From a halophilic archaeon SHRA6 (lineage in GTDB: Archaea > Halobacteriota > Halobacteria > Halobacteriales > Haloferacaceae), in the NCBI GenBank assembly GCA_005239175.1, contig SOPS01000001.1:1-64000 (forward strand): DNA of 64,000 nucleotides, given 5' to 3'. Both the position numbers and the translations under genes were made by a program. The notes below the pieces were generated by a model, which saw only the letters and a list, made by a program, of their open reading frames with translations, was not told the DNA's origin and did no database searches. This document shows, piece after piece, positions 1 to 64,000 of the stretch; position 1 is the first letter of the stretch; the number at the start of each line of letters is the position of its first letter.

Positions 1-813
1 AACCGGAATGTGTGCCTCTCGAAAGAGAGGCGGGTGGCGGGTGCTTCACGATCGAAGCACACCAAATGTCGTATCCAATTATGGTATATTGCATGGTCCG
101 TTGGATCGGGTCACCGGAATGGTGACTATCAGCGTAGTGCTGAGTGGTCACGAGTATTCGGGTGGCACCGATCCAGTATGGCTCACATCAGATTGCCTCG
201 TGTACGGCGTACCGCAGGGGGGCAATCCTCATTCCTTCTGGGTCTGAACGAAACCGATCAGGGTGTATAAACCCGTTGAATCGATTCGCCCACGGACAAA
301 CCGTGGCGACCCGCGACTTCGAGCCGAGTTGAACGGCCCGAGACCGCGTTGCGTTCTTCGCATTCATTTTGAGGAGAGGGTCGTACTTAACGTCGTTGAT
401 CTCACCCGATCGTCGAAAAACAATGACCAATTGCTGTGAATATAGAAACATATGTCTGGTTATCGCATGATAACTGGACACACATCGATCGGCCCGAGGA
501 TGGCAGTAGCGACAAAACACGATCGACGATCGTACGTCCTTAGCCGGTTCGGACGACTGCAACGTCACCCCCCGCGATAGTAGCGTTTGAAATTATAGTA
601 GCGTTTGCAATTATGTTCCCACTGCTGTTCAGAAACTGCCTGTTCAGCCGCTCTCGAACCGGATGTGGTACGATCCGTTGTAAAGCGTTGCAAACGCTAC
701 AATAGCTCACTGCTCACGACACCGCATTTGATTTGGCAATGAAATCCGCAACGACTCGGTTTTACGGACTTCGAGAAGATCGCTTTCTAAATCACGATCG
801 GCACACCCTGTGA
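1..813. other. Gene-free leading region with hairpins
   Basis: I see no convincing protein gene here; the open frames lack recognisable composition. The stretch holds perfect hairpins at 14-31 (7-bp stem, GAAA loop), 41-60 (7-bp stem), 110-126 (6-bp stem) and 191-227 (7-bp outer stem enclosing a GTAC/GTAC inner stem at 202-212). It also holds a repeated motif at 577-612 and 689-704. It could contain an uncharacterised structured RNA or the end of a gene lying outside the window. I recognise no known RNA family. Confidence 0.5.
577..612 (+). repeat. Two direct copies of an 18-bp motif (inverted third copy at 689-704)
   Basis: The unit ATAGTAGCGTTTGMAATT occurs twice head to tail at 577-594 and 595-612, with one difference. 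An inverted partial copy lies at 689-704. The direct-plus-inverted arrangement about 200 bp upstream of the next gene fits a regulator binding site, but no regulator is identified. Confidence 0.6.
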
Positions 814-843
814 ATGACAATATTTGTCATATTACACTCAACG

Positions 844-851
844 TTTATATT
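844..851 (+). promoter_or_regulatory. Probable TATA box for the gene at 874
   Basis: TTTATATT lies 23-30 bp before the GTG at 874, the usual spacing for a leaderless haloarchaeal transcript. Just upstream, 814-830 is a palindrome with 7-bp arms (ATGACAA, then TAT, then TTGTCAT) that could be an operator. Confidence 0.45.
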
Positions 852-873
852 GGTACACGAGTATACTCAGGTA

Positions 874-1518
874 GTGGCATCCCGACAGGGCGGTCCAAGC
901 GTCGAAGAGATGCTCGGGATCGGTTCGCTCCCCGAGCCGGAAGCGTACGCGGCCACGGTCCAGCGGTCGGCCGTTGAACCACAACCACAGTCTCCAGCGA
1001 AGAACCGGACGCCGGAGGATCCCCCAATCAGAGACCCGTCTCGATACGCACAGACGGACCACCTCCGCGATCGCCTGACCCAACCGGGGCGATATATTTC
1101 GCTCCCGATCATTTCTCGAGCGATCGAAACTGGTCAGCTTCGGTGGAACTCCTCGGACGGCTGGCGATTCGTCCTCACACGAGACGGCGTTGAGTTTGTC
1201 GTCGTCGTCACAGACACCGAAACCCGATCGCCAGTTGTGGTCACCGGCTGGACCGAGGTTGTCGACGACGATGTGGCGGGACGATCGCCACAGTGGACGG
1301 ACACAGATATCGAGACGATCAAGCTCCGCTCAGCGTTGAGTAGACACCGTGAGGCGCTCGTCCCCGATCAGATTCAGCCACGAGCAGTCTGTGAGCCGTT
1401 TCGGATTGGGCGACATTCGGTGACGACCGAACCCGGCTGTCGAGACGTCGTCTGCACTGACTGTGGCGGGCGGTTCCGGTCGAAATCACACCTCTGTGAG
1501 TTTCCCTGTTCGCGGTAG
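874..1518 (+). CDS. Conserved-looking haloarchaeal protein with C-terminal zinc-finger-like cysteines
   Basis: I do not recognise this family. The frame is open from an ATG at 814, but that ATG sits inside a palindrome upstream of a TATA box at 844-851. I therefore prefer the GTG at 874 (214 residues); the ATG at 910 is also possible. The N-terminal part is proline and glutamine rich. The middle looks like a compact alpha/beta domain containing FVVVVTDTE. The C-terminus has cysteines in a CTDC motif followed by Cys-x4-Cys near the end, suggesting a small metal site. It stands alone, convergent with the acyl-CoA dehydrogenase gene, and no function can be assigned. Confidence 0.6.
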   Translation: MASRQGGPSVEEMLGIGSLPEPEAYAATVQRSAVEPQPQSPAKNRTPEDPPIRDPSRYAQTDHLRDRLTQPGRYISLPIISRAIETGQLRWNSSDGWRFVLTRDGVEFVVVVTDTETRSPVVVTGWTEVVDDDVAGRSPQWTDTDIETIKLRSALSRHREALVPDQIQPRAVCEPFRIGRHSVTTEPGCRDVVCTDCGGRFRSKSHLCEFPCSR

Positions 1519-1528
1519 CCGAGCGTCC

Positions 1529-2698
1529 TCACTCGAACGCAGCAATCCCTGTCAAGTCGTGCCCAAGAATCAATGAGTGGATGTCGTGGGTTCCTTCGTA
1601 GGTGTACACGGTCTCCATATTGCTCATGTGTCGCATCGGAGAGTAATCGGCCGTGATCCCGTTCCCACCGAGTATCTCACGGGCGATCCGAGATTGGTCT
1701 CGAGCCATTCGGACGTTATTTCGTTTTGCCATTGAGACCTGTTGTGGACGGAGTCTGCCTTCTGATTTGAGTTCGGCCAACCGGTAGGCCAATAGCTGTG
1801 CAGTCGTGATCTGTGTCGCCATCTCCGCGAGCTTTTCTTGTTGGAGTTGGAATCGCGCGATCGGCCCGCCAAACTGCTCGCGGTCGAGGGCGTACTCCCT
1901 TGCGGTCTCAAAACAGTCACGTGCAGCACCGACCGCTCCCCAGGCAATGCCATATCGCGCCTGTGTGAGACACGACAGCGGCCCTTTCATGCCGCTGACG
2001 CCGGGGAGCACGTTCGATTCGGGGACGAACACATTCTGGAGGCTGATTTCGCCGGTGATCGACGCCCGAAGCGAGAGCTTCTCGTGAATCTCATTCGTCG
2101 TCACGCCATCGCGATCGGTTTCGACGAGGAATCCACGGACTGGCGATTCGTCCGCGGATTGATCGCGCGCCCAGACAACTGCCACGTCAGCGATCGGTGC
2201 GTTCGTGATCCACGTTTTTGCGCCGTTGAGCACGTAGCCGTCGCCGTCGCGATCGGCTTCAGCGTGTGTGTCCATACCAGCTGGGTTCGACCCATGCTCG
2301 GGTTCGGTCAGCCCGAAACAGCCGACGGCTTCGCCACGGCCAAGCTTCGGTAACCACTGCTCACGCTGTGACTCAGACCCGTACGCGTGGATCGGATACA
2401 TCACGAGCGCGCCCTGGACGCTCGCCATGGATCGAAGCCCCGAATCGCCGGCTTCTAGCTCTTGCATGAGCAGCCCGTATGCGGTTTCGCTCAGCCCGGG
2501 GAGCCCGTAGCCATCCAGATTCGGTGCGTAGAATCCAAGCTCACCGAGTTTCGGAATGATATCCGTTGGGAACGTCCCGTCGATGTAGTGCTCGCCGACG
2601 ATCGGTTTGTACTCGGATTCGACGAACTCCCGCGCCGTGTCCCGGACCATCCGCTCTTCTTCATCGAGGTCCGCCTCGAGATCCACATAGTCGAGCAT
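1529..2698 (-). CDS. Acyl-CoA dehydrogenase, glutaryl-CoA dehydrogenase-like
   Basis: This is a 389-residue FAD-dependent acyl-CoA dehydrogenase with the three usual domains: N-terminal helices, a middle beta domain with CFGLTEPEHGS and KTWITN, and a C-terminal helical domain. The tail contains YEGTHDIHSLILG; the Glu near residue 368 is at the catalytic-base position. The tail pattern most resembles glutaryl-CoA dehydrogenases, but substrate specificity cannot be fixed from sequence. I chose the ATG at 2698 because the frame upstream of it (to 2773) runs into a tandem repeat and has no family resemblance. The gene lies downstream of the helicase on the same strand, separated by that repeat. 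It probably works in fatty acid or amino acid degradation together with the hydroxyacyl-CoA dehydrogenase fusion at 34.4-36.4 kb. Confidence 0.9.
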   Translation of the reverse strand: MLDYVDLEADLDEEERMVRDTAREFVESEYKPIVGEHYIDGTFPTDIIPKLGELGFYAPNLDGYGLPGLSETAYGLLMQELEAGDSGLRSMASVQGALVMYPIHAYGSESQREQWLPKLGRGEAVGCFGLTEPEHGSNPAGMDTHAEADRDGDGYVLNGAKTWITNAPIADVAVVWARDQSADESPVRGFLVETDRDGVTTNEIHEKLSLRASITGEISLQNVFVPESNVLPGVSGMKGPLSCLTQARYGIAWGAVGAARDCFETAREYALDREQFGGPIARFQLQQEKLAEMATQITTAQLLAYRLAELKSEGRLRPQQVSMAKRNNVRMARDQSRIAREILGGNGITADYSPMRHMSNMETVYTYEGTHDIHSLILGHDLTGIAAFE

Positions 2699-2725
2699 TA
2701 CGAATGAGTTCGATCGATGCGGGCT

Positions 2726-2817
2726 AATACCTTCTGTTGGTCTGCCCCAATACCTTCTGTTGGTCTGCCCCAATACCTTCTGTTGATCAGTCCCAATACC
2801 TTCTGTTGATCAGTCCC
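2726..2817 (-). repeat. Four tandem 23-bp units spanning the stop of the helicase gene
   Basis: Units lie at 2726-2748, 2749-2771, 2772-2794 and 2795-2817. The two units nearest the helicase are identical to each other, as are the two far ones; the two types differ at a few positions. The last unit (2795-2817) contains the helicase stop codon (2810-2812), so the array looks like repeated duplication of the gene's 3' end. Confidence 0.95.
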
Positions 2818-5683
2818 AAAACGACTGCGTTCGCGCGTATTGGCGTTCTTGTTTCAGGATGTCACGGTAGAATTCGTCTTCATCCTCGCGGAGCTTTCCA
2901 ATGATGCGAGCGGCGTTGTGTGGGCCGACACCGCGTGCGGCCATCGCGATCACCGCGGTTTTGCCGTGGCTTTGAACAAGACTGGCCGATCGGTGCGCTC
3001 GGCGGGTCATCTTCTCCTGTTCGGCATCTTTCTGCGTTGCGTTGACTGCACTCACGACCTCGTCAGCCCACGGATTCAACGCCGCAATACGAGTCGACTC
3101 ACAGTGCGGACATCGCGGCTGGTCACGGATTCGACGCACCTTGGTTCGCCGCTCGTACTCTCCGCAGTGCAGACAAAACAGTAACATCCGATCGTTTTTG
3201 ATTCGATCTCGCACGGTTTCGATAACGCTCGCGTCGGCGTTTTCTGGAACCAACAGCTCTCGACCGGCCGATCGGCCGTCTGTCCCGATCGGCGTTTCCC
3301 CGCGAGCGGTTTCGATCGCAATTTCGTCCGTCTGTATCGCCGAAAGCACGTCAGCGGTTCTGTCGACGTCCAGATCTCGGTGGAATATCTCCCGAACAGC
3401 TTCGTCGTACACTGGGGTGTCTTTGAGCGCAGCCACGAGTCGATCGCCGCCGAAGCGCTTCGATCCCTGGTAGCGCTTGAGCGACCCGAACTTGGCAGCG
3501 ACCTGTGCGAGGGTGAACTTCAGCGAATCCGATCGCTTCAATGCGAGCTCAAGATACGTCTCAAGATGATCTGGGTCTGTCGTCTCCAGAATTTCGATGA
3601 AGGCTCCTGGGCCGACCCCACCTGGGACTTCGAAGCTGATCCGGTAGGGATCGACCTCCATCGCGACTGACGAGCCAGTCTGTTGGCCAACCAGCGCCGA
3701 CAGCAAGCGCCCGAGCGTCTCGTTGATCTCGTGGCCGAATGCGGCGTTCAGCCGAACCGTCCGCCCGTAGCTTTCGACGACGATCCGATCGTCTGTCGGG
3801 ACCGGATGACCCGCCTCGACGTGCCGTTCAATCGGTTTGAGCGCCTCCTCGATGGCATACTCACCTACTGGATATCGATGTCGAAGTTCCCGACCGATCG
3901 CGGCCCGCGAGCCACCAGCCTCGAACTGTGGTCCAACGGTCCCGCGGATTTCGCCGACTTCACCTGCAACGGCCGCAGGGACGGGAATCTCCTGACCGAC
4001 CCACGATGGCACCTCCCCGCCCGGGTCTTCGATCGGGGAAACGTTTACGCGCGTCTCCTCGTCGTCAATGTCGTTGATGCGCCACATCTCGCCGCGCTGG
4101 ATGAATACCTCCCCGGGCTCGGCGAAGTTGACGACAAAGCGCTCATCGAGGGTTCCGATCTGGGTCCGCGAAGACATGTCGTGCACCTCGTAGTTTTCCT
4201 CGTCAGGGATCATCGAGAGATTGGCGTAGAAGTACTGCCAGGTTCCGCCGGATTTTTCGAGCCGATCGTGCTCCTCGTCGACCCACACGAGCCGGTTGCC
4301 GCGAAGCTCGTCGATCACCGCGTCGAACGCCTCGGTTGTGAGGTCACGAAACGGGTAGGCACTCGTCACGAGCCGGTACGCATCCCGGATCGATACGTCA
4401 CCGACGTCCATCACGAGCCCAACAAGCTGGTTCGCCACGACGTCGAGGCTGCCGTGATGGATGCCGGCGGGTTCGACCGCGCCGCTGACTGCGCGTCGGG
4501 CGATCGCGATCGACTCGAGGGTGTCGTCCGGCGAGCCAGTGATGATCGTCCCGTGTGAGACTCGATCGTGGCTGTGGCCTGCCCGGCCGACACGCTGGAG
4601 CAGCCGAGCGACCTCCCGTGGACTCCCGTACTGGACGACGTGATCGACCCGCCCGACGTCGATCCCAAGTTCCATCGAGGACGTACACACGAGCGCGTCC
4701 AACGCACCGGATTTGAATCGATCTTCGACGTCGATTCGTGCGTCCTTTGCGAGGCTGCCGTGGTGGACCTCGATCGGCAGCGAGAGCGATTTGAACCGCG
4801 AGCCAAGCGCCTCAGCGGTCTGTCTCGTGTTCACGAAGATGAGGACTGATTCATGGTCGACCACGATGTCCCTGATCGCGCGGACGTGGCTGGCCATCTC
4901 GGGACTAGTTGCGAGTTCACCGGCCAGCGCCTCGTCGTCAGTTGTGATCTCCGGCTGGACGACATCGAATGCCACTCGGCTCCCAACGTCGACTTCGACG
5001 ATTTCGAACCCGCGATCGGCGCTCGGTGATGGACGGGATTCACCCTGATAGCCGGTGAGAAAGCGGCCAACTTCTGTTGGGTCACCGACGGTCGCAGATA
5101 GCCCGATGCGCTGGAACGAGCCAGCTACGACGCGGAGTCGCTCCAGTCCGATCGTCAACTGTGCGCCGCGTTTTGATGCCGCAAGCTCGTGTACTTCGTC
5201 GACGATCACGTGTTCGACGTCCGAGAGTGCCGATCGGAGCCTCTTGCCGGTCAACATCGCTTGTAGAGTCTCAGGTGTCGTCACGAGCACGTCAGGGGGG
5301 TCTTCGGCCTGCTTTCGGCGCTGGTACTGCGTGGTGTCCCCGTGGCGAACGTCGATATCGATATCTAGGTACTCGCCCCACCAGTCGAGGCGCTCGCGCA
5401 TATCACGGTTGAGCGCTCGAAGTGGTGTGATATACAGCGCAGAGATCCCCTCGGTTGTCTCGTGTTCGACGATCGAGTTGAACACCGGGAGCATCGCGGT
5501 TTCGGTCTTGCCGGTCCCTGTCGGCGCGATGACGAGCGCGTTGGCGCCGCTCGCGATCGGCCCGATCGCCTTCCGCTGGGGATCGGTTGGGGTCGAAAAG
5601 CCACGCGCAGAAAGCGCTTCTCGGACCCGATCGCCGAGTTCAGAAAACACGTCCATTCCAGACGCCTCGGGGCCGCTACTCAT
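2810..5683 (-). CDS. lhr: Lhr-type large DEAD/DEAH-box helicase
   Basis: This is a 957-residue superfamily 2 helicase. Walker A APTGTGKTET is at about residues 53-62, the DEVH box at about 162-165, and motif III (LSAT) near 195. A helicase C domain with VGRAGHS follows. The long C-terminal half matches the Lhr family, and CxxC pairs at about 837/840 and 858/861 form a zinc ribbon. Lhr enzymes are ATP-dependent 3'-5' DNA or RNA-DNA helicases linked to repair and replication-fork restart. The ATG at 5683 begins MSSGPEASG; a second ATG nine codons on is possible, and the longer upstream frame has no helicase character. It lies downstream of the RPA operon on the same strand, which fits a DNA maintenance role. 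Its 3' end is tandemly repeated. Confidence 0.93.
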   Translation of the reverse strand: MSSGPEASGMDVFSELGDRVREALSARGFSTPTDPQRKAIGPIASGANALVIAPTGTGKTETAMLPVFNSIVEHETTEGISALYITPLRALNRDMRERLDWWGEYLDIDIDVRHGDTTQYQRRKQAEDPPDVLVTTPETLQAMLTGKRLRSALSDVEHVIVDEVHELAASKRGAQLTIGLERLRVVAGSFQRIGLSATVGDPTEVGRFLTGYQGESRPSPSADRGFEIVEVDVGSRVAFDVVQPEITTDDEALAGELATSPEMASHVRAIRDIVVDHESVLIFVNTRQTAEALGSRFKSLSLPIEVHHGSLAKDARIDVEDRFKSGALDALVCTSSMELGIDVGRVDHVVQYGSPREVARLLQRVGRAGHSHDRVSHGTIITGSPDDTLESIAIARRAVSGAVEPAGIHHGSLDVVANQLVGLVMDVGDVSIRDAYRLVTSAYPFRDLTTEAFDAVIDELRGNRLVWVDEEHDRLEKSGGTWQYFYANLSMIPDEENYEVHDMSSRTQIGTLDERFVVNFAEPGEVFIQRGEMWRINDIDDEETRVNVSPIEDPGGEVPSWVGQEIPVPAAVAGEVGEIRGTVGPQFEAGGSRAAIGRELRHRYPVGEYAIEEALKPIERHVEAGHPVPTDDRIVVESYGRTVRLNAAFGHEINETLGRLLSALVGQQTGSSVAMEVDPYRISFEVPGGVGPGAFIEILETTDPDHLETYLELALKRSDSLKFTLAQVAAKFGSLKRYQGSKRFGGDRLVAALKDTPVYDEAVREIFHRDLDVDRTADVLSAIQTDEIAIETARGETPIGTDGRSAGRELLVPENADASVIETVRDRIKNDRMLLFCLHCGEYERRTKVRRIRDQPRCPHCESTRIAALNPWADEVVSAVNATQKDAEQEKMTRRAHRSASLVQSHGKTAVIAMAARGVGPHNAARIIGKLREDEDEFYRDILKQERQYARTQSFWD

Positions 5684-5730
5684 TGTATGGTTTAGCCCTG
5701 CGAGCGGATTAAGCCCAGCGGTCGATACCA

Positions 5731-5813
5731 GTTGACGCCGGTTCGTACGTGCCGTACTGCGTGTCGTTACACCTGCTCGTACGTGTCGTGCACCGTTCTC
5801 ACACCTGTTCGTA
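5731..5813 (-). repeat. Diverged tandem repeat over the phosphoesterase stop codon
   Basis: Units of about 32-34 bp lie at 5782-5813 and 5748-5781, with a partial third at 5731-5747. On the minus strand each begins TACGARCAGGTGT or a close variant. The first copy encodes the last residues (YEQV) and the stop of the phosphoesterase. The copies differ at several positions, so this duplication is older than some others in the window. Confidence 0.75.
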
Positions 5814-6602
5814 GTCACCAAGACGTGTCCCGTCGAGCAGATACGCTTCGCCGTCGACGAGCGCCTCTGGCAGGAACGGCGAGAGAAAGCCCTGTCCAGG
5901 GACATTGATCCACGTGCCGCCCGATCGGTCGTTGAACGCAGGGAAGACGACGACCTCTGGGTCAGGCAGACTTGCCTCTCCGGTGGCTGCCGTTGTGTCG
6001 AGCTCCGCGGCGATCAATTCGCAATCGAGTCGGCCCCGAAGCCAGACGGGCGCTGTACGGGTCCCACCGACGCTGTCTTTGAGTCGAACTTCTGGGTGTT
6101 CGTGGCCCATACAGATCACCTCCGCGGACAAAACCGAGCGATCGGGCCACGTGTGACCGTGGATGAGGCCGACTGCGTCGTTGTCTGGGCCACCGATCGT
6201 TCCGCCTGAGGAGGGGTGCACAGTCACCCGTTCACGCGTCGCGTATCGGTCGGCAATCCCGCCGTCGTGGTTGCCGGTCGCGATCGACAGCGGGACCCGC
6301 GCGGTCACCGCCGAAACAAAGTCATCCAGTTCCGCTCCCTCCGCTCCGGCCGGGTTGCCAATTCGATGTCCGAGGTCACCGAGCACAATCAGTCGATCGG
6401 CCCCAGTGTCGTCGATGAGTTCTAACACCCGATCGAGCCGAACGGCTGCGTTGCTCGGCAGCTCTACTCCGCGTTCGTACCGTAGCCCGGCCTCGATACC
6501 GGCGTGATAATCCGCGATCGCAACTGCGCGCCCGTTCCCAGTATCGATCGTCGCTGCGGGTTTGTCTGGAACCGGAGAGACGCGACTTCGGACGGTAGCC
6601 AT
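5799..6602 (-). CDS. Metallophosphoesterase of the RPA operon
   Basis: This is a 267-residue calcineurin-like phosphoesterase. Metal-binding motifs appear in order: ADYHAG near residue 30, GDLG, GNHDGG, HGHTW and GHEHPE. Its start codon overlaps the stop of the RPA-associated protein gene (TGATG, 6600-6604), indicating translational coupling; the frame extends further upstream but an internal start at this overlap is much more likely. In Haloferax volcanii a phosphoesterase gene is likewise linked to an rpa operon. The likely role is phosphodiester cleavage during DNA repair or replication; the substrate is unknown. A related protein without this context occurs at 57471-58199. The end of the gene is tandemly duplicated. 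Confidence 0.88.
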   Translation of the reverse strand: MATVRSRVSPVPDKPAATIDTGNGRAVAIADYHAGIEAGLRYERGVELPSNAAVRLDRVLELIDDTGADRLIVLGDLGHRIGNPAGAEGAELDDFVSAVTARVPLSIATGNHDGGIADRYATRERVTVHPSSGGTIGGPDNDAVGLIHGHTWPDRSVLSAEVICMGHEHPEVRLKDSVGGTRTAPVWLRGRLDCELIAAELDTTAATGEASLPDPEVVVFPAFNDRSGGTWINVPGQGFLSPFLPEALVDGEAYLLDGTRLGDYEQV

Positions 6603-8467
6603 CAGATCGATTTCAGGATTCCGTCCGTTGGCTCGTAACACCGCCCGCTCAACAGCGCCTCTTCGATCGCATCGTCGACCGCTTGCTGCTCCACTCCGTG
6701 TGTTTCAGCGATTTGTGCGGTCACAGTCGATCGTGCAACCCCATCACCGTCATCGAGTTCGTCCATGAGTTCGATCGCGGCATCTTCGAGATTCACGTCG
6801 GCAGAGACATCCGCGGATTCACCGTCAGAATCTGTCTCGGAGTCGTCTGCGCCGGAATCACTGGCAGCCTCTGATGGATCACTGCTGACATCGGGTTCAG
6901 CTTCACTAGCTGAGTCGTCGGCGATCGTATCCTGAAAGTCGCCGAGTCCAGAGCTGGAGTCTGTTTCCGATTCGGCCGAGGAGTCAGCCTCCAGCTCGTC
7001 TGCGTCTGGGACATCAATATCCGCTTCACCAGCCGGATCAATCTCAGATCCGGTCGAAAACTCCGTTCCGAACTCCGATTCGACTGCCTCACGCTCCTCG
7101 TCGTCCATTTCGTACATCCCGTCGATGTCTGTTGGATCGAAATCGGATTCGGGTTCAGGTTCAGGTTCGGGTTCGGGTTCATCCACAGAACCCGCCGGAG
7201 ACGTGTCCGCGTCAGCTTCTGGTGGCTCAGTACCTGTTTCGGGAGTCTCACTGCCGGTCGAATCCGCGTTCACAGTCTCATTTGCGCTCGTCGATTCATC
7301 AGGAGTGGACACGGATTCCGCGGGGTCCACGGCTGACTCAGGGGAGTCCACTGCCGATCCAGTCGAACTGGATGACTCCATCGGACTTGGTGCGTCTGTC
7401 GATGCTGCCGAACCTGTCGATTCTGCAGCGTCCGATGGATCCGGCGATTCAGCTGTCGAGGCAGGTGCTGTCGATCCTGTTTCACTCGGCGACTCAGTCG
7501 GCTCAGCTGACGAGGCCAACTCTGCACTCATCTCTCGTTCGGATGCAGCCGTCGATTCGAACTCCGGGAGAGCGTCAGAATCGGTTGTATCTGTTGCATC
7601 TACGGTATCTGCTGCATCTACTGTGTCTCCTGCGTTTGCTGTATCCGCTGTATCAGCTGTGTCCGCACCCGCTGGCTCGGGTTCGGTTTCCGTGGCGACG
7701 CCGTGGTCAACAGCCTGATCGTCGATCGTCACGTTCGTCGACGGGAGCATACCGATCGACGTTGGGGCGGGGTCGTCCACCGAAACGTTGAGTCTCCCCA
7801 CCTCTTCGCGGTCCCCGGTGACGACCGCTAAAGCATCAACGGCCAGCTGTCGCAGCGCTTCAACGTACGCTTCGGTCGTTCCGTAGTGTTCGATCGCCCG
7901 TGGAATCCCCGCTGCTAGCGACTGCGGGGCCCCGCCTGCCGAAAGCGCCGCCTCCAGTGCGTCCCCACGGAGATCCGATTCAAGCGCTCGCTTGAAAACG
8001 GCGAGTCGATCGAGTGTCGATTTTGCGGCCGTGACAATCGCCCGATCGCGAGTCTCTGCATCGACGACTGCGAGGCTTTCAGGGCGGACTGACGTATACA
8101 CCATGTCCGAATCTTCTGGTTCGAAAGTCCGAGCCTTTCCGGTCAGCGAGACAAACGCCGGCGGCGAGGCTGTATCCAGAAACGTCTGTTCGGCCGGCTG
8201 ATACTGGCCCGCGTAGGTGACGAACGCGCCGGTCGGATCGACGACCCGCCCGCGAAGCGTTTCGTTGTTGACCCGTTCGACTTCGGTCAGCACACCGGCG
8301 ACAAAGAGCCGGTTTACCCGCGCGCCCGTGGGCGTAACGACGTAGTTCGGCGCGCGCTCTTCGTCGCTTTCGGAATACGAGAGCGTTGTATCATCGAACT
8401 CGGCTGCGAAGAGGCGGTGGGCGACCTCCCGTTGTCCTGGGCCAGAGTCTGTATCTGCACCGCTCAT
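6602..8467 (-). CDS. RPA-associated protein (RPAP, COG3390)
   Basis: This 621-residue protein has three parts. Residues 1 to about 250 form an OB-fold-containing domain (NYVVTPTGARVNRLFVAGVL and following). About 250-545 is a very acidic Ser/Thr/Glu/Asp/Ala-rich low-complexity linker with ADT and EPE runs. The last 70 residues look like a winged helix (SRSTVTAQIAETHGV is the approximate region). RPAP proteins are encoded next to RPA in euryarchaea and are thought to assist single-stranded DNA binding. The start overlaps the RPA stop (ATGA at 8464-8467) and the stop overlaps the phosphoesterase start, so the three genes are tightly coupled. The linker is long and may be an unstructured protein-interaction tether. 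Confidence 0.9.
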   Translation of the reverse strand: MSGADTDSGPGQREVAHRLFAAEFDDTTLSYSESDEERAPNYVVTPTGARVNRLFVAGVLTEVERVNNETLRGRVVDPTGAFVTYAGQYQPAEQTFLDTASPPAFVSLTGKARTFEPEDSDMVYTSVRPESLAVVDAETRDRAIVTAAKSTLDRLAVFKRALESDLRGDALEAALSAGGAPQSLAAGIPRAIEHYGTTEAYVEALRQLAVDALAVVTGDREEVGRLNVSVDDPAPTSIGMLPSTNVTIDDQAVDHGVATETEPEPAGADTADTADTANAGDTVDAADTVDATDTTDSDALPEFESTAASEREMSAELASSAEPTESPSETGSTAPASTAESPDPSDAAESTGSAASTDAPSPMESSSSTGSAVDSPESAVDPAESVSTPDESTSANETVNADSTGSETPETGTEPPEADADTSPAGSVDEPEPEPEPEPESDFDPTDIDGMYEMDDEEREAVESEFGTEFSTGSEIDPAGEADIDVPDADELEADSSAESETDSSSGLGDFQDTIADDSASEAEPDVSSDPSEAASDSGADDSETDSDGESADVSADVNLEDAAIELMDELDDGDGVARSTVTAQIAETHGVEQQAVDDAIEEALLSGRCYEPTDGILKSI

Positions 8468-9735
8468 GATCGCACCTCCGTCAACACTGCACGTGCAGCA
8501 TCGGCTGGCGATTCGTCGATCGGTTCGAACTCGTCAACGGTGAGGTTCGCCCCATACTCATCGACTGAAAGCCGTCCACGCAACCGATACGCCCGTCCGA
8601 CGAGCGTCTCGGCAATCTCGTCTGTGACGACTCCCTTATCCATCGCCTCGCGAGCGGCGTCTTTCGCGGCCTCGACACCGCCACCGTAAATTTCCGCGGT
8701 CAACTCGGTTCCGAGAATCGCAGTCAGTGCCTGTGTACCGTCGTCGACAATCGCTTTGATACGCAGATCGTCTTCACCGTCGACCGCACCGTGGCTCCGA
8801 CACTGCCCGTTTTGAATCACGCGCCCGCAGTCGGGACACCGCTCAATCAGCCCCGAGCCGTCGCGAATCTCGAGGATTGTGCCTGTTACGGCAACGTCGT
8901 ACATCCCGCCGGCTCCGACGGCCTCAGCGATCGACAGCTCCGGTGGCTCGTCGTTAATGTCGATTGACCGTTCCAGCAGGGAGACCGTCGAAAACTCCGA
9001 GAGGTTGATCGAAGGGGCGCCACGGAACTCTCGAACGTAGACATCCTCGATTCGCACTTCGGCCCCTTCAGCGATCTCCGAACGGGGCTGCCAGTCGGTG
9101 AACGGGAGTCGGGTCGTCTCATCTGCGAGCACGCCCGAGAGGATTTCTGTCTCGCCGTTTCGGCCGTTTATTGTTCGCTCTTCGACCTCGATGACGCGGA
9201 CCTCGACAGTGCGACCCCGATCGCCCGGCTCCAGTTCGAAAAGCGTCGCGTCGCCTCCGACATCGTACGGAACCGACACAGATTCTTCAGCGAATGCGAC
9301 GGTCGTGTTTGCGCCGAGATTTAATTCGGGGTGTCCGTCCCACTCGCGCACGCCGGCGTTGCCGATCGTCAGCGAGTCGCCGGGCTCGAAGCCGAAGTCC
9401 TGCCAGGACGTGTACGAAATCACTCCGGTCTCGTCTGCGAGCTTCCCCTCTCGAATGGTACTCTCTTCGCCTTGGTACTGGATCGTCCGTGTCCCGACAG
9501 TTAACACCCGAACCGTCACATTGACCGAACCGTGATCGGTGGTGACGTCTTCGATCGAGACCGTCTCCGGTGTAGACGACTGGGATCCGCCACCGCCGTG
9601 TTTTCGGCGAATACTCTGTTTGGCTTCGTCGATCGGAACGCTGTACTGCAGCAGGTTCTGCAGGTCGGTTTTGACCTCCGTTTTGTCAACACCGAGAGCG
9701 GAGGCGAGCTCTTCGGCATGGCTATCGATATCCAT
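8464..9735 (-). CDS. rpa1: Replication protein A, multi-OB-fold single-stranded DNA-binding protein
   Basis: This 423-residue protein contains a short N-terminal helical region, then three successive OB-fold domains, each with a pattern like VEVRVIEVEERT or VRVLTVGTRT. A zinc-finger-like CPDCG-x7-C-x2-H follows near residue 300, and then a C-terminal domain. It coats single-stranded DNA in replication and repair. The architecture (three OB folds plus zinc finger) fits the RPA1 type rather than the smaller RPA3 type. The ATG at 9735 (MDIDSHAEELASALG) is preferred; the longer frame upstream to 9846 overlaps the promoter region shared with the divergent gene at 9865. It is the first gene of a three-gene overlapping operon. 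Confidence 0.92.
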   Translation of the reverse strand: MDIDSHAEELASALGVDKTEVKTDLQNLLQYSVPIDEAKQSIRRKHGGGGSQSSTPETVSIEDVTTDHGSVNVTVRVLTVGTRTIQYQGEESTIREGKLADETGVISYTSWQDFGFEPGDSLTIGNAGVREWDGHPELNLGANTTVAFAEESVSVPYDVGGDATLFELEPGDRGRTVEVRVIEVEERTINGRNGETEILSGVLADETTRLPFTDWQPRSEIAEGAEVRIEDVYVREFRGAPSINLSEFSTVSLLERSIDINDEPPELSIAEAVGAGGMYDVAVTGTILEIRDGSGLIERCPDCGRVIQNGQCRSHGAVDGEDDLRIKAIVDDGTQALTAILGTELTAEIYGGGVEAAKDAAREAMDKGVVTDEIAETLVGRAYRLRGRLSVDEYGANLTVDEFEPIDESPADAARAVLTEVRS

Positions 9736-9864
9736 CGTTCGTTGTTGGGACGGCTTGGGGTAAAACTGTTCGCGCGCTACGGGGTGCGATCGGGTCAAAT
9801 GCCACGCTCCTCGGGAGTGCAAGCGGACAGCAGGACTAACTACCATGACCCTGTAGATGCCCGT

Positions 9865-10269
9865 ATGGCTGATCGCGTCGAGTATACCACGTCAATCGAG
9901 AATGGCCGAACAGAAATTAGGGTCTCTGGAGAAACAGACGTTGCGTTCGTCATTCGATCCGAAAGCGGCGAGCGGATCTATCTCCCCCCAGAAGAAGCCA
10001 ACACCCCCGTCCCCCGTGACCGCCAGACACCCTACGATGGCGCAGGTACCAGTTACGATCGACAGAATCCGTACCAACCCGATGAAAGCTCCTACCAGCG
10101 CGGCGACAGCGCGTACCAGCGCGGCGAAGGAACGTCGTATCAGTCTGCGGACTCACAGACAAGCACGCGAGGTGTCATTCGGACTCGTCGGGGGTTCCGA
10201 ATCGTCCATCCCGAACCAGCCACCGAGATTACTGTGGTTCGAGACGGCGACATACCTACGACAGCCTAA
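9865..10269 (+). CDS. Hypothetical protein with tyrosine-glutamine repeats, divergent from rpa
   Basis: This is a 134-residue protein beginning MADRVEYTTSIENG. I do not recognise it. The first 50 residues look like beta strands (TEIRVSGETDVAFVIRS). The middle (about 55-95) is a low-complexity segment rich in Tyr, Gln, Ser, Asp and Gly with NPYQ, SSYQRG, SAYQRG and TSYQ repeats. The last 30 residues resume a strand-like pattern. The ATG at 9865 gives the natural protein; the frame is open upstream but there it only mirrors the opposite RPA gene. It shares a 129-bp intergenic region with rpa, so co-regulation is possible. Confidence 0.7.
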   Translation: MADRVEYTTSIENGRTEIRVSGETDVAFVIRSESGERIYLPPEEANTPVPRDRQTPYDGAGTSYDRQNPYQPDESSYQRGDSAYQRGEGTSYQSADSQTSTRGVIRTRRGFRIVHPEPATEITVVRDGDIPTTA

Positions 10270-10330
10270 CGAATCTATTGCGCGATAGAATGACGACGCT
10301 GCGAACAGACCGCTCCGTCAATACTCCGTC

Positions 10331-11383
10331 TCAGGCCGTGACGTTCTCGTAGAGTTCGATAATCTCTTCTGTCATCTCTGCCCACGTGTACGGCTCGTAC
10401 TCGGGTGGTTCGGTCCGGCTAAGTGCTTGTTGGATCCCGTCGGCGATCGATTCTGAATCTGGCGTTACCTCGATCAACAGCCCATCAGGAAGCGTTTCTC
10501 TGACACCGGATCGCGTCGCGACAACGTGTGCGCCCGCGGCTAACGCCTCAGTGATGGTCAGCCCAAACGGCTCCGCAAGCGACGGCGACACAAACACATC
10601 TGCTGCTTCGTAGTAGTCTCCTAACGTCTCACTCGGGATGTAGCCGACAAACTTCACCTGCTCGTCAATGCCCAGAAGCGACGCAAACTGTTTCAGCTGA
10701 TCGGTCTGGTGACCGCTCCCGCCGATAACGAGGGTCACATCAGTTCGGCGAATCTTTTTCATCGCGTACAGCAGGTGGCCAATTCCCTTCTGGTCGGTGT
10801 GCCGTCCTACAAAAAGCAGCATTGGCCCGTCGATTCCGTGTTCGGCGCGAACGTCAATCTCACCAGAGGGTTCGACCGAGGCAAAGCCGTTGTGAATCAC
10901 GGTCGACTCTGCGCCGTACAACTCACGGACGTCGTCGGCAACGATCTGACTCACCGAGATGAGGTGATCTGCCTCATTTGCCAGCTTCTGTTCGGTTTCG
11001 ACCTCGATTTTCGGCGGGTCGATGTTTCGATCCGACGAGAGTGAGTGAAACGACGCAACCCACTCGGCGTCGCTGTTTTCTGCAGCCTGCTTGCCGGGAG
11101 CGTATCCGAACCAATCGTGCGTGTGGATTATGTCAGCATCCGCAGACCGTTCGACGAACGTCCCGGTGAGTCGCCCAATACGGCTCCTGATGTCCCCCTC
11201 ACCGGTCTCGACGGGAACAAGCTCAGGGCGTTCCTCCTCCGGTGCGAACTCCGCTGGGAAAATCAGTTCAATATCCACCCCATGGTCGACGAGTTCGTCG
11301 ACGAGATACCCGACATGGGTATCCAGGCCGCCCGTGACGTTTGGCGGGATTCCCCAACCGAGCATTCGAACAGAAAGCGACAT
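10331..11383 (-). CDS. Family 4 glycosyltransferase
   Basis: This 350-residue GT-B protein begins MSLSVRMLGWGIPP, with a glycine-rich NVTGGLDTHV loop typical of the N-terminal domain. IIHTHDWFGY is the conserved HxHDW region of glycogen-synthase-like GT4 enzymes. The C-terminal Rossmann domain has LLFVGRHTDQKG and the nucleotide-sugar motif SPSLAEPFGLTITEALAAG, with the E-x7-E pattern. It should transfer a sugar from an NDP-sugar in the cytoplasm, perhaps for glycogen-like polymer, compatible solute or glycolipid. The acceptor is unknown. It stands alone, divergent from the riboflavin-pathway reductase. Confidence 0.88.
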   Translation of the reverse strand: MSLSVRMLGWGIPPNVTGGLDTHVGYLVDELVDHGVDIELIFPAEFAPEEERPELVPVETGEGDIRSRIGRLTGTFVERSADADIIHTHDWFGYAPGKQAAENSDAEWVASFHSLSSDRNIDPPKIEVETEQKLANEADHLISVSQIVADDVRELYGAESTVIHNGFASVEPSGEIDVRAEHGIDGPMLLFVGRHTDQKGIGHLLYAMKKIRRTDVTLVIGGSGHQTDQLKQFASLLGIDEQVKFVGYIPSETLGDYYEAADVFVSPSLAEPFGLTITEALAAGAHVVATRSGVRETLPDGLLIEVTPDSESIADGIQQALSRTEPPEYEPYTWAEMTEEIIELYENVTA

Positions 11384-11560
11384 ACCAGAGCTACCGCAAA
11401 CACGGACTTAGTTGTTTGCCATTGTATACCGATCACCCTCTGTCACCAGGTAGTTGACAGACGTGTATTCGATCGGTTTTTACCTGTAACTATACCGATA
11501 TTTAGTCGGATGTCCCCCGACATCGTAACGTCCATACCGCCACCACCCGATCGATCACGC

Positions 11561-12223
11561 ATGTACGTCGTGGTCAACGCGGCAATGAGCGTCGACGGAA
11601 AGCTCTCCTCGCGTCGGCGCGAGCAGATCGCGATCAGTGGGCCGGCAGATTTCGATCGGGTCGATCGGATCCGCGCCGCGGCCGACGCCGTGTTAGTGGG
11701 TATCGGAACCGTCCTCGCAGACGACCCACACCTCACCCTTGATGTCGAGGACCGCCGCGTCCAGCGTCTACGAAACGGTCGCCCCGGGAACCCCGCTCGT
11801 GTCGTCGTTGATTCGCGAGCCCGCACCCCAACGGACGCTCGGATTCTCGACGACGAGGCAACCACCTACCTACTTACTGCGGAGACCGCACCGGACGACC
11901 GCATTGGGACGCTGACAGATTGCGGCGCCGAAGTCGTTTCTGCAGGAGATTCACGGGTAGATCTCACCGAGGGACTCGCCGCACTCGAGGCCGAGGGGAT
12001 CGATCGGCTGTTGGTCGAAGGCGGCGGCGAGATCATCTACTCGCTGTTCGAGGCCAGCCTCGTCGACGAGCTCTCGGTCTACGTTGGCTCGAAAGTCATC
12101 GGCGGGCGGGACGCGCCGACACTCGCCGATGGCGAGGGATTCGTCTCATCGTTTCCATCACTGGAATTGATTGACGTGGAACGGCTCGACGATGGCGTGC
12201 TGTTGCGCTACGACGTTTCATAG
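11561..12223 (+). CDS. arfC: 2,5-diamino-6-(ribosylamino)-pyrimidinone 5'-phosphate reductase
   Basis: This 220-residue RibD C-terminal domain (dihydrofolate-reductase fold) protein reduces the ribosyl side chain in archaeal riboflavin synthesis using NAD(P)H. Visible motifs are VVVNAAMSVDGKLS at the start, the long helix DAVLVGIGTVLADDPHLT, RVVVDS and the cofactor loop LLVEGGGEIIYSLFEA. I chose ATG 11561 because the family begins MxVVVNAAMS. An ATG at 11510 would add 17 residues, and a TTTTTAC element at 11477-11483 is well placed for a leaderless start at 11510, so the longer form is possible. Confidence 0.9.
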   Translation: MYVVVNAAMSVDGKLSSRRREQIAISGPADFDRVDRIRAAADAVLVGIGTVLADDPHLTLDVEDRRVQRLRNGRPGNPARVVVDSRARTPTDARILDDEATTYLLTAETAPDDRIGTLTDCGAEVVSAGDSRVDLTEGLAALEAEGIDRLLVEGGGEIIYSLFEASLVDELSVYVGSKVIGGRDAPTLADGEGFVSSFPSLELIDVERLDDGVLLRYDVS

Positions 12224-12650
12224 CTGAGTTGAGCAACACAGCACCAGCGATCGTTACGCTTTGATTGAGCAGGAGAGACAGCAGGTGCAGGATGTCGCGG
12301 AGCGATCGGAGCGAAAGCGTCTGTGTCTGCTTTTGCGGTGCGTTGACTCACCGTGAGTGCTGTCGCGTCAGTTGGCGAGCCATCTTTGAGAAGCGCTGCG
12401 AGCTTCCGTACTGCGCCACCGACAGCATCGGACTCGAACGAGCAATCTTCGCGACAATGGTAACAGCCACCCACGATTGAAGCCGTGGGATTTCTCCGTG
12501 ATTTCTGTACGCAGCCGTCGACCGGTCACAAAGCGAAGATAGCTCATTTCACTTTCACTACGGTTGGCTGGTACTTTTTACTACAGAGCACAAACGAGTA
12601 CATGGAACTTGGACACTGTCACACGCTCCAAGTTCCTCCCCCTTACACTC
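12224..12650. other. Gene-poor gap with an orphan insertion-sequence end
   Basis: An 88-codon frame on the minus strand (12208-12474) has CYHCREDC near its start but no family resemblance, and I do not call it a gene. The right part contains the transposon-end-like hairpin at 12469-12516. A TTTTTACTAC element at 12575-12584 could be the promoter of the small zinc-ribbon gene at 12651. Confidence 0.4.
12466..12516 (-). mobile_element. Orphan IS200/IS605-type end (omega-RNA-like hairpin) without transposase
   Basis: CCCACGATTGAAGCCGTGGG forms a hairpin, followed by ATTTCTCCGTG and TTTCTGTACGCAG. Compared on the same strand, the hairpin and CTCCGTG block resemble the tnpB 3' end at 24709-24740, and the TTTCTGTAmGCrG block resembles the left end at 26272-26284. 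No transposase gene adjoins it. It is best read as a remnant or solo end of the tnpB element family, possibly a mini-element. Confidence 0.6.
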
Positions 12651-12800
12651 ATGTCGCACGCAGCATCTACGCTCGGAACGTGCCCATTCTGCAGCGCCGC
12701 TGTCCCCGAGACTGCCGTACTCATCGAGTACGAGGTGAACGGCCAAAGGCGACTCTTTGCAGAATGCTCCCAGTGCGGTGACCCGGTGAGGCCGCAGTAG
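12651..12800 (+). CDS. Small zinc-ribbon protein
   Basis: This 49-residue protein begins MSHAASTLGTCPFCSAAVP. It carries CPFC near residues 11-14 and CSQC near residues 40-43, a four-cysteine zinc ribbon. Between them EYEVNGQRRLFAECSQC gives the two-strand pattern of such domains. Small haloarchaeal zinc-finger proteins of this type are common and mostly uncharacterised. The frame is open further upstream (to 12564), but the cysteine domain begins at this ATG. Confidence 0.65.
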   Translation: MSHAASTLGTCPFCSAAVPETAVLIEYEVNGQRRLFAECSQCGDPVRPQ

Positions 12801-12833
12801 TTACGTCGGGCTCGCGCTGGTTGGAGCGATCGC

Positions 12834-13004
12834 TCATTCGTCAGTTGGATACTTCCGGGCACCGCTTTCGATAGCTTCGATGACTGCGTTCTGTTCTTCG
12901 GGACTCATCGATCGCCACGAGGTAATCTCTTCGATAGTCCGTCCACATCCGGTGCATTCGCCGTTATCAAGCATGCAGATGCCGGTACATGGACTTTCCA
13001 CCAT
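12834..13004 (-). CDS. DUF1289-like small cysteine-rich protein
   Basis: This 56-residue protein begins MVESPCTGICMLD. The pattern SPCTGIC, then CTGCGRTIEEI and WRSMSPEEQNAV, matches the DUF1289 family, whose four cysteines suggest an Fe-S or zinc site. The function of the family is not established. The ATG at 13004 gives the usual family start; an ATG at 13037 is less likely. It lies downstream of the sulfur-related MFS and rhodanese genes on the same strand, separated by a 22-bp palindrome, so a link to sulfur or metal handling is possible but unproven. Confidence 0.8.
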   Translation of the reverse strand: MVESPCTGICMLDNGECTGCGRTIEEITSWRSMSPEEQNAVIEAIESGARKYPTDE

Positions 13005-13123
13005 TGTACCATTATATTCATCCATCCAATAAAACAAGTATGCATTCTATTGTACCGTGTTACCCTGTTCACTCTCAGACATATTCCCCTCCGAAACAAC
13101 TGTTCACTAAACACTGTATATAA

Positions 13124-13145
13124 GTTCAGTGTATATACACTGAAC
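13124..13145. promoter_or_regulatory. Perfect 22-bp palindrome
   Basis: GTTCAGTGTAT followed by its exact reverse complement forms a perfect dyad. It reaches the first base of the MFS stop triplet (13145-13147). A related half (CACTGTATATA) lies just beside it at 13112-13122. It could be an operator upstream of the DUF1289-like gene, or a transcript-end hairpin for the transporter. Confidence 0.7.
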
Positions 13146-14434
13146 TAGTCTTGAGTGACTGCTTTGAGCGATTGCTCCGTCGCACCTGCGGGCGGCTCGT
13201 GTGTCCCAAAGTCTGGGTGAGTTTCTTCCATCCAGCCGTACACGATCGCGCCAGAGAGAAACATGAGAAGTGCAGTCATGTAGAATGCAGCTTCGGCGCT
13301 GAGGAACTCCATCGAGAGCCCGATCAGGATTGCACCGACTGCATAGCCAGAGTCACGCCACATCCGGTAGACCCCCATACCCGCTGACCGCCACGTCGGG
13401 TGGGCGGCGTCGCTTGGCACAGTCATCAGGTTCGGATACAACAAAGCCATACCAAGACCGGAGATCGCGGCCATGACTGCCCACGCGAGATACCCCTCGA
13501 CGAGCACCATTCCGAGGACGCCGGCACCTGCGAGGAACATCCCCCAGATTACAGGCGGACGACGGCCAATACGGTCAGCGAGGCCACCGGTCGCAATCTG
13601 GAGGAAGTACATCGCACTGTGGACGCCAACCACGACACCGACTGCCGCGATGCCGAGTCCCTGGCTTATTAGATATAGCGGGACGGCGATCCAGAACAGG
13701 GTATCCACGAAGTTCTCAATGTGACCCGCTTGAGCGGCAGCAAACAGCGTCCTGTCACCGTAGGTCGCTCGTTTCACCACCTCGTTGAACGGCAGGTTCG
13801 CGTCGTGGTGGTCGTCGGTCCCTTCGGCCTGAGCGTACTGGACCGTTTCTTTGATCAAGAAGATGGATATAAGAAACGCCAGTATGACGACAATTGCGAG
13901 GAAGTAGAACGGTTCGGGGCGAAGACTCCACTGCCCAGCGATGACACCCGTAATCCAGGCGCCGACTGCGACACCGCTGTAGCCGAATGACTCGTCGATA
14001 CCAACCGCAAGGCCGCGCTGATCGGGCCCCGCGAGGTCAATTTTCGCGTTGATTGCCATGCTCCACGTCAACGCTTGATTAATACCCAATAGGATGTTTC
14101 CGACAGTGATCCAGCCCCAACTCGGAGCAAAGATGAGGATGATCGGGAGGGGGAGCGCTGTTGCCCACCCTGCGACGAGTACTGGCTTGCGGCCGTACTC
14201 CTCTCCCCATTTGCCAGCGTAGAGATTGAGAATCGACTTCACAATCCCGAACGAGACGACAAACGAGCCGATAACCAAAAATGACGTGACGCCGAGCACC
14301 TCCTCGCCTAAAACGGGGACGACAGTCCGTTCAGACCCAATGGTCAACCCGGTTGCGAACACTAACAAGACGTGTAACGAAAACTGTCCGAGGTGCTCCC
14401 GGATACCTTGTTTGAGATTAGTAGCCGTGCTCAT
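13145..14434 (-). CDS. MFS transporter linked to a sulfur-metabolism gene
   Basis: This 429-residue major facilitator superfamily protein has about 12 hydrophobic segments. The loop between segments 2 and 3 carries GKWGEEYGRKPVLVAG, the MFS signature (G-x-L-x-D-R-x-G-R-R-P type), and GGLADRIGRRPPVIWG is its counterpart in the second half. It begins four bases after the stop of the rhodanese/metallo-beta-lactamase gene, so the two form an operon. The transported substrate is unknown; context suggests a sulfur compound or an anion linked to sulfide or persulfide detoxification. Confidence 0.88.
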   Translation of the reverse strand: MSTATNLKQGIREHLGQFSLHVLLVFATGLTIGSERTVVPVLGEEVLGVTSFLVIGSFVVSFGIVKSILNLYAGKWGEEYGRKPVLVAGWATALPLPIILIFAPSWGWITVGNILLGINQALTWSMAINAKIDLAGPDQRGLAVGIDESFGYSGVAVGAWITGVIAGQWSLRPEPFYFLAIVVILAFLISIFLIKETVQYAQAEGTDDHHDANLPFNEVVKRATYGDRTLFAAAQAGHIENFVDTLFWIAVPLYLISQGLGIAAVGVVVGVHSAMYFLQIATGGLADRIGRRPPVIWGMFLAGAGVLGMVLVEGYLAWAVMAAISGLGMALLYPNLMTVPSDAAHPTWRSAGMGVYRMWRDSGYAVGAILIGLSMEFLSAEAAFYMTALLMFLSGAIVYGWMEETHPDFGTHEPPAGATEQSLKAVTQD

Positions 14435-14438
14435 GGAT

Positions 14439-15572
14439 TCAGTTCGCTGCGCAGTTGTTGGGACCTAGTTCCAGTTCAGCCAGCTCGTCAGCCGGGACCG
14501 ATTCTTGTCCTACGTTTGTCCGCTTGACGCGCTCGAAGTTCGGGGGATGATCCGGGATATCGGAAGCGATCTCTCGGAGGAACACCTCGCGATCGCGTCC
14601 AAGGTCCTCGTTCTGTTCTTTGACTTCAGCGAGGGTCGCCGTCACCGGTGGTTCAGGCGAACCAGGATCGTGTGCTGGCAGCACAACTGCATCGTCTGGC
14701 CTGTTGAGCAGCCGCTGAAGACTCTCGTAGAGTGTTGCAGCATTCTGTTCACTGTCGGAGTCTTCAATACCGGCTTCGACGCCGAGTTCGACACGACCAA
14801 CGCTCTCGTGGAAGAGCGTATCGCCTGTGATCAACGCTGCACCCTCAATATCGAACGAGACACTCCCTTCGCTGTGCCCCGGTGTGTGAATGACCTCAAT
14901 ATCGAGACTGCCGATCGTGACAGTCTGTCCATCCTCAATCGGCGTCGCATCGATGGCGATCGCATCCTTCGGATGGAGATAATACGGGACGTCATGACAA
15001 TCCGCGAGTTCCGCAGAGCCCGAGACGTGGTCCGCGTGTGCGTGGGTGTCGAAGACCCCGATGAGGTCGGCGTCGTGCTCATCCAGAATCGCATCGTATT
15101 CATTGAGATAATGTGACGGGTCGAAGACTGCGGCTTCACCGTCTGAAATAAGGATGTATGACAGGCAGCCCTTTCCCGGACGTGCGAGTTGAATAATCGT
15201 CCCGTTTAGGTGGACTGGTACTTTCGCGTGTCGGTGGACCCGACTCCAGCCGTTCATCCCATCTGTGAGTGTCATTGCGTTGTAGTCCAACTCTCCGAGC
15301 ACGTCGGTCGCCGTCTCCGAGACAAGACCCACAGCACAGATTGTGACAATCTCCTCTTCGGGAGGGAGGCCCGAAAGGGCCTCCTTGGCCTGTTCGGGGT
15401 CGTCAGTTAATTCGTCGTAGACATCGACGTTGATACTGCCCGGAATATGCCATTCATCGAAATCGTCTTGATGGCGAATATCGAGGACAAGTGGTGGACG
15501 ATCGTCGTTTTGTAGCCGTTCGCTGAGTTTGCCTGGCGATATCTCCTGCATCGGTATTCGTGGATACGACAT
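14439..15572 (-). CDS. Rhodanese domain fused to a metallo-beta-lactamase (persulfide dioxygenase-like)
   Basis: This 377-residue fusion has a rhodanese domain at about residues 10-115 (LVLDIRHQDDFDEWHIPGS, with the sulfur-carrying Cys in TICAVGLVSE). A metallo-beta-lactamase domain follows at about 120-375, with the metal motif THAHADHVSG and later HTPGHSEGS and ALITGDTLF. ETHE1-type enzymes oxidise glutathione persulfide or a similar thiol persulfide to sulfite, and rhodaneses move sulfane sulfur, so the fusion probably handles persulfides in the cytoplasm. It is followed after four bases by an MFS transporter and is divergent from an HTH-10 regulator across a 67-bp region carrying a dyad at 15591-15608. 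Confidence 0.88.
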   Translation of the reverse strand: MSYPRIPMQEISPGKLSERLQNDDRPPLVLDIRHQDDFDEWHIPGSINVDVYDELTDDPEQAKEALSGLPPEEEIVTICAVGLVSETATDVLGELDYNAMTLTDGMNGWSRVHRHAKVPVHLNGTIIQLARPGKGCLSYILISDGEAAVFDPSHYLNEYDAILDEHDADLIGVFDTHAHADHVSGSAELADCHDVPYYLHPKDAIAIDATPIEDGQTVTIGSLDIEVIHTPGHSEGSVSFDIEGAALITGDTLFHESVGRVELGVEAGIEDSDSEQNAATLYESLQRLLNRPDDAVVLPAHDPGSPEPPVTATLAEVKEQNEDLGRDREVFLREIASDIPDHPPNFERVKRTNVGQESVPADELAELELGPNNCAAN

Positions 15573-15590
15573 AGATTAGTATATAGTGAC

Positions 15591-15608
15591 TGCCGGACAT
15601 GACCGGCA
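15591..15608. promoter_or_regulatory. Inverted repeat in the divergent promoter
   Basis: TGCCGG, six bases, then CCGGCA lies between the rhodanese/metallo-beta-lactamase gene and the HTH-10 regulator. A further CGGCA half-site occurs at 15622-15626. This is a natural operator candidate for the adjacent regulator. Confidence 0.6.
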
Positions 15609-15639
15609 CTGTTAATTTTGTCGGCACAAAGTTATCTGT

Positions 15640-16374
15640 ATGACCTTGTACGAGACCTCGATTCGGGTCAAACACGAGTGTCCGTACCGGAAGATTTCGG
15701 AACAGCACCCGGATTTGATCATCCGTGAGTGGCCACTCAGCGACTGCCAAGTGCTCGAAATCACATCAGAGACGACGCCGACTGAGGAGTTACTCGACGA
15801 TATCAGCCAGATCGGGACCGTTTTGCACGAATCGAAGGGTACCGAGGGGTATCATATCGTCACGCAGTCCTGTCTATGTTCACTTGAACAATCAATCATC
15901 GACCGCTTTGAGAAACACAATTGTCTGTACCAGTCGCCGACGATCTACCGCCAAGGGTGGGAGCACTACACAGTTGTCGCGTTTGACAGTGAAGACATTC
16001 GAGACCTGCTCGATGATCTCCGCTCTGACAGAGAGATTGAACTACTCTCGAAAGCCTCGATTTCGGAAACACAGATTCCCCACAGTATGCTAGCTCCGGC
16101 AGACCAACTGTTCGAGACCATCACCGACCGACAGCTAGCAGCACTCCAACTAGCACTGGAACGTGGGTACTACGAGCAACCGCGAAAAACCTCCCTCCGG
16201 GATCTGGCGGATCAGACGGCAGTCGCTCGCTCAACGTACGAAGAACACCTCCGAAAAGCAGAGAATAAACTCCTCACGAACGCGGGACAGTACCTACGAC
16301 TGGTTACCGCGACATCGACGGCCGATCCGTTACAAGTGGAGAAGACTCGACGAACCGAACGAGCTGCGGACTAG
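15640..16374 (+). CDS. HTH-10 (Bat-type) transcriptional regulator
   Basis: This is a 244-residue protein. The last 60-70 residues hold the HTH-10 domain of the bacterio-opsin-activator type: ITDRQLAALQLALERGYY, then TSLRDLADQTAVARSTYEEHLRKAENKL. The first 170 residues form an uncharacterised sensing domain with a CPY motif near residue 15 and further cysteines (DCQ, SCLCS, NCLY) that might sense thiols. It is divergently transcribed from the rhodanese/MBL and MFS operon, with an inverted repeat between them, so it probably controls that operon. Confidence 0.88.
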   Translation: MTLYETSIRVKHECPYRKISEQHPDLIIREWPLSDCQVLEITSETTPTEELLDDISQIGTVLHESKGTEGYHIVTQSCLCSLEQSIIDRFEKHNCLYQSPTIYRQGWEHYTVVAFDSEDIRDLLDDLRSDREIELLSKASISETQIPHSMLAPADQLFETITDRQLAALQLALERGYYEQPRKTSLRDLADQTAVARSTYEEHLRKAENKLLTNAGQYLRLVTATSTADPLQVEKTRRTERAAD

Positions 16375-16432
16375 TCTGTTAGCATTTTTCCAGACAATCA
16401 TTTAGTTTATCCAATCGCAATTTTCCTCTGAG

Positions 16433-17038
16433 ATGAGCGATGTCCAGAGTTTTATTCGATTCAGTGAGACCGAGTTTGGGACTACGATCATGGATCGAGA
16501 GGCCGCCTACATCAAACAGTACGTCGCTGCAGATGATCGAATTTTGAATGTTGGATGCGGCATCGGCTCACTTGAAGAGCGCTTTCCAGAGTACCAGATA
16601 ATCGGTTTAGATCGCTCGGAGGAGATGGTGCAAGCAGCCCGAGGCCGCGTTGCTGCACCGATTATTCTCGGTGATGCCACCGCACTTCCCATTGCAACGG
16701 CATCAGTCGATACGATCGTCTTCGTTTCAACACTCGAATTCATTTCCGATATCGATTCCGCACTAGCCGAGGCAACTCGTGTCCTCACTTCCGAGGGGAC
16801 CATAGTGACGCTCGTGTTGAACACACGCTCCGAGTACGTTCAATCGAACCTGCAGCGAGAGGGGTCCTATTTCCAGCGAATGATCCACCGAGATTCTGAG
16901 ACGTTGGCCAAAACGATATTACATCAAATTGATGGTGAGCAAGAGTTCTTTTTGGGTATCTCCGACAAGGAAGTCTTCGAGAGTTCAGAACCGACGACTG
17001 CCGCTATCTCATCAATAGTTGGGACCCCAACCGGCTGA
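16433..17038 (+). CDS. Class I SAM-dependent methyltransferase
   Basis: This 201-residue protein has the SAM-binding motif ILNVGCGIGSLEE at about residues 37-49 and LDRSEEMVQAARGR as motif post-I. Then LGDATALPIATASVDTIVFVSTLEFI provides the acidic and aromatic positions of UbiE/MenG-like enzymes. It probably methylates a small molecule, but the acceptor cannot be predicted. It lies 58 bp after the HTH-10 regulator on the same strand, in a more AT-rich stretch than the surrounding core genes, which suggests accessory origin. Confidence 0.82.
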   Translation: MSDVQSFIRFSETEFGTTIMDREAAYIKQYVAADDRILNVGCGIGSLEERFPEYQIIGLDRSEEMVQAARGRVAAPIILGDATALPIATASVDTIVFVSTLEFISDIDSALAEATRVLTSEGTIVTLVLNTRSEYVQSNLQREGSYFQRMIHRDSETLAKTILHQIDGEQEFFLGISDKEVFESSEPTTAAISSIVGTPTG

Positions 17039-17076
17039 CCAAAATATGCTTGGCTGGTCCCGCAAACACAAAAGAC

Positions 17077-17886
17077 ATGACCGACTCGCCCGGTGCAAGC
17101 TCATCTCCGCTTTTCGACGCGAAAGAATTCGACGAACCATCTGTTTTCACACCAGAAGCGCTGCTGGAGAACGCCCGACGGCAGAAGGATCTCCCCGAAC
17201 GCTCAGTACCTGATATCTGTCTCCTCGACCCGGATGGGGATATTGTGCGCCAACTGAAGGCCACCGGAGAAGCATATAAAGACGAAACGTGGCCCGGCTA
17301 CCACACAGATCTCTATCGGTTCGAACGGAACAGTGAGGAGTGTGGTATCGTGGGATGCGCCGTTGGGGCATCGTTCGCTGTTCTCGTTGCGGAGCAACTG
17401 TTCGCCGCTGGCTGTCAATTTCTCATTAGTGTAACCTCTTCGGGGCAGATTGTACCGAAGGATGATCCACCGTACTTCATCCTCATTGAGCGTGCGCTCC
17501 GCGACGAAGGAACGAGTCATCACTACCGTTCAACGAGTCGCTATGCAACTCTCAGTGACGAACTCAGCGCTCCGATCGAAGAAGCGTGCAGGACAGTATC
17601 GCGTCCGGTTTACACGGGAACGACATGGACGACAGATGCGCCGTTTCGAGAAACAGCGACTGCAATTGAATGTGCTAAGTCAGACGAAATTCTTGCTGTC
17701 GAAATGGAAGCAGCGGCGCTGTACACGTTCGCGGAGGTTCGAGAGTTGCCAGTCGTTTGTTTTGCTCATGTGACCAATCAGATGGGGCAGACTGAGGATG
17801 ATTTTGAGAAAGGGCACGCAGCGGGAAGACAAGATGCGTTAGAGGTAATTGATGCAGCCGTTACCGCCTGGAAATCACACAATTGA
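17077..17886 (+). CDS. Nucleoside phosphorylase (PNP/UDP family)
   Basis: The signature LAVEMEAAALYTFAEVRELPVVCFAHVTNQ in the C-terminal third is the conserved nucleoside-binding region of the phosphorylase-1 superfamily. Upstream, IVGCAVGASFAVLVAEQLFAAGCQFLISVTSSG matches the central strand-helix with the phosphate-contacting region. The enzyme would cleave a nucleoside with phosphate to a base and a sugar 1-phosphate. I chose ATG 17077 (MTDSPGASSS, 269 residues); an ATG at 17050 is nine codons earlier. Base preference cannot be decided. It follows the methyltransferase gene by about 40 bp. Confidence 0.82.
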   Translation: MTDSPGASSSPLFDAKEFDEPSVFTPEALLENARRQKDLPERSVPDICLLDPDGDIVRQLKATGEAYKDETWPGYHTDLYRFERNSEECGIVGCAVGASFAVLVAEQLFAAGCQFLISVTSSGQIVPKDDPPYFILIERALRDEGTSHHYRSTSRYATLSDELSAPIEEACRTVSRPVYTGTTWTTDAPFRETATAIECAKSDEILAVEMEAAALYTFAEVRELPVVCFAHVTNQMGQTEDDFEKGHAAGRQDALEVIDAAVTAWKSHN

Positions 17887-18265
17887 GTAGAAATTCATGA
17901 GACAGAAGTCAGTTTCCGACACAAAGTAGGTGGTGTGACAGTCTACGTTGATACGTGAGTTCCCTATCTTGGCCCCATATACTGGTCGGCCGATATTGTG
18001 ACTGAGACAAGTGATAGTGAGTTCACAGAATCACTTCCACCGTTGTGAGCGAACGTACGCACCGTAATCTATGTTGTTGAAATACTGATGTCCTGAAAGG
18101 GCTGTCGCGTGAGATATTGAGGAGGGTTCTGTCACAACCGATCGTTCGTAATAATGGCCTGTTGGTACCGCAAGTGAGTTTCAAGACGCAGATCGGAATG
18201 TATACTGTCACTGAAACCGTTAAGACGGTCTTTAAGACGGATCTAAGAAGCGTTCAGAAACTGAG
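17887..18265. other. Gap before tRNA-Ile with no recognisable gene
   Basis: I see no protein or RNA gene here. The only structure is a short direct repeat, TTAAGACGG, at 18222-18230 and 18234-18242, just downstream of the tRNA gene's 3' end. Confidence 0.5.
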
Positions 18266-18339
18266 TGGGCCAACGCGGATTTGAACCGCGGACCTCCCGG
18301 TTATCAGCCGAGCGCTCAACCTGACTGAGCTATTGGCCC
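18266..18339 (-). tRNA. tRNA-Ile (GAT anticodon)
   Basis: Read on the minus strand, 5' GGGCCAA pairs with TTGGCCC at the 3' end. The D arm (GCTC...GAGC), the anticodon arm CTCGG-CTGATAA-CCGGG with anticodon GAT, and the T arm CGCGG-TTCAAAT-CCGCG all fold. The discriminator base is A and CCA is not encoded. It has no intron and is 74 nt long. A TTTAAGA sequence at 18374-18380 is suitably placed upstream for a TATA element. Confidence 0.97.
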
Positions 18340-18469
18340 AAGGTGGCGCATTTACGGGTTGCGCGGGGTTCTGTTTAAGAGTTTCCTTTCGGGATCGCCA
18401 TCCCGTCATTCGGTTTCAGGGGTCACAGTCACAACCCGATCGCCCCCACACAGATTGCTCAAAACCCCG

Positions 18470-19060
18470 TTACTCGCGATCGGTCGATCGAACGTCCTCA
18501 TCTGCGTCGACCGTGTCGAAATCAACGTCAACGACATCGTCGTCAGATCGGTTGACCCCATCACTCCCAGCAGCGTAGCCGCCGAATGGCTGTCCATCGT
18601 TGGCTCCGCCGCTGTTGGCCATCCCGCCACTATCTGGGAAGCCAAACGTGTAGACGTTCCCCGAGACGAAGCCGCCCGACTGTTTGTCGAGATACGGGCC
18701 AATAACGTACCGTTTGAGCACCGCTCTGATCGGGTACCGCGTAACCGGAACCGCAAGCAGGAAGCCAATAACGTCAGTGACGAGTCCGGGGGTGAGTAAG
18801 AACGCACCGGCGGCGATCAACAGCCCGCCGTCGAGCAGTTCGTTCGTTGGCACGTCACCAGTCGCGAGCTTGCGCTGCGTGCTGCGGATCGTCGATCGGC
18901 CCTCGGCGCGAACAAGGAGCATCCCAAGCAACCCGGTCAAAACGACGAGTGCGACCGTCTGCAGTGCGGTCAACAGCCCCGAGGCGACGATCGCAACGAG
19001 CACGAATGAGTCCACAAGGGGGATCAAGAGCAAAAGCGCGATCAGAGTGCGCGTGCGCAT
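18470..19060 (-). CDS. FxsA family membrane protein
   Basis: This 196-residue protein begins MRTRTLIALLLLIPLVDSF. The first 45 residues form two hydrophobic segments; GLLGMLLVRAEGRSTIR and then LLDGGLLIAAGAFLLTPGLVTDVIGFLL are the conserved FxsA core. The C-terminal 60 residues are glycine-rich and then acidic (DDDVVDVDFDTVDADED), a haloarchaeal addition. FxsA of E. coli affects phage exclusion, but the general function is unknown. The ATG at 19060 gives the usual start, and an ATG at 19087 is possible. Confidence 0.88.
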   Translation of the reverse strand: MRTRTLIALLLLIPLVDSFVLVAIVASGLLTALQTVALVVLTGLLGMLLVRAEGRSTIRSTQRKLATGDVPTNELLDGGLLIAAGAFLLTPGLVTDVIGFLLAVPVTRYPIRAVLKRYVIGPYLDKQSGGFVSGNVYTFGFPDSGGMANSGGANDGQPFGGYAAGSDGVNRSDDDVVDVDFDTVDADEDVRSTDRE

Positions 19061-19173
19061 GTCCGGAGGTTGACGCTCCGGTGTCATAGCCCTTTTGTCC
19101 GCCGCCGAGCACAGCAATATCGCCCGCTGTCGGGTCTCGAAGCGCTTAGGGCCGCCACGTCCCACCACTCGGT

Positions 19174-20799
19174 ATGAGCGAACCAACGCGGGTCCAGTGG
19201 CGATCATGGGGCCCAGACGCCTTCGCGGAGGCCCGCCAGACCGACACGCCGATCCTCCTGTCGCTGACTGTGACGTGGTCGGCTGAGTGCCAGGAGATGG
19301 ATGCTCGAACCTACGCAGAGCCACGGATCGCCGCCAACGTGAACGATCGCTTCGTGCCGGTTCGCGTCGACGCCGACAGACATCCTCGCGTCCGCGAACG
19401 GTACGCAATGGGAGGGTTTCCGACAGTCGCATTTCTCACGCCGGACGGCAAGCTGTTGACCGGCGCAACATACGTCGGCCCCGAAGGGTTTCGCCAGATT
19501 ATCGAACGCGTCCGCGACATGTGGCGACAGAATGGGGCAGACGCCGGGCGCGTCCCGCGATCGCTCGCGGACAATCCGACGCCACGGGCATCACTAGACG
19601 CGGCGATCGAAGAGCATCTCGCCGGACAGCTCACAGAACAGTTCGATCCGGAGTTCGGTGGATGGGGGACCGACGCGAAGTTCCCCCTGCCACGGACGAT
19701 CGAGTTTGCGCTCAAACGCGAACGTGAGACCGCAACCCGGACACTCGATGCGATCGAATCGAACCTGTTTGATTCGGTTGCCGGCGGCTTCTTTCGGTTC
19801 GCCGGCAACCGCGATTGGAGCGACGTTCGATACGAAAAGACGATCGAAGACAACGCCGCACTGCTCAGCGCATTCGCAAACGGCTATCTATACACCGGCG
19901 AGGAGCGCTACCGCGAAACCGCAGCGCAGACGATCGACTTTCTCACAGATGAACTGTGGACTGGAGTCGCCGTCGGCGGGAGCCTCGGTCCCGGCCAGGG
20001 GGCCTCGTACTACGCAGCCGACGCTGCGGAGCGTGAATCGCTGCCCGGACCACAACGCGACCTGACTGTGTTCGCCGGCGGGAATGCCCTCGTCGCGGAT
20101 GCGTTGTTGAGCTACCACGCGTACACCGACGACGAACGTGCACAGACCTACGCCGATCGCATCCTGACAGCGATCGAAAGCGATCTTCTCGAAGACGATG
20201 TCGTCGTCAGGTTCGACGACGGGACCGAACAGGGCGAACGGCTGCTTTTGACCGACACCGCCCGCGTGATTTCCGCGTTCGTCAGCGCCCGACAGGTCCT
20301 CGGCGACCGCACGCGGCTAAGAAAGGCGACGGCGATCGCCGATCGCGCGATCGATGAGCTGTTTATCGAGGGGACGTTCTGTGACGGCCCGCCAGTCGAT
20401 ATTGGGATGCTCGATCGACCGCTGCGGCCGCTGGACGGAACCGTCGAGATGGCCGACGCACTCTACGAGCTGTCGATACTCACGGGAGACGACCGATATG
20501 AGTCTGTCGCGCGCGAGGCGATCGAGGCCTTTGGCGGCGCCTGGGACCGGATGGGCGTCCACGTCGCTGGCTACGGCTCGATTGTTCACCGACTGCTGGA
20601 GGAGCCACTCGTCGTCGAAATCGGTGGGAGCGCAGGCGGTGATCTCCACCGCGCGGCCAACCGGATCGCCGATCACGAGGCAGTTGTTGTTCCTGACGCC
20701 GAGGGGGTCTCTCCGGGCGAAGCGACAGTTCGGGGGAGCGACGCTGTCGCAACACATCCAGAGGAATTACTCCCAATCGTCGCTGACCGACTGCCGTGA
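19174..20799 (+). CDS. DUF255 thioredoxin-domain protein (YyaL/SSP411 type)
   Basis: This 541-residue protein has an N-terminal thioredoxin-like DUF255 domain (about 1-115): VQWRSWGPDAFAEAR, then LLSLTVTWSAECQEMDARTYAEP, then RYAMGGFPTVAFLTPDG. The remaining 420 residues form an (alpha/alpha) barrel like N-acylglucosamine epimerases. The family normally has a redox Cys-x-x-Cys or WCHVM motif at the WSAECQEM position; here only one cysteine remains, so disulfide chemistry is doubtful. The role of the family is unclear. It is divergent from fxsA with a 113-bp spacer. Confidence 0.88.
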   Translation: MSEPTRVQWRSWGPDAFAEARQTDTPILLSLTVTWSAECQEMDARTYAEPRIAANVNDRFVPVRVDADRHPRVRERYAMGGFPTVAFLTPDGKLLTGATYVGPEGFRQIIERVRDMWRQNGADAGRVPRSLADNPTPRASLDAAIEEHLAGQLTEQFDPEFGGWGTDAKFPLPRTIEFALKRERETATRTLDAIESNLFDSVAGGFFRFAGNRDWSDVRYEKTIEDNAALLSAFANGYLYTGEERYRETAAQTIDFLTDELWTGVAVGGSLGPGQGASYYAADAAERESLPGPQRDLTVFAGGNALVADALLSYHAYTDDERAQTYADRILTAIESDLLEDDVVVRFDDGTEQGERLLLTDTARVISAFVSARQVLGDRTRLRKATAIADRAIDELFIEGTFCDGPPVDIGMLDRPLRPLDGTVEMADALYELSILTGDDRYESVAREAIEAFGGAWDRMGVHVAGYGSIVHRLLEEPLVVEIGGSAGGDLHRAANRIADHEAVVVPDAEGVSPGEATVRGSDAVATHPEELLPIVADRLP

Positions 20800-20925
20800 C
20801 CGCGGTGGCCGCAACCGGGTGCCGCGCAATCACGTTCGACTGTGGCCGTAGAATCAATTTCCACTGGGTTGTTCAGTTGTAAACGTCCGGTGTGTTTTTT
20901 ATGCTGGTGGAGCCTGAGTGTACGT

Positions 20926-21738
20926 ATGGCAAGTCTTCGCGACCTCGGGCTCTCTGAGTACGAAGCCCGATCGTACAAATCATTGCTCCGAACCGGGCCG
21001 ACAACGGCCAAGGAGTTGTCTCGTACCAGTGAGGTACCGATGGGGCGGATCTACGACGTGCTCAACAGCCTCGAACAACACAGCCTCGTTCGTAGTCAGG
21101 CGGCGAGCCGACCGAAAAAGTACGTCGCCGTCGAACCGGAGGCAGCGCTCGATCGGTTGCTCGAGAGCAAACGCCGCGAGCTCACAGAACGAGCCGAGCA
21201 ATATGAGGCCGTAGTTGACGAACTCGCCGACGAACTCGAGTCCACAGAGCCGGTGAGCGGGAAGTTCTGGACCGCCGCGGTTGGGAACGACGAGACGATC
21301 GATCTCCTCGTTGAGCGCATCGCTGCTGCTGAGGACGACATCGTCATGATTGCCGGTGCCCCGGGATCTGGGTTCGATCTGGCTGCGGTCGGCGACGAGG
21401 TCACAGAGTGTCTTGAATCGGCGCTCGACCGAGGGGTCGAGGTGTCGCTGTTGATGGCCCGATCACTCGTCGACGAGCTTCCAGAGAGTGTCGGCGAACG
21501 CTACGTCGATCGGCTCGTTGATCATCCTCAGTTCGAAGTACGGGTGGCCAACATGGTCAACGGGACGTTCAATATCATTGACGGGGCTGAGGTGTGTATT
21601 GAGGTCCCGAATCCACTCGATCCCGACCAGCTGTTTGCGATGATCGACCTCAAGGATCCGGAGTTCGCAACGGACGTTCAGGAAGTGTTTGCACCGCAGT
21701 GGGAGAAAGCGACGCCACTCTCGTTCGGTCGGAAATAG
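20926..21738 (+). CDS. TrmB family sugar-responsive transcriptional regulator
   Basis: This 270-residue protein begins MASLRDLGLSEYEARSYKSLL. The N-terminal winged helix (about 1-70) includes TTAKELSRTSEVPMGRIYDVLNSLEQHSLV and YVAVEPEAALDRLL, which match TrmB. A coiled region follows, and residues 110-265 form a phospholipase-D-like effector domain. TrmB proteins control sugar uptake and central carbon genes. A TTTTTTATG sequence at 20895-20903 is spaced for a near-leaderless start at 20926. The sugar-acid dehydratase at 23415 is a plausible but unproven target. Confidence 0.9.
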   Translation: MASLRDLGLSEYEARSYKSLLRTGPTTAKELSRTSEVPMGRIYDVLNSLEQHSLVRSQAASRPKKYVAVEPEAALDRLLESKRRELTERAEQYEAVVDELADELESTEPVSGKFWTAAVGNDETIDLLVERIAAAEDDIVMIAGAPGSGFDLAAVGDEVTECLESALDRGVEVSLLMARSLVDELPESVGERYVDRLVDHPQFEVRVANMVNGTFNIIDGAEVCIEVPNPLDPDQLFAMIDLKDPEFATDVQEVFAPQWEKATPLSFGRK

Positions 21739-21770
21739 CCGGCGAGACACCAGAATGGTCGCAGACGTGT

Positions 21771-21846
21771 TTGGTCATTCGAGCGCGCTAAAGCTCACTT
21801 AAGACGATTTGGTCGTTGGGGCGCGCTAAAGCTCACTTGAGACGAA
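21771..21846. repeat. Two tandem 38-bp units between convergent genes
   Basis: Units at 21771-21808 and 21809-21846 are nearly identical, both containing GCGCGCTAAAGCTCACTT. They lie between the stops of the TrmB gene (21738) and mptA (21862), without covering either stop codon. Confidence 0.9.
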
Positions 21847-21861
21847 AATGACCGGTTCTAA

Positions 21862-22794
21862 TTAGGCCGATCCGTTCAGCTCCTTGCGGAGTTGGCCGAT
21901 CGTCACTTCCCGTTCGGCATGGGCGTTGTGCTGGTGGATCGACTCGTCGTTTGACTGCTTCATTTTGACGATCGCCGAATCCGAGAGGTGGTCGAACTCC
22001 TCGACGACACCTTCGGCGATGGCCCGAACGCAGTCCTCGACGAACTTCGCATCTGAGTGGGCGGCGAAGGTCATGTGGTCCTCGTCGGGCCGCTTTGCCA
22101 TATTGTAGATTCGTGCGCTCATCGAGTCACGAGCAATATCGATGATCTCTCGCAGATCGACATCTGGATCGCCATCGCTCGTAATCGTCAACGTGGCGTG
22201 TCCGCGCTGGGAGTGGCCGGGCTGTGGGACACGATCGAGGAAGGTGTCGATCGTCTGACGGTCGACATTGAGCTCCTCGAGTTCCTCTCGCGCACGGGAC
22301 TCAGACATCCCCTGTGAGCACGGACAGACAGTCATGCCCGTGACTTCTGCGCCGATCTCCTCTCTGGTTCCCTCGTCGGTCGCGACAGCACTTGCGATGA
22401 TATTCGCGGTCGACTGGGTTGGCCGATCGCTCGCAGGCGTACGCTCTTTTGTCACTAGCTCCGCGCTCATGCGAACTTCGGCGGTGGAAGTGTAGTCGTG
22501 TTTTGCCAGCAGCCGTTCGGCGGCATTTCCACAGACGTCTTCGACGCGATCGAACTCTCCATCAGTCGCTTCCTCGAGGATCTCGTCGATCGTCTCCATG
22601 TTGCGGCTCATGTCGATTCCCTTGCGTCCGCCCGGGAGGTCGACAAACACTTCGAATTCCGCCATAAGAACGATCGGTCGCTTCCCGTTGCGGGCAAGTT
22701 TGACCAGTTTTTCGACCCCTGTGACCCCAACTTGGCTGAGCCCGACGGCGATGTCTGGGCGACTCGCCTGTACGTCGGGCAGTTGATGACTCAT
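21862..22794 (-). CDS. mptA: GTP cyclohydrolase MptA (type IV, FolE2-like)
   Basis: This 310-residue protein opens the GTP ring to a dihydroneopterin cyclic phosphate in archaeal tetrahydropterin synthesis, using Fe(II). It belongs to the COG1469/FolE2 group. [12 protein letters not shown] contains the conserved metal-binding Cys region; RGHATLTI and [22 protein letters not shown] give the His and Glu positions. The start [23 protein letters not shown] agrees with the family. It is convergent with the TrmB regulator. Confidence 0.93.
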
Positions 22795-22879
22795 TACCTA
22801 AATGAAGGGTTCCGAGTTCATTAGGGCTTTCGATGCCTGCGGTTTCGACCGTTTGATCTGCCCTAGACCGTGGTTCCGC

Positions 22880-23302
22880 TTACGGCCAGTCGTCGCGATC
22901 TGATCCCTCGAACGGATCATCTTCGGCCTCAGGATCAGTGAGATCCCAGCCGGCCGCGTCAGCAGCAGCTTCGAGATCGAGGAACTCCCAGCCGCACTCC
23001 GCAGCGATAGCCTCGTCTTCATCTGTGGTTCCGATAAAGACGTGCCGATCGGTGTCGAACTGCCGTTTGACGTTTGAGAGACTCTCGGTGACGCCGCGGG
23101 GCCCCGAAAAGAAATCCTGTCTGATTCGTTCTTTCCGGGTGAAGTTCGTGACGACGTAGGTTGGTTTCTCGCTGACGACGCCGACATACTCGGTCCACCC
23201 GCGCGCGTCGTTAAATACCGTATTCGGATCGGCGAGCCGCTTGAGCGCGGCGAGTTCGAACGCGAGCGTCATCGATCCACTGGTGTCGCTACCACTGTCC
23301 AT
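22880..23302 (-). CDS. Haloarchaeal conserved protein (DUF7124-like)
   Basis: This 140-residue acidic protein begins MDSGSDTSGSMTLAFELAAL. It contains FNDARGWTEYVGVVSEKPTYVVTNFTRKERIRQDFFSGPRGVTESL, which I associate with a haloarchaeal-only family of unknown function. The C-terminal 30 residues are highly acidic. The ATG at 23302 is preferred; the frame continues upstream to 23383, but that part overlaps the promoter of the next gene. It stands alone between mptA (same strand) and the divergent sugar-acid dehydratase. Confidence 0.75.
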   Translation of the reverse strand: MDSGSDTSGSMTLAFELAALKRLADPNTVFNDARGWTEYVGVVSEKPTYVVTNFTRKERIRQDFFSGPRGVTESLSNVKRQFDTDRHVFIGTTDEDEAIAAECGWEFLDLEAAADAAGWDLTDPEAEDDPFEGSDRDDWP

Positions 23303-23385
23303 GATCGTACCTTCCCTCGGTTCGGTGAAAACGGCTTCGTCTCCGGTGACGCGCCTTTGTGACCGAAAAGTGAACAACCGCAAAG

Positions 23386-23392
23386 ATTTACC
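23386..23392 (+). promoter_or_regulatory. TATA-like element of the sugar-acid dehydratase gene
   Basis: ATTTACC lies 23-29 bp before the ATG at 23415, the spacing expected for a leaderless haloarchaeal promoter. Confidence 0.4.
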
Positions 23393-23414
23393 CTAACCCG
23401 AGTAAGCTATCTGT

Positions 23415-24647
23415 ATGGCCAAAGACTACGCTGACTTACACGACCCGAACGCGGAGTATACAATGCGCGAGTTATCGGGCGAGACGATGGGTGTCACCGC
23501 CTCGCGAGGCGGCGATCGCGACGTCGAGATTACCGACATCCAGACGACGATGATCGACGGCAACTTCCCGTGGACACTCGTGCGCGTGTACACTGACGCG
23601 GGGGTCGTTGGTACCGGCGAAGCGTACTGGGGAGCAGGCGTTCCTGAGCTCATCCAGCGAATGAAGCCGTTCGTGATCGGCGAAAATCCTCTCGATATCG
23701 ATCGACTCTACGAGCATCTGATTCAGAAGATGTCTGGAGAAGGCTCGGTCGAGGGTGTTACCGTGACCGCGATCTCGGGAATCGAAATCGCGCTGCACGA
23801 CGTCGCCGGGAAGATCCTCGACGTGCCAGCCTATCAGCTGCTCGGTGGCAAGTACCGCGATCACATGCGCGTGTACTGTGACTGTCATACCGAAGAAGAA
23901 GCCGATCCCGACGCGTGTGCTGACGAAGCCGAACGCGTCGTCGACGAGTTGGGATACGACGCGCTGAAGTTCGATCTCGACGTTCCCTCTGGGCTCGAGA
24001 AAGATCGCGCGAACCGCCACCTCCGTCCGGGCGAGATCCGTCACAAGGCCGAGATCGTCGAGAAGGTGACAGAGCGGGTCAAAGACAAGGCGGACGTGGC
24101 CTTCGACTGCCACTGGACGTTTTCGGGCGGCTCCGCAAAGCGGCTCGCCGCAGCGATCGAAGACTACGACGTCTGGTGGCTCGAAGACCCCGTACCGCCG
24201 GAGAACCTCAAAGTCCAAGAGGAGGTCACGAAATCGACGATCACGCCGATCACGGTCGGTGAGAACCGCTACCGTGTGACCGAGCAACGGCGGTTGCTCG
24301 AAAACCAGGCCGTCGACATCATCGCCCCGGACATGCCGAAGGTCGGCGGAATGCGCGAGACGCGAAAGATCGCCGACGTTGCGAACCAGTACTACGTCCC
24401 GGTTGCGATGCACAACGTCTCGAGCCCGGTGGCGACGATGGCGTCCGCACACGTCGGCGCGGCGATCCCGAACTCGCTCGCAGTCGAGTACCACAGCTAC
24501 GAACTCGGCTGGTGGGAGGATCTGGTCGAAGAGGACGTCATCAAAGACGGCTACATCGAGATTCCGGAGGAGCCAGGGCTCGGAGTCACGTTGGATATGG
24601 GCGCCGTCGAGGAGCATATGGTCGATGGCGAGACGTTGTTTGACTGA
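23415..24647 (+). CDS. Enolase-superfamily sugar-acid dehydratase (xylonate/gluconate type)
   Basis: This 410-residue mandelate racemase/muconate lactonising enzyme family member has a capping domain (1 to about 150, ending GIEIALHDVAGKILDVPAYQLLGGK) and a TIM barrel. The barrel has metal ligands in VAFDCHW and WWLEDPVPPEN, the third in TVGENRYR, and the base in VAMHNVSSPVAT. It closely resembles what I recall of the Haloferax D-xylonate dehydratase, and haloarchaeal D-gluconate dehydratase has the same fold, so it acts in oxidative pentose or semi-phosphorylative Entner-Doudoroff catabolism. No pathway partner adjoins it, and an IS1341-type element has inserted 60 bp downstream. Confidence 0.88.
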   Translation: MAKDYADLHDPNAEYTMRELSGETMGVTASRGGDRDVEITDIQTTMIDGNFPWTLVRVYTDAGVVGTGEAYWGAGVPELIQRMKPFVIGENPLDIDRLYEHLIQKMSGEGSVEGVTVTAISGIEIALHDVAGKILDVPAYQLLGGKYRDHMRVYCDCHTEEEADPDACADEAERVVDELGYDALKFDLDVPSGLEKDRANRHLRPGEIRHKAEIVEKVTERVKDKADVAFDCHWTFSGGSAKRLAAAIEDYDVWWLEDPVPPENLKVQEEVTKSTITPITVGENRYRVTEQRRLLENQAVDIIAPDMPKVGGMRETRKIADVANQYYVPVAMHNVSSPVATMASAHVGAAIPNSLAVEYHSYELGWWEDLVEEDVIKDGYIEIPEEPGLGVTLDMGAVEEHMVDGETLFD

Positions 24648-24707
24648 GCGAAGCGAAGTTAAGTTAGTGAATCTCTGATTCACGTTATTCGATTCTGCTT
24701 GACCTCC

Positions 24708-26296
24708 TCCCACGACTTCAGTCGTGGGATTCCTCCGTGGGTAATCCAACCAGCTGGTTACCCCGGCTGTGAACTTGCGGGTTTGCTGAGACTGGGTTGG
24801 TCAACTGACCACGACTGTTCCCCAAAATCCGCAGGTGTCCAGTCGTGTTCATTCCACTGCCAGTACGCCCCCTCACGAGGTACGTCCCTGCCGCGTTCAG
24901 CAGACAGGGCAGCAGGCCGGGCCATCGGCCCTACTTCAGACTGCAAGATGTTCCACGCCCCTGCCACATCACTGTGTGCTTTAAGATCACAGTCGTGACA
25001 CCGGAACGAATCGCTTGCCCGAGTCACATCGCTACTTCCACACTCGGGACACTTGCTACTCGAATCGGCTTCGGTCACTTCGGCAACAGCAATCCCAACA
25101 TCACCGAGTGTGAGGTTGATCCGATCCACGAGTTGCCGGTGTGACCAGAAATTATGTGTCTTCTCGTTCACGCCAGCACTCCAATGAGTGTCTAACACGT
25201 CGGTCAAGTCACCAACGTACACCGTGTCCACGTTTCGGTTGAGCAACCACTCAGCGGCGTGCTTCACCGCTGCGTCACGGCTGTGGTCACGGCTCCGTGA
25301 TCGAGCGTCGTACAGCCGCTTGATGCGATGGCTCGTGTATTTGTCATCTGGAAGTTTCGATTGGAGTGTGGCGATTCGCTCTGAATAACTCTGGAATCGG
25401 TCGAACTCTGGACGAGCGTGATACACCGCCGTATCACCGGCTTCAGTGACAATAGCCAACGTATTATTTGCACCGACGTCGATAGCAGCGACCTGCGTCG
25501 TGTTCTCGGTGTCGAGTGTGTGAGTGAAGGCATCCGCCCGCTGTTCTCTGAGTTTGTCTGGTTGAATGCGAACAGGATGCTGGACACGAAGCTGGTCAGC
25601 GTGCTCCTCGTAGATGAGTTCCAATCGGCTATCGTCACCGTTCCACTGTGGATTACCTCGCACTTCGAGCGTGATGCGCTCGTTGTGGTCGAAATCGTAG
25701 CGGTCTTCAAGCACGTCACCGACGCCGAATTCAAGCGTGCTTTTGTCTTCGTCCCAGTCGAACGTGTAGAGGTCGTTGCGGACGAGACCGTGGAGTTTGT
25801 AGCCATCGCTTCGGTTGCCCCAGTATCCTGGCGGTGACGGTTTCTCGGTCACTACTGGGTTGGATTCGTCGTGGTACTGCTCGAGCAACCGGAAGTGACT
25901 GCGCCACGCTTCGCTGTTCTTCCGAGCGACTTGTTGGCACGTTGCTTTGCCGATGATTGGGGCGTACTCGTCGTAGAGGTCGGTGTACTCGGCGTCCCAC
26001 ACGTCACCATCGTCACTGAAGTACGCTTGGCGGCGTCGGTAGGTGATCTGATTCCAGAGAGGAGCGTGGGCGGCCAGCCAATCGAACAAACACTGCCGAT
26101 ACCGTTCGGTAGCGGGGTCAGCAATGTATGTGTTCGTTCGCTGTGCTCGGTCGCTCACACACATAATGATGTGACAACCAAATATGAATGTTGGGATTAC
26201 AAACTGCCTATGTCGTGTGGTTTGTAGCATGTCGTGTCGGCTTCATCCCACGAGTAAAATCGTGGGCTTTCGCCTTGAATTTCTGTAAGCGGATCG
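24708..26296 (-). mobile_element. IS1341-type element (IS200/IS605 family, tnpB only)
   Basis: A single tnpB gene is flanked by end-like hairpins: CCCACGACTTCAGTCGTGGG at 24712-24731 (beside the tnpB 3' end) and CCCACGAGTAAAATCGTGGG at 26246-26265 (beside the tnpB start), then TTTCTGTAAGCGG at 26272-26284. No tnpA is present, so movement would need a transposase supplied in trans. Exact borders cannot be fixed because such elements have no target duplication. The hairpin at 24712-24731 is in the position of the omega-RNA scaffold. Confidence 0.8.
24758..26164 (-). CDS. tnpB: TnpB-like RNA-guided nuclease, RuvC-II glutamate absent
   Basis: This 468-residue protein starts from ATG 26164 (MCVSDRAQRTNTY), which has a TATA-like CATATTTGG upstream; a start at 26230 would add 22 residues. 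The C-terminal half has the RuvC-I motif AAIDVGANNT (Asp about 229), the zinc ribbon CPECG...CHDC (about 372-392) and the RuvC-III motif HSDVAGAWN (Asp about 399). At the RuvC-II position, where TnpB normally has a Glu before Asp-Leu, it reads VYVGDL with Gly about 318. The protein is therefore either inactive as a nuclease or uses a displaced Glu. It is the only gene of its element, which sits between the sugar-acid dehydratase and the FAD reductase genes. Confidence 0.9.
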   Translation of the reverse strand: MCVSDRAQRTNTYIADPATERYRQCLFDWLAAHAPLWNQITYRRRQAYFSDDGDVWDAEYTDLYDEYAPIIGKATCQQVARKNSEAWRSHFRLLEQYHDESNPVVTEKPSPPGYWGNRSDGYKLHGLVRNDLYTFDWDEDKSTLEFGVGDVLEDRYDFDHNERITLEVRGNPQWNGDDSRLELIYEEHADQLRVQHPVRIQPDKLREQRADAFTHTLDTENTTQVAAIDVGANNTLAIVTEAGDTAVYHARPEFDRFQSYSERIATLQSKLPDDKYTSHRIKRLYDARSRSRDHSRDAAVKHAAEWLLNRNVDTVYVGDLTDVLDTHWSAGVNEKTHNFWSHRQLVDRINLTLGDVGIAVAEVTEADSSSKCPECGSSDVTRASDSFRCHDCDLKAHSDVAGAWNILQSEVGPMARPAALSAERGRDVPREGAYWQWNEHDWTPADFGEQSWSVDQPSLSKPASSQPG

Positions 26297-26366
26297 AACC
26301 ACAACGTATCAGCAAAGAATAACCTCAAAAAACGTCCACCGACGGGATCGGCGATCGGGTAACTGG

Positions 26367-27605
26367 CTACTGTTCAGTCGTCGCCGCGAGATCGTCGACG
26401 GAGAAGCCCTCTTCCATGAGGACTTCCTTTTGATCGCCGACGTAGACCTGTTCGCGCATGAGCTTTTTGTAGGCGCTCTGGGCGGCAAGGTTCCCGATGA
26501 GGACGCCACCGACGATCTTGCCGTCTTTGAGCGCGACACGACGCCACTCGGTGTCAGAGAACTTCCGCTCGACAGAATCGTCGCCGAGCGTCGGGTGACC
26601 GAACGAAAGGAACGGGAAGTCAAAGTGGGTGATCGAGTACGACGACACCCACCTGAACTCCTCGCTTTCGGGATTGACCATGTTGCGCGCGGCGATCGTC
26701 CCCTGTTCTTTCGCGGAGCCCCACGAGCCGTTTTGGGCGCGCTCGCCCAGAATGAGGTCGTGGAACTGCGTGAGATCGCCTGCGGCATACACATCCTCGA
26801 CGGAGCTTTGCATGTACTCGTCGACGACAATGCCGTTGTCCAGTTCGACGTCAGTGTCTTCGAGGATCTCGGTGTTGAAGTTCAGCCCGATCGCAATGCC
26901 AACGAAGTCTGCCTCGTAGCGGTCGCCGTTGGGGTCGATCGCAGCGGTCACGTGGCCGTCATCGTCGACCTCGAAGCGATCGACGCCGCTTTGAAACACC
27001 GGCTCGACGCCGCGTTCGCGCATGGCGTCGTGCATGATCTCTGCGCCCTCCTCGCTCAGCGCGTAGCGCCACCACGCGTTGCCGCGCATGAGGTACTTCC
27101 CAGAGACGTCCTGTGCGCCACAGATCGCTGCCAGATCGATCCCGAGCAGGCCCGCCCCGACAACGACCGCGTTGTCGGCGGCTTCCATCCCCGCTTTGAT
27201 TTTCCGGGCATCCTGGAACGTCCAAAAGTGACTGATGCCGTCGGCATCGGAGTTCTCAACCGGCAGCTGCGTCGGCGTCCCGCCGGTCGCGACGAGGAGC
27301 TTGTCGTACTCGATCGTCTCACCTTCGTGGGTGTCGACAGTGTGCGCGTCCGTGTCGACATCGGTGATGAGCGTGTTGAGACGGAGGTCAATGTCGCGAT
27401 CGGTGTACCACGACTCGTCGTGGATCGAGATTGGTGCCTCGGGGAGTTTGCCTTTCGCGAACTCCTTGATGAGAATCCGGTTGTACAGTGCCTCGCCTTC
27501 GTCGGTGATGACAGTGATGTCGGCCTCGGGGGCTTCCTCCCGCAGTGTCTCCGCGGCCGAACTGCCCGCGATCCCGTCGCCGATGATCACATACGACGCT
27601 GTCAT
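26367..27605 (-). CDS. FAD-dependent pyridine nucleotide-disulfide oxidoreductase
   Basis: This 412-residue protein begins MTASYVIIGDGIAGSSAAETLREEAP, the FAD-binding GxGxxG motif. YNRILIKEFAKGKLPEAPI and YDKLLVATGG follow, then the NAD(P)-binding VVVGAGLLGIDLA and the FAD-contacting DVYAAGDLTQF near residue 285. It resembles rubredoxin or nitrite-reductase-type NAD(P)H reductases that pass electrons to small redox proteins or to oxygen; the partner is unknown. The 24-residue frame upstream to 27674 is AT-rich and looks like leader. It is followed downstream by the IS1341 element. Confidence 0.88.
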   Translation of the reverse strand: MTASYVIIGDGIAGSSAAETLREEAPEADITVITDEGEALYNRILIKEFAKGKLPEAPISIHDESWYTDRDIDLRLNTLITDVDTDAHTVDTHEGETIEYDKLLVATGGTPTQLPVENSDADGISHFWTFQDARKIKAGMEAADNAVVVGAGLLGIDLAAICGAQDVSGKYLMRGNAWWRYALSEEGAEIMHDAMRERGVEPVFQSGVDRFEVDDDGHVTAAIDPNGDRYEADFVGIAIGLNFNTEILEDTDVELDNGIVVDEYMQSSVEDVYAAGDLTQFHDLILGERAQNGSWGSAKEQGTIAARNMVNPESEEFRWVSSYSITHFDFPFLSFGHPTLGDDSVERKFSDTEWRRVALKDGKIVGGVLIGNLAAQSAYKKLMREQVYVGDQKEVLMEEGFSVDDLAATTEQ

Positions 27606-27753
27606 GGTGGGGCGTTCGTATTCGGGGTTAATGTGGGTTGCTATTAACTGATCAATAGTGAGAGAATAACACACCCGCTATTTTTTATTTCTGCTATGCG
27701 AAGTTCTCTAGAGCGTACTGTTCAAGTTGGCGCAGACCATATTTGCGGTATAG

Positions 27754-28359
27754 ATGAAAATTCACCAGAATCCGCGACACTGGGCGGCAAAAAAGGCGCT
27801 AACGACGCCAGGAATCGCGTCAGTCGCCAACTACGGTCTCGTCAAACTCCACACGCGGATCTTCCTCGGGAAAGCCGAGGAAGCACACCGAGAGGAACGC
27901 CGCGAGCACCTCGACGACTTTTTTGATGCCACAATGGACACCTACGTGGCGGCCCTTCAAGCGGGCTACTCGGAGGCCCAGGCTCGCGAGATAACCCACA
28001 TTCAGGCCAACTTCGACTTCTTCAACCATGGATGGACGGAGATGATGGAGATCCCCGGCGACGAACTCGAAGCACACTATCGCCGATACGACGAGTTCTT
28101 TACCGAACACGGGATTACGATCGACGACCCACTCGGAGACTTCCGACTATCGAGCGGGATCGCGGAGGCACCTTCGACGCCTGAAAAGTTCGAAACGCCG
28201 GAGTACGAGAACGCGATCGCCGGCTTTTCGGACGACGTGTACACCGAAACCGAGGATGGCGAAATCGTCGTGGGCGGGACTGCCGAGCCAAAAGAGGTCG
28301 ATCCGACGAAGGCCCCCGGCGTTCCCTCCGGAGACGCTGACGGCGAAGCGAACGCGTAG
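27754..28359 (+). CDS. Haloarchaeal conserved protein (DUF6149-like)
   Basis: This 201-residue protein begins MKIHQNPRHWAAKKALTTPG. The first 130 residues are helical and include LDDFFDATMDTYVAALQAGYSEAQAREITHIQANFDFFNHGW. This composition recalls a haloarchaeal family I know as DUF6149, of unknown function, but I am only moderately sure of the label. The last 60 residues are acidic and low complexity. An ATTTTTTATTTC element at 27680-27691 is a possible promoter. The stop codon begins a 27-bp tandem duplication. Confidence 0.75.
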   Translation: MKIHQNPRHWAAKKALTTPGIASVANYGLVKLHTRIFLGKAEEAHREERREHLDDFFDATMDTYVAALQAGYSEAQAREITHIQANFDFFNHGWTEMMEIPGDELEAHYRRYDEFFTEHGITIDDPLGDFRLSSGIAEAPSTPEKFETPEYENAIAGFSDDVYTETEDGEIVVGGTAEPKEVDPTKAPGVPSGDADGEANA

Positions 28360-28410
28360 GCATCGCCGACAGAGGCGATCGAGTAGCCATCGACGACTGA
28401 TGCGATCGAG
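28357..28410 (+). repeat. Two 27-bp units starting at the stop codon
   Basis: Units 28357-28383 and 28384-28410 both begin with TAG and end GCGATCGAG; a third stop (TGA) follows directly. The first TAG is the stop codon of the gene at 27754. The units are about 80 percent alike. Confidence 0.75.
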
Positions 28411-28455
28411 TGACTGGAACGCGACGTTTAACCGATCGCCGCGAATACACGAGGT

Positions 28456-29007
28456 ATGGCCCAACCACGCGTCCCTGGTGGACGTGGCGAGGAGATCGAC
28501 CTCCCCTGTGGAGAGACGGTCACGGTCAGGGAGTTCGACCTCGGGATGCGAGAGTTCACGTGCGACTGCGGAGCGGTCCATGCAGTCGTCATGGACGTCC
28601 ATCCGCCCGATCGCTTCCTGCCAGAGTTTCTCGTCGGGGTGCTCCAGGAGGCGATCGAGACGACGAGCGAAGAGATGCCGGAGTTCGGCACGCCACACCT
28701 CATGGGAATTGTTCTGGAGGAGTTTCCCAATCGCGTCGTCGCGACGGATGCGAGCAACGACCAGGATGTTGGCTTTTCGATGTTGTGGCTCACCGATTTC
28801 GACTCGCGACGGCTCCACGAGGTGATCGTCGAGCTCGTAATCGAGCTAATGGAGCACGCGGTAAGCCACGGCTCCGACGATCAGGCGCTTACACAGTTCG
28901 AACAGCAGATGCTCGAATTTGACGTGAGTGAGTTCGTCACGCAGTACCGCGATCAGCGTGATCTCAGCGACGATGACGTGTACGCACAGGGGAGTCAAGG
29001 CGTCTGA
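28456..29007 (+). CDS. DUF5815-like haloarchaeal protein
   Basis: This 183-residue acidic protein begins MAQPRVPGGRGEEIDLPCGETVTVREFDLG. REFTCDCGAVHAVVMDVHPPDRFLPEFL is the most conserved-looking part and carries CDC plus another Cys earlier, so a metal site is possible. The remaining part is helical and acidic. I place it in the haloarchaeal DUF5815 group with moderate confidence; no function is known. It is followed after 47 bp by a small winged-helix gene on the same strand. Confidence 0.75.
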   Translation: MAQPRVPGGRGEEIDLPCGETVTVREFDLGMREFTCDCGAVHAVVMDVHPPDRFLPEFLVGVLQEAIETTSEEMPEFGTPHLMGIVLEEFPNRVVATDASNDQDVGFSMLWLTDFDSRRLHEVIVELVIELMEHAVSHGSDDQALTQFEQQMLEFDVSEFVTQYRDQRDLSDDDVYAQGSQGV

Positions 29008-29012
29008 CGACC

Positions 29013-29052
29013 GTCTTACGTAGGTTGAAGTCCGATCGGGCCTATGTAAGAC
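29013..29052. promoter_or_regulatory. Inverted repeat directly before the winged-helix gene
   Basis: Arms GTCTTACGTAGG (29013-29024) and CCTATGTAAGAC (29041-29052) match at 11 of 12 positions around a 16-bp spacer, and the second arm ends 2 bp before the ATG at 29055. Its place at the start of a DNA-binding protein gene suggests autoregulation. Confidence 0.65.
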
Positions 29053-29054
29053 GT

Positions 29055-29270
29055 ATGCGCGCCCAAAACGCCGAGTTCGAACGGCTAAAAGGTGTGCTCG
29101 CCGAGGCTGACGAGCCGCTGACTGCGCGCGAGATTATGTCGCTCCTCGAAGAGCACGACGAGGAGACCTTCGAGAGTGCTCACACCGTTGCCACTATTCT
29201 GGGCCGGCGAGCCCAACGCGGTGAGGTGACCGTTATTTCCGATCGCCCGTACCGCTACCGACTTCCGTAG
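29055..29270 (+). CDS. Small winged-helix DNA-binding protein
   Basis: This 71-residue protein begins MRAQNAEFERLKGVLAEA. DEPLTAREIMSLLEEHDEETFESAHTVATILGRRAQRGEVTVI has the helix-turn-helix plus wing pattern of haloarchaeal MarR or PadR-like small regulators. The ending SDRPYRYRLP is the wing strand. I chose ATG 29055; an upstream ATG at 29025 would place an inverted repeat inside the coding part. It is probably an autoregulated repressor, with unknown targets. Confidence 0.75.
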   Translation: MRAQNAEFERLKGVLAEADEPLTAREIMSLLEEHDEETFESAHTVATILGRRAQRGEVTVISDRPYRYRLP

Positions 29271-29388
29271 GATCACGCCACGCGGCACAACCGGTTGGGA
29301 AATCCACAGCAGCCACAAGAGCGATCAGACTGGGGTATGCCGGCAACAATCTATGCCAACGCGTGTCTTACGAAATACAAACTCTCGT

Positions 29389-29401
29389 TACGAAATTCGT
29401 A
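29389..29401. promoter_or_regulatory. Palindrome upstream of carB
   Basis: TACGAAATTCGTA is a perfect palindrome around a central A/T. A further copy of TTACGAAAT lies at 29368-29376. The pair sits 45-80 bp before the carB ATG at 29446, in place for an operator. Confidence 0.45.
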
Positions 29402-29445
29402 TCTTTTCGCCGGGCTTATTACGATGAGCGTACTCCACTCCGCTA

Positions 29446-32400
29446 ATGAGCGACGAGACGACTCAGACGATCGCTGCGGACACGGACGTGAAGTCCGGGG
29501 AAGACAGAACGATCCTGCTGATCGGGAGCGGGCCGATCCAGATCGGTCAGGCTGCCGAGTTCGACTATTCGGGCGCACAGGCGTGCCGAGCCCTCAAAGA
29601 AGAGGGCGCACGAGTCGTCCTCGTCAACTCGAACCCCGCGACGATCATGACCGACCCCGACATGGCCGATCGGGTCTACATCGAGCCGATCACCCCTGAG
29701 GCGATCGCCGAGATCATCGAGACCGAACAGCCAGACGGGGTCATCGCCGGACTGGGTGGACAAACTGGCCTGAATGTTACCGCCGAACTCGCCGAACAGG
29801 GCATCCTAGAGGAACACGACGTTGATATTCTGGGCACACCGTTGGATACGATCTACGCCACCGAAGATCGCGATCTGTTCAGAAAACGGATGGAGAAAAT
29901 CGGCGAGCCGGTCCCAAAGTCGACGACGATCTCACTCGACGAGGGTGAGTCTGTCACTGACTTCGACGAAGAGGCCTTCCGCGGTCGCGTACAGGACGCC
30001 GTCGACGCAGTTGGCGGGCTTCCTGTCATCGCGCGGACGACGTACACACTCGGCGGCTCGGGCTCGGGCGTCGTCGACGAGTTCGACGAGTTGGTCGAAC
30101 GGGTTCGCAAGGGACTTCGCCTGTCGCGTAACAGCGAGGTCCTCGTTACGGAATCGATCGCCGGCTGGGTCGAACTCGAATACGAGGTGATGCGGGACGC
30201 CGCGAACTCCTGTATCATCATCTGTAACATGGAGAACATCGACCCGATGGGCATTCACACGGGCGAATCAACGGTCGTGACGCCCTCGCAGGTCATCCCA
30301 GATGACGGCCACCAGGAGATGCGCGACGCGGCGCTCGGCGTCATCCGCGAGCTCGGCATCCAGGGCGGCTGTAACATCCAGTTCGCGTGGCGCGACGACG
30401 GGACACCGGGCGGCGAGTACCGTGTCGTCGAAGTGAACCCTCGGGTGTCGCGCTCGTCCGCGCTGGCTTCGAAGGCAACAGGATATCCGATCGCCCGCGT
30501 CACGGCGAAGGTCGCACTTGGCAAGAATCTCCACGAGATCGAAAACGAGATTACCGGCGAGACGACCGCGGCATTCGAGCCAGCGATCGACTACATTGTC
30601 ACCAAAGTGCCACGATGGCCGATCGACAAATTCGACGATGTCGACTTCAAACTCGGGACTGCGATGAAATCAACCGGGGAGGCGATGGCGATCGGTCGGA
30701 ACTTCGAAGAGAGCCTGTTGAAGGCGCTTCGCTCCTCAGAGTACGATCCCGCTGTTAACTGGGGAGACGTCGACAACGATACGCTCGAAACCGAGTATCT
30801 CGAGCGTCCCTCGCCAGATCGTCCATACGCGATCTTCGAGGCGTTCGATCGCGGCTACACAGTTGAGGCAGTCGAAGCGCTGACCGGGATCATGCCGTGG
30901 TACCTCGAGCGGTTCAAGCGCGTGAGCGATTCCGCCCAGGCCGCAGCGGAGGGCAACTTCGCACAGGCGGCGACCGCTGGCCACACTAACGCCGAGATCG
31001 CGGCGATCGCTGGCGGCGTCGACGTCGACACTATCGAACAGGACGTCCCCGGTCGGACGTACAAACAGGTCGACACCTGTGCGGGCGAGTTCGCCGCACA
31101 GACGCCATACTACTACTCTGCACGGCAGTCTGAGTTTAACCGTGGACCACTGAAAGGCAAGGCGGCAGCGGGCGAGCTCGTCGTGGACAAAGAGATCGAC
31201 AGCGTAGTCGTCGTCGGCGGCGGTCCGATTCGGATCGGCCAGGGCGTCGAATTCGACTACTGTTCGGTCCACGCGATCCAGGCACTCAGAGAGCTCGGTG
31301 TCGAAGCTCACGTGGTCAACAACAACCCCGAAACGGTCTCAACAGATTACGACACCTCCGATGGGTTGTTCTTCGATCCGATTACCGCAGAGGAGGTCGC
31401 CGACGTGGCCGAGGCAACCGGTGCGGACGGCATCATGGTCCAGTTCGGCGGGCAGACTTCGGTGAACATCGGCGAACCGCTCGAAGATGAGATCCAGCGC
31501 CGCGGCCTCGACTGTGAGATCATGGGGACGACCGTCGAGGCGATGGACCTCGCGGAGGACCGCGATCGGTTCAACGCGCTCATGGACGACCTCGGAATTG
31601 CCCAGCCGAAAGGCGGGACCGCGACCTCCGAAGCCGAAGCACTAGAGCTTGCACACGAACTCGGGTATCCCGTGCTCGTCCGTCCAAGCTACGTGCTCGG
31701 CGGCCGTGCGATGCGGGTCGTCCACGACGACGCCGAGTTGGAACACTACATCGAGGAAGCGGTCCGTGTCAGTCCGGATAAGCCAATTCTCGTCGATCAG
31801 TTCCTCGCAGATGCGATCGAACTCGACGTGGATGCGGTTTCAGACGGCGAAGACGTCCTCATCGGCGGCGTGATGGAACACGTCGAAAGTGCGGGAGTTC
31901 ACTCCGGAGACTCCGCGTGTATGATCCCGCCGCGTTCGCTCGACAAAGCGACGCTCGCTCGAGTACGCGAGGTGACAGAGGACATCGCGGGTGCGCTCGA
32001 CACGATCGGGCTGTTGAACGTCCAGCTCGCGGTGAAAGACGGCGAGGTATACGTCCTCGAAGCGAACCCGCGCTCGTCGCGGACAGTCCCGTTCGTCTCG
32101 AAGGCAACCGGCGTCCCGATCGCAAAGCTCGCGGCGAAGGTAATGGCCGGCAAGTCCCTAGCTGAACTCGACGTGGACGAGCAAATCCCCGAAGACGTAA
32201 GCGTCAAAGAGGTCGTCTTGCCGTTCGATCGGCTCCCGGGCAGCGATCCACGACTCGGGCCGGAGATGAAATCGACCGGCGAGGTGATGGGAACCGCCCA
32301 GTCGTTCGGAAAGGCCTACGACAAAGCCCAGGATTCGGTCGGCAAGCCAGTCCCCCGCGAGGGCGTGGTCGCGCTTGACCTCTCTGCAGACGAGTTCCCA

Positions 32401-32688
32401 GATCCCGACACACCGGAGGGAGAGGAACTCGCTGACGGGTTCGGCGAATTCTATGAGTTCTCCGAGGCGGTCGATCTGATCGACGCCGCCCGCAGCGGCG
32501 ACCTCGACCTCATCATCTCGCGGGATCGCGACCTGCTGGAGGTCGCTGTCGAAGAGGAGATCACCTACTTCTCCACCAAAGCAAGTGCACGGGCGGCACT
32601 CGAAGCCCGCCGTGCAAAAGACGAGCCGATCGACGTCCTCGCGGTCTCCGATCGCCCACGTAACGTCGGGACGTGGGGCGGTAACTGA
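29446..32688 (+). CDS. carB: Carbamoyl-phosphate synthase large subunit
   Basis: This full-length 1080-residue enzyme makes carbamoyl phosphate from bicarbonate, ATP and glutamine-derived ammonia for pyrimidine and arginine synthesis. Two homologous ATP-grasp halves are visible. The first opens ILLIGSGPIQIGQAAEFDYSG with EVNPRVSRSSALASKATGYP; the second opens VVVVGGGPIRIGQGVEFDYC with EANPRSSRTVPFVSKATGVP. The last 130 residues are the MGS-like allosteric domain. The glutaminase subunit gene carA, usually beside carB, is not among its neighbours. Confidence 0.97.
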   Translation: MSDETTQTIAADTDVKSGEDRTILLIGSGPIQIGQAAEFDYSGAQACRALKEEGARVVLVNSNPATIMTDPDMADRVYIEPITPEAIAEIIETEQPDGVIAGLGGQTGLNVTAELAEQGILEEHDVDILGTPLDTIYATEDRDLFRKRMEKIGEPVPKSTTISLDEGESVTDFDEEAFRGRVQDAVDAVGGLPVIARTTYTLGGSGSGVVDEFDELVERVRKGLRLSRNSEVLVTESIAGWVELEYEVMRDAANSCIIICNMENIDPMGIHTGESTVVTPSQVIPDDGHQEMRDAALGVIRELGIQGGCNIQFAWRDDGTPGGEYRVVEVNPRVSRSSALASKATGYPIARVTAKVALGKNLHEIENEITGETTAAFEPAIDYIVTKVPRWPIDKFDDVDFKLGTAMKSTGEAMAIGRNFEESLLKALRSSEYDPAVNWGDVDNDTLETEYLERPSPDRPYAIFEAFDRGYTVEAVEALTGIMPWYLERFKRVSDSAQAAAEGNFAQAATAGHTNAEIAAIAGGVDVDTIEQDVPGRTYKQVDTCAGEFAAQTPYYYSARQSEFNRGPLKGKAAAGELVVDKEIDSVVVVGGGPIRIGQGVEFDYCSVHAIQALRELGVEAHVVNNNPETVSTDYDTSDGLFFDPITAEEVADVAEATGADGIMVQFGGQTSVNIGEPLEDEIQRRGLDCEIMGTTVEAMDLAEDRDRFNALMDDLGIAQPKGGTATSEAEALELAHELGYPVLVRPSYVLGGRAMRVVHDDAELEHYIEEAVRVSPDKPILVDQFLADAIELDVDAVSDGEDVLIGGVMEHVESAGVHSGDSACMIPPRSLDKATLARVREVTEDIAGALDTIGLLNVQLAVKDGEVYVLEANPRSSRTVPFVSKATGVPIAKLAAKVMAGKSLAELDVDEQIPEDVSVKEVVLPFDRLPGSDPRLGPEMKSTGEVMGTAQSFGKAYDKAQDSVGKPVPREGVVALDLSADEFPDPDTPEGEELADGFGEFYEFSEAVDLIDAARSGDLDLIISRDRDLLEVAVEEEITYFSTKASARAALEARRAKDEPIDVLAVSDRPRNVGTWGGN

Positions 32689-32791
32689 CGCAGTCTGACA
32701 AATCGGCTGTCTCTGGGTCAGTTGGACCGTTCAGTGGTTGATACAAACAGTTCCTGCGGAATTAGCTCACAAATATCGGTAAAAGCACCTT

Positions 32792-32798
32792 CTTTTTA
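32792..32798 (+). promoter_or_regulatory. TATA-like element of the cupin gene
   Basis: TTTTTAC lies 25-31 bp before the ATG at 32823, consistent with leaderless transcription. Confidence 0.4.
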
Positions 32799-32822
32799 CA
32801 CATGTAGCTGGACTTTCACTGT

Positions 32823-33431
32823 ATGAGTCATACGAAGTCGTCACGGGAGGCACCAAATCCGGCCGTCCGAGCGGTGTATGATGAGCTCGGTGCGCTCCTT
32901 GACCGCGGTGACGACGTGTTTGTTGAAGAGGGGCCGCCGCTCTTAGAGGAGGCAATCGAACGCGACGGGTTCTTCGAGGGTGTGACGTCGGATTCCGCAC
33001 CACCGGACGAGTACACCCGCGAGAAGGTGATCGGCGATCCGGGCGAACACGTCATCCGGTTCATGGAGTGGCCGCCCGAGTACACGCTGATGCCCCACGA
33101 GCACCACGGCCGCCCGTGTTTTGAGGTCCTCGTGGAAGGACACCTCGTGCTTTCTGATATGAAACAAACCCGTGTCGGTGATAATGAGTTCACGTTCGAG
33201 GTGATCGACTCAACGGTTGCCCAGCCCGGCGAATCGGCGGTCGTCGATCCCCGCAAAAACGAGATTCACGCGGTCTACAGTCCGGTTCGGAGCAGGTCCC
33301 TGCACGTCTATCCCGAAGATGACTGGCGGGCCTACGGGTACGTCCACAAAAAAGAAGAGAATAACACCGACATCTACGAGCGCCGTGAGTTTCAGCTCCG
33401 GGAACCGGAGAACGGGCCGGACAATCAATAA
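32823..33431 (+). CDS. Cupin protein, cysteine dioxygenase-like
   Basis: This 202-residue protein has a jelly-roll core with LMPHEHHGRPCFEVLVEGHL, which supplies two His and a Glu typical of cupin metal ligands, and a later NEIHAVYSP with a third His. The arrangement recalls cysteine dioxygenases, iron enzymes that oxidise thiols to sulfinic acids, but the exact substrate is unclear. The N-terminal 60 residues are helical and acidic. It is transcribed alone. Confidence 0.72.
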   Translation: MSHTKSSREAPNPAVRAVYDELGALLDRGDDVFVEEGPPLLEEAIERDGFFEGVTSDSAPPDEYTREKVIGDPGEHVIRFMEWPPEYTLMPHEHHGRPCFEVLVEGHLVLSDMKQTRVGDNEFTFEVIDSTVAQPGESAVVDPRKNEIHAVYSPVRSRSLHVYPEDDWRAYGYVHKKEENNTDIYERREFQLREPENGPDNQ

Positions 33432-33470
33432 GCGACGAGAAAGCACACCGAACGATGTCAACAGCGCCGG

Positions 33471-34292
33471 TCAGGACAGTTTTCCGAGCGCCTCAAAGAA
33501 ATCACCCGTTGGGCCGGCGATCCGAAGCGGCGGATCGCTGCGGGTAATCGTCACCTCGGCGGGTGGTTCGATCGGGTGGGTGAGCCGACCGTCGCTCGCG
33601 ACAATCGCCCGGTCAGTGCCCGTGACCGTCACTGTGATTGTCGCATCCCGATCGACTAACAGCGACGGCATACCACCTGTTGCGCACATTTCAGTGATGA
33701 GTAGCCCACGAACATCCGGATGAACGATCGGCCCACCCTCGCTGAGGTTGTAGGCCGTACTGCCGGTCGGAGTTGCGACCAGGACTCCGTCGGCGTGCCC
33801 GCTTGAGTACAGCGAGCCATCGACCCGCGTCTCAAAGTCAATTCCGGCCCCGGGACCCCGTCGCCGGCCCTGAACGAGCACCTCGTTCGTCGCCGCATCG
33901 CTCGTCCAGTCGCCGACGCTCGCCGAAAGCCGTGGCGCTTCCCGTATCTCTGCAGTTCCGTCGGCGATCGCTGCCGCCTCCGTTGGGACCGCATCGATCG
34001 CGTCGTCGGGATCGACTGCGTTCAAAAAGCCAACCTCGCCGAGGTTGACACCGAGGATCGGCGTGCCACCCGCCCCGCGTGCGGCGAACAAAAAGGTTCC
34101 ATCGCCGCCGATGCTGACGACCAGATCCGATCGATCGAACGTCTCGATTGGCTCGCCGGGATGGCCGAGGTCGGCTGCGGTCGCGGCGTCGAGGCGAACG
34201 GTGACACCATCCGCGCGAAGGCGCTCACGGATCCCGTCGGCGATCCGGGCGGAACGAGCGTTGCCGCGCTGGGCGACGATCCCGACTTCCAT
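33471..34292 (-). CDS. nadK: NAD kinase
   Basis: This 273-residue protein begins MEVGIVAQRGNARSARIADGI. The catalytic GGDGT motif is at about residues 62-66, and NEVLV and SGHADGVLVATPTGSTAYNLSEGGP carry the NAD-binding Asp and Ser/Thr residues. It phosphorylates NAD to NADP in the cytoplasm. The longer frame upstream to 34325 is leader. A shorter paralogue lacking GGDGT lies at 39176-39853. Confidence 0.95.
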   Translation of the reverse strand: MEVGIVAQRGNARSARIADGIRERLRADGVTVRLDAATAADLGHPGEPIETFDRSDLVVSIGGDGTFLFAARGAGGTPILGVNLGEVGFLNAVDPDDAIDAVPTEAAAIADGTAEIREAPRLSASVGDWTSDAATNEVLVQGRRRGPGAGIDFETRVDGSLYSSGHADGVLVATPTGSTAYNLSEGGPIVHPDVRGLLITEMCATGGMPSLLVDRDATITVTVTGTDRAIVASDGRLTHPIEPPAEVTITRSDPPLRIAGPTGDFFEALGKLS

Positions 34293-34381
34293 ACATCCTC
34301 GTTTCCGACCGGGAATAAAAAACACTCCGTGTCCGTTCGCTGGTTCCGGTGACAGGGTATCGCAGACCCGAGCGTTTGCCG

Positions 34382-36355
34382 TTATTTACCCTCGAATTCA
34401 GGGTCGTCGTCGCCCATGAACGCCGTGAGTCCTTCCATCAAGTCCTCGGTGCTAATCATGTGGCCGAACGCCTGAGACTCCATTTCGAGTCCTGCAGTCG
34501 TGCTCTCGCGACCAGCCAGCATAGCTCGCTTGGTGTATCGCTGGGCGATCGGCGGCCCACGTGCGAGTTTTTTCGCTAACTCCATAGCCTTCTCCTCGAG
34601 TTCGTCGTTCCCGACGACCTCGTTGACGAAGCCGTATTCTTCCATCGTCTCAGCATCATAACGATCGGCAGTGAAGATGATCTCCTTTGCGCGGCCTTCG
34701 CCGACGATCAGTGGAAGCCGTTGGGTACCGCCCCACCCGGGGATGAGCCCGAGGTTGTGTTCTGGCTGGCCGAACTCCGATCGTTCGCTGGCGATCCGCA
34801 GGTCCGCACACATCGACAACTCCATACCGCCGCCTAGACAGTAGCCGTCGATGCCAGCAACGACCGGCGTGTCAGCGGATTCGAGTTTGCCAAACGTCTG
34901 CTGGCCGGTTCGTGAGAGTTCAACGACGTGGATCGGATCCGCACCGCCGCCGGCCATACTCATCACATCCGCACCGGCTGAGAAGGCCTTGCCGCCCTCA
35001 CCGGTAATGAGGATCGCCCGAACCTCTTCGTCGCTGTCAAGGGCGTCGATCGCCTCATCGAACTCTTCGAGCAGTTCGGTGCTGATCGTGTTCATCCGGT
35101 GGGCGCGATCGATCACGACGTGGCCAACCCGTTCGTCGAACTCGATCCGGAGGGTCTCGTAGTCATACTCGTCGCCGCCTTCCTCGTCGGCTTCGTGGAA
35201 TGTAGCGCCCGCCTCGCCGAGCTCTCTGAGTAGCGACGTTGCCTCGTGGCGCGCGGACCCAGACGTCTCGTGTAACTCATCGAGGGTATCGAGAAGTACG
35301 TCCAATCCTGTAGCGTCAGCGAGCTTTGCCGGTCCATCGGGGAATCCTGCTCCGAGCATGACAGCGGTATCGATCGACTTGGCGTCGGCCACGTCGGCTT
35401 CGATCAGCCCCGCAACCTCGTTTGCCATCACTGCAAGCAGGCGGCGTTCGATCGCGTCGCTGCCGGCGTCACTTGGAATCTCGACGCCGCCGTTTTCGTA
35501 GTCATAAAAGCCGCTCCCGGTCTTTTTGCCCAGATTCTCCTCGTCGACTTTCGCTTCGAGCAGCGGACACGGCTTGTAGGCCTCCCCGAGGGTCTCGTGC
35601 ATGTACTCGAGGACGTGATAGCCGACGTCAATGCCGACCTGATCGGCCAGTTCGAACGAACCCATCGGCAGCCCCATGTCGAACTTCGTCGTCGAGTCTA
35701 CCTCGGCGACAGTCGCTTCACCTTCTTCGACGATCCACGCGGCTTCGTTCATCAGTGGCACCAAAATCCGGTTGACGATGAAGCCGGGGCTGTCCTTGTG
35801 GACCCGCACGGGCGTTTTGTCCATCTCCTCGGCCAGTGACTCGATCAGGTCGAGGGTCTCTTCAGCCGTATGGGCGCCGGAGATGACTTCGACAAGCGGC
35901 ATCCGAATCGGCGGATTGAAAAAGTGCATGCCACAGAACTGTTCGGAGCGGTCTGTGACCTCCGAGAGCTCAGTAATAGAGAGGCTTGAGGTGTTCGTCG
36001 CAAAGATCGTCCGATCGGGTGCGTGTGCTTCCACCTCGTCATAGACATCCTTTTTGATATCCATGACCTCCGGAACGGCCTCGATCACGACGTCCGCGTC
36101 GGCGACGGCCTCTTCGAGTGGGACAACCGGCGTGATGCGATCGAGCGTTGCGTCCGCCTCCGCCTCCGTTATCTGGTCTTTTTCGGCGAGTTTACCGAGA
36201 CTCCACTCGATGTCGTCGTAGCCGTTTTGGACGAACTCTTCGTTGATGTCCCGCAGAACCACATCGTACCCTGCCAACGCGGCGACCTCCGCGATCCCGT
36301 GGCCCATGTTTCCGGCACCAAGAACCGTGATAGTGTTGATATCTTCGAACTCCAT
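34382..36355 (-). CDS. 3-hydroxyacyl-CoA dehydrogenase/enoyl-CoA hydratase fusion
   Basis: This 657-residue two-domain enzyme belongs to fatty acid beta-oxidation. Residues 1-290 are an NAD-dependent 3-hydroxyacyl-CoA dehydrogenase (VLGAGNMGHGIAEVAALAGYDVVLRD, FFNPPIRMPLVEVI, KDSPGFIVNRILVPLMNEA). Its C-terminal helical repeat follows. From about 400 on is an enoyl-CoA hydratase with oxyanion motif KAFSAGADV and both catalytic Glu regions (CLGGGMELSMCADL, FGQPEHNLGLIPGWGGTQRLP). The order is the reverse of bacterial FadB. The ATG at 36355 is preferred to the one at 36385. Confidence 0.93.
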   Translation of the reverse strand: MEFEDINTITVLGAGNMGHGIAEVAALAGYDVVLRDINEEFVQNGYDDIEWSLGKLAEKDQITEAEADATLDRITPVVPLEEAVADADVVIEAVPEVMDIKKDVYDEVEAHAPDRTIFATNTSSLSITELSEVTDRSEQFCGMHFFNPPIRMPLVEVISGAHTAEETLDLIESLAEEMDKTPVRVHKDSPGFIVNRILVPLMNEAAWIVEEGEATVAEVDSTTKFDMGLPMGSFELADQVGIDVGYHVLEYMHETLGEAYKPCPLLEAKVDEENLGKKTGSGFYDYENGGVEIPSDAGSDAIERRLLAVMANEVAGLIEADVADAKSIDTAVMLGAGFPDGPAKLADATGLDVLLDTLDELHETSGSARHEATSLLRELGEAGATFHEADEEGGDEYDYETLRIEFDERVGHVVIDRAHRMNTISTELLEEFDEAIDALDSDEEVRAILITGEGGKAFSAGADVMSMAGGGADPIHVVELSRTGQQTFGKLESADTPVVAGIDGYCLGGGMELSMCADLRIASERSEFGQPEHNLGLIPGWGGTQRLPLIVGEGRAKEIIFTADRYDAETMEEYGFVNEVVGNDELEEKAMELAKKLARGPPIAQRYTKRAMLAGRESTTAGLEMESQAFGHMISTEDLMEGLTAFMGDDDPEFEGK

Positions 36356-36513
36356 GCACGTACCGACGGAAGACAGGAGTTTCAACGTTTCCCTCTCTCA
36401 GTGAAGAAACTGTAGTTAGATTTATTTTGGTGATTTCAGCAATCGCGGCGCTCACACAGTGCGTCAGCCACCGCACGCGAGGGGTCTTACCTGTCCAGGT
36501 TCGAACGGAGGAT

Positions 36514-37149
36514 ATGGACGAGTCGGACGCACACAGACTGACAGACGATCGAGGACCGTATGGGACGCTTCGAAGGACAGATCTGGCGCCGCTCGTCGAT
36601 CGCTACGGCGAACTCGAACTGTCGCCAGCTGATGATCTCTTCGAACGAATGGTGGTCTCGATCATCAACCAGCTCATCTCGACGGAAGCCGCGCGGACGA
36701 TCCGCGGACGGGTGTTCGATCGGTTCGAAATAACCCCCGCGGGAGTGGCGACTGCACCAGAGGAAGCGCTTCGTGAGGCAGGCTTGTCACCGCAGAAGAT
36801 CGACTACATCAACCGAATTGCCGAGGAATTTGAGGCAGGAACACTCACCCGCGAGCAGTTAGAGGAACTGGACGACGAGACAGCGATCGATCGGCTCACC
36901 GAAATCAAGGGAATTGGCGACTGGACAGCGAAAATGACGCTCATGTTCGGACTTGGGCGGCCGGATGTCTTCCCTGTCGAGGATCTGGCGGTGCGTCGGG
37001 GGATGGAGGCGTATTTCGACGACGAGAGCCGTGCCGCAATGCGTGAGCGCGCGGCCGGTTGGCGGCCGTATCGATCCTACGGGACGTTGTACGTCTGGAA
37101 GGAGTACGTCCGCGAGAACAGTTCGGTCGACGAGCCCGTAGTGGAGTGA
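36514..37149 (+). CDS. DNA-3-methyladenine glycosylase (AlkA-like, HhH-GPD)
   Basis: This 211-residue base-excision enzyme has the helix-hairpin-helix LTEIKGIGDWTAKMTLMFGLG at about residues 127-147, followed by DVFPVEDLAVRRG; the Asp there is the catalytic residue. MVVSIINQLISTEAARTI is the conserved interior helix. The ATG at 36514 is preceded directly by GGAGG (36507-36511); the frame upstream to 36427 lacks family similarity. It removes alkylated purines from DNA. It is convergent with the rimK fusion gene. Confidence 0.9.
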   Translation: MDESDAHRLTDDRGPYGTLRRTDLAPLVDRYGELELSPADDLFERMVVSIINQLISTEAARTIRGRVFDRFEITPAGVATAPEEALREAGLSPQKIDYINRIAEEFEAGTLTREQLEELDDETAIDRLTEIKGIGDWTAKMTLMFGLGRPDVFPVEDLAVRRGMEAYFDDESRAAMRERAAGWRPYRSYGTLYVWKEYVRENSSVDEPVVE

Positions 37150-37154
37150 GTCGC

Positions 37155-37193
37155 GCGCGATCGCTCAGCTATGTACGCGCGATCGCTCAGCTA
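37155..37193 (-). repeat. Two copies (period 22 bp) of a block containing the RimK stop codon
   Basis: GCGCGATCGCTCAGCTA occurs at 37155-37171 and 37177-37193. On the minus strand each begins with TAG; the copy at 37177-37193 supplies the stop codon (37191-37193) of the RimK fusion gene. Confidence 0.8.
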
Positions 37194-38549
37194 CTCTTCG
37201 AGTAACTCTTCGCCTTCGCCGCTGCCGCCACGCTGGTCGCGATCGGCGCGCTTTCGGACGTCAACCCGGTAGTGTTCGAGGATGTCCCGGCCGAGCAACA
37301 GCGGATACTCCATGTGACCGCGATCCTCGACGCTTGCGGTGACGGTGTGTTGGGTCCCGCCGATTCCGATGACAAGGTCGATCACCGGCCGCGATCGGCC
37401 GCCCTTCACCGATCCGGATTTGATCTTCGTCATGCTCTTTATTGGCCCAGCGCCGATCTCGGCGGCGAGGTTGGTGTCGATGCTCGTCCGGGTTGCCCCG
37501 GTATCGGATTTTGCCATGACCTGTTTCGAGCCGCTGGTGCCGATGACGAGCACCTCCTCGATGTAGCCGATGAGCGGCGTGTCTTCGAGCGACGGCGGCT
37601 CAACCCGCGGCATACACGAGGGCGTCGAGTCGTCAAGGGTGGCCGACAGCCCCGCAACGCGATCGTCGTCGACGGTCCCACCGACCGATTCGATCGCCAA
37701 CTGTGCGATGTACGGTGCCGGGCTGGTGCCGGTGGCCTGGTACAGTCCTTTGAATCCCGCGGTTGGGTTCACTTCGAGGACGTACCAGCCGTCGTGACCC
37801 TCAATCAGATCGACGCCGGCGTAGTCTAAGCCGAGCACGTCGGCAGCGTACAGCGCGGTTTCAGCGGCCTCGTCGGGCATCGTGTCGGTTGCGTCCTCGA
37901 CCGCGCCGCCAAGTGCGACGTTCGTTCGCCAGTCGCCCTCTGGCGCATAGCGGTACATCGAGCCGATGATCTCGTCGCCAACGACGTACACGCGGAGGTC
38001 ACGGTGTTTCTCCTCGTCGCGATCGATCAGTTGCTGTAAGAATGCCTGTCGATTGCCGACCTTCGGGTTGACCGGCTCTGTGAGATCGACTTTCCAGGTC
38101 CCGCCGCCGTGGGTCCCGATCGCCGTCTTGTAGACGGCAACCTCGCCGAACCGCTCGCGGTCCTGATTGAGGCGATCGTTCGACAGCGCCAACAGGGCGT
38201 CTGGAACACGAATGTTCCAGTCGGCAAGCGTCGCGGCGGTCGCAAACTTGTGAATCGACGCGAGCACTGAGTTTGGCTCATTCAACATCGGGCGGATGCG
38301 ATTGAACGTGGTCGCAAGCCCCAGCAGTTCGGCTGGCTCTTCGGTGTTCGAGAGCAACAGCCGGTTCGCGATCACGTCGACATCGGGGTCGATCGTTACC
38401 TCGCTGTCCTCGACAGTAACCGCAGTATTTTCAGACCGTAACCAGAAGGGCTCGTGACCGAGATCCTCGACGGCGTTGAGGATTGCTTTCGTCTCTTTGC
38501 TGTTGTGGAGTGATAACACTCCAACGCGTACTGCCTCCCCGTCGCTCAT
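37191..38549 (-). CDS. RimK-type ATP-grasp ligase fused to a retropepsin-like (RimB) protease domain
   Basis: This is a 452-residue protein. Residues 1 to about 300 form an ATP-grasp ligase of the RimK type (VAVYKTAIGTHGGGTWKV, LRVYVVGDEIIGSMYRYA, GVDLIEGHDGWYVLEVNPTAGFKGL). Residues about 330-435 form an aspartic-protease-like domain with MAKSDTGATRTSID at the active-site DTG and LLLGRDIL near the end, the RimB/DUF785 type. RimK adds glutamate residues to a protein target in bacteria and RimB acts with it. Here both are in one chain, so modification and processing may be coupled. The target is unknown. Confidence 0.9.
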   Translation of the reverse strand: MSDGEAVRVGVLSLHNSKETKAILNAVEDLGHEPFWLRSENTAVTVEDSEVTIDPDVDVIANRLLLSNTEEPAELLGLATTFNRIRPMLNEPNSVLASIHKFATAATLADWNIRVPDALLALSNDRLNQDRERFGEVAVYKTAIGTHGGGTWKVDLTEPVNPKVGNRQAFLQQLIDRDEEKHRDLRVYVVGDEIIGSMYRYAPEGDWRTNVALGGAVEDATDTMPDEAAETALYAADVLGLDYAGVDLIEGHDGWYVLEVNPTAGFKGLYQATGTSPAPYIAQLAIESVGGTVDDDRVAGLSATLDDSTPSCMPRVEPPSLEDTPLIGYIEEVLVIGTSGSKQVMAKSDTGATRTSIDTNLAAEIGAGPIKSMTKIKSGSVKGGRSRPVIDLVIGIGGTQHTVTASVEDRGHMEYPLLLGRDILEHYRVDVRKRADRDQRGGSGEGEELLEE

Positions 38550-38615
38550 ATAGGATGATCCTGTGCCGGAGACATATGCGTGCCGGTCTACGAAGACGAC
38601 AGGTGAAAAGTCGAA

Positions 38616-39062
38616 TCAGGCGAAGATCGAGTCGACGTACGGCGAGTACAGGAACTGTAGCCCGTAGTAGCCTGCGTACAGCAACACGAAAAGCGACGCC
38701 ACGATCGAGCTTTTCGGCCACTCGATCGACATCCGATTCCGCGCTTCGACCTTTCTGGATTCGAACTCGAAGAGGTCGGCTATGAACGCCGCGACAACCG
38801 GCAGCGCCATGATCGCGCCGCTCACGGGACGGTACAGCATGAACGCGAACACGAGGAAGACCAGCGCAAAGTTCGAGACGACGTGTGGAAGGTACGGCTC
38901 AATCGCCGAGTCGTCGCCCTCTTCAGCCTGGTTTCTATGTACCCTGTGGGCCAAAAATCGGGTGAGCATGTTTCCGATGGCAACAACGAGAAGTGCGATC
39001 GGAAGGAACTCGCCGATCGAGTCGACCCAGCCGAGCGGAACGAGAAACTGCAGTGGATCCAT
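38616..39062 (-). CDS. Haloarchaeal four-helix membrane protein
   Basis: This 148-residue protein has about four hydrophobic segments: FLVPLGWVDSIGEFLPIALLV, ALVFLVFAFMLY, MALPVVAAFIADLF and SSIVASLFVLLYAGYYGLQFLY. I recognise only that it resembles uncharacterised haloarchaeal membrane proteins. Loops are short and slightly charged. It sits between the rimK fusion and the NAD-kinase-like gene, all on the minus strand with 66- and 113-bp gaps. Confidence 0.75.
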   Translation of the reverse strand: MDPLQFLVPLGWVDSIGEFLPIALLVVAIGNMLTRFLAHRVHRNQAEEGDDSAIEPYLPHVVSNFALVFLVFAFMLYRPVSGAIMALPVVAAFIADLFEFESRKVEARNRMSIEWPKSSIVASLFVLLYAGYYGLQFLYSPYVDSIFA

Positions 39063-39175
39063 ACTGGTGTGTGGGCGGACGACTCATTAGAGTTTTTCCA
39101 ATCGCGGCCGACCATATCCGCCGCAAGTGCGTTCGCGACCGTCGATCGAGTAACCTGCGTTCTATGGGCGGAACA

Positions 39176-39853
39176 TCACGGTTCGATCGGAACAACAAGT
39201 GTGTACGGCTCCCCAGCGGAGACACTGAGTGTTTCGCCCCTCGTCGTGGTCGTCCGCTCGACCCCGTCGACCACGACGGTGATCTCGTCGTCGCGCTCGA
39301 CGCCGATCCAGAGTGGAACATCGTGGACCCACGATCGAGTGTGCGTCGAAAACGGGGCAATTGGGGTAACCGCGAGCCCGGCAGCCGCGTGTAACACGGG
39401 GGTTCCCACCGCGCCTGCGTATCCACCGCTGCCAAGTGGTGTTGCCACCACGACGCCATCAGCACGGAATCGCGATCGATCGCGCGTCGCCTCCTCACTG
39501 GGACGGACGCTGTACTCGGAGATGTGTGCGGGTTCGGTCGTCACGAGTGTGAGGTCACTCACAAACGTCGCCACGAACTCGTCGTCAATCGAGAGGGAAA
39601 ACGACTGGTGGGTTTTGTCTCTGAAGCGACCAGCATCGATCGCCTTAACCGCGTCGCGAACTGCTGCCGGCCGGACTGTGTACGGTCGCGGTTCCTCGTC
39701 GACAAAGAGGAACTGCCCCTCCCACGTCGTGATTGCCTGCGGCTCCGTGACGATCGACAGTGACGCTCGTGGGGTAATCGAGTGGCCGTCGTTTCCGAGC
39801 GCGGTGGCGACGCGCTCGGCGAGCGACCCCTCACCGACGACAGCGATTTCCAT
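39176..39853 (-). CDS. NAD kinase-like protein lacking the GGDGT motif
   Basis: This 225-residue protein begins MEIAVVGEGSLAERVATALG. Its C-terminal two-thirds align with NAD kinase: ADGVVVATPLGSGGYAGAVGTPVLH corresponds to the DGVLVATPTGSTAYNLSEGGP region of the enzyme at 33471, with TGS replaced by LGS. The N-terminal ATP-binding part is shortened to about 45 residues and GGDGT is absent, so kinase activity is doubtful. It may bind a nucleotide as a regulator. Haloarchaea often carry two NAD-kinase-like genes, and this would be the divergent copy. Confidence 0.78.
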   Translation of the reverse strand: MEIAVVGEGSLAERVATALGNDGHSITPRASLSIVTEPQAITTWEGQFLFVDEEPRPYTVRPAAVRDAVKAIDAGRFRDKTHQSFSLSIDDEFVATFVSDLTLVTTEPAHISEYSVRPSEEATRDRSRFRADGVVVATPLGSGGYAGAVGTPVLHAAAGLAVTPIAPFSTHTRSWVHDVPLWIGVERDDEITVVVDGVERTTTTRGETLSVSAGEPYTLVVPIEP

Positions 39854-39948
39854 GGTCCCTCCGAGAGCGATCGTTCATGATCGATCCTTTCGTCGGGGGC
39901 GCAAAAACCCCGCTGCTTCCGCCCGATCGCGGCTCGCTTCGACGCCGC

Positions 39949-41250
39949 TCAGTACGGCCAGTCACCAATGACTTTCATTCCCTCGGCCAGATCCTCGGCT
40001 TCGAGCGCGTCTGCGATCGCCGTCTCGGATTTGTGTGTTGGTTCGGCGGCGTCGTCTGCAAGCTCAACGACAAGCTCACACAGCAGGATCGACTGCTCGG
40101 TGAGGTTTCTGTGTTCGAGTTTTTCGAGCGTATCGGCGAAGGTATGTCCCCACCCGCGGCCGCGATCCTCGGTTTCGCCGCTCAGCATATAGCCTGGAAC
40201 GCCGCGCTGAACGAACGGCCAGTGATCGCTGTGTGGGACGAGATTCGAGGACAGTGAAATCGGATGATCGAAGCGATCGCCAACCTCCTCTGCGGCCGCC
40301 TCCAACGCCTCAAAGCCGTGGTAGCCCAGCGACAGCGTCCGGCCGTAGACGTTGCTGTCGATGTTGACGATCGCTTTGATCGCCTCGAGATCAGCCTGTT
40401 CGGCCTCGTATTCGGAGCCGACGAGCCCAACCTCCTCGGAGCCGTAGCAGATGAACCGCACACGGGTGTCGAGTTCGGCTTCGCGGGCCGCCAGCGATTC
40501 GGCGAGCTGGACGACCGTGGCGGTCCCTGCGCCGTTGTCCATCGCACCCTCGGCGATATCGTGAGCATCGACGTGGCTTGAGACGATGATCTCTTCGTCG
40601 GTATCAGGGCCCAACTCGGCGTGGACGTTGCCGCTCGTCGCCTCAGGGGTCGCACACGTCACGTCGACGGTCACCGATTCGCCGTCGAACCGGCGGGCGA
40701 GCCGGCCGCCGACCTCCTGGCTTACCCCGACCGCAGGGATGTCGCCGATCGGCGCGTCTGCGGTCCCGACGCTACCAGTCGGTGGGAGACAGCCGGGGAC
40801 GTGGTTCGCGAAGACGAAGCCGGCCGCGCCGCCTTCGACGGCGTAGTAGTACTTCTCGCGGCGGTGGATGAACCGATCGTAGTCGTCGGGGACTGTCGTC
40901 GAGACCATGACGATCTTGTCCTCGATGTCTGTCTCGAAGTCGTCTGGGAGGCCGTAGCCGAGGTCGACCAGCTCACCGGTCGCCGCTGCCGAGGGACTTC
41001 TTGGGAGTGCGATGCAGTCCTGTATCGTCTCGCCGGCTTCGATCGAACTCTCGCCGCGCTCCCAGCCCTGGATCGAGAAGTCGTCGATCCGGGCGTTTCG
41101 GGCGCCGGCATCCGCCAGGGCGTCACGCGTCAGTTCGAGCCCCGCCCGCTCGCCGTCGCTGCCAGCCATTCGGTTGCCGATATCGACGAGCGCTTCCAGA
41201 TGGTCCCAGCCCGTCGTACTCACGAAGGTGTTGCCGATCCAGTCGGTCAT
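39949..41250 (-). CDS. M28 family zinc aminopeptidase/carboxypeptidase with PA insert
   Basis: This 433-residue protein begins MTDWIGNTFVSTTGWDHLEALVDIGNRMAGSDGER. A protease-associated insert occupies about 95-200. The M28 domain has VSSHVDAHDIAEGAMDNGAG (His and Asp ligands), ICYGSEEVGLVGS (catalytic Glu pair), AIVNIDSNVYG (Asp) and NLVPHSDHWPF (His), so the metal site is complete. It probably cleaves peptides. No signal peptide is apparent. It is downstream of the DUF420 gene on the same strand. Confidence 0.9.
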   Translation of the reverse strand: MTDWIGNTFVSTTGWDHLEALVDIGNRMAGSDGERAGLELTRDALADAGARNARIDDFSIQGWERGESSIEAGETIQDCIALPRSPSAAATGELVDLGYGLPDDFETDIEDKIVMVSTTVPDDYDRFIHRREKYYYAVEGGAAGFVFANHVPGCLPPTGSVGTADAPIGDIPAVGVSQEVGGRLARRFDGESVTVDVTCATPEATSGNVHAELGPDTDEEIIVSSHVDAHDIAEGAMDNGAGTATVVQLAESLAAREAELDTRVRFICYGSEEVGLVGSEYEAEQADLEAIKAIVNIDSNVYGRTLSLGYHGFEALEAAAEEVGDRFDHPISLSSNLVPHSDHWPFVQRGVPGYMLSGETEDRGRGWGHTFADTLEKLEHRNLTEQSILLCELVVELADDAAEPTHKSETAIADALEAEDLAEGMKVIGDWPY

Positions 41251-41327
41251 ACACACTGGTTCCGCGGATGCCTGCTAACCGTTTCGGTGGCCGACGGGTT
41301 CGCCGATACTTCGCGGCGCCCAGTAGG

Positions 41328-41945
41328 CTACAGGAAAACGATCGCTGCCTGCGCGGCCTCAAACGTCGAGCCGTAGACGTGATTCAACAACAGGTACGTA
41401 ATGACGCCAAGCGTCAACGAGAGGAGCCACGCACTGGCAGCGATCCGTCCAACGCGCTTGTGGGGCGTCTCAGTTCGGAGCTCGTGGTCGGTATGTGTGA
41501 GTCCGAGGATGACCGCGTACAGGACGACGGGCACCGAGACGATCGACAACAGGATGTGGACCCCAAGCATGAGCAGGTACGCGTAGTACACTGGATCGGG
41601 CCCAACAAAGTACTTCGTCCCACCGCCGGCGACCCGCGGGAGGTACATGCCGAGGAACACGAGGATGAGCACGAAGGAGGTCGTCATCGCCATTGCGTGG
41701 CGTTTGACCTGTCCCTTTCTGATCCAGTAGACGCCGAGGCTGATGGTGACAATCGTGACGCTGTTGACCGCGGCGATCGCGTGCGTCAGAAACTCGACCT
41801 GTCCGCGAGACAGTTCAGGAAACAGTGCCGCAAAATCGGGGACCAAGAACACGCCCAACACCGCGACGTAGCCGATCGCCGAGAGGATCGCGGTGACCGT
41901 GCCGGGCCGCTCCCGTATCGGGCCGCTGATGACCGGATGTTCCAT
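41328..41945 (-). CDS. DUF420 membrane protein
   Basis: This 205-residue protein has about six hydrophobic segments, beginning MEHPVISGPIRERPGTVTAIL. FLTHAIAAVNSVTIVTISLGVYWIRKGQVKRHAMAMTTSFVLILVFLGMYLPRV and YYAYLLMLGVHILLSIVSVPVVLYAVILGL are the DUF420 core with conserved His residues. DUF420 proteins are associated with haem-copper oxidase assembly in some organisms. Here no oxidase gene adjoins it. The ATG at 41945 is preferred to earlier frame positions. Confidence 0.88.
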   Translation of the reverse strand: MEHPVISGPIRERPGTVTAILSAIGYVAVLGVFLVPDFAALFPELSRGQVEFLTHAIAAVNSVTIVTISLGVYWIRKGQVKRHAMAMTTSFVLILVFLGMYLPRVAGGGTKYFVGPDPVYYAYLLMLGVHILLSIVSVPVVLYAVILGLTHTDHELRTETPHKRVGRIAASAWLLSLTLGVITYLLLNHVYGSTFEAAQAAIVFL

Positions 41946-42050
41946 ACCGGTTGTTGTGACTCTGGGGATATTCGTGTTCCGGAACGGCGATCGATTGGTG
42001 GTCAAATCCACGATCGGGCTGCGTGGAGAAACAATAGTCAGTCAACCGGT

Positions 42051-42098
42051 ATCAGATAACGCCAGTGTCAGATAACGCCAGTATCAGATAACGCCGGT
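42051..42098 (-). repeat. Three 16-bp tandem units spanning the EgsA stop codon
   Basis: Units lie at 42083-42098, 42067-42082 and 42051-42066. On the minus strand each reads ACYGGCGTTATCTGAY. The unit at 42083-42098 encodes the last residues (TGVI) and the stop of EgsA; the others are copies downstream. Confidence 0.92.
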
Positions 42099-43130
42099 AA
42101 CCGTCGCGGCCTCGATCGCAGCCTCCTCGCTCACGCCGTTGCCGAGGATCGTGTAGCGATCGCGGATCTGGTGGGCGGTCGTCAGCGCCTCGATGACAAT
42201 CTCAGGCGCAATCTCCAGCTCGTCGGCCGTCGTCGGGGCGTCGATACTTCGGAGTGCGGATTGGATCGCCGTCCAGCGGCCGTCCATCCCACTGTGGAGA
42301 TACTCTGTCATGATCGAGCCGACGCCGACCTGATGGCCGTGTAGCGCCGGTTCCGGGGCGATCCGATCGAGTTGGTGAGAAAACAGGTGTTCTGCGCCCG
42401 AAGCAGGTCGTGAGGAACCCGCGATCGACATCGCCACGCCCGAGGAGACGAGCGCCTTGACGACGATCCACGACGACTCTTCGAGGCCCTTCTTGATTGA
42501 TCCGGCGTTGTCGACGAGCATTTCGGCGGTCATCTCAGAAAGCGCCCCGGCGTACTCGGAGTACTCGACGTTTTTTAGCCGCTTTGCGAGGCGCCAGTCT
42601 TTCACCGCGGTGTAGTTCGAGATGATGTCCGCACAGCCAGCCGTGGTCAGTTCCCAGGGCGCTTGCGCCATAATTTCGGTGTCTGCGACGACCGCCAGCG
42701 GCGGGTCTGCGGCCACGGAGTGGCGGGTGTCCCCCTCAGGGATCGACGATCGACCGGAGACAATTCCGTCGTGGCTCGCGACGGTCGGGACTGAGACGAA
42801 TCCCAGATCGACGTGGTCGGCGGCCATCTTTGCAATGTCGATCGGTTTGCCGCCGCCGAGGGCGATAAGAAAGCCAGGGTCGGTGTCCTCGGCGGCCTCG
42901 GTGGCTCGTTCGACCGCCTCGAACCCGGCGCGCTCGACGATGATCGTCTCTGCGTCGGGGAACTGCTCGCGGAGACGATCGCCCGCCAGCCGGTTCGGCG
43001 TCGGACTCGTGATGATGAGTGGCGTGCCGGTCAGGTGGAGTTCGGCGATCGCGTCCCCGGTCTGATCGAGGGTTCCGTGGCCGACGAGGACGTTCCGCGG
43101 CAGTTTGATCCACGTCGATTTGTCGAACAT
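42084..43130 (-). CDS. egsA: sn-glycerol-1-phosphate dehydrogenase
   Basis: This 348-residue enzyme makes sn-glycerol-1-phosphate from dihydroxyacetone phosphate, the first committed step of archaeal ether lipid synthesis. It begins MFDKSTWIKLPRNVLVGHGTLD. The glycine-rich NAD(P)-binding LIALGGGKPIDIAKMAA and the metal-binding His-rich regions (GAEHLFSHQLD, ALHGHQVGVG) are present. The ATG at 43130 is used; one at 43136 is two codons earlier. It is the best taxonomic marker of an archaeon in the window. Its 3' end is repeated in tandem. Confidence 0.95.
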   Translation of the reverse strand: MFDKSTWIKLPRNVLVGHGTLDQTGDAIAELHLTGTPLIITSPTPNRLAGDRLREQFPDAETIIVERAGFEAVERATEAAEDTDPGFLIALGGGKPIDIAKMAADHVDLGFVSVPTVASHDGIVSGRSSIPEGDTRHSVAADPPLAVVADTEIMAQAPWELTTAGCADIISNYTAVKDWRLAKRLKNVEYSEYAGALSEMTAEMLVDNAGSIKKGLEESSWIVVKALVSSGVAMSIAGSSRPASGAEHLFSHQLDRIAPEPALHGHQVGVGSIMTEYLHSGMDGRWTAIQSALRSIDAPTTADELEIAPEIVIEALTTAHQIRDRYTILGNGVSEEAAIEAATVTGVI

Positions 43131-43223
43131 ACACATTCCGTCGTGGCCCCAGCATAAAAACGGGACCGGTCCAGTGAAACTCGCGCGTGTCGGCAGTGAT
43201 GGTTGCGTATGCCAGCGGTGTGG

Positions 43224-43907
43224 TCACAGGAGCGTTCCAGCAGCGTCTGCGAGGAAGATGACGCCGAAGAAGGCGAGTGCGATCGCACTAACGCCGGCGA
43301 CGATCGGGGCAAAGGAGTCAACCCGCTCGCCGACACCCACGAGTGTCGCCGGAAAGCCGGTGATCCACACGACAATGCCTGAAAAGAAGCCGACGATGAG
43401 CGTTGGGCTTCCAGTGCTGACGACGAACGAACCCGCGAGGTCGCCGACTCCCGGCAGGGCTGGCAGCGGGGCGAGGACGTCCAACCGACCGGGTTCGAGC
43501 AGGCCGACGCCGATCGTCAACCAGAAGATGATCTGGTAAGGATTCGTTAGCGCGAGCACGAACGCCTTCTGGAATCCCTTGCCGCTCTCGTCGGGATCAA
43601 CGTCGTTGTGGAATGTCTCGGTTGCGCCTCTCACAGCGCCGTACGCGAAGTACAACATCAACACCCCACCGATCGCGACCATCACACCCCGGAGGGTTGG
43701 AAACCGCTCAACGACCGACACGGCGCCGACCAGCGCGAGCACGAAGAACACGATATCGGCAGTCATCGCACCGAGACCGGCACGAAAGCCTGCCGTCCAT
43801 CCCCGGAGCACGCTCTCTTCGGCGATAATTGCGTTCATCGGTCCGGGCGGAGCCGCCAGGGCGATGCCAAAGACGACGCCGGCGACGGCTGTCGTCAGCA
43901 CACTCAT
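43224..43907 (-). CDS. LysE family translocator
   Basis: This 227-residue membrane protein has about six segments. The start MSVLTTAVAGVVFGIALAAPPGPMNAII carries the LysE family motif PPGP, and FVLALTNPYQIIFWLTIGVG is the second conserved region. The family exports basic amino acids or other small compounds. Its start overlaps the stop of the DtxR-type regulator gene (ATGA at 43904-43907), so the two are translationally coupled. The link to metal regulation suggests the exported compound may relate to metals. Confidence 0.88.
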   Translation of the reverse strand: MSVLTTAVAGVVFGIALAAPPGPMNAIIAEESVLRGWTAGFRAGLGAMTADIVFFVLALVGAVSVVERFPTLRGVMVAIGGVLMLYFAYGAVRGATETFHNDVDPDESGKGFQKAFVLALTNPYQIIFWLTIGVGLLEPGRLDVLAPLPALPGVGDLAGSFVVSTGSPTLIVGFFSGIVVWITGFPATLVGVGERVDSFAPIVAGVSAIALAFFGVIFLADAAGTLL

Positions 43908-44578
43908 TGGGCCGGTTCAGCGATCGGCCGGACGCGTACCGACCGCGCGACTTCCTCTGGAAGGCTCTGCTCGTGTCCGTTTGGCGTCTCGACGGTCACC
44001 ATGCCGAAGGGAGCGATCGCGACAATCTCGACAGCCGTCCCCGGGACGATCCCCGCCGCAGAGAGATACTCAAGTTCCGCCTCGTCGCGATCGTTGACCC
44101 GGGCGACGACGACAGTATCGCCGACGGAGAACTCGCTCAGCCGACCTGTTTCGTCGGCATCGAGTGGGCTGAGGTCCGCTCCGGGGATCGGATCACCGTG
44201 TGGGTCAACCTCCGGGTGGTCCAGCGCTGCGGCGACCCGCGCTTCGAACGCCTCGGAGATGTGGTGTTCGAGCCGATCGGCCTCCTCGTGGACCTCACTC
44301 CACGAATAGTCGAGGTGTTCGGTGAGATACGTCTCGAGCAATCGATGGTGTCGAATGACCTCAAGTGCGACCGTCTCGCCTTCCTCGGTGAGTTCGACGC
44401 CCTTGTACTTCTCGCGGTCGACAAATCCGTGCTCTTCGAGCGTCCCGACCATACTCGTCACTGTCGGCGGTGTCTTATCGAGGTACTCAGCGATCGCAGA
44501 GGTCGACACTGGCGGACCATCCTCGGCTTGGAGGACGTAGATGGCTTTCAGGTAGTCCTCCATCACGTCGCTGAGCAT
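43904..44578 (-). CDS. DtxR family metal-dependent transcriptional regulator
   Basis: This 224-residue protein begins MLSDVMEDYLKAIYVLQAEDGPPVSTSAIAEYLDKTPPTVTSMVGTLEEHGFVDREKYKGVELTEEG, the DtxR winged helix. Metal-binding and dimer residues include HHRLLETYLTEHLDYSWSEVHEEADRLEHHIS. The C-terminal SH3-like FeoA-type domain occupies about 145-215. It should repress metal uptake genes when loaded with Fe or Mn, and in haloarchaea such proteins (SirR/IdeR-like) control iron or manganese homeostasis. It is the first gene of an overlapping pair with LysE. Confidence 0.92.
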   Translation of the reverse strand: MLSDVMEDYLKAIYVLQAEDGPPVSTSAIAEYLDKTPPTVTSMVGTLEEHGFVDREKYKGVELTEEGETVALEVIRHHRLLETYLTEHLDYSWSEVHEEADRLEHHISEAFEARVAAALDHPEVDPHGDPIPGADLSPLDADETGRLSEFSVGDTVVVARVNDRDEAELEYLSAAGIVPGTAVEIVAIAPFGMVTVETPNGHEQSLPEEVARSVRVRPIAEPAQ

Positions 44579-44642
44579 AGTTGGGCTAATCCCGTCGCCG
44601 GCAAATAGGTATCGCCTCCGTGTGGCCGCGTCTCACTCGGGC

Positions 44643-45836
44643 TTATACGCCTTGGCCCATCAGGTGACTCCTGAGGATGTCAGGCGTTTTTAGCCCGCTT
44701 TCAGTGTTCAACAGGACGATCCGATCGTCTGGCTCGAAGCCGCCATCCTCACTGTAGGCCCACGCCCCGGCTGCGGCCGCACCGCCACCAGCACCGGCTT
44801 CGAGCACCTCGTTTTGGGCGATCGTGACCGCCGAAGAGAGGATCTCGTCGTCGTCGACACGGATGCCATCGCCGCCGGATTCCTCGATCGCCTCGACTGC
44901 GAGCGCACCCCCGGCCGGATCAGGGACCTCAAGTTCCCCACAGATCGTGTCGGGCACCGCCCACGGTTCGGGTTCCGCGAGGCCGCGCTCAAGGGCCGCG
45001 ACGATCGGCGAACAGCCGGTCGGCTGGACGGCAATCAGCTTCGGCGTCGACTCGGCCGCGCCGATCGCTTGGAGTTCGCGAAAGCCCTTCTGGAGTCCGA
45101 CAACAAATTCTCCGGTACTCGCTGGAACGAAGACGTACGCCGGGAGGTCGCCATCGAGATCGCGGTACAGTTCGTACGCGATCGTCTTCGGTCCCTCGTG
45201 GCGGTACGGCGTCCTGAACTCCTGCAGCGGATAGTAGTCGGTTTTGAGCTGGTCGTCGACAGCGGCTTCGGCGTCAGCGTAGCGGCCGCCGATCACCCGC
45301 ATCTCACCGCCGTGGACGTTGATCATCGCCTTGTTCGAAAACGCCGATCGAGAGGGAACAAACGCGTAGGATCGAAGCCCCAGTCGCCCGAGGTACGCCG
45401 CCGCCGACTGGCCGCCGTTGCCGGTCGAGGGCAGCGCGATCGGCTCGATGTCGTCGGTCTCCGCGTCGGCTGCTGCCGCGGTGACAGCAACGCTCATCCC
45501 GCGATCGAGGCCGCTGGCGGTCGGGTTGCGTCCCTCGTCTTTGATGTATACGGTGTCAACACCGAGCTCTTCGGCGAGCCGATCGGTTCGGACGAGCGGA
45601 GTGTTACCCTCAGCTCCGGAAATTGCCTCGTCGCGCGAGAACGGCAACAGCGGCTCGAATGCCCAGATCCCCGCCGCTCGGTCCGTCCGCTCAACGGCGG
45701 AAGGGTCGATCGCCTCGTAGTCGTACGTCGGATCAAGCGGTGCGCCACATGCTGGACACCGATCGCGGCGATCGGTTCCGTACGTCTCACCGCAGCCGAT
45801 ACACTCCAACCCAGTAACCGCTGACGTCCGCGCCAT
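44643..45836 (-). CDS. Threonine synthase-like PLP-fold protein without the PLP lysine
   Basis: This 397-residue fold-type II protein has an N-terminal zinc ribbon (CIGCGETY and CPACG, about 12-30), common in archaeal threonine synthases. The loop ALPSTGNGGQSAAAYLGR (phosphate and Asn contacts) and the glycine stretch EAGAGGGAAAAGAW are present. At the lysine position (normally NPTxSFKDR) the sequence reads NPTASGLDRG at about 104-113, with Leu about 110 instead of Lys. It therefore cannot form the usual Schiff base, so threonine synthase activity is unlikely. It may be a regulatory homologue or a new activity. The ATG at 45836 is preferred. Confidence 0.85.
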   Translation of the reverse strand: MARTSAVTGLECIGCGETYGTDRRDRCPACGAPLDPTYDYEAIDPSAVERTDRAAGIWAFEPLLPFSRDEAISGAEGNTPLVRTDRLAEELGVDTVYIKDEGRNPTASGLDRGMSVAVTAAAADAETDDIEPIALPSTGNGGQSAAAYLGRLGLRSYAFVPSRSAFSNKAMINVHGGEMRVIGGRYADAEAAVDDQLKTDYYPLQEFRTPYRHEGPKTIAYELYRDLDGDLPAYVFVPASTGEFVVGLQKGFRELQAIGAAESTPKLIAVQPTGCSPIVAALERGLAEPEPWAVPDTICGELEVPDPAGGALAVEAIEESGGDGIRVDDDEILSSAVTIAQNEVLEAGAGGGAAAAGAWAYSEDGGFEPDDRIVLLNTESGLKTPDILRSHLMGQGV

Positions 45837-45878
45837 ACGAGGTGTTTGGCCGCCGCAAACTAATCGCTTCCCGTCGGC

Positions 45879-45945
45879 GATCGAGAGAGGAGCCGGCAAG
45901 CGATCGAGAGGGAGTCAGCAAGCGATCGAGAGGGAGTCAGCAAGC
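45879..45945. repeat. Three tandem 22-23-bp units between divergent genes
   Basis: Units at 45879-45901, 45902-45923 and 45924-45945. The second and third are identical, GATCGAGAGGGAGTCAGCAA plus GC; the first differs slightly. They lie between the start of the threonine-synthase-like gene and the hydrolase at 46027, not at a stop codon. Confidence 0.9.
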
Positions 45946-46026
45946 GATCGGTAGCTTCGTAAGTCACGTCTAGTGGATAAACGAGAACCGCAACGTTATG
46001 CGTGTGGCCATCGCGGTGAGACACAT

Positions 46027-47025
46027 ATGGGCCGGGAACCCGACCCCGAAGCTACCGGCACCCGCCGGCGATTCCTCACAGCCGCTGCTGCGGCCGGGAG
46101 CCTGTCGATCGCCGGCTGCCTTGGTAATGGTGGCCCACCAGACGGAACAATTGGTTTCGACGGCTTCGAGGCACCTCCTGCAGAATCACTTCCGAGGCTA
46201 ACGCGATATCGGACGGCAGACCGGAGTGTGCTTGGCTACCGACGCTACGACGCCGAGGCCGATCGACTCGTCGTGTTGGTCCACGGGGAAGCCTTCGACA
46301 GCCGGTACGTCGCGCCGCTGGCACAGTACCTGAGCGAGAATGCGATCGCGAACGTTGTTACACCCGACCTTCGGGGGCATGGTCCCGAACCCGAAACACG
46401 CGGCGACGTCGGTCACATCGATCACTTGCGGGAGGATCTCCGCGATCTGAACAGCCACCTCTCCGACATCTACGACGAAGACATGCCCACCATCCTCGCC
46501 GGGCACGCCTTTTCGGCTGGGTTAGCGCTCAGAACCGGCTACGAGCCGTTCATCGAGTTCGCCGACGGCTACCTGCTGCTGTCGCCGTACCTGGGTCGGA
46601 AGGCACCGACGACGCGGCCGCACTGCGGCGGCTGGGCGATCCATGACGAGGACTGGCTCGCCCCGCTCGCGGTGCTCAACGGATTTGGGCTAACGAATTT
46701 CAACGATCGTACGATCGTCGAGTTCGACGTGCCCGATCAACACCGCGATGGCACCGAAACGACCGCGTACAGCTATCGCCTGGAGCGATCGTTCGTTCCC
46801 GATTGGGACGACGAGGATCGTCTCATCGCGCCTGCGGGGCCGATCTTCGCCGTCGTCGGGGCAGATGACGACGCATACGTCCCCCACGCGTACGAGAAAG
46901 TATTCAATTCAGTTCCCGAGAGTGACGTGCGCGTACTAGACGAAATCGGACACTTCGAGACAGTCACAAGCGAGCGATCGTTCGAGGCGATCGCCGAGTG
47001 GCTCGCCCAGTTCGAACGAACATAA
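46027..47025 (+). CDS. Tat-exported lipoprotein, alpha/beta-hydrolase fold, nucleophile missing
   Basis: This 332-residue protein begins MGREPDPEATGTRRRFLTAAAAAGSLSIAGC, with a twin-arginine motif, a hydrophobic stretch and a lipobox (SIAGC) ending at Cys about 31. It is thus anchored outside the membrane. The body has an alpha/beta-hydrolase pattern: LVVLVHG near residue 80, LRGHG and a late GADDDAYVPHAYE and GHFETVTSE (Asp/His region). The nucleophile elbow, normally GxSxG, reads AGHAFSAG, so the expected Ser is Ala. It may bind rather than hydrolyse. Confidence 0.78.
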   Translation: MGREPDPEATGTRRRFLTAAAAAGSLSIAGCLGNGGPPDGTIGFDGFEAPPAESLPRLTRYRTADRSVLGYRRYDAEADRLVVLVHGEAFDSRYVAPLAQYLSENAIANVVTPDLRGHGPEPETRGDVGHIDHLREDLRDLNSHLSDIYDEDMPTILAGHAFSAGLALRTGYEPFIEFADGYLLLSPYLGRKAPTTRPHCGGWAIHDEDWLAPLAVLNGFGLTNFNDRTIVEFDVPDQHRDGTETTAYSYRLERSFVPDWDDEDRLIAPAGPIFAVVGADDDAYVPHAYEKVFNSVPESDVRVLDEIGHFETVTSERSFEAIAEWLAQFERT

Positions 47026-47094
47026 TCCTGGAGGCCGTGAGTAGGCGGGGTCAGTGTAGCAGGCTCTTTGTACCGACCGATCGAAGGAACCGCT

Positions 47095-48369
47095 ATGAGA
47101 AAGACCTCTGTCGTCGTTGTTGGCGGCGGACTCGCCGGACTCGTTGCTGCACGTCGGCTCGCCGCAGCCGGGTGTTCGGTCACGCTATACGAGCGTCGCG
47201 AGACCGTCGGCGGACGGGTGCAAAGCCGCGAACAGGACGGGTTTGTACTCGATCGCGGCTTTCAGGTGTTGTTCACCGCCTACCCAGCTGTACAGGCGGA
47301 GTTGGATCTTGACGCGCTCGACCTTCGGCCGTTCAAGCCCGGAGCCGTGATCGCGCGACCGGGCGAGCGATCGACGCTTTCGGATCCGCTCCGAGATCCC
47401 GCGGCGCTGTTCGAATCGCTGTTGAACCGCGAAATCACGTTTACCGACAAGGTCCGCACGCTCGCGCTCAGACAGGATCTCGCCGAGCGCCCGCCGGAGT
47501 CGTTCTTTTCAGGCCACGACACCACGATTGCCGAGTACCTCGACGAGTGGGGATTCTCCCAGTCGTACATCCAGAACTTCATCTCGCCGTTCTACGGCGG
47601 GATCACACTCGATCGCTCGCTGTCTACCTCCAAGGAGGTGTTTGCCTACACGTTCAAGATGCTCAGTACCGGCCAGATCGCGCTCCCGGCCGCGGGAATG
47701 GGTGCGATTGCCGACCAGCTCGCCGAGGCGGCAAAGACAGAAGGCGTCCGGATCGAGACGGGCGATCCGGTCAACTCGATCGAAGAGACGTGCCGCCACG
47801 CAGTCGTCGACACCGAGCACGATCGTCGGAAGGCCGACGCGGTCGTCGTCGCAACGTCACCGAAAGCGGCGATGCGGCTGACCAGTGTCGAGTCAATTCC
47901 CACGGAGGCAGTCGGTTCGGTGACCCAGTACTACCGCCACCCGACCGACGTCCCTCTTGATACGGGAAATCGGCTCGTTTTGAACGCCGCTAACGCCTCG
48001 CCGAACACAGTCGTTCCGCTCTCGTCGGTCGCTCCGGAATACGGCACCGACGACGCCGAGTTGCTCTGTGCGACGTTCCTCGGATCGGCCGCCCAGTCGC
48101 GATCGGACGAAGACCTCGCTGCCGACACGCGAGACGCACTCGCCTCGTGGTACCCGGAGCGATCGTTCGAGGGACTCGAACCGATCGCGACCGATCGGAT
48201 TCCGTTTTCGCAGTTCGCCCAGCCGCCGGGATTCTTCGACTCATTGCCTGACGTCCGCGCGCCTGATGGTCGCGTTTACCTCGCCGGAGATTACACCCGC
48301 TGGTCCTCGATTCAGGGCGCGATGGAGAGCGGGGGAATCGCGGCGAATGCGGTGCTCGAAGATCAGTGA
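47095..48369 (+). CDS. FAD-dependent amine oxidase/phytoene desaturase-like oxidoreductase
   Basis: This 424-residue flavoprotein begins MRKTSVVVVGGGLAGLVAARRLAAAGCSVTLYERRETVGGRVQSRE, the FAD dinucleotide motif of the amine oxidase/desaturase family. FISPFYGGITLDRSLSTSKEVFAY and LPAAGMGAIADQLAEAA follow. The C-terminal FAD contact is RVYLAGDYTRWSSIQGAMESGGIAANAVL. Substrate is uncertain; a carotenoid, protoporphyrinogen-like or amine substrate is possible. The ATG at 47095 is chosen. It follows the lipoprotein gene by 69 bp. Confidence 0.85.
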   Translation: MRKTSVVVVGGGLAGLVAARRLAAAGCSVTLYERRETVGGRVQSREQDGFVLDRGFQVLFTAYPAVQAELDLDALDLRPFKPGAVIARPGERSTLSDPLRDPAALFESLLNREITFTDKVRTLALRQDLAERPPESFFSGHDTTIAEYLDEWGFSQSYIQNFISPFYGGITLDRSLSTSKEVFAYTFKMLSTGQIALPAAGMGAIADQLAEAAKTEGVRIETGDPVNSIEETCRHAVVDTEHDRRKADAVVVATSPKAAMRLTSVESIPTEAVGSVTQYYRHPTDVPLDTGNRLVLNAANASPNTVVPLSSVAPEYGTDDAELLCATFLGSAAQSRSDEDLAADTRDALASWYPERSFEGLEPIATDRIPFSQFAQPPGFFDSLPDVRAPDGRVYLAGDYTRWSSIQGAMESGGIAANAVLEDQ

Positions 48370-48532
48370 CCGCGATCGGGGCCCGTAGTGCTTCACCTGT
48401 GGAGTTGCAGATCCCGATTCAGTCTATTAATTGTTGAATGACATATAGTTCTGGAGGCGTGTGAGATACAGGGTCGCGTAACTGCTACGAAAATCAGAAC
48501 CGTTAAGCAGTGAACAGCAGTAAACAACAGTA

Positions 48533-49162
48533 ATGAAAAAGGTGTACTCCATCGGAGAGTTCGCAGATGAGATTGGAGTCCACCCAGAAACCGTCAAAAA
48601 GTGGTGCCGAGAAGACCAAATCCAATACTCTCGAACCCCCGGTGGACACCGACGGATTCCGCACTCTGAACTTCAACGACTCACGGGTGAAACCTCACGG
48701 AGAAGCGATAAAGTCGCCATTTACGGGCGTGTTTCAGGCCACGCTCAGAAACAAGATGGCGACCTTGACCGCCAACTCGAATCACTCACCGGATACGCAC
48801 ACGACCACGGGTGGAGTATCGAAAACAAATACTCCGACGTAGGAAGTGGGATCAACGAGAATCGGCGTGGACTGAACAAACTGTTGGATGACGTAGAGGA
48901 CGCCGACTACGGGCGCGTTCTCGTCACCTATCAAGACAGGCTCACTCGATTCGGGTTCTCATACCTCGAACGACTCCTCGACCAGTACGGCGTCGAAATC
49001 ACAGTCATCAACGAAGAAACTGACAAAACAGCACACGAAGAACTCGTTGACGACCTCTTGCAACTCGTCGCCAGTTTTGCAGGCAAACTCTACGGGATGC
49101 GTTCCTCAAAACGCAAGCAGATAGTCGAATCTGTGGAAGCAGAGGTGGACACTGATGAGTAG
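48533..49162 (+). CDS. tnpA: IS607-family serine recombinase
   Basis: This 209-residue transposase has an N-terminal MerR-like helix-turn-helix (about 1-50, MKKVYSIGEFADEIGVHPETVKKW and TPGGHRRIP) followed by a serine-recombinase catalytic domain. The nucleophile Ser about 68 lies in VAIYGRVSG, and the Arg-containing DRQLESL, LVTYQDRLTRFGFSYLERLL segments complete the fold. IS607 TnpA moves the element by a serine-recombinase reaction with relaxed target choice. Stop and tnpB start overlap (ATGAGTAG at 49155-49162). Confidence 0.95.
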   Translation: MKKVYSIGEFADEIGVHPETVKKWCREDQIQYSRTPGGHRRIPHSELQRLTGETSRRSDKVAIYGRVSGHAQKQDGDLDRQLESLTGYAHDHGWSIENKYSDVGSGINENRRGLNKLLDDVEDADYGRVLVTYQDRLTRFGFSYLERLLDQYGVEITVINEETDKTAHEELVDDLLQLVASFAGKLYGMRSSKRKQIVESVEAEVDTDE

Positions 49163-50891
49163 CCATCTTTCACTCCCAATTCACTTACCGTTCGGGGAGC
49201 GAGAGCGACACGACCGATTGGGAATACTTACAAAAGGAGTGGCAAACACGCTTATCGAGCGATACTGGACGCCCGAACACCTCACCGGGATTGATGAATA
49301 CTCGTATCAGGCGTGGAAATACTTTGATGAAACTGAAGCGTTTGCAGACGTTGACCTGTACCTCCCGAGTCGGTACAAGCGTTGCGTGATGCAGAAAGTC
49401 GGAGAAACCTTGCGGAGTCACGCGGACAAACGTGAAGCCTTCCAATCCATTCAGTCCGTTCTTCCAGACCACAAGATTCGGCGTATCCATAGCCGCCGAA
49501 TCAAAGAACAACTGTGGGATTCGGAGGAATACATCACATCGGGCTACGTTGACCTGCTCATCGGACAACTCAACTCGTACTACGACAAACACGGTCGATT
49601 CCCTGAGTCGTACTTCGAGATGCAGGACTGTCCCTCGTACTCGAAAGGCGTGCTTCCGTACTCCGCAGACGACGGCCCGACGAGCGGTCAGGCGGTCAAA
49701 TACGAGTACGACGAAGACACGCAGACACTCACTGTCAAACTCAAAACGCCCGATACGCTCGAACCCGAGGCTCGTGGTGATTGGACGTGGATGAAACACG
49801 AACTTGAGGGATACGAAGCGTTCCACGAACTGCTTGAACACGGCAGTCTCTCCTCACCCTCGTTCAACCCCACACAAACTAAGACAGGGGACGAATACTA
49901 CGAACTTTCGTTCCCCGTTGAAGTTGAACACCAAGAGAAATCAGACGACGTTGAAACCGTCTTGGCAATTGATGGCGGTATCCGCAAAGATGCCACCGCT
50001 GTTGTCGTGAACGAAGATGGAGAGCAAATCTCTGTTCCGTATTTCATACAGAACACTGAGCGTGAACGGATGCAGAACCTTGCTCGTGAACGTAATCACC
50101 TCAACGCCAAACTCGCAGATCTGCGCCGAGAAGGACGTGCCCACACAGACTCTTTCAGACACGTTCAGGCAGAGTATGAGCGGGTGAACAACAGGATTCG
50201 ACACAAGCGAGAGCAGTTAGTTCACGACGTGGCCAACCAGATTCTTGCTCTCGCGCTGGTGTACGACGTTGACGCGATTGTTCACGAAGACCTACGGAGC
50301 CTCAGCCCACCTCGTGGTGAAGGCCAACTCTCGTGGGAACTCTCATCGTGGGCACGTCGAGAAATAGTCTCGAAAATCGAGTACCGGGCTGAAATCGCCG
50401 GATTGCACGTGGAGCGAGTGCGTCCGGGCAACACGTCTCGATCGTGTCCTCGATGCGGTTCCACGGGCCACACCACGAAGTCCCCCGACCACTCGTTTGA
50501 GGTGTGGTGGGGCGGGCATTTCCGCTGTGACAACGCTCGCTGTGGCTTCCAAGCCGACCGTGACTACGTTGGTGCAGTCAACGTGGCGCGTGTGTTCTTC
50601 AGCAGTTCGGCTTCGCTGGAACACGGTTTCACGTCTTCCTATACGGGAGACTTTGAAATCGTGCCAGCTAGCCGTTCCGCTGGCCCGCGTCTCGTGTTCG
50701 GTGAAGCGCCTCTCGCGTTTGCCGGACAGTCGAATGAGGTGACTGCTGGTGGTGGGTCGTGCTTCATAGCGCCCGCTGTCACCCCGATAGAGACGAAAAA
50801 CAACAGCAGTAACAACGATTTAGTGTCAAGCCCAGCGACACACAGTAGTTCTCAATTCGTTAAGAGGACTGCTGTTTCCTGCCGAAAATAG
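49155..50891 (+). CDS. tnpB: TnpB, RNA-guided nuclease of an IS607 element
   Basis: This 578-residue protein has an intact RuvC catalytic triad pattern: AIDGGIRKDA (Asp about 273), IVHEDL (Glu about 378) and ADRDYVGAVNVA (Asp about 470). A zinc ribbon with CPRC and Cys about 458 and 463 lies between them. TnpB proteins of IS607 and IS605 elements cut DNA guided by an RNA read from the element's right end and help retain the element. The last 90 residues beyond the zinc-RuvC part are low complexity, as expected where the coding end overlaps the guide-RNA region. In contrast to the tnpB at 24758, all catalytic acids are present. Confidence 0.93.
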   Translation: MSSHLSLPIHLPFGERERHDRLGILTKGVANTLIERYWTPEHLTGIDEYSYQAWKYFDETEAFADVDLYLPSRYKRCVMQKVGETLRSHADKREAFQSIQSVLPDHKIRRIHSRRIKEQLWDSEEYITSGYVDLLIGQLNSYYDKHGRFPESYFEMQDCPSYSKGVLPYSADDGPTSGQAVKYEYDEDTQTLTVKLKTPDTLEPEARGDWTWMKHELEGYEAFHELLEHGSLSSPSFNPTQTKTGDEYYELSFPVEVEHQEKSDDVETVLAIDGGIRKDATAVVVNEDGEQISVPYFIQNTERERMQNLARERNHLNAKLADLRREGRAHTDSFRHVQAEYERVNNRIRHKREQLVHDVANQILALALVYDVDAIVHEDLRSLSPPRGEGQLSWELSSWARREIVSKIEYRAEIAGLHVERVRPGNTSRSCPRCGSTGHTTKSPDHSFEVWWGGHFRCDNARCGFQADRDYVGAVNVARVFFSSSASLEHGFTSSYTGDFEIVPASRSAGPRLVFGEAPLAFAGQSNEVTAGGGSCFIAPAVTPIETKNNSSNNDLVSSPATHSSSQFVKRTAVSCRK

Positions 50892-51075
50892 GAACGGTGC
50901 ATAATTGAAACCGAAGAGACGGTGTTTCGGTCTCAACTAATCGAGACAAGCGGGACGAAATACCGACTTCAAGGAGCCCCGTTATCCAGGTCTTCCGTCG
51001 AATTAGTTCTTTCTTTTGGCTCCCTTTCACATGCAAGCAACAGGTAGTAGCCCTTGCTCTCCTTCTCTGAAGTGT

Positions 51076-51414
51076 ATGAAGACTGTTATTCATGTCGTTT
51101 CAGGAGATGGGGCCGAACAGGAAACATCACTGGCTATTGCCAGAAACCTCTTAGATGAGGAAACTGGCAGTATAGACGATGTTGCGGTTGTCGTTCAGGC
51201 CGATGGAATAAAAGCGATCAAAACTGGCCAGGAGAGCGAGGAGCAAGTCCGAGCCCTATTGGACGATGGTGTCTCATTCAAGGCCTGCAGCAACACACTC
51301 GATATGATGGATCTTGACGAATCCGATCTCGTTGCAGGCGTTGAAACCGTCCCGGAGGGTGCTGTGGAAGTAACGCGATTGGAAACAGAAGGATACGCCT
51401 ATATACGGCCGTAG
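51076..51414 (+). CDS. DsrE-like sulfur-transfer family protein
   Basis: This 112-residue protein begins MKTVIHVVSGDGAEQETSLAIARNLLDEE. VAVVVQADGIKAI and VSFKACSNTLDMMDL are typical of DsrE/DsrF-like folds; the Cys in ACSNTL is at the usual reactive position. Members move sulfane sulfur or act as small partner proteins. The ATG at 51076 fits the family; the frame extends to 51016 but without similarity. It lies beside the IS607 element, and no dsr partners are visible. Confidence 0.82.
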   Translation: MKTVIHVVSGDGAEQETSLAIARNLLDEETGSIDDVAVVVQADGIKAIKTGQESEEQVRALLDDGVSFKACSNTLDMMDLDESDLVAGVETVPEGAVEVTRLETEGYAYIRP

Positions 51415-51625
51415 TGTCCTCACGAAACTCTAAGTATCGGAGCCCATGTTCGCAGGCAGTCGGCAAAACGACGAGGACAGTCGATGGCCTCTAGATCTAC
51501 AGAACCAGTTCACTACTGACAGCAGTCAGTCACCCGCGAATTCAGTAGATGGCTTTCGTCGATGAAACGAGATACATGAATAGGAATTCACGACAATCGA
51601 ACGACAGTACGTTTCAGAGGAATCG

Positions 51626-52960
51626 ATGGTAAACGTCGCGCTCTCAGCGGCACAACTCGTCTTAGCGCTGTTTCTCGTGGTGCTTAACGGCTTTTTTGTC
51701 GCAGCAGAGTTCGCCTTCGTTCGGATCCGGGGAACGTCTGTTGACCAACTCGTCGAGGAGGGGCGGACCGGCTCGGGGACGCTTCAAGAAGTGATGACGA
51801 ACCTCGACAACTACCTCGCCACAACGCAACTCGGTATCACCATCGCCTCGCTCGGATTGGGATGGGTCGGCGAACCCGCCGTGGCGGCGCTCATCGAACC
51901 TGTGCTGGAATCAGTTCTCCCCGCAAATATTATCCATCTAGTCGCGTTCGCAATCGGCTTTAGTATCATCACGTTTCTCCACGTCGTCTTCGGTGAACTC
52001 GCGCCGAAGACGATCGCCATCGCCCAGACCGAGCGGCTCTCGCTGTTTCTCGCCCCGCCGATGAAGTTCTTCTATTACGTACTCTATCCGGGAATTGTGG
52101 TCTTCAACGGGGCAGCCAACGCGTTCACGCGGTCGCTCGGTGTGCCGCCCGCGTCCGAAACGGATGAGACACTCGGCGAGCGCGAGCTCCTTCGTGTACT
52201 AACACGATCCGGTGAGGGCGGGAACATTGACGTGGCAGAAGTGACGATGATCGAACGCGTCTTTGATCTTGACGACACCGTAGTGCGGGAGGTCATGGTC
52301 CCACGACCGGACGTGGTGAGCGTTCCGGCAGATACCACACTATCGGAACTTCATACGGTCGTCTTAGAGACCGGACACACGCGCTATCCGGTTCTTGACG
52401 CCAACGACCGTGACCAAGTGGTCGGATTCGTCGATGTCAAGGACGTGCTGCGAGCGGAAGTGGAAAGTGGGGATGCCGAGAGAGTCGGTGACATCGCCCG
52501 TGGGATTCTCATCGTCCCGGAGACGATGGCGATTAGCGAGCTCTTGAGACAGTTCAGAGAGGATCGTCAGCAAATGGCCGCAGTCATCGACGAGTGGGGG
52601 GCGTTCGAAGGGATTGCGACGGTCGAAGACATCGTCGAGGCCCTCGTCGGGGATCTTCAGGACAGATTCGATCTCGATGAGCACGAACATTCGATACGCC
52701 AGCGTGACGATGGGGGGTACGACATTGACGGCGGAGTCCCATTGTCGAATGTTTCCGACGCCCTCGATGGCGACTTCGATAGCGAAGCGGTCGAAACGAT
52801 CGGTGGGCTAGTGCTGGAACAACTCAACCGCGCGCCAGAACCTGGCGACCGCGTCGAAATCGACGGTCACGTCGTTGAGGTGACGAGCGTCGAGGGCACC
52901 CGAATTTCGACGGTATGGGTTCACGAAAGAGATGCCGACGATCCAGCAGCGGACTGTTAG
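51626..52960 (+). CDS. CorC/HlyC-type membrane protein (DUF21-CBS-CBS-CorC)
   Basis: This 444-residue protein has an N-terminal DUF21 (CNNM) membrane domain with about four segments (LVLALFLVVLNGFFVAAEFAFVRIR; TQLGITIASLGLGWVGEPAVAAL; IGFSIITFLHVVFGELAPKTIAI). Two CBS domains follow (VVREVMVPRPDVVSVPADTTLSELH and the ILIVPETMAISELLRQFRED region), then the C-terminal CorC/HlyC domain. The family transports or regulates Mg or other divalent cations, with the CBS pair binding nucleotides. It stands alone. Confidence 0.92.
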   Translation: MVNVALSAAQLVLALFLVVLNGFFVAAEFAFVRIRGTSVDQLVEEGRTGSGTLQEVMTNLDNYLATTQLGITIASLGLGWVGEPAVAALIEPVLESVLPANIIHLVAFAIGFSIITFLHVVFGELAPKTIAIAQTERLSLFLAPPMKFFYYVLYPGIVVFNGAANAFTRSLGVPPASETDETLGERELLRVLTRSGEGGNIDVAEVTMIERVFDLDDTVVREVMVPRPDVVSVPADTTLSELHTVVLETGHTRYPVLDANDRDQVVGFVDVKDVLRAEVESGDAERVGDIARGILIVPETMAISELLRQFREDRQQMAAVIDEWGAFEGIATVEDIVEALVGDLQDRFDLDEHEHSIRQRDDGGYDIDGGVPLSNVSDALDGDFDSEAVETIGGLVLEQLNRAPEPGDRVEIDGHVVEVTSVEGTRISTVWVHERDADDPAADC

Positions 52961-53082
52961 GAATTTGCGTTAATCCTCATACGTTCCAGATAGCAGATCA
53001 CGAATCTGTTGAAATCGGCGTACAAGACAGAGAGGATAATGCCAACGATCACCAGCGGGAATACAGATGCTCCGACGACCAT
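52957..53082 (-). CDS. Possible small single-helix membrane protein
   Basis: A 41-codon frame reads MVVGASVFPLVIVGIILSVL and continues with a positively charged C-terminus. The central hydrophobic stretch of about 18 residues could span the membrane. It overlaps the stop region of the CorC gene by a few bases on the opposite strand. There is no family recognition, and it may be chance or a fragment. Confidence 0.25.
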   Translation of the reverse strand: MVVGASVFPLVIVGIILSVLYADFNRFVICYLERMRINANS

Positions 53083-53103
53083 GATCGCTGAGAAGGCGGT
53101 CGA

Positions 53104-53147
53104 CTACATCCGTTAGACGTGAAACTACATATCCGTGAGACGTGAAA
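53104..53147. repeat. Two imperfect units of about 22 bp
   Basis: Units CTACATCCGTTAGACGTGAA (53104-53123) and CTACATATCCGTGAGACGTG (53125-53144) plus flanking bases are alike, with a 2-base insertion. They lie downstream of the E1-alpha stop at 53179. Confidence 0.7.
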
Positions 53148-53178
53148 TTGCACTAGCCGAAGATGCCGGATCTTCTGG

Positions 53179-54243
53179 TCACTCTCGTTCGAACGCATCG
53201 TTCCCGTGTCGATCGATCGCGTCCATGAGTTCCTCCCGCTGACGCTCGAGCTCTGGCGGTGCGTCCGCGTAGGCGTCCGCGAACATCTGTTCGGGGTCGG
53301 GTTTCGCCGACTCTGCGACGTCGATGATTTCAGCGACCTGATCGTCCGCGGCCTGTTCGATCGCGTCGATCGCCTCGGTGTCGAGCCGGCCGGTGTCAAT
53401 GAGGAACGCTTCGAGGCGATCGATCGGATCGCGCTCGCGCCAGCGCGCAACCGCTTCGGAGTCACGATACACTGAAGGATCGTCCGCAGTCGTGTGCGCA
53501 CCATAGCGGTACTCGACCGTTTCGATCAGTGTGGGTCGGAGCCGGCCCTCCGGGGGATCGCGGGCGAGGTCGGCTGCGGCCTTCGTGACGGCATAGGAGG
53601 CCAGCGGGTCCATCCCGTCGACACGGATCCACTCGAAGCCGTACGCTTCGGCTTTCGCTGCGAACGATTCTGAAGCCGTCTGCTCTTCAGTCGGGATCGA
53701 GATCGCCCAGCCGTTGTTGTGACAGACAAACAGCGCGGGCGCGTCGAAGACGCCCGCGAAGTTCAGCGCCTCGTGAAAATCTCCCTCGCTCGTCGATCCG
53801 TCTCCGAAGTGTGCGACAGCGAGTCCGTCATCACCGCGGTAGTCGGCTGCCATCGCCCAGCCGACGGCGTGTGGGATGTGTGCGCCGACGCCGATGTTCA
53901 ACGGAAAGACGTTGGCGTCCGCAAGCGCGGCATTTCCGGACTCATAGCCCATCCAGTACGCCAGGTGCTCCGGCGGAAACTCCCGAGCGAAGAGCACGCC
54001 GTGCTCGCGGTACTGGTAGAACAGCCAATCCTCGTCGGCGAGCGCGTACGTCGATCCGACCTGACTGCCCTCCTGGCCGGCCAACGAGGCATACGTGCCG
54101 ATCCGGCCCTGCCGCTGGAGGCTGATCGCTCGCTCGTCGAACCGACGGGCGGTGCGCATGTCGCGGTAGATCCCGACGAGCTCTTCATCTGTCAGGTCCG
54201 GAACCGTCGCATCGGCAAGCGGGTTGCCGTCAAAATCCAACAC
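53179..54243 (-). CDS. pdhA: Pyruvate/2-oxoacid dehydrogenase E1 component alpha subunit
   Basis: This 354-residue thiamine-diphosphate-dependent E1-alpha decarboxylates pyruvate or a branched 2-oxoacid. The ThDP motif FGDGSTSEGDFHEALNFAGVF...VCHNNGWA (GDG...NN) is intact, preceded by IGVGAHIPHAVGWAMA. The GTG at 54243 (giving LDFDGNPLADATVPDL) is the first usable start in frame. Upstream the frame stays open through a 15-bp repeat coding DDTEA/DDTET, then into the alcohol dehydrogenase, with no ATG, GTG or TTG between 54243 and about 54400. Resemblance to other PdhA N-termini (DGLVRVLDFDG) seems to extend upstream of 54243. The E1-beta gene that normally follows is absent. Confidence 0.85.
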   Translation of the reverse strand: MLDFDGNPLADATVPDLTDEELVGIYRDMRTARRFDERAISLQRQGRIGTYASLAGQEGSQVGSTYALADEDWLFYQYREHGVLFAREFPPEHLAYWMGYESGNAALADANVFPLNIGVGAHIPHAVGWAMAADYRGDDGLAVAHFGDGSTSEGDFHEALNFAGVFDAPALFVCHNNGWAISIPTEEQTASESFAAKAEAYGFEWIRVDGMDPLASYAVTKAAADLARDPPEGRLRPTLIETVEYRYGAHTTADDPSVYRDSEAVARWRERDPIDRLEAFLIDTGRLDTEAIDAIEQAADDQVAEIIDVAESAKPDPEQMFADAYADAPPELERQREELMDAIDRHGNDAFERE

Positions 54244-54293
54244 GCGAACGAGCCCGTCCTCGCCGGTTGCGAAGCTATGAGGGCCGATAGTCG

Positions 54294-54364
54294 CTGTGTC
54301 GTCCGTCTCTGTGTCGTCCGTCTCTGTGTCGTCCGCCTCTGTGTCGTCCGCCTCTGTGTCGTCT
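54294..54364 (-). repeat. Nearly five tandem 15-bp units upstream of pdhA
   Basis: CTGTGTCGTCCGTCT at 54294-54308 and 54309-54323, variants with GCCT at 54324-54338 and 54339-54353, and a partial unit to 54364. The period of 15 equals five codons and is in frame with pdhA on the minus strand (DDTEA/T). It lies just beyond the alcohol dehydrogenase stop (54369-54371). Confidence 0.95.
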
Positions 54365-54368
54365 CGGG

Positions 54369-55409
54369 TCAGGGAGTGATCACCGCTCTTCCTTCGATCT
54401 CGCCGTGTTCTAACTTTTCGGCAACGGTGTTTATTTCCCCGAGCGAGTAGCGACTCGTGTGCAGATCGACGTCCCCGCGATCGACCAGCGCCATCAGCTC
54501 CTGCAGTTCGGTGTACTTGCCCACGAGCGTCCCACGGAAGCCGAATTCGCCGTTGACGAGCGTCTGTGAGGGCTCGTGAATGTGGCCGCCGTAGCCGACA
54601 ATGTGGTGATCACCGCCGCCTGCGGCGATCTGTGGGCCCATTGCCGTCGTGACGTCCGCGCCGACGAAGTCGATGATCTGCTGGGCACCCACACCGTCCG
54701 TGAGCGCTAACAGATCGTCAACGGCGTCGTCTCCGGACGGATCGAGGGTGTGGTCAGCCCCGAGTGATTCAGCGAGTTCGCGGGCCTCGGGTTTGATGTC
54801 GAGTGCGACGATCTCTGCACCGCTCGTCGCCCGGAGACACTGCAACCCGATGTGGCCAAGTCCGCCAACACCGATGACGACCGCGTAGTCGCCCGGATTG
54901 AGCTTTTGTGTGGCCTTTTTGACCGCGTGGTACGCCGTGATTCCCGCGTCGGCGTGCGGCGCGATGTCGGTCGGATCGACGCTATCAGGAAGCGGGATAA
55001 CCGCCCGATCGGACGTGAGCAGGTACTCCGCAAAGCCGCCATCCGTCGTCAATCCTGGGAACGAGAGATTCTCACAGTGCATGTCGTCGCCCAGCCGACA
55101 CGGGCGACACGTTCCACAGGTCATTACCGGATGACAAATTACCTTGTCGCCAACCGAAACCGTCTCCACGTCGTCGCCGATTTCGACAACTTCTCCGGCG
55201 TTTTCGTGTCCGAGCGTCATCGGAAGATCCTGCTCAACGTAGTCGGTCCACATCCCCTCGATGATGTGATTGTCCGTTTGACACCATCCTGCTCCCTCAA
55301 CCTCAACGACGACGTGGTTTCCCGCTTCAGCGCTCGGTCGATCGACCTCGTCGATCTCGAGCCCGTTCGCCATGTCGTGTGTGTACTCGTGCAATCGTGC
55401 TGCTTGCAT
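54369..55409 (-). CDS. Zinc-dependent alcohol dehydrogenase
   Basis: This 346-residue medium-chain dehydrogenase begins MQAARLHEYTHDMANGLEIDEVDRP. GWCQTDNHIIEGMW holds the catalytic zinc Cys, and LPMTLGHENAGEV carries the His-Glu pair. CGTCRPCRLGDDMHC supplies the structural zinc cysteines. VVIGVGGLGHIGLQC is the NAD(P)-binding GxGGxG motif. The start MQAARLHEY is typical; AT-rich upstream codons to 55571 are promoter. It is divergent from the amidohydrolase/MIP18 operon across a symmetric AT-rich promoter. This grouping recalls the adh gene of propane monooxygenase operons. Confidence 0.92.
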   Translation of the reverse strand: MQAARLHEYTHDMANGLEIDEVDRPSAEAGNHVVVEVEGAGWCQTDNHIIEGMWTDYVEQDLPMTLGHENAGEVVEIGDDVETVSVGDKVICHPVMTCGTCRPCRLGDDMHCENLSFPGLTTDGGFAEYLLTSDRAVIPLPDSVDPTDIAPHADAGITAYHAVKKATQKLNPGDYAVVIGVGGLGHIGLQCLRATSGAEIVALDIKPEARELAESLGADHTLDPSGDDAVDDLLALTDGVGAQQIIDFVGADVTTAMGPQIAAGGGDHHIVGYGGHIHEPSQTLVNGEFGFRGTLVGKYTELQELMALVDRGDVDLHTSRYSLGEINTVAEKLEHGEIEGRAVITP

Positions 55410-55435
55410 ATCCGTATCGTACTCGGGAGAAAACA

Positions 55436-55442
55436 TACATAA
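55436..55442 (-). promoter_or_regulatory. TATA element of the alcohol dehydrogenase
   Basis: On the minus strand TTTATG lies about 27-33 bases upstream of the ATG at 55409, giving a leaderless promoter. Confidence 0.5.
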
Positions 55443-55467
55443 ACGTTTGTTATAAACTAACATAGAC

Positions 55468-55493
55468 CAGTTGTTAACTGTAATATCGCAGTT
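55468..55493. promoter_or_regulatory. Candidate operator between alcohol dehydrogenase and amidohydrolase
   Basis: Half-sites CAGTT (55468-55472), AACTG (55476-55480) and CAGTT (55489-55493) give two overlapping dyads: CAGTT-GTT-AACTG and TAACTG-N8-CAGTTA. The position between both promoters suits a shared regulator. Confidence 0.55.
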
Positions 55494-55506
55494 ATCCACC
55501 AACGAA

Positions 55507-55517
55507 CATATATAATT
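55507..55517 (+). promoter_or_regulatory. TATA-like element of the amidohydrolase operon
   Basis: An AT-rich CATATATAATT lies about 50 bp upstream of the ATG at 55564, consistent with a short 5' leader. Confidence 0.4.
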
Positions 55518-55563
55518 ATTTTCAATGAATGTTATGTAGAGAGAGTACTGAGACACCACTACA

Positions 55564-56631
55564 ATGTTCACCTACGAAGGCGAGGACATCTTTGTCATTG
55601 ACGGGCACATCCACATGTGGGATGCGAGCGACGAGAACATCAAAACAGAGGGCGGTCGGCAGTTCATCGACTGTTTTTACGACTACCATACCGGATTCAC
55701 CCCCGAAGAGCGACAGTGGGACTACGAGGAGTACCAAAGCTACGGGCCCGATCGGCTCGCAGACGACTTCTTCACGAACGGCGTCGTCGACATGGGAATC
55801 TTCCAGCCAACGCACCTGCGAGATTTCTACCACGACGGGTTCAACACGTTCGAGCGCAACGGCCGGATGGTCGATCGATACCCAGAGCGCTTCATCGTCA
55901 ACGGCCGGTTCGACCCGCGTGAGGGCGAAGCTGGCCACGAGGAACTCGAACGACAAAAAGAAGAACGCGACATTCAGGGCGTGAAGGTTTACACCGCCGA
56001 GTGGATGGGCGACTCGAAGGGCTGGCGACTCGACTCCGACGAGTCCTTCGAGTTCCTCGAACACTGTGCAGATCTCGGGATCAACAACATCCACGCGCAC
56101 AAGGGCCCGACGATCCGACCGCTCAACAAGGACGCCTTCGATGTTGGTGACGTCGATCTTGCCGCGTCAAGCTTCCCGGATATGAACTTCATCGTCGAGC
56201 ACGTCGGGCTGCCGCGGCTGGACGACTTCTGTTGGATTGCCGCCCAGGAGCCGAACGTCTACGGCGGGCTCGCGGTCGCCGCGCCGCTTGCAGTCCACCG
56301 CCAGAAAAAGTTCGGCGAAATCATGGGCGAACTGCTGTTCTGGCTGGGTGAAGACCGACTACTATTCGGCAGTGACTACGCGCTGTGGAACCCAGACTGG
56401 TTGGTCGAGACGTTCCTCGAATCCGAACTGACCCCCGAGCAGCGCGACGAGTACGGCGTCGAGTTCGGTCTCGAGACGAAAAAGAAGATTCTCGGGGAAA
56501 ATGCCGCGGAACTATACGACATCGACATTGAGGAGAAGAAGCGACAGTTCCAGTCCGACGACGTCACCCAGGAATACGGCCTTGAAGGGATGTACGGTTC
56601 GAATACCGACAGCGCGGTTGCCGACGACTAA
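55564..56631 (+). CDS. Amidohydrolase-2 family protein (PF04909-like)
   Basis: This 355-residue TIM-barrel metal hydrolase begins MFTYEGEDIFVIDGHIHMWDASDEN; the DGHIHMW motif gives the first His-x-His ligands. Further conserved positions are NNIHAHKGPTIRP, MNFIVEHVGLPRLDDF and DRLLFGSDYALWNP with the Asp ligand. It resembles the amidohydrolase encoded beside bacterial soluble diiron propane monooxygenases, where its job is poorly understood (maturation or accessory). Its stop overlaps the start of the MIP18-like gene by one base (TAATG at 56629-56633), so the two are coupled. Confidence 0.88.
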   Translation: MFTYEGEDIFVIDGHIHMWDASDENIKTEGGRQFIDCFYDYHTGFTPEERQWDYEEYQSYGPDRLADDFFTNGVVDMGIFQPTHLRDFYHDGFNTFERNGRMVDRYPERFIVNGRFDPREGEAGHEELERQKEERDIQGVKVYTAEWMGDSKGWRLDSDESFEFLEHCADLGINNIHAHKGPTIRPLNKDAFDVGDVDLAASSFPDMNFIVEHVGLPRLDDFCWIAAQEPNVYGGLAVAAPLAVHRQKKFGEIMGELLFWLGEDRLLFGSDYALWNPDWLVETFLESELTPEQRDEYGVEFGLETKKKILGENAAELYDIDIEEKKRQFQSDDVTQEYGLEGMYGSNTDSAVADD

Positions 56632-57440
56632 TGTCCCGATCGGCCGATAGATCGATCGACGGCTCCGCCAATGAGTCCGTCGTCGATCATGAGACGATAC
56701 GGGACGCGATCCGACCGGTGCTCGACCCCGAACTCGACGAGTCGATCGTCGACCTCGGCTACATCGACGAGATTGACATTACGGCGAACGAGGCGTCAGA
56801 GGTCGCCGTCACAGTTCGGTTTACGCTTCCGACGGCGTGGTGCTCACCAGCGTTCGCCTGGATGATGGCTGACGGCGCGAAGGAGGCGGCCGAGTCAGTA
56901 TCAGGGGTTACACACGCTGAGATAGAACTCCGAGACCACATGCACGAAACCGAGATCAATACCGGGATCAACGAGGGACGATCGTTCGCCGAATCGTTTC
57001 CGGACGCCGACGGCGGGCTCGAATCGGTTCGGGCAACATTGGACCACAAGGCCCGGTTGGCCCGACAACACGACGCGATCGAGGCACTCACCGAAGCCGG
57101 CTTGTCGCCCACACAGCTCGTTGCACTGTCAGAGAGTGATCTCGATCGCACAGCAGACGGCGGGCAGTATCACATCCTGCTCGGGGAGGGATCGTTCGGC
57201 GTCACAGTCGACGCCGAGCCGATCGACGAGTACCTCCAGATGGCCGCCGAAGACGGCTGTCTCGACGGCCCGGAAGAACCGATGTTCCGAACGCCGGAGG
57301 GCGATATAATCCCCGAGGAGATGTTCGACATGGTCCAACACCGTGCGCGATCGGCGAAAGTGAACTTGAACGGACAGGGAACTGTGTGTGAGGCGCTCAA
57401 CGAGTCGCGACGGGCGGCGTTAGGACGATCAGACGACTAG
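56631..57440 (+). CDS. MIP18/DUF59-type metal-sulfur assembly protein, extended
   Basis: This is a 269-residue protein. Residues about 18-110 form a MIP18/DUF59 domain (DAIRPVLDPELDESIVDLGYIDEI; VTVRFTLPTAWCSPAFAWMMADGAKEA with the family Cys). The remaining 150 residues are an extension of unknown fold. DUF59 proteins help assemble Fe-S or other metal centres. It is translationally coupled to the amidohydrolase at the same locus as the alcohol dehydrogenase. This arrangement (alcohol dehydrogenase, amidohydrolase, DUF59) matches accessory genes of bacterial propane monooxygenase operons. Confidence 0.85.
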   Translation: MSRSADRSIDGSANESVVDHETIRDAIRPVLDPELDESIVDLGYIDEIDITANEASEVAVTVRFTLPTAWCSPAFAWMMADGAKEAAESVSGVTHAEIELRDHMHETEINTGINEGRSFAESFPDADGGLESVRATLDHKARLARQHDAIEALTEAGLSPTQLVALSESDLDRTADGGQYHILLGEGSFGVTVDAEPIDEYLQMAAEDGCLDGPEEPMFRTPEGDIIPEEMFDMVQHRARSAKVNLNGQGTVCEALNESRRAALGRSDD

Positions 57441-57470
57441 CGCTGACTGACGGCCGACCCGTTTTTGTGA

Positions 57471-58199
57471 TCAAAGAACACGCCTGAGCTCCGAGAGTGG
57501 CGGAAAACGAAGCGCTTCGTCGGTGTCAGCATCATAGACGATCGGCGAGAACCCACCGAGGTCAGTCACGTAGGGTGATCGAAGCGCCGACGTGTCCGCA
57601 TTGTTCACGACGACACCAGGGGCGAGTCGATTGAACGCGGGCAAGACGAACACGGACGCGCCGTGGCGCTGATCGGAGCCCGAAAGGAAACACGGGTGAC
57701 GGACACCTTCGATCTCGATCGCCGGGTGATCGTGGCCGATCACGACACGATCCGGTTCGGCTGGGAAATCCGGGGACATCGAACGGCCTGGGATCGTATG
57801 GCCGTGGGTGATAAGCGTATTCGGCTCCGCCTCCAGTTCGACGGCCGAGACCGTCGATCCGTCCCAGACAGCCGACAGAGCAGTGTCGTGATTGCCTTCG
57901 ATAATCGTCAGCGTCGCATCGTGGTCGGCAACAATCTCCGCGAGTGACTCGAGGGTTCGGCGGGCGGCGATCGACGGGCCAGAAAAGCTGTGGAGCACGT
58001 CACCCGCAAAGATCACACGCGCTGGGTCAAACCGCGCACACAGCGCCTCGAGTCGCTCACAGAGGTCGTCGTGTTCGCCAAGCGGGAACTCCACCCCGGC
58101 ACGCTCCTCACGACCGATGTGCAGGTCTGCACAGACGAGGGTATCCGCGCGCGGAAGGTACGCCGCGCGATCGTGGACGCAGATGTCCTCAAAGGCCAC
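57471..58199 (-). CDS. Metallophosphoesterase, SbcD-like
   Basis: This 242-residue protein starts at GTG 58199 (reads AFEDICVHDRAAYLP after the start). Motifs VCADLHIGREE, FAGDVLHSFSG, IIEGNHDTAL, THGHTIPG and IGHDHPAIEIEGV give a complete calcineurin-like metal site. The C-terminal VFVLPAFNRLAPGVVVN resembles the enzyme at 5799. It is probably a DNA- or nucleotide-directed phosphodiesterase. It is divergent from the regulator gene at 58282 with an 82-bp gap. Confidence 0.85.
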   Translation of the reverse strand: MAFEDICVHDRAAYLPRADTLVCADLHIGREERAGVEFPLGEHDDLCERLEALCARFDPARVIFAGDVLHSFSGPSIAARRTLESLAEIVADHDATLTIIEGNHDTALSAVWDGSTVSAVELEAEPNTLITHGHTIPGRSMSPDFPAEPDRVVIGHDHPAIEIEGVRHPCFLSGSDQRHGASVFVLPAFNRLAPGVVVNNADTSALRSPYVTDLGGFSPIVYDADTDEALRFPPLSELRRVL

Positions 58200-58281
58200 G
58201 CGCGATCGTTCGAGTGAACACGTAAACCTCTGCCGACCGCATCCGCCCGGGTTTATGTGGCTGCCGGTATCAAAGATAGCT

Positions 58282-59067
58282 ATGAGCGATGCCCTCTCGG
58301 ACAAGCGGACCGCGACACGGTTTCGCGTCCTCGCCGAGATTGCCGAACGACAGCCAGCGGTGAGCCAAGGCGAAATCGCCGCTGCGGTTGGCATCACGAG
58401 CCAGGCGGTCAGCGAGTACATCCGAGCGCTCGACGAGGACGGCTTTGTGACGAAAGACGGCCGATCGCGCTACCGCGTCACCAAAGAGGGCGTCGAGTGG
58501 CTTTTTCAGGAGGCGAAGGCGCTGCGGCGCTACGCCGACCACGTGACGACTGACGTGTTGGGCGACGTCCAAGAAGATGCGGCAATCGCGACCGACGACA
58601 TCGAAGCCGGCGAGGTTGTCTCGCTGTCGATCGAACAGGGACTCCTCCGGGCAACTCCCGGCGATTCGGGGCCCGCAACCGGAACCGCGACGACGGACGC
58701 CGCGGCCGGCACAGACGTCAGCGTTACCGGCTTCGAGGGCATCATCGAGATGGAACCCGGCGTCGTCACCGTCGTCCAGGTTCCGCCAGCCCGATCGGGT
58801 GGCAGCCGCGCGATCGACCACGACCAGCTTCGGTCGACCTGTACATCCGCGGATCTCGTTGCCGCAGCAGGCGTCGAGGCGGTTGTCTCCCTGCAGTCAA
58901 TCGATCGCGAGCCCGCGGTCACGGTCGCGGCTGGATCGGTGGCGGCCGACGCGGCCGCCCGCGGGATGGAGTGCGTCGTCGTCGCGACGATCGACGCTGT
59001 CGGCCGGATTACCGACACACTTCGGGACAGCGACGTGACCTATGATGTGGTGACGATCGACGACTAG
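58282..59067 (+). CDS. Winged-helix regulator with large C-terminal ligand domain
   Basis: This 261-residue protein begins MSDALSDKRTATRFRVLAEIAERQPAVSQGEIAAAVGITSQAVSEYIRALDEDGFVTKDGRSRYRVTKEGVEWL, a MarR-like helix-turn-helix at about 1-75. A linker rich in Thr, Ala and Gly follows, and residues 150-255 form a compact domain of repeated beta-alpha units (VVQVPPA; GVEAVVSLQSIDREPAV; VTYDVVTIDD). I recognise it only as a haloarchaeal regulator type. It is divergent from the phosphoesterase gene. Confidence 0.8.
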   Translation: MSDALSDKRTATRFRVLAEIAERQPAVSQGEIAAAVGITSQAVSEYIRALDEDGFVTKDGRSRYRVTKEGVEWLFQEAKALRRYADHVTTDVLGDVQEDAAIATDDIEAGEVVSLSIEQGLLRATPGDSGPATGTATTDAAAGTDVSVTGFEGIIEMEPGVVTVVQVPPARSGGSRAIDHDQLRSTCTSADLVAAAGVEAVVSLQSIDREPAVTVAAGSVAADAAARGMECVVVATIDAVGRITDTLRDSDVTYDVVTIDD

Positions 59068-59167
59068 CGTTGCAGCCGATCGCTTCTGCCATGCTCACTG
59101 GGACGCGCTGTTACCAGTAGTTTGGAAAACACACAATACTCATGTCGAGAGCGGGCCAATATTCTGT

Positions 59168-59446
59168 ATGGACCTGAAACCCCGTTGTCGACGAATGGGA
59201 TCGCTCGCAGTCGCCGCACAAGGGCTTTTGACTGCTGTTGCTCCGAGCCTGAGTGCCCGGCTGACGAAACGCATGATTGCCAAAAGCTTCGACGGAACAG
59301 ACGAACTGGTTGCTCGCCCGTCGTACCTCGCGCAGGTGCGGGCGATCGGGATTGGCATGATCGCTGCCGGCGTGGCCGGTTACCTGCTTGAGCCAGACGA
59401 ACCGGACGACGACGGAGATGACGACGCCGTTGGCTCGCAGAAGTGA
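59168..59446 (+). CDS. Small haloarchaeal membrane protein
   Basis: This 92-residue protein begins MDLKPRCRRMGSLAVAAQGLLTAVAP, with a first hydrophobic helix. IGIGMIAAGVAGYLLEP is a second, and the tail is acidic (DEPDDDGDDDAVGSQK). The positive N-terminus suggests it lies in the cytoplasm. No function is known. Its stop codon (59444-59446) opens a four-unit tandem repeat. Confidence 0.7.
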   Translation: MDLKPRCRRMGSLAVAAQGLLTAVAPSLSARLTKRMIAKSFDGTDELVARPSYLAQVRAIGIGMIAAGVAGYLLEPDEPDDDGDDDAVGSQK

Positions 59447-59560
59447 GTGCAGGAGTACGAATTCAACAGTAGTGAGTGCAGCAAGTACGAATTCAACAGT
59501 AGCGAGTGCAGGAGTACGAATTCAACAGTAGCGAGTGCAGGAGTACGAATTCAACAGTAG
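59444..59560 (+). repeat. Four tandem 29-30-bp units starting at the stop codon
   Basis: Units are 59444-59472, 59473-59502, 59503-59531 and 59532-59560. Each begins TGAGTGCAG or CGAGTGCAG and ends GAATTCAACAGTAG. The first unit's TGA is the stop of the gene at 59168; each unit also carries a TAG at its end. The third and fourth units are identical. Confidence 0.97.
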
Positions 59561-59591
59561 CGACTGATCGTCAAACCCCAAAGACTGCCGA

Positions 59592-60224
59592 TCAGGACTG
59601 TCGCTCGGCGTGATTCAACGCGGTCGAATAGGCTTCGCGAACCTGTGTAAACTCGGCGCTTGTTCCTCCCTGATCGGGGTGAACCTCCTTGACCCGATCG
59701 CGATACGCGCGCTTGATTTCAGACTCGTCCGCACCGGGAGTGATGTCGAGGCGATCGAAGGCAGCCGCGACCGGGTCTGGAGTGTTGTCGAGTGACGGCC
59801 CGAGCCGTGGGACCTCGAAGGGAAGCCGTCGGCCGAGTTGCGCGCCCGGCATCTCGTGTTCACAGAGAATGACGTATGGGCTGTGGGACTGCAGCGCGAA
59901 GTAGATCCGCGCGTCGAAGGTCACCACGACGTCTCTGTTCGGAAGGTAAAAGTCGACAACCTCGCCGTGGATCTCAGTTTCTTCGGTGAACGGTTCCTCG
60001 ATCGCCCGGAGGTACGCGCGGATCTCCGATCGCCGGCGTGAGGTACCCGGGTTGTGTCGTTGGCTTGCTCGTTCGGGCGCTGGAAAGAACCGTTCGCCGA
60101 AATAAAACGCGCCTCCGACGGCAATCGAAGCACCAAGTCCGCCTAGCACGCCGAAGAGGAACCAGGAGGGAATCGTCGAGAGAGCGTCAAGCGGCACGCT
60201 CTCTGGTAGGGGATCGGGAGACAA
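59592..60224 (-). CDS. J-domain protein with an N-terminal membrane anchor
   Basis: This 210-residue protein uses a TTG start at 60224. Residues about 16-46 form a hydrophobic transmembrane segment (TIPSWFLFGVLGGLGASIAVGGAFYF). The middle is a domain of unknown type. The last 60 residues are a J domain (LDITPGADESEIKRAYRDRVKEVHPDQGG) with the essential His-Pro-Asp. J proteins stimulate Hsp70 ATPase, so this one would recruit DnaK to the membrane. It ends 32 bp from the repeat array. Confidence 0.85.
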   Translation of the reverse strand: MSPDPLPESVPLDALSTIPSWFLFGVLGGLGASIAVGGAFYFGERFFPAPERASQRHNPGTSRRRSEIRAYLRAIEEPFTEETEIHGEVVDFYLPNRDVVVTFDARIYFALQSHSPYVILCEHEMPGAQLGRRLPFEVPRLGPSLDNTPDPVAAAFDRLDITPGADESEIKRAYRDRVKEVHPDQGGTSAEFTQVREAYSTALNHAERQS

Positions 60225-60291
60225 GAATTGCTCGCTCGCGTGGGTCGATCGATCTCCAGTCGATCGCCGGGAATTCGTGCTCGCAGGCGAT

Positions 60292-60549
60292 TCAGATCAT
60301 GCCTTCGGCCTTGAGCCCCTCGATCACGTTGTCAACGAGGTCTTCAACGTTCTCGTAAGGGAACTCCTGGTGGCTACCGAGCTTTGCTGCCATCTCCATC
60401 GCGGTGAAACTCACGTCGCCCGCCTCGAATTTTGTCCCTGGGCCGTTCGGGAGCGCCGGCACGAGATCCATCTGGTTGCTCACGGGGAAGTCCGCACCCT
60501 CGAACGCCTCAGTAAACTGCTCTCGAAGCTCCGCTTCAACATCTGTCAT
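60292..60549 (-). CDS. MTH865-like small protein
   Basis: This 85-residue acidic protein begins MTDVEAELREQFTEAFEGADFPVSNQMDLVPALPNGPGTKFEAGDVSFTAMEMAAKLG. It matches the MTH865 family (a small helical archaeal protein of unknown function; a structure exists for the Methanothermobacter member). The ATG at 60549 is preferred; the frame upstream to 60750 overlaps the divergent M42 peptidase. Confidence 0.85.
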   Translation of the reverse strand: MTDVEAELREQFTEAFEGADFPVSNQMDLVPALPNGPGTKFEAGDVSFTAMEMAAKLGSHQEFPYENVEDLVDNVIEGLKAEGMI

Positions 60550-60671
60550 ACCTCCACATGCACGTATCGAAGGCAAAAACGTTCCGAAATCACACCAAAC
60601 TAATTGAAAGTTCACACCTCGCGATCGCCGGTAGCTCGGCGTTTTAGTATCCACCAGCCGAATCACCCGGT

Positions 60672-61721
60672 ATGGAGTTCGATTTCGACCTGCTGTGTGA
60701 GCTGACCGAAACGAGCGGTGTCGCCGGCTACGAGGATCGAGTACGGTCAATCGTGCGCCGAGAGTTCGCTGAAACCGTCGACAACGTTCGGACTGACGCG
60801 ATGGGGAACGTCGTTGGAACGATCGACGGTGATTCGCCGTACTCCGTCGCGGTTGCGGCGCACATGGACGAGATTGGGTTCATGGTTCGGCACGTGACCG
60901 ATGAAGGATTTGTCCAGCTCGACGCCCTCGGTGGGTTCGACCCGCGCGTGCTCCGTGCCCAGCGAGTAACCGTCCACACTGACGACGAGGATCTCACCGG
61001 GGTAATCGGGTCGGTTCCACCCCACACGCTCACCGAAGAGCAACAATCGGCTGACGACAAGGTCAAAGACGTCTACGTTGATCTCGGTCTCGACGGTGAG
61101 ACGGTCGAAGATCGTGTGTCCGTCGGTGACCTGGTCACACTACAGCAGACGACGATCGAGATGGGCGAGACGGTCACCGGGAAGGCCCTCGACGATCGCG
61201 TCTGTCTGTTGGCCATGCTCGAAGCCGCGCGTCGGATCGAAGACCCTGCAGTGACGATCCACTTCGCGGCGACCGTCCAAGAAGAGGTGGGACTTCGCGG
61301 GGCGACAGCGCTCGGGGTTGACATCGATCCAGACCTGGCGATCGCGCTCGATGTGACGGTCGCAAACGACGTGCCGACGATCGGCAACGAGGCCGACGCA
61401 GTGACGTCGCTCGGTGACGGCGTGGCGATCAAGCTGAAAGACTCCTCGGTCATCACGAGCCCGAAGGTCCACCGCCGAATGAAAGCCCTCGCCGAGGATC
61501 GTTCGATTCCGTTCCAACTCGAGGTGCTCCCCGCCGGCGGCACCGATACCGCGGGATTCCAGAACACCCACGGCGCAACGCCCGTCGGTGCGTTGTCGAT
61601 CCCAACGCGGTATCTCCACACAGTGACCGAAACCGCCCATGTGGATGATATCGGCGCGACGATCGAGCTACTTACTGCGCTTTTGGAAACAGAGACGGGT
61701 GAGCACGACTACACGCTGTAG
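60672..61721 (+). CDS. M42 family metallopeptidase
   Basis: This 349-residue zinc or cobalt aminopeptidase begins MEFDFDLLCELTETSGVAGYEDRVRSIVRREF. AVAAHMDEIGFMVRHV, TGKALDDRVCLLAMLEAAR, AATVQEEVGLRGATALG (catalytic Glu-Glu) and TDTAGFQNTHGATPVGALSIPTRYLHT are the metal and activity motifs, all intact. It is related to glutamyl aminopeptidases/TET peptidases and probably degrades peptides. Its stop (61719-61721) lies in a repeat array. Confidence 0.95.
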   Translation: MEFDFDLLCELTETSGVAGYEDRVRSIVRREFAETVDNVRTDAMGNVVGTIDGDSPYSVAVAAHMDEIGFMVRHVTDEGFVQLDALGGFDPRVLRAQRVTVHTDDEDLTGVIGSVPPHTLTEEQQSADDKVKDVYVDLGLDGETVEDRVSVGDLVTLQQTTIEMGETVTGKALDDRVCLLAMLEAARRIEDPAVTIHFAATVQEEVGLRGATALGVDIDPDLAIALDVTVANDVPTIGNEADAVTSLGDGVAIKLKDSSVITSPKVHRRMKALAEDRSIPFQLEVLPAGGTDTAGFQNTHGATPVGALSIPTRYLHTVTETAHVDDIGATIELLTALLETETGEHDYTL

Positions 61722-61797
61722 TCCAACACCCACGACTACACGCTGTAGTCCAACACCCACGACTACATCCTATGGTCCAACACCTACGACTACCTAG
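61704..61797 (+). repeat. Three and a half tandem 27-bp units spanning the M42 peptidase stop
   Basis: Units 61704-61730, 61731-61757, 61758-61784 and a partial 61785-61797. The first two are identical and the later ones diverge. Unit 1 encodes the last five residues (HDYTL) and the TAG stop; the second repeats this coding sequence after the stop. Confidence 0.95.
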
Positions 61798-61860
61798 GGT
61801 CGCCCGGCCGACAACCATCGACGGCGAACCAAAGTATTCACTACCATCGGATACAAACCC

Positions 61861-61865
61861 GGAGG
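61861..61865 (+). promoter_or_regulatory. Shine-Dalgarno site of the halocyanin gene
   Basis: GGAGG ends one base before the ATG at 61867, which is very close but supports this start. Confidence 0.4.
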
Positions 61866-61866
61866 C

Positions 61867-62502
61867 ATGAGCGAAAACGCAGACGTTTCTCGCCGGGGGT
61901 TCATGCGCGCTGCGACCGGAGCGGCGGCCGGCGGCGCCGCCGTCGCAGGTGTCTCCGGTACCGCAGCGGCACAGGAAGAAGAACCCGACTGGGGCAGTTG
62001 GTTCGGCGAATCGAACGTGGGCAGCTACGAGGACGCCCGCGGCTCTGATGAGGTCACCGTTGCGGTTGGTGAGGGAAGCGACGGACTCGCTTTCGATGCA
62101 ACCGGTGTGTGGGTCGATCCCGGGACGACGATCGTCTTCGAGTGGACCGGTGAGGGCGGCGCGCACAACGTCGTTGGCGAAGATGGGCCCGCAGCCGACG
62201 ACCTCGACAGCGGCGATCCAATCGACGAGGAAGGCCACACCTACGAGTTTGAAGCCACTGAGGATTACGAAGGGATCACCCACTACATTTGTGAGCCACA
62301 CGAAAGCCTTGGGATGCTCGGCGGAATTGCGGTTGGCGAGGTCGAAACCGTCGAAACCGGCGGCGGTGGTGGGAGCGGCGGCCCACCATCAGTTCCAGAT
62401 TCCGCGTTGACGCTTGGGGTGGCCTCGTTTGTCGCGATGGTCTCGACGCTCGCGTTCGCGCTGTTCTTCTTGAAGTACGGCGGCGACTACGACGACCAGT
62501 AA
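61867..62502 (+). CDS. Halocyanin-like blue copper protein
   Basis: This 211-residue protein begins MSENADVSRRGFMRAATGAAAGGAAVAGVSGTAAAQ, a Tat signal with RRGF. The plastocyanin-like domain (about 45-160) has EGGAHNVV (His ligand) and THYICEPHESLGMLGG, with Cys, His and Met ligands. A Gly-Ser-rich linker leads to a C-terminal hydrophobic segment, so the protein is anchored on the outer face of the membrane. It carries electrons in respiration or nitrogen metabolism. No oxidase gene adjoins it. Confidence 0.92.
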   Translation: MSENADVSRRGFMRAATGAAAGGAAVAGVSGTAAAQEEEPDWGSWFGESNVGSYEDARGSDEVTVAVGEGSDGLAFDATGVWVDPGTTIVFEWTGEGGAHNVVGEDGPAADDLDSGDPIDEEGHTYEFEATEDYEGITHYICEPHESLGMLGGIAVGEVETVETGGGGGSGGPPSVPDSALTLGVASFVAMVSTLAFALFFLKYGGDYDDQ

Positions 62503-62527
62503 CCGTCGCTCGAACGGTTCAGCCGTC

Positions 62528-63601
62528 TCAGAATAGTCCGCGGTTCGATCGCGCGCGCTCGTAGACTGACAGATATCGATCGACCACCGACTCATAACTG
62601 TATGCCTCGTAGGCCTCGTCGATCTGTTTTCGTTCGAGCGATCGGGTTGCAGTGACCTCGTCGGCCAACTCCTGTGGGGAGGTGACCAACCGCCCACGCG
62701 TCCCCTGTAGTTTTGATTTGCCCTCGACGAGTTCGTGGGCGCTGGAGCCAACCTGGTACTCGACGATCCCAACACAGCCACACGCCAGCCCCCACAGCAA
62801 CTCGGTTGCAAAGGGTTCGAACTCGGCTGTCTGGGCGAACACGTGGGCAGCTTTCATATAGGGGAGGCGCTCGTCGATCTGCAGATCACCGACGAATTTG
62901 ACCTTGTCGTCGATCCGAAGGTCCGCAGCTGTTCGAACAGCCGCATCCTTATTTGGGCCATCACCAATAACGACGGCCGACCAGTCGCGGCGGCGCAACT
63001 CTGCGAGCGCCAAGAGGAACGTCTCGACGTTGGCATGTTCGTCCAGACGACGGCTGTAGACCAGATCCACATCCGCCGCAGGTTGTGTCTCTCGGATGAG
63101 TTCCATGTTGACGCCCTCGGGGATGACGTCGATAGCTGACTCGCTCGCGCCGTGTTCGCGGACCATCGTTGCGACCATCCGCGAGGGAACGACGATTCGA
63201 TCGGCCCCAGATACCGCCTTGCGGTATCCACGCAAAGGATCACTGTCGACATCCGACCACCAGTCGACAACAACCGGCACTCGGAGGAACGTTGCTGTTG
63301 CGTTGGCGGCCCGGACGTGTGCCGGCGGGCTGTTGATCGCGTGAATCACGTCCGGTGAGAGTTTTCTGAGTGCGAACGGGAGCTTCGTCGCGAACGATCG
63401 CGGCGATCGATCGTCTGTAATCGCCCGGTAGGTGATCGCATTTTGCTCGAAGGTGTCGTGTTCGCCGTCCCACCACCGTGCACAGCACACGTAAACCTCG
63501 TGGTCGAGACGGGCAAGCGCCCGCGCGAGCCGGTGAACCCGGACGACCGAGGGGGTATCGCGCCAGTGTGGCGTCTCCATCGACACGAACGCGATACGCA
63601 T
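62528..63601 (-). CDS. Family 4 glycosyltransferase
   Basis: This 357-residue GT-B protein begins [54 protein letters not shown] is in the N-terminal domain, and [14 protein letters not shown] is in the middle. The C-terminal part has [25 protein letters not shown] and [25 protein letters not shown] with the E-x7-E pattern. It transfers a sugar in the cytoplasm, perhaps to a polyisoprenoid or a lipid. The acceptor is unknown. It is divergent from the mutase subunit gene. Confidence 0.88.
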
Positions 63602-63716
63602 ACGCCACCGGAAGGACCGTCTGGTGAAAAATCCACCCGATCTGATCGATCGGATTATCCCTCATTTTCCGTTAGAGTCAAGCGATTGCTGGCCGAATTG
63701 TTCGCTATGAGCACAG

Positions 63717-64000
63717 ATACCGCGCAACGATCGATCCGCTGTCTCGTGGCGAAAGTCGGACTCGACGGCCACGATCGCGGCGCGCACGTCATCGCCCGTG
63801 CGTTCCGAGACGCGGGATTCGAGGTGATCTACTCGGGGTTACACCGTGCACCCGAAGAGATCGTGCAGGCGGCCGTCCAAGAGGATGTCGACGTCCTCGG
63901 TATCTCGATACTTTCAGGCGCGCACAACACGCTCGTTCCAAAGGTAATCGAGGGGCTCAAAGAGTACGACGCCTTCGAGGATACGCTCATTATTGTCGGC
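63717..64000 (+). CDS. Methylmalonyl-CoA mutase B12-binding (C-terminal) subunit, truncated at the window end
   Basis: The visible 94 codons begin [44 protein letters not shown]. The Asp-Gly-His-Asp-Arg-Gly segment is the cobalamin-binding D-x-H-x-x-G motif, and [19 protein letters not shown] is the next beta-alpha unit. The protein interconverts methylmalonyl-CoA and succinyl-CoA with a large catalytic subunit that is not in the window. The gene continues beyond 64000. Confidence 0.92.

Follow-up and report, generated by a model that had tools for sequence, protein, structure and literature searches.

The locus and its three genes

Three open reading frames occupy positions 54369 to 57440 of the window, the 64,000-nucleotide stretch of the halophilic archaeon SHRA6 that was analysed. 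On the reverse strand lies a gene for a Zn-dependent medium-chain alcohol dehydrogenase (ADH; 54369–55409, 346 amino acids), with Pfam matches to ADH_N (1.2e-27) and ADH_zinc_N (8e-21). Its open frame extends up to 55571, and the likely start was placed at 55409 because homologues begin at the methionine at residue 55 (MQAARLHEY). With this start, an AT-rich divergent intergenic or promoter region of 154 bp (55410–55563) separates ADH from two forward-strand genes. The first (55564–56631) encodes a 355 amino acid TIM-barrel protein of the Amidohydrolase-2 family (AMD; Amidohydro_2, PF04909, 4.9e-43), and the second (56631–57440) a two-domain DUF59/MIP18 protein of 269 amino acids (FeS_assembly_P, PF01883, 4.8e-12); the two overlap by one base within TAATG at 56629–56633. 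An earlier note had described a Zn alcohol dehydrogenase divergent from a coupled amidohydrolase-2/DUF59 pair, and the reading frames and Pfam assignments bear this out. ADH lies beside AMD–DUF59 in 34 of the 39 haloarchaeal loci read and is divergent in 29 of those 34, mostly across a gap of 95–241 bp. Since the same arrangement recurs across haloarchaea, the layout is not a product of chance.

Relatives of ADH in the PDB include the Aeropyrum pernix enzyme (1h2b, E = 2.6e-100) and the secondary alcohol dehydrogenase ADH-A of Rhodococcus ruber (2xaa, E = 6e-56), a homology that suggests a medium-chain Zn-ADH of the secondary-alcohol type. The protein is 44–50% identical to the ADHs of bacterial modules and at most 33% identical to its paralogues in its own genome, and the haloarchaeal module ADHs form one clade. 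ADH is the looser member of the set, being absent beside AMD–DUF59 at 5 of 39 haloarchaeal loci and at 8 of 17 bacterial loci without propane monooxygenase (Prm) genes.

The candidate metal ligands of AMD are H15, H17, H179, H213 and D271; among 46 aligned relatives H17 is nearly invariant and the other four are fully so. Both the family profile and the HxH/His/His/Asp residues agree with those of the mononuclear PF04909 enzymes. Foldseek searches with the AlphaFold model (pLDDT 88.9) returned mononuclear decarboxylases and hydratases and the structure 3irs. AMD thus has the fold and ligand layout of gamma-resorcylate and 5-carboxyvanillate decarboxylases, ACMSD and LigJ. In sequence, nothing in the PDB is close to it, the best match being BB4693/3irs (E 0.003 by profile).

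The DUF59 protein was examined by the same means (Pfam, alignment, AlphaFold and Foldseek). A PF01883 domain spans residues 18–101 or so and is followed, at about 125–263, by a C-terminal domain of unassigned fold. The DPE motif (D32, P33, E34) is invariant in 47 aligned sequences, as are Cys71 and Cys253. The model is of high confidence (pLDDT 91.6), and its Foldseek matches to DUF59 structures cover the N-domain only. In the tree, the haloarchaeal module DUF59 proteins fall into one clade.

A strict pair with distant relatives

AMD is present in 123 of 392 Halobacteria, about a third, and the long DUF59 protein in exactly the same 123, with no exception either way. Over 33 loci the pairwise identities of the module proteins are correlated (Spearman 0.64 for AMD–DUF59 and 0.67 for AMD–ADH, uncorrected for relatedness). 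The pairing reaches further still. Distant haloarchaeal AMD paralogues, at about 30% identity, have a DUF59 gene directly downstream at 22 of 22 loci, to which a second copy in the SHRA6 genome (C2:947722–948699) can be added, and AMD–DUF59 is therefore a general pair. These paralogues, for which the names amd2 and amd3 were coined here, occur for example in Natrinema salinisoli, Haloarcula and SHRA6 itself, with PF04909 followed by DUF59 and mostly within catabolic clusters that contain dehydrogenases. They differ from the module in having a short DUF59 protein that lacks the C-domain, and SDR, ALDH or AOR genes in place of Zn-ADH.

In amd2 and amd3 the canonical ligands H15 and D271 are lost while DUF59 is kept. 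The task of DUF59 can therefore not be just the loading of this site, and the description “mononuclear hydrolase” may not fit the whole AMD family. In two haloarchaea (G080 and G227) both AMD–DUF59 pairs sit in one cluster with thiolase, acyl-CoA ligase, BKACE, SDR and ABC-importer genes. This company suggested AMD as an acetone carboxylase, an idea that was not adopted because carboxylation of acetone without ATP is unfavourable.

The constancy of the pair could also mean that AMD and DUF59 are not an enzyme and its partner at all, and instead form a chaperone or metal-delivery unit whose client is ADH or some other dehydrogenase encoded nearby in the cluster. That the two always travel together would fit such a role, as would the retention of DUF59 where AMD has lost its ligands, and the dehydrogenases (ADH, SDR, ALDH or AOR) that adjoin many loci in all three AMD subfamilies. 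Against it, there is no common client, with ADH in one subfamily and SDR, ALDH or AOR in the others, and several loci have no ADH. Zn-ADHs are also not known to require a dedicated Fe-S-type factor. This explanation was given an outside chance.

Relation to propane monooxygenase operons

Bacterial AMD relatives at 53–58% identity lie in full prmABCD–AMD–DUF59–GroEL–ADH operons, and the ADHs of these operons are 45–50% identical to that of SHRA6, which upholds the homology to the Prm/Mim accessory set that had been noticed earlier. The prm operon of Gordonia TY-5, the mim operon of Mycolicibacterium, and those of Caballeronia, Aminobacter, Paracoccus and Bradyrhizobium (group V/VI SDIMO) all encode a homologous AMD, two-domain DUF59 and ADH, with AMD followed by DUF59 as in SHRA6. 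In contrast, the haloarchaeal module has no hydroxylase alpha or beta subunit, reductase, coupling protein or GroEL, its ADH is divergent, and it forms a separate clade. In Mycolicibacterium, cultures on acetone and on 2-hydroxyisobutyrate strongly express AMD and Adh1 as well as Mim, the function of AMD being left unassigned (PMC7176365), and functional Mim expression is described as requiring GroEL in a paper that cites Furuya 2013 for this (PMC6849523).

Among the bacterial loci with full flanks, drawn from the best 80 matches to a Thermomicrobium query, GroEL tracks the Prm subunits, being present at 59 of 59 loci with them and at none of 17 without. DUF59 is found at all of these loci, and ADH at 57 of the 59 and 9 of the 17. 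At the level of the locus, which is how the Prm-free bacterial genomes were read, AMD–DUF59, often accompanied by ADH, also occurs by itself in members of the Chloroflexota, Poribacteria and Bacillota. In Thermomicrobium the order is IclR–DUF59–AMD–ADH, and other monooxygenase-free loci occur in Peribacillus and Rhizobium N324. The modules of Thermomicrobium roseum, Thermoflexus, Poribacteria, Thermogemmatispora, Chloroflexus and Bacillaceae resemble the SHRA6 locus in having ADH, AMD (50–58% identical) and DUF59 in a neighbourhood free of Prm and GroEL; they differ in being codirectional and variable in order (DUF59–AMD–ADH or AMD–DUF59–ADH). No consistent extra partner was found at the Prm-free bacterial loci, where the neighbours vary (DJ-1, gloA, Opp-type ABC with DUF1028, Met genes). 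The gloA and DJ-1 neighbours led to a possible link with methylglyoxal or acetol being considered, for which the cases are too few to decide.

The haloarchaeal AMDs form a single clade (100/100) apart from every bacterial AMD. A sister position to the actinobacterial or proteobacterial Prm clades was not rejected (AU p 0.10 and 0.064, respectively). The suggestion of an archaeal reuse of the module stands in so far as the module is independent, whichever way it was transferred.

Does the module serve a diiron oxygenase?

The earlier note had proposed that the accessory genes, present without their monooxygenase, might support a diiron hydroxylase encoded elsewhere. The first part holds: the genome, 99.3% complete, contains no PF02332 protein and no match to a PrmA query. 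The second is not supported, as PF02332 is found in none of the 123 module-bearing Halobacteria and the AMD clade lies outside the Prm-linked clades, and a hydroxylase elsewhere in the genome was rejected. Only 4 of 392 Halobacteria have PF02332, and all four lack the module. Their operons are toluene-type (Rieske, MmoB, YHS), with no AMD or DUF59 within the 12–20 kb read, and were dismissed as the missing partner. Taken alone, the phyletic contrast in PF02332 is statistically weak (0/123 versus 4/269, P = 0.31), so the argument rests on the 123 module genomes that lack it. Bacterial GroEL is likewise missing from the haloarchaeal module loci and from the SHRA6 genome, where a search gave weak matches (28–34% identity) to three frames of 553–577 amino acids that are probably thermosome subunits.

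Another diiron oxygenase is encoded by SHRA6, the phenylacetyl-CoA epoxidase PaaA/PaaC. PaaD is a DUF59 protein that accompanies PaaABCE, and with the homology to the Prm set this leaves room for a remnant or satellite of Prm accessory genes that matures or supports a diiron oxygenase encoded elsewhere, such as PaaA/C. Yet PaaA/C is not associated with the module (73/123 genomes with it versus 142/269 without, P = 0.23), 50 of the 123 genomes with the module lack both PF05138 and PF02332, and PaaA in SHRA6 already has its own adjoining PaaD. The module DUF59 is not PaaD, scoring 36.7 bits against the haloarchaeal PaaD profile (NF041868, paad_haloarch), for which the cut-off is 180, and the lack of GroEL also speaks against a remnant. 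Support of PaaA/C was accordingly rejected, and the wider remnant explanation is judged very unlikely.

Equally improbable is a reading in which AMD belongs with PtmU3, AibH2 and SfbO among the amidohydrolase-related dinuclear oxygenases (AROs) and, metallated with the aid of DUF59, hydroxylates a substrate whose product ADH oxidises. This idea was followed because Foldseek listed SfbO (8sm6, E 4.4e-7); AMD and the AROs share a fold and Pfam family, an ADH next to a hydroxylase would be sensible, and some catabolic operons encode AROs, while haloarchaea have proteins resembling AibH2 (PMC10401708, PMC10811679). However, SfbO ranked below many mononuclear decarboxylases, and no small Rieske ferredoxin was recognised among the neighbouring frames read, part of which were scanned. 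The ARO ligand set is D25, H27, H211, E265, D337 and H340 in AibH2 numbering (PMC10401708), and AMD lacks the second-metal residues, as judged from an inferred residue correspondence rather than a direct alignment to AibH2. None of the 46 relatives has a histidine three residues past D271, where position 274 is Ile or Leu throughout (I274 nearly invariant), and the strand-6 position that is Glu in AROs is the invariant H213. With this failure of the ligand signature, AMD was rejected as an ARO.

A probable stand-alone catabolic module

The locus is probably a complete, stand-alone three-gene catabolic module and not a remnant of Prm. In the proposed scheme, ADH would interconvert a small alcohol and the matching ketone or aldehyde, and AMD, an amidohydrolase-fold enzyme bearing mononuclear metal-site residues, may catalyse a non-redox reaction, be it decarboxylation, hydration or hydrolysis, of this metabolite or of one next to it in the pathway. 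DUF59, with its two domains, would be the dedicated partner of AMD, either as a maturation or metal-delivery factor or as a subunit. In proteobacterial and actinobacterial Prm operons the same module would be joined to a diiron hydroxylase and GroEL and handle the alcohol and ketone products of alkane oxidation, whereas haloarchaea and certain members of the Chloroflexota, Poribacteria and Bacillota would use it without either.

A bolder and more tentative proposal is that AMD and DUF59 together represent an unrecognised class of two-component metalloenzyme, in which a PF04909 barrel is permanently partnered by DUF59. The class would comprise at least three subfamilies that have diverged, two of them having lost the canonical amidohydrolase metal site. 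Such an enzyme might catalyse a new step in alcohol or ketone catabolism that was later built into Prm operons. If true, this would account for the genes of propane monooxygenase clusters that are labelled “amidohydrolase” and “hypothetical/iron-sulfur assembly” and have no assigned function.

The genes are of known kinds, and it is their independent arrangement that has been little noticed. Two genes of the well-known propane and acetone monooxygenase operons are still without an assigned role. That these helpers occur in about a third of haloarchaea without a propane monooxygenase means that they have a role of their own, and the strict AMD–DUF59 pair in 123 hydroxylase-free haloarchaea, together with the distant pairs, separates AMD and DUF59 from hydroxylase maturation. 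This also corrects the view that loci of this kind indicate alkane oxidation; a survey that took AMD, DUF59 and ADH as a proxy for archaeal propane oxidation would be mistaken. Haloarchaea that are genetically tractable and free of Prm offer a cleaner background in which to find the role of AMD and DUF59.

A module akin to the accessory set of propane monooxygenase operons

In the window's haloarchaeal genome (3.36 Mb, 99.3% complete), a zinc alcohol dehydrogenase gene (ADH; 54369-55409, minus strand; 346 aa counted from MQAARLHEY, with the open frame extending to 55571) is divergent from an amidohydrolase-2 gene (AMD, PF04909; 55564-56631, plus strand) that shares one base with a two-domain DUF59/MIP18 gene (DUF59; 56631-57440, plus strand). 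Pfam and NCBIfam back these family assignments, and none of the three satisfied an equivalog model in that search. The nearest PDB entry for the ADH is that of Aeropyrum pernix (1h2b), and Rhodococcus ruber secondary ADH-A matches too. Just beyond the ADH end, at 54290-54363, lies a 15-bp tandem repeat of 4.9 copies; read on the minus strand it gives a DDTEA/DDTET-rich stretch, in frame with and upstream of an E1 dehydrogenase alpha gene whose start is listed at 54243, and that protein may therefore carry an acidic repeat N-terminus. An IS607-type element, a MerR/resolvase serine recombinase followed by TnpB (Cas12f1-like TNB domain, OrfB_IS605), occupies 48533-50891.

The earlier note had likened the three genes to the accessory set of soluble diiron propane monooxygenase (Prm/Mim) operons, and this homology holds. 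Bacterial AMDs found by tblastn against plasmids are 48-58% identical, and five of those with annotation (Aminobacter, Caballeronia, Ponticoccus, Paracoccus and Bradyrhizobium) lie within full Prm operons of hydroxylase alpha, reductase, hydroxylase beta, MmoB protein, AMD, DUF59 and GroEL, with an ADH nearby; Rhodococcus JS3073 has the same set. The window ADH groups with those of the bacterial modules, since it is 44-50% identical to them and at most 33% to paralogues in its own genome. In Prm operons the AMD has been labelled "amidohydrolase" and DUF59 "protein of unknown function" or "iron-sulfur cluster assembly protein" (PMC6849523, PMC9213486), and AMD and Adh1 were abundant alongside Mim in an actinobacterium on acetone or 2-hydroxyisobutyrate (PMC7176365).

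A scan of genome contigs with the Thermomicrobium AMD gave 80 loci, a sample biased toward that query. Among full-flank loci, plasmid loci included, GroEL is present in 59/59 with Prm subunits and 0/17 without, and ADH in 57/59 and 9/17, while DUF59 is found in every locus of both classes. GroEL therefore goes with the hydroxylase, and AMD-DUF59 stands as a unit of its own, often joined by ADH. The Prm-free loci belong to Thermomicrobium, Thermoflexus, Poribacteria, Thermogemmatispora, Chloroflexus, Bacillota and some Alphaproteobacteria. A prm locus on a Rhodococcus aetherivorans BW2 plasmid (NZ_CP154794.1, 6579-8937) has apparently been shortened by an internal deletion. Its hydroxylase alpha frame ends near an incomplete Zn-dehydrogenase, it lacks genes for the reductase, beta and coupling proteins, and it retains AMD, DUF59, ADH and GroEL.

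Occurrence without the monooxygenase

AMD orthologues (at least 57% identity) are conserved in 123 of 392 Halobacteria genomes, and the long DUF59 occurs in the identical 123. The earlier note had suggested that the module might serve a diiron oxygenase encoded elsewhere, a proposal that these searches do not support. The window's genome has no PF02332 protein or match to PrmA, the hydroxylase alpha subunit, and no bacterial GroEL was found there, the weak matches being read as thermosome genes. None of the 123 module genomes has PF02332, which only 4/392 Halobacteria carry (these four are the positive control; 14 standard controls gave no match), all in toluene-type operons (Rieske, MmoB, YHS) with no AMD, DUF59 or ADH nearby. 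The phenylacetyl-CoA epoxidase PaaA/PaaC, the second diiron oxygenase tested, is encoded in the window's genome, with its DUF59 protein PaaD adjoining, and is found in 73/123 module genomes versus 142/269 others (P = 0.23); 50 module genomes lack both PF02332 and PaaA/PaaC. The module is thus independent of PF02332, GroEL and PaaA/PaaC, and does not depend on the propane monooxygenase.

Toluene/phenol-type soluble diiron monooxygenase operons at loci L089-L092, in four haloarchaeal genomes (G064, G216, G094 and G349), combine a Rieske ferredoxin, an MmoB protein and a YHS-domain alpha subunit; in L089 a transposase-like gene separates the beta and alpha subunits.

In the AMD tree, haloarchaeal AMDs form a single clade (100/100) apart from every bacterial AMD. 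Their placement as sister of the actinobacterial or proteobacterial clade was not rejected (AU p 0.10 and 0.064). Grouping them with exactly the Prm-linked rows, a constraint that also splits mixed bacterial clades, was rejected (AU p 0.0009). Haloarchaea likewise form one clade in each of the DUF59 and ADH trees. Prm-free AMDs of Chloroflexota, Poribacteria and Bacillota fall outside both Prm-rich clades; a few (Acidiphilium) fall inside, so losses happen as well.

The AMD-DUF59 pair and its predicted structures

Distant haloarchaeal AMDs of two types, named here amd2 and amd3 (28-33% identity), were taken for their match to P0002, independent of neighbouring genes, and in 22/22 loci read a DUF59 gene lies directly 3'. 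The window's genome has such a second pair, amd3-duf3 (G000:C2:947722-948699). In both types Val and Gly take the places of two canonical metal-site residues, H15 and D271, and D13, H17, K141, Y143, H179, K180 and H213 are kept. Because they have lost H15 and D271 yet keep DUF59, the pairing is independent of the canonical mononuclear site, and AMD and DUF59 belong together irrespective of it. AMDs at L113, L120 and L195, Prm-linked and Prm-free loci alike, have Ala for the second His of DxHxH (DSHVA/DAHVA/DSHIA), which raises the possibility that parts of the family have a degenerate metal site.

The AMD model (pLDDT 88.9) matches BB4693 (3irs), gamma-resorcylate and 5-carboxyvanillate decarboxylases, ACMSD and LigJ, with SfbO, an amidohydrolase-fold dinuclear oxygenase, ranking lower. 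Compared by position, AMD does not show the ligand signature of the amidohydrolase-related dinuclear oxygenases (AROs; PMC10401708): it lacks a His three residues past D271, and at the site of the ARO Glu it has an invariant His. In the DUF59 model (pLDDT 91.6) a MIP18 domain is followed by a C-terminal one for which the PDB offers no credible match. The two domains each contribute a Cys, C71 and C253, that is invariant in 47 sequences.

A candidate operator

Of 27 short intergenic regions between divergent ADH and AMD genes (window 55410-55563 and 26 equivalents, relatedness uncontrolled), 11 contain the half-site GTGGTA/TACCAC, picked after inspection, against about 2.8 expected from simulated sequences and a maximum of 8 across 500 simulations. 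The half-site is often a near-palindrome on the AMD side and is a possible operator; it is not obvious in the window's own region, 55410-55563.

A probable catabolic context

In two genomes of different families (G080 and G227), both AMD-DUF59 pairs belong to a single cluster of about 25 kb. It comprises genes for thiolase, an OB-fold protein and acyl-CoA ligase, the amd3-duf3 pair, an SDR, AOR or aldehyde dehydrogenase, a sugar-type ABC importer, a further SDR, BKACE and two IclR regulators, and the AMD-DUF59-ADH set of the window type. In the window's genome the amd3 half lies on another contig, where thiolase, OB-fold protein, acyl-CoA ligase, SDR, aldehyde ferredoxin oxidoreductase and an ABC importer accompany it. 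This setting points to a part for the module in breaking down a small imported compound to acyl- or acetyl-CoA. The AMD probably catalyses a non-redox reaction with DUF59 as its likely partner, and the module would have a catabolic role for a small alcohol or ketone.
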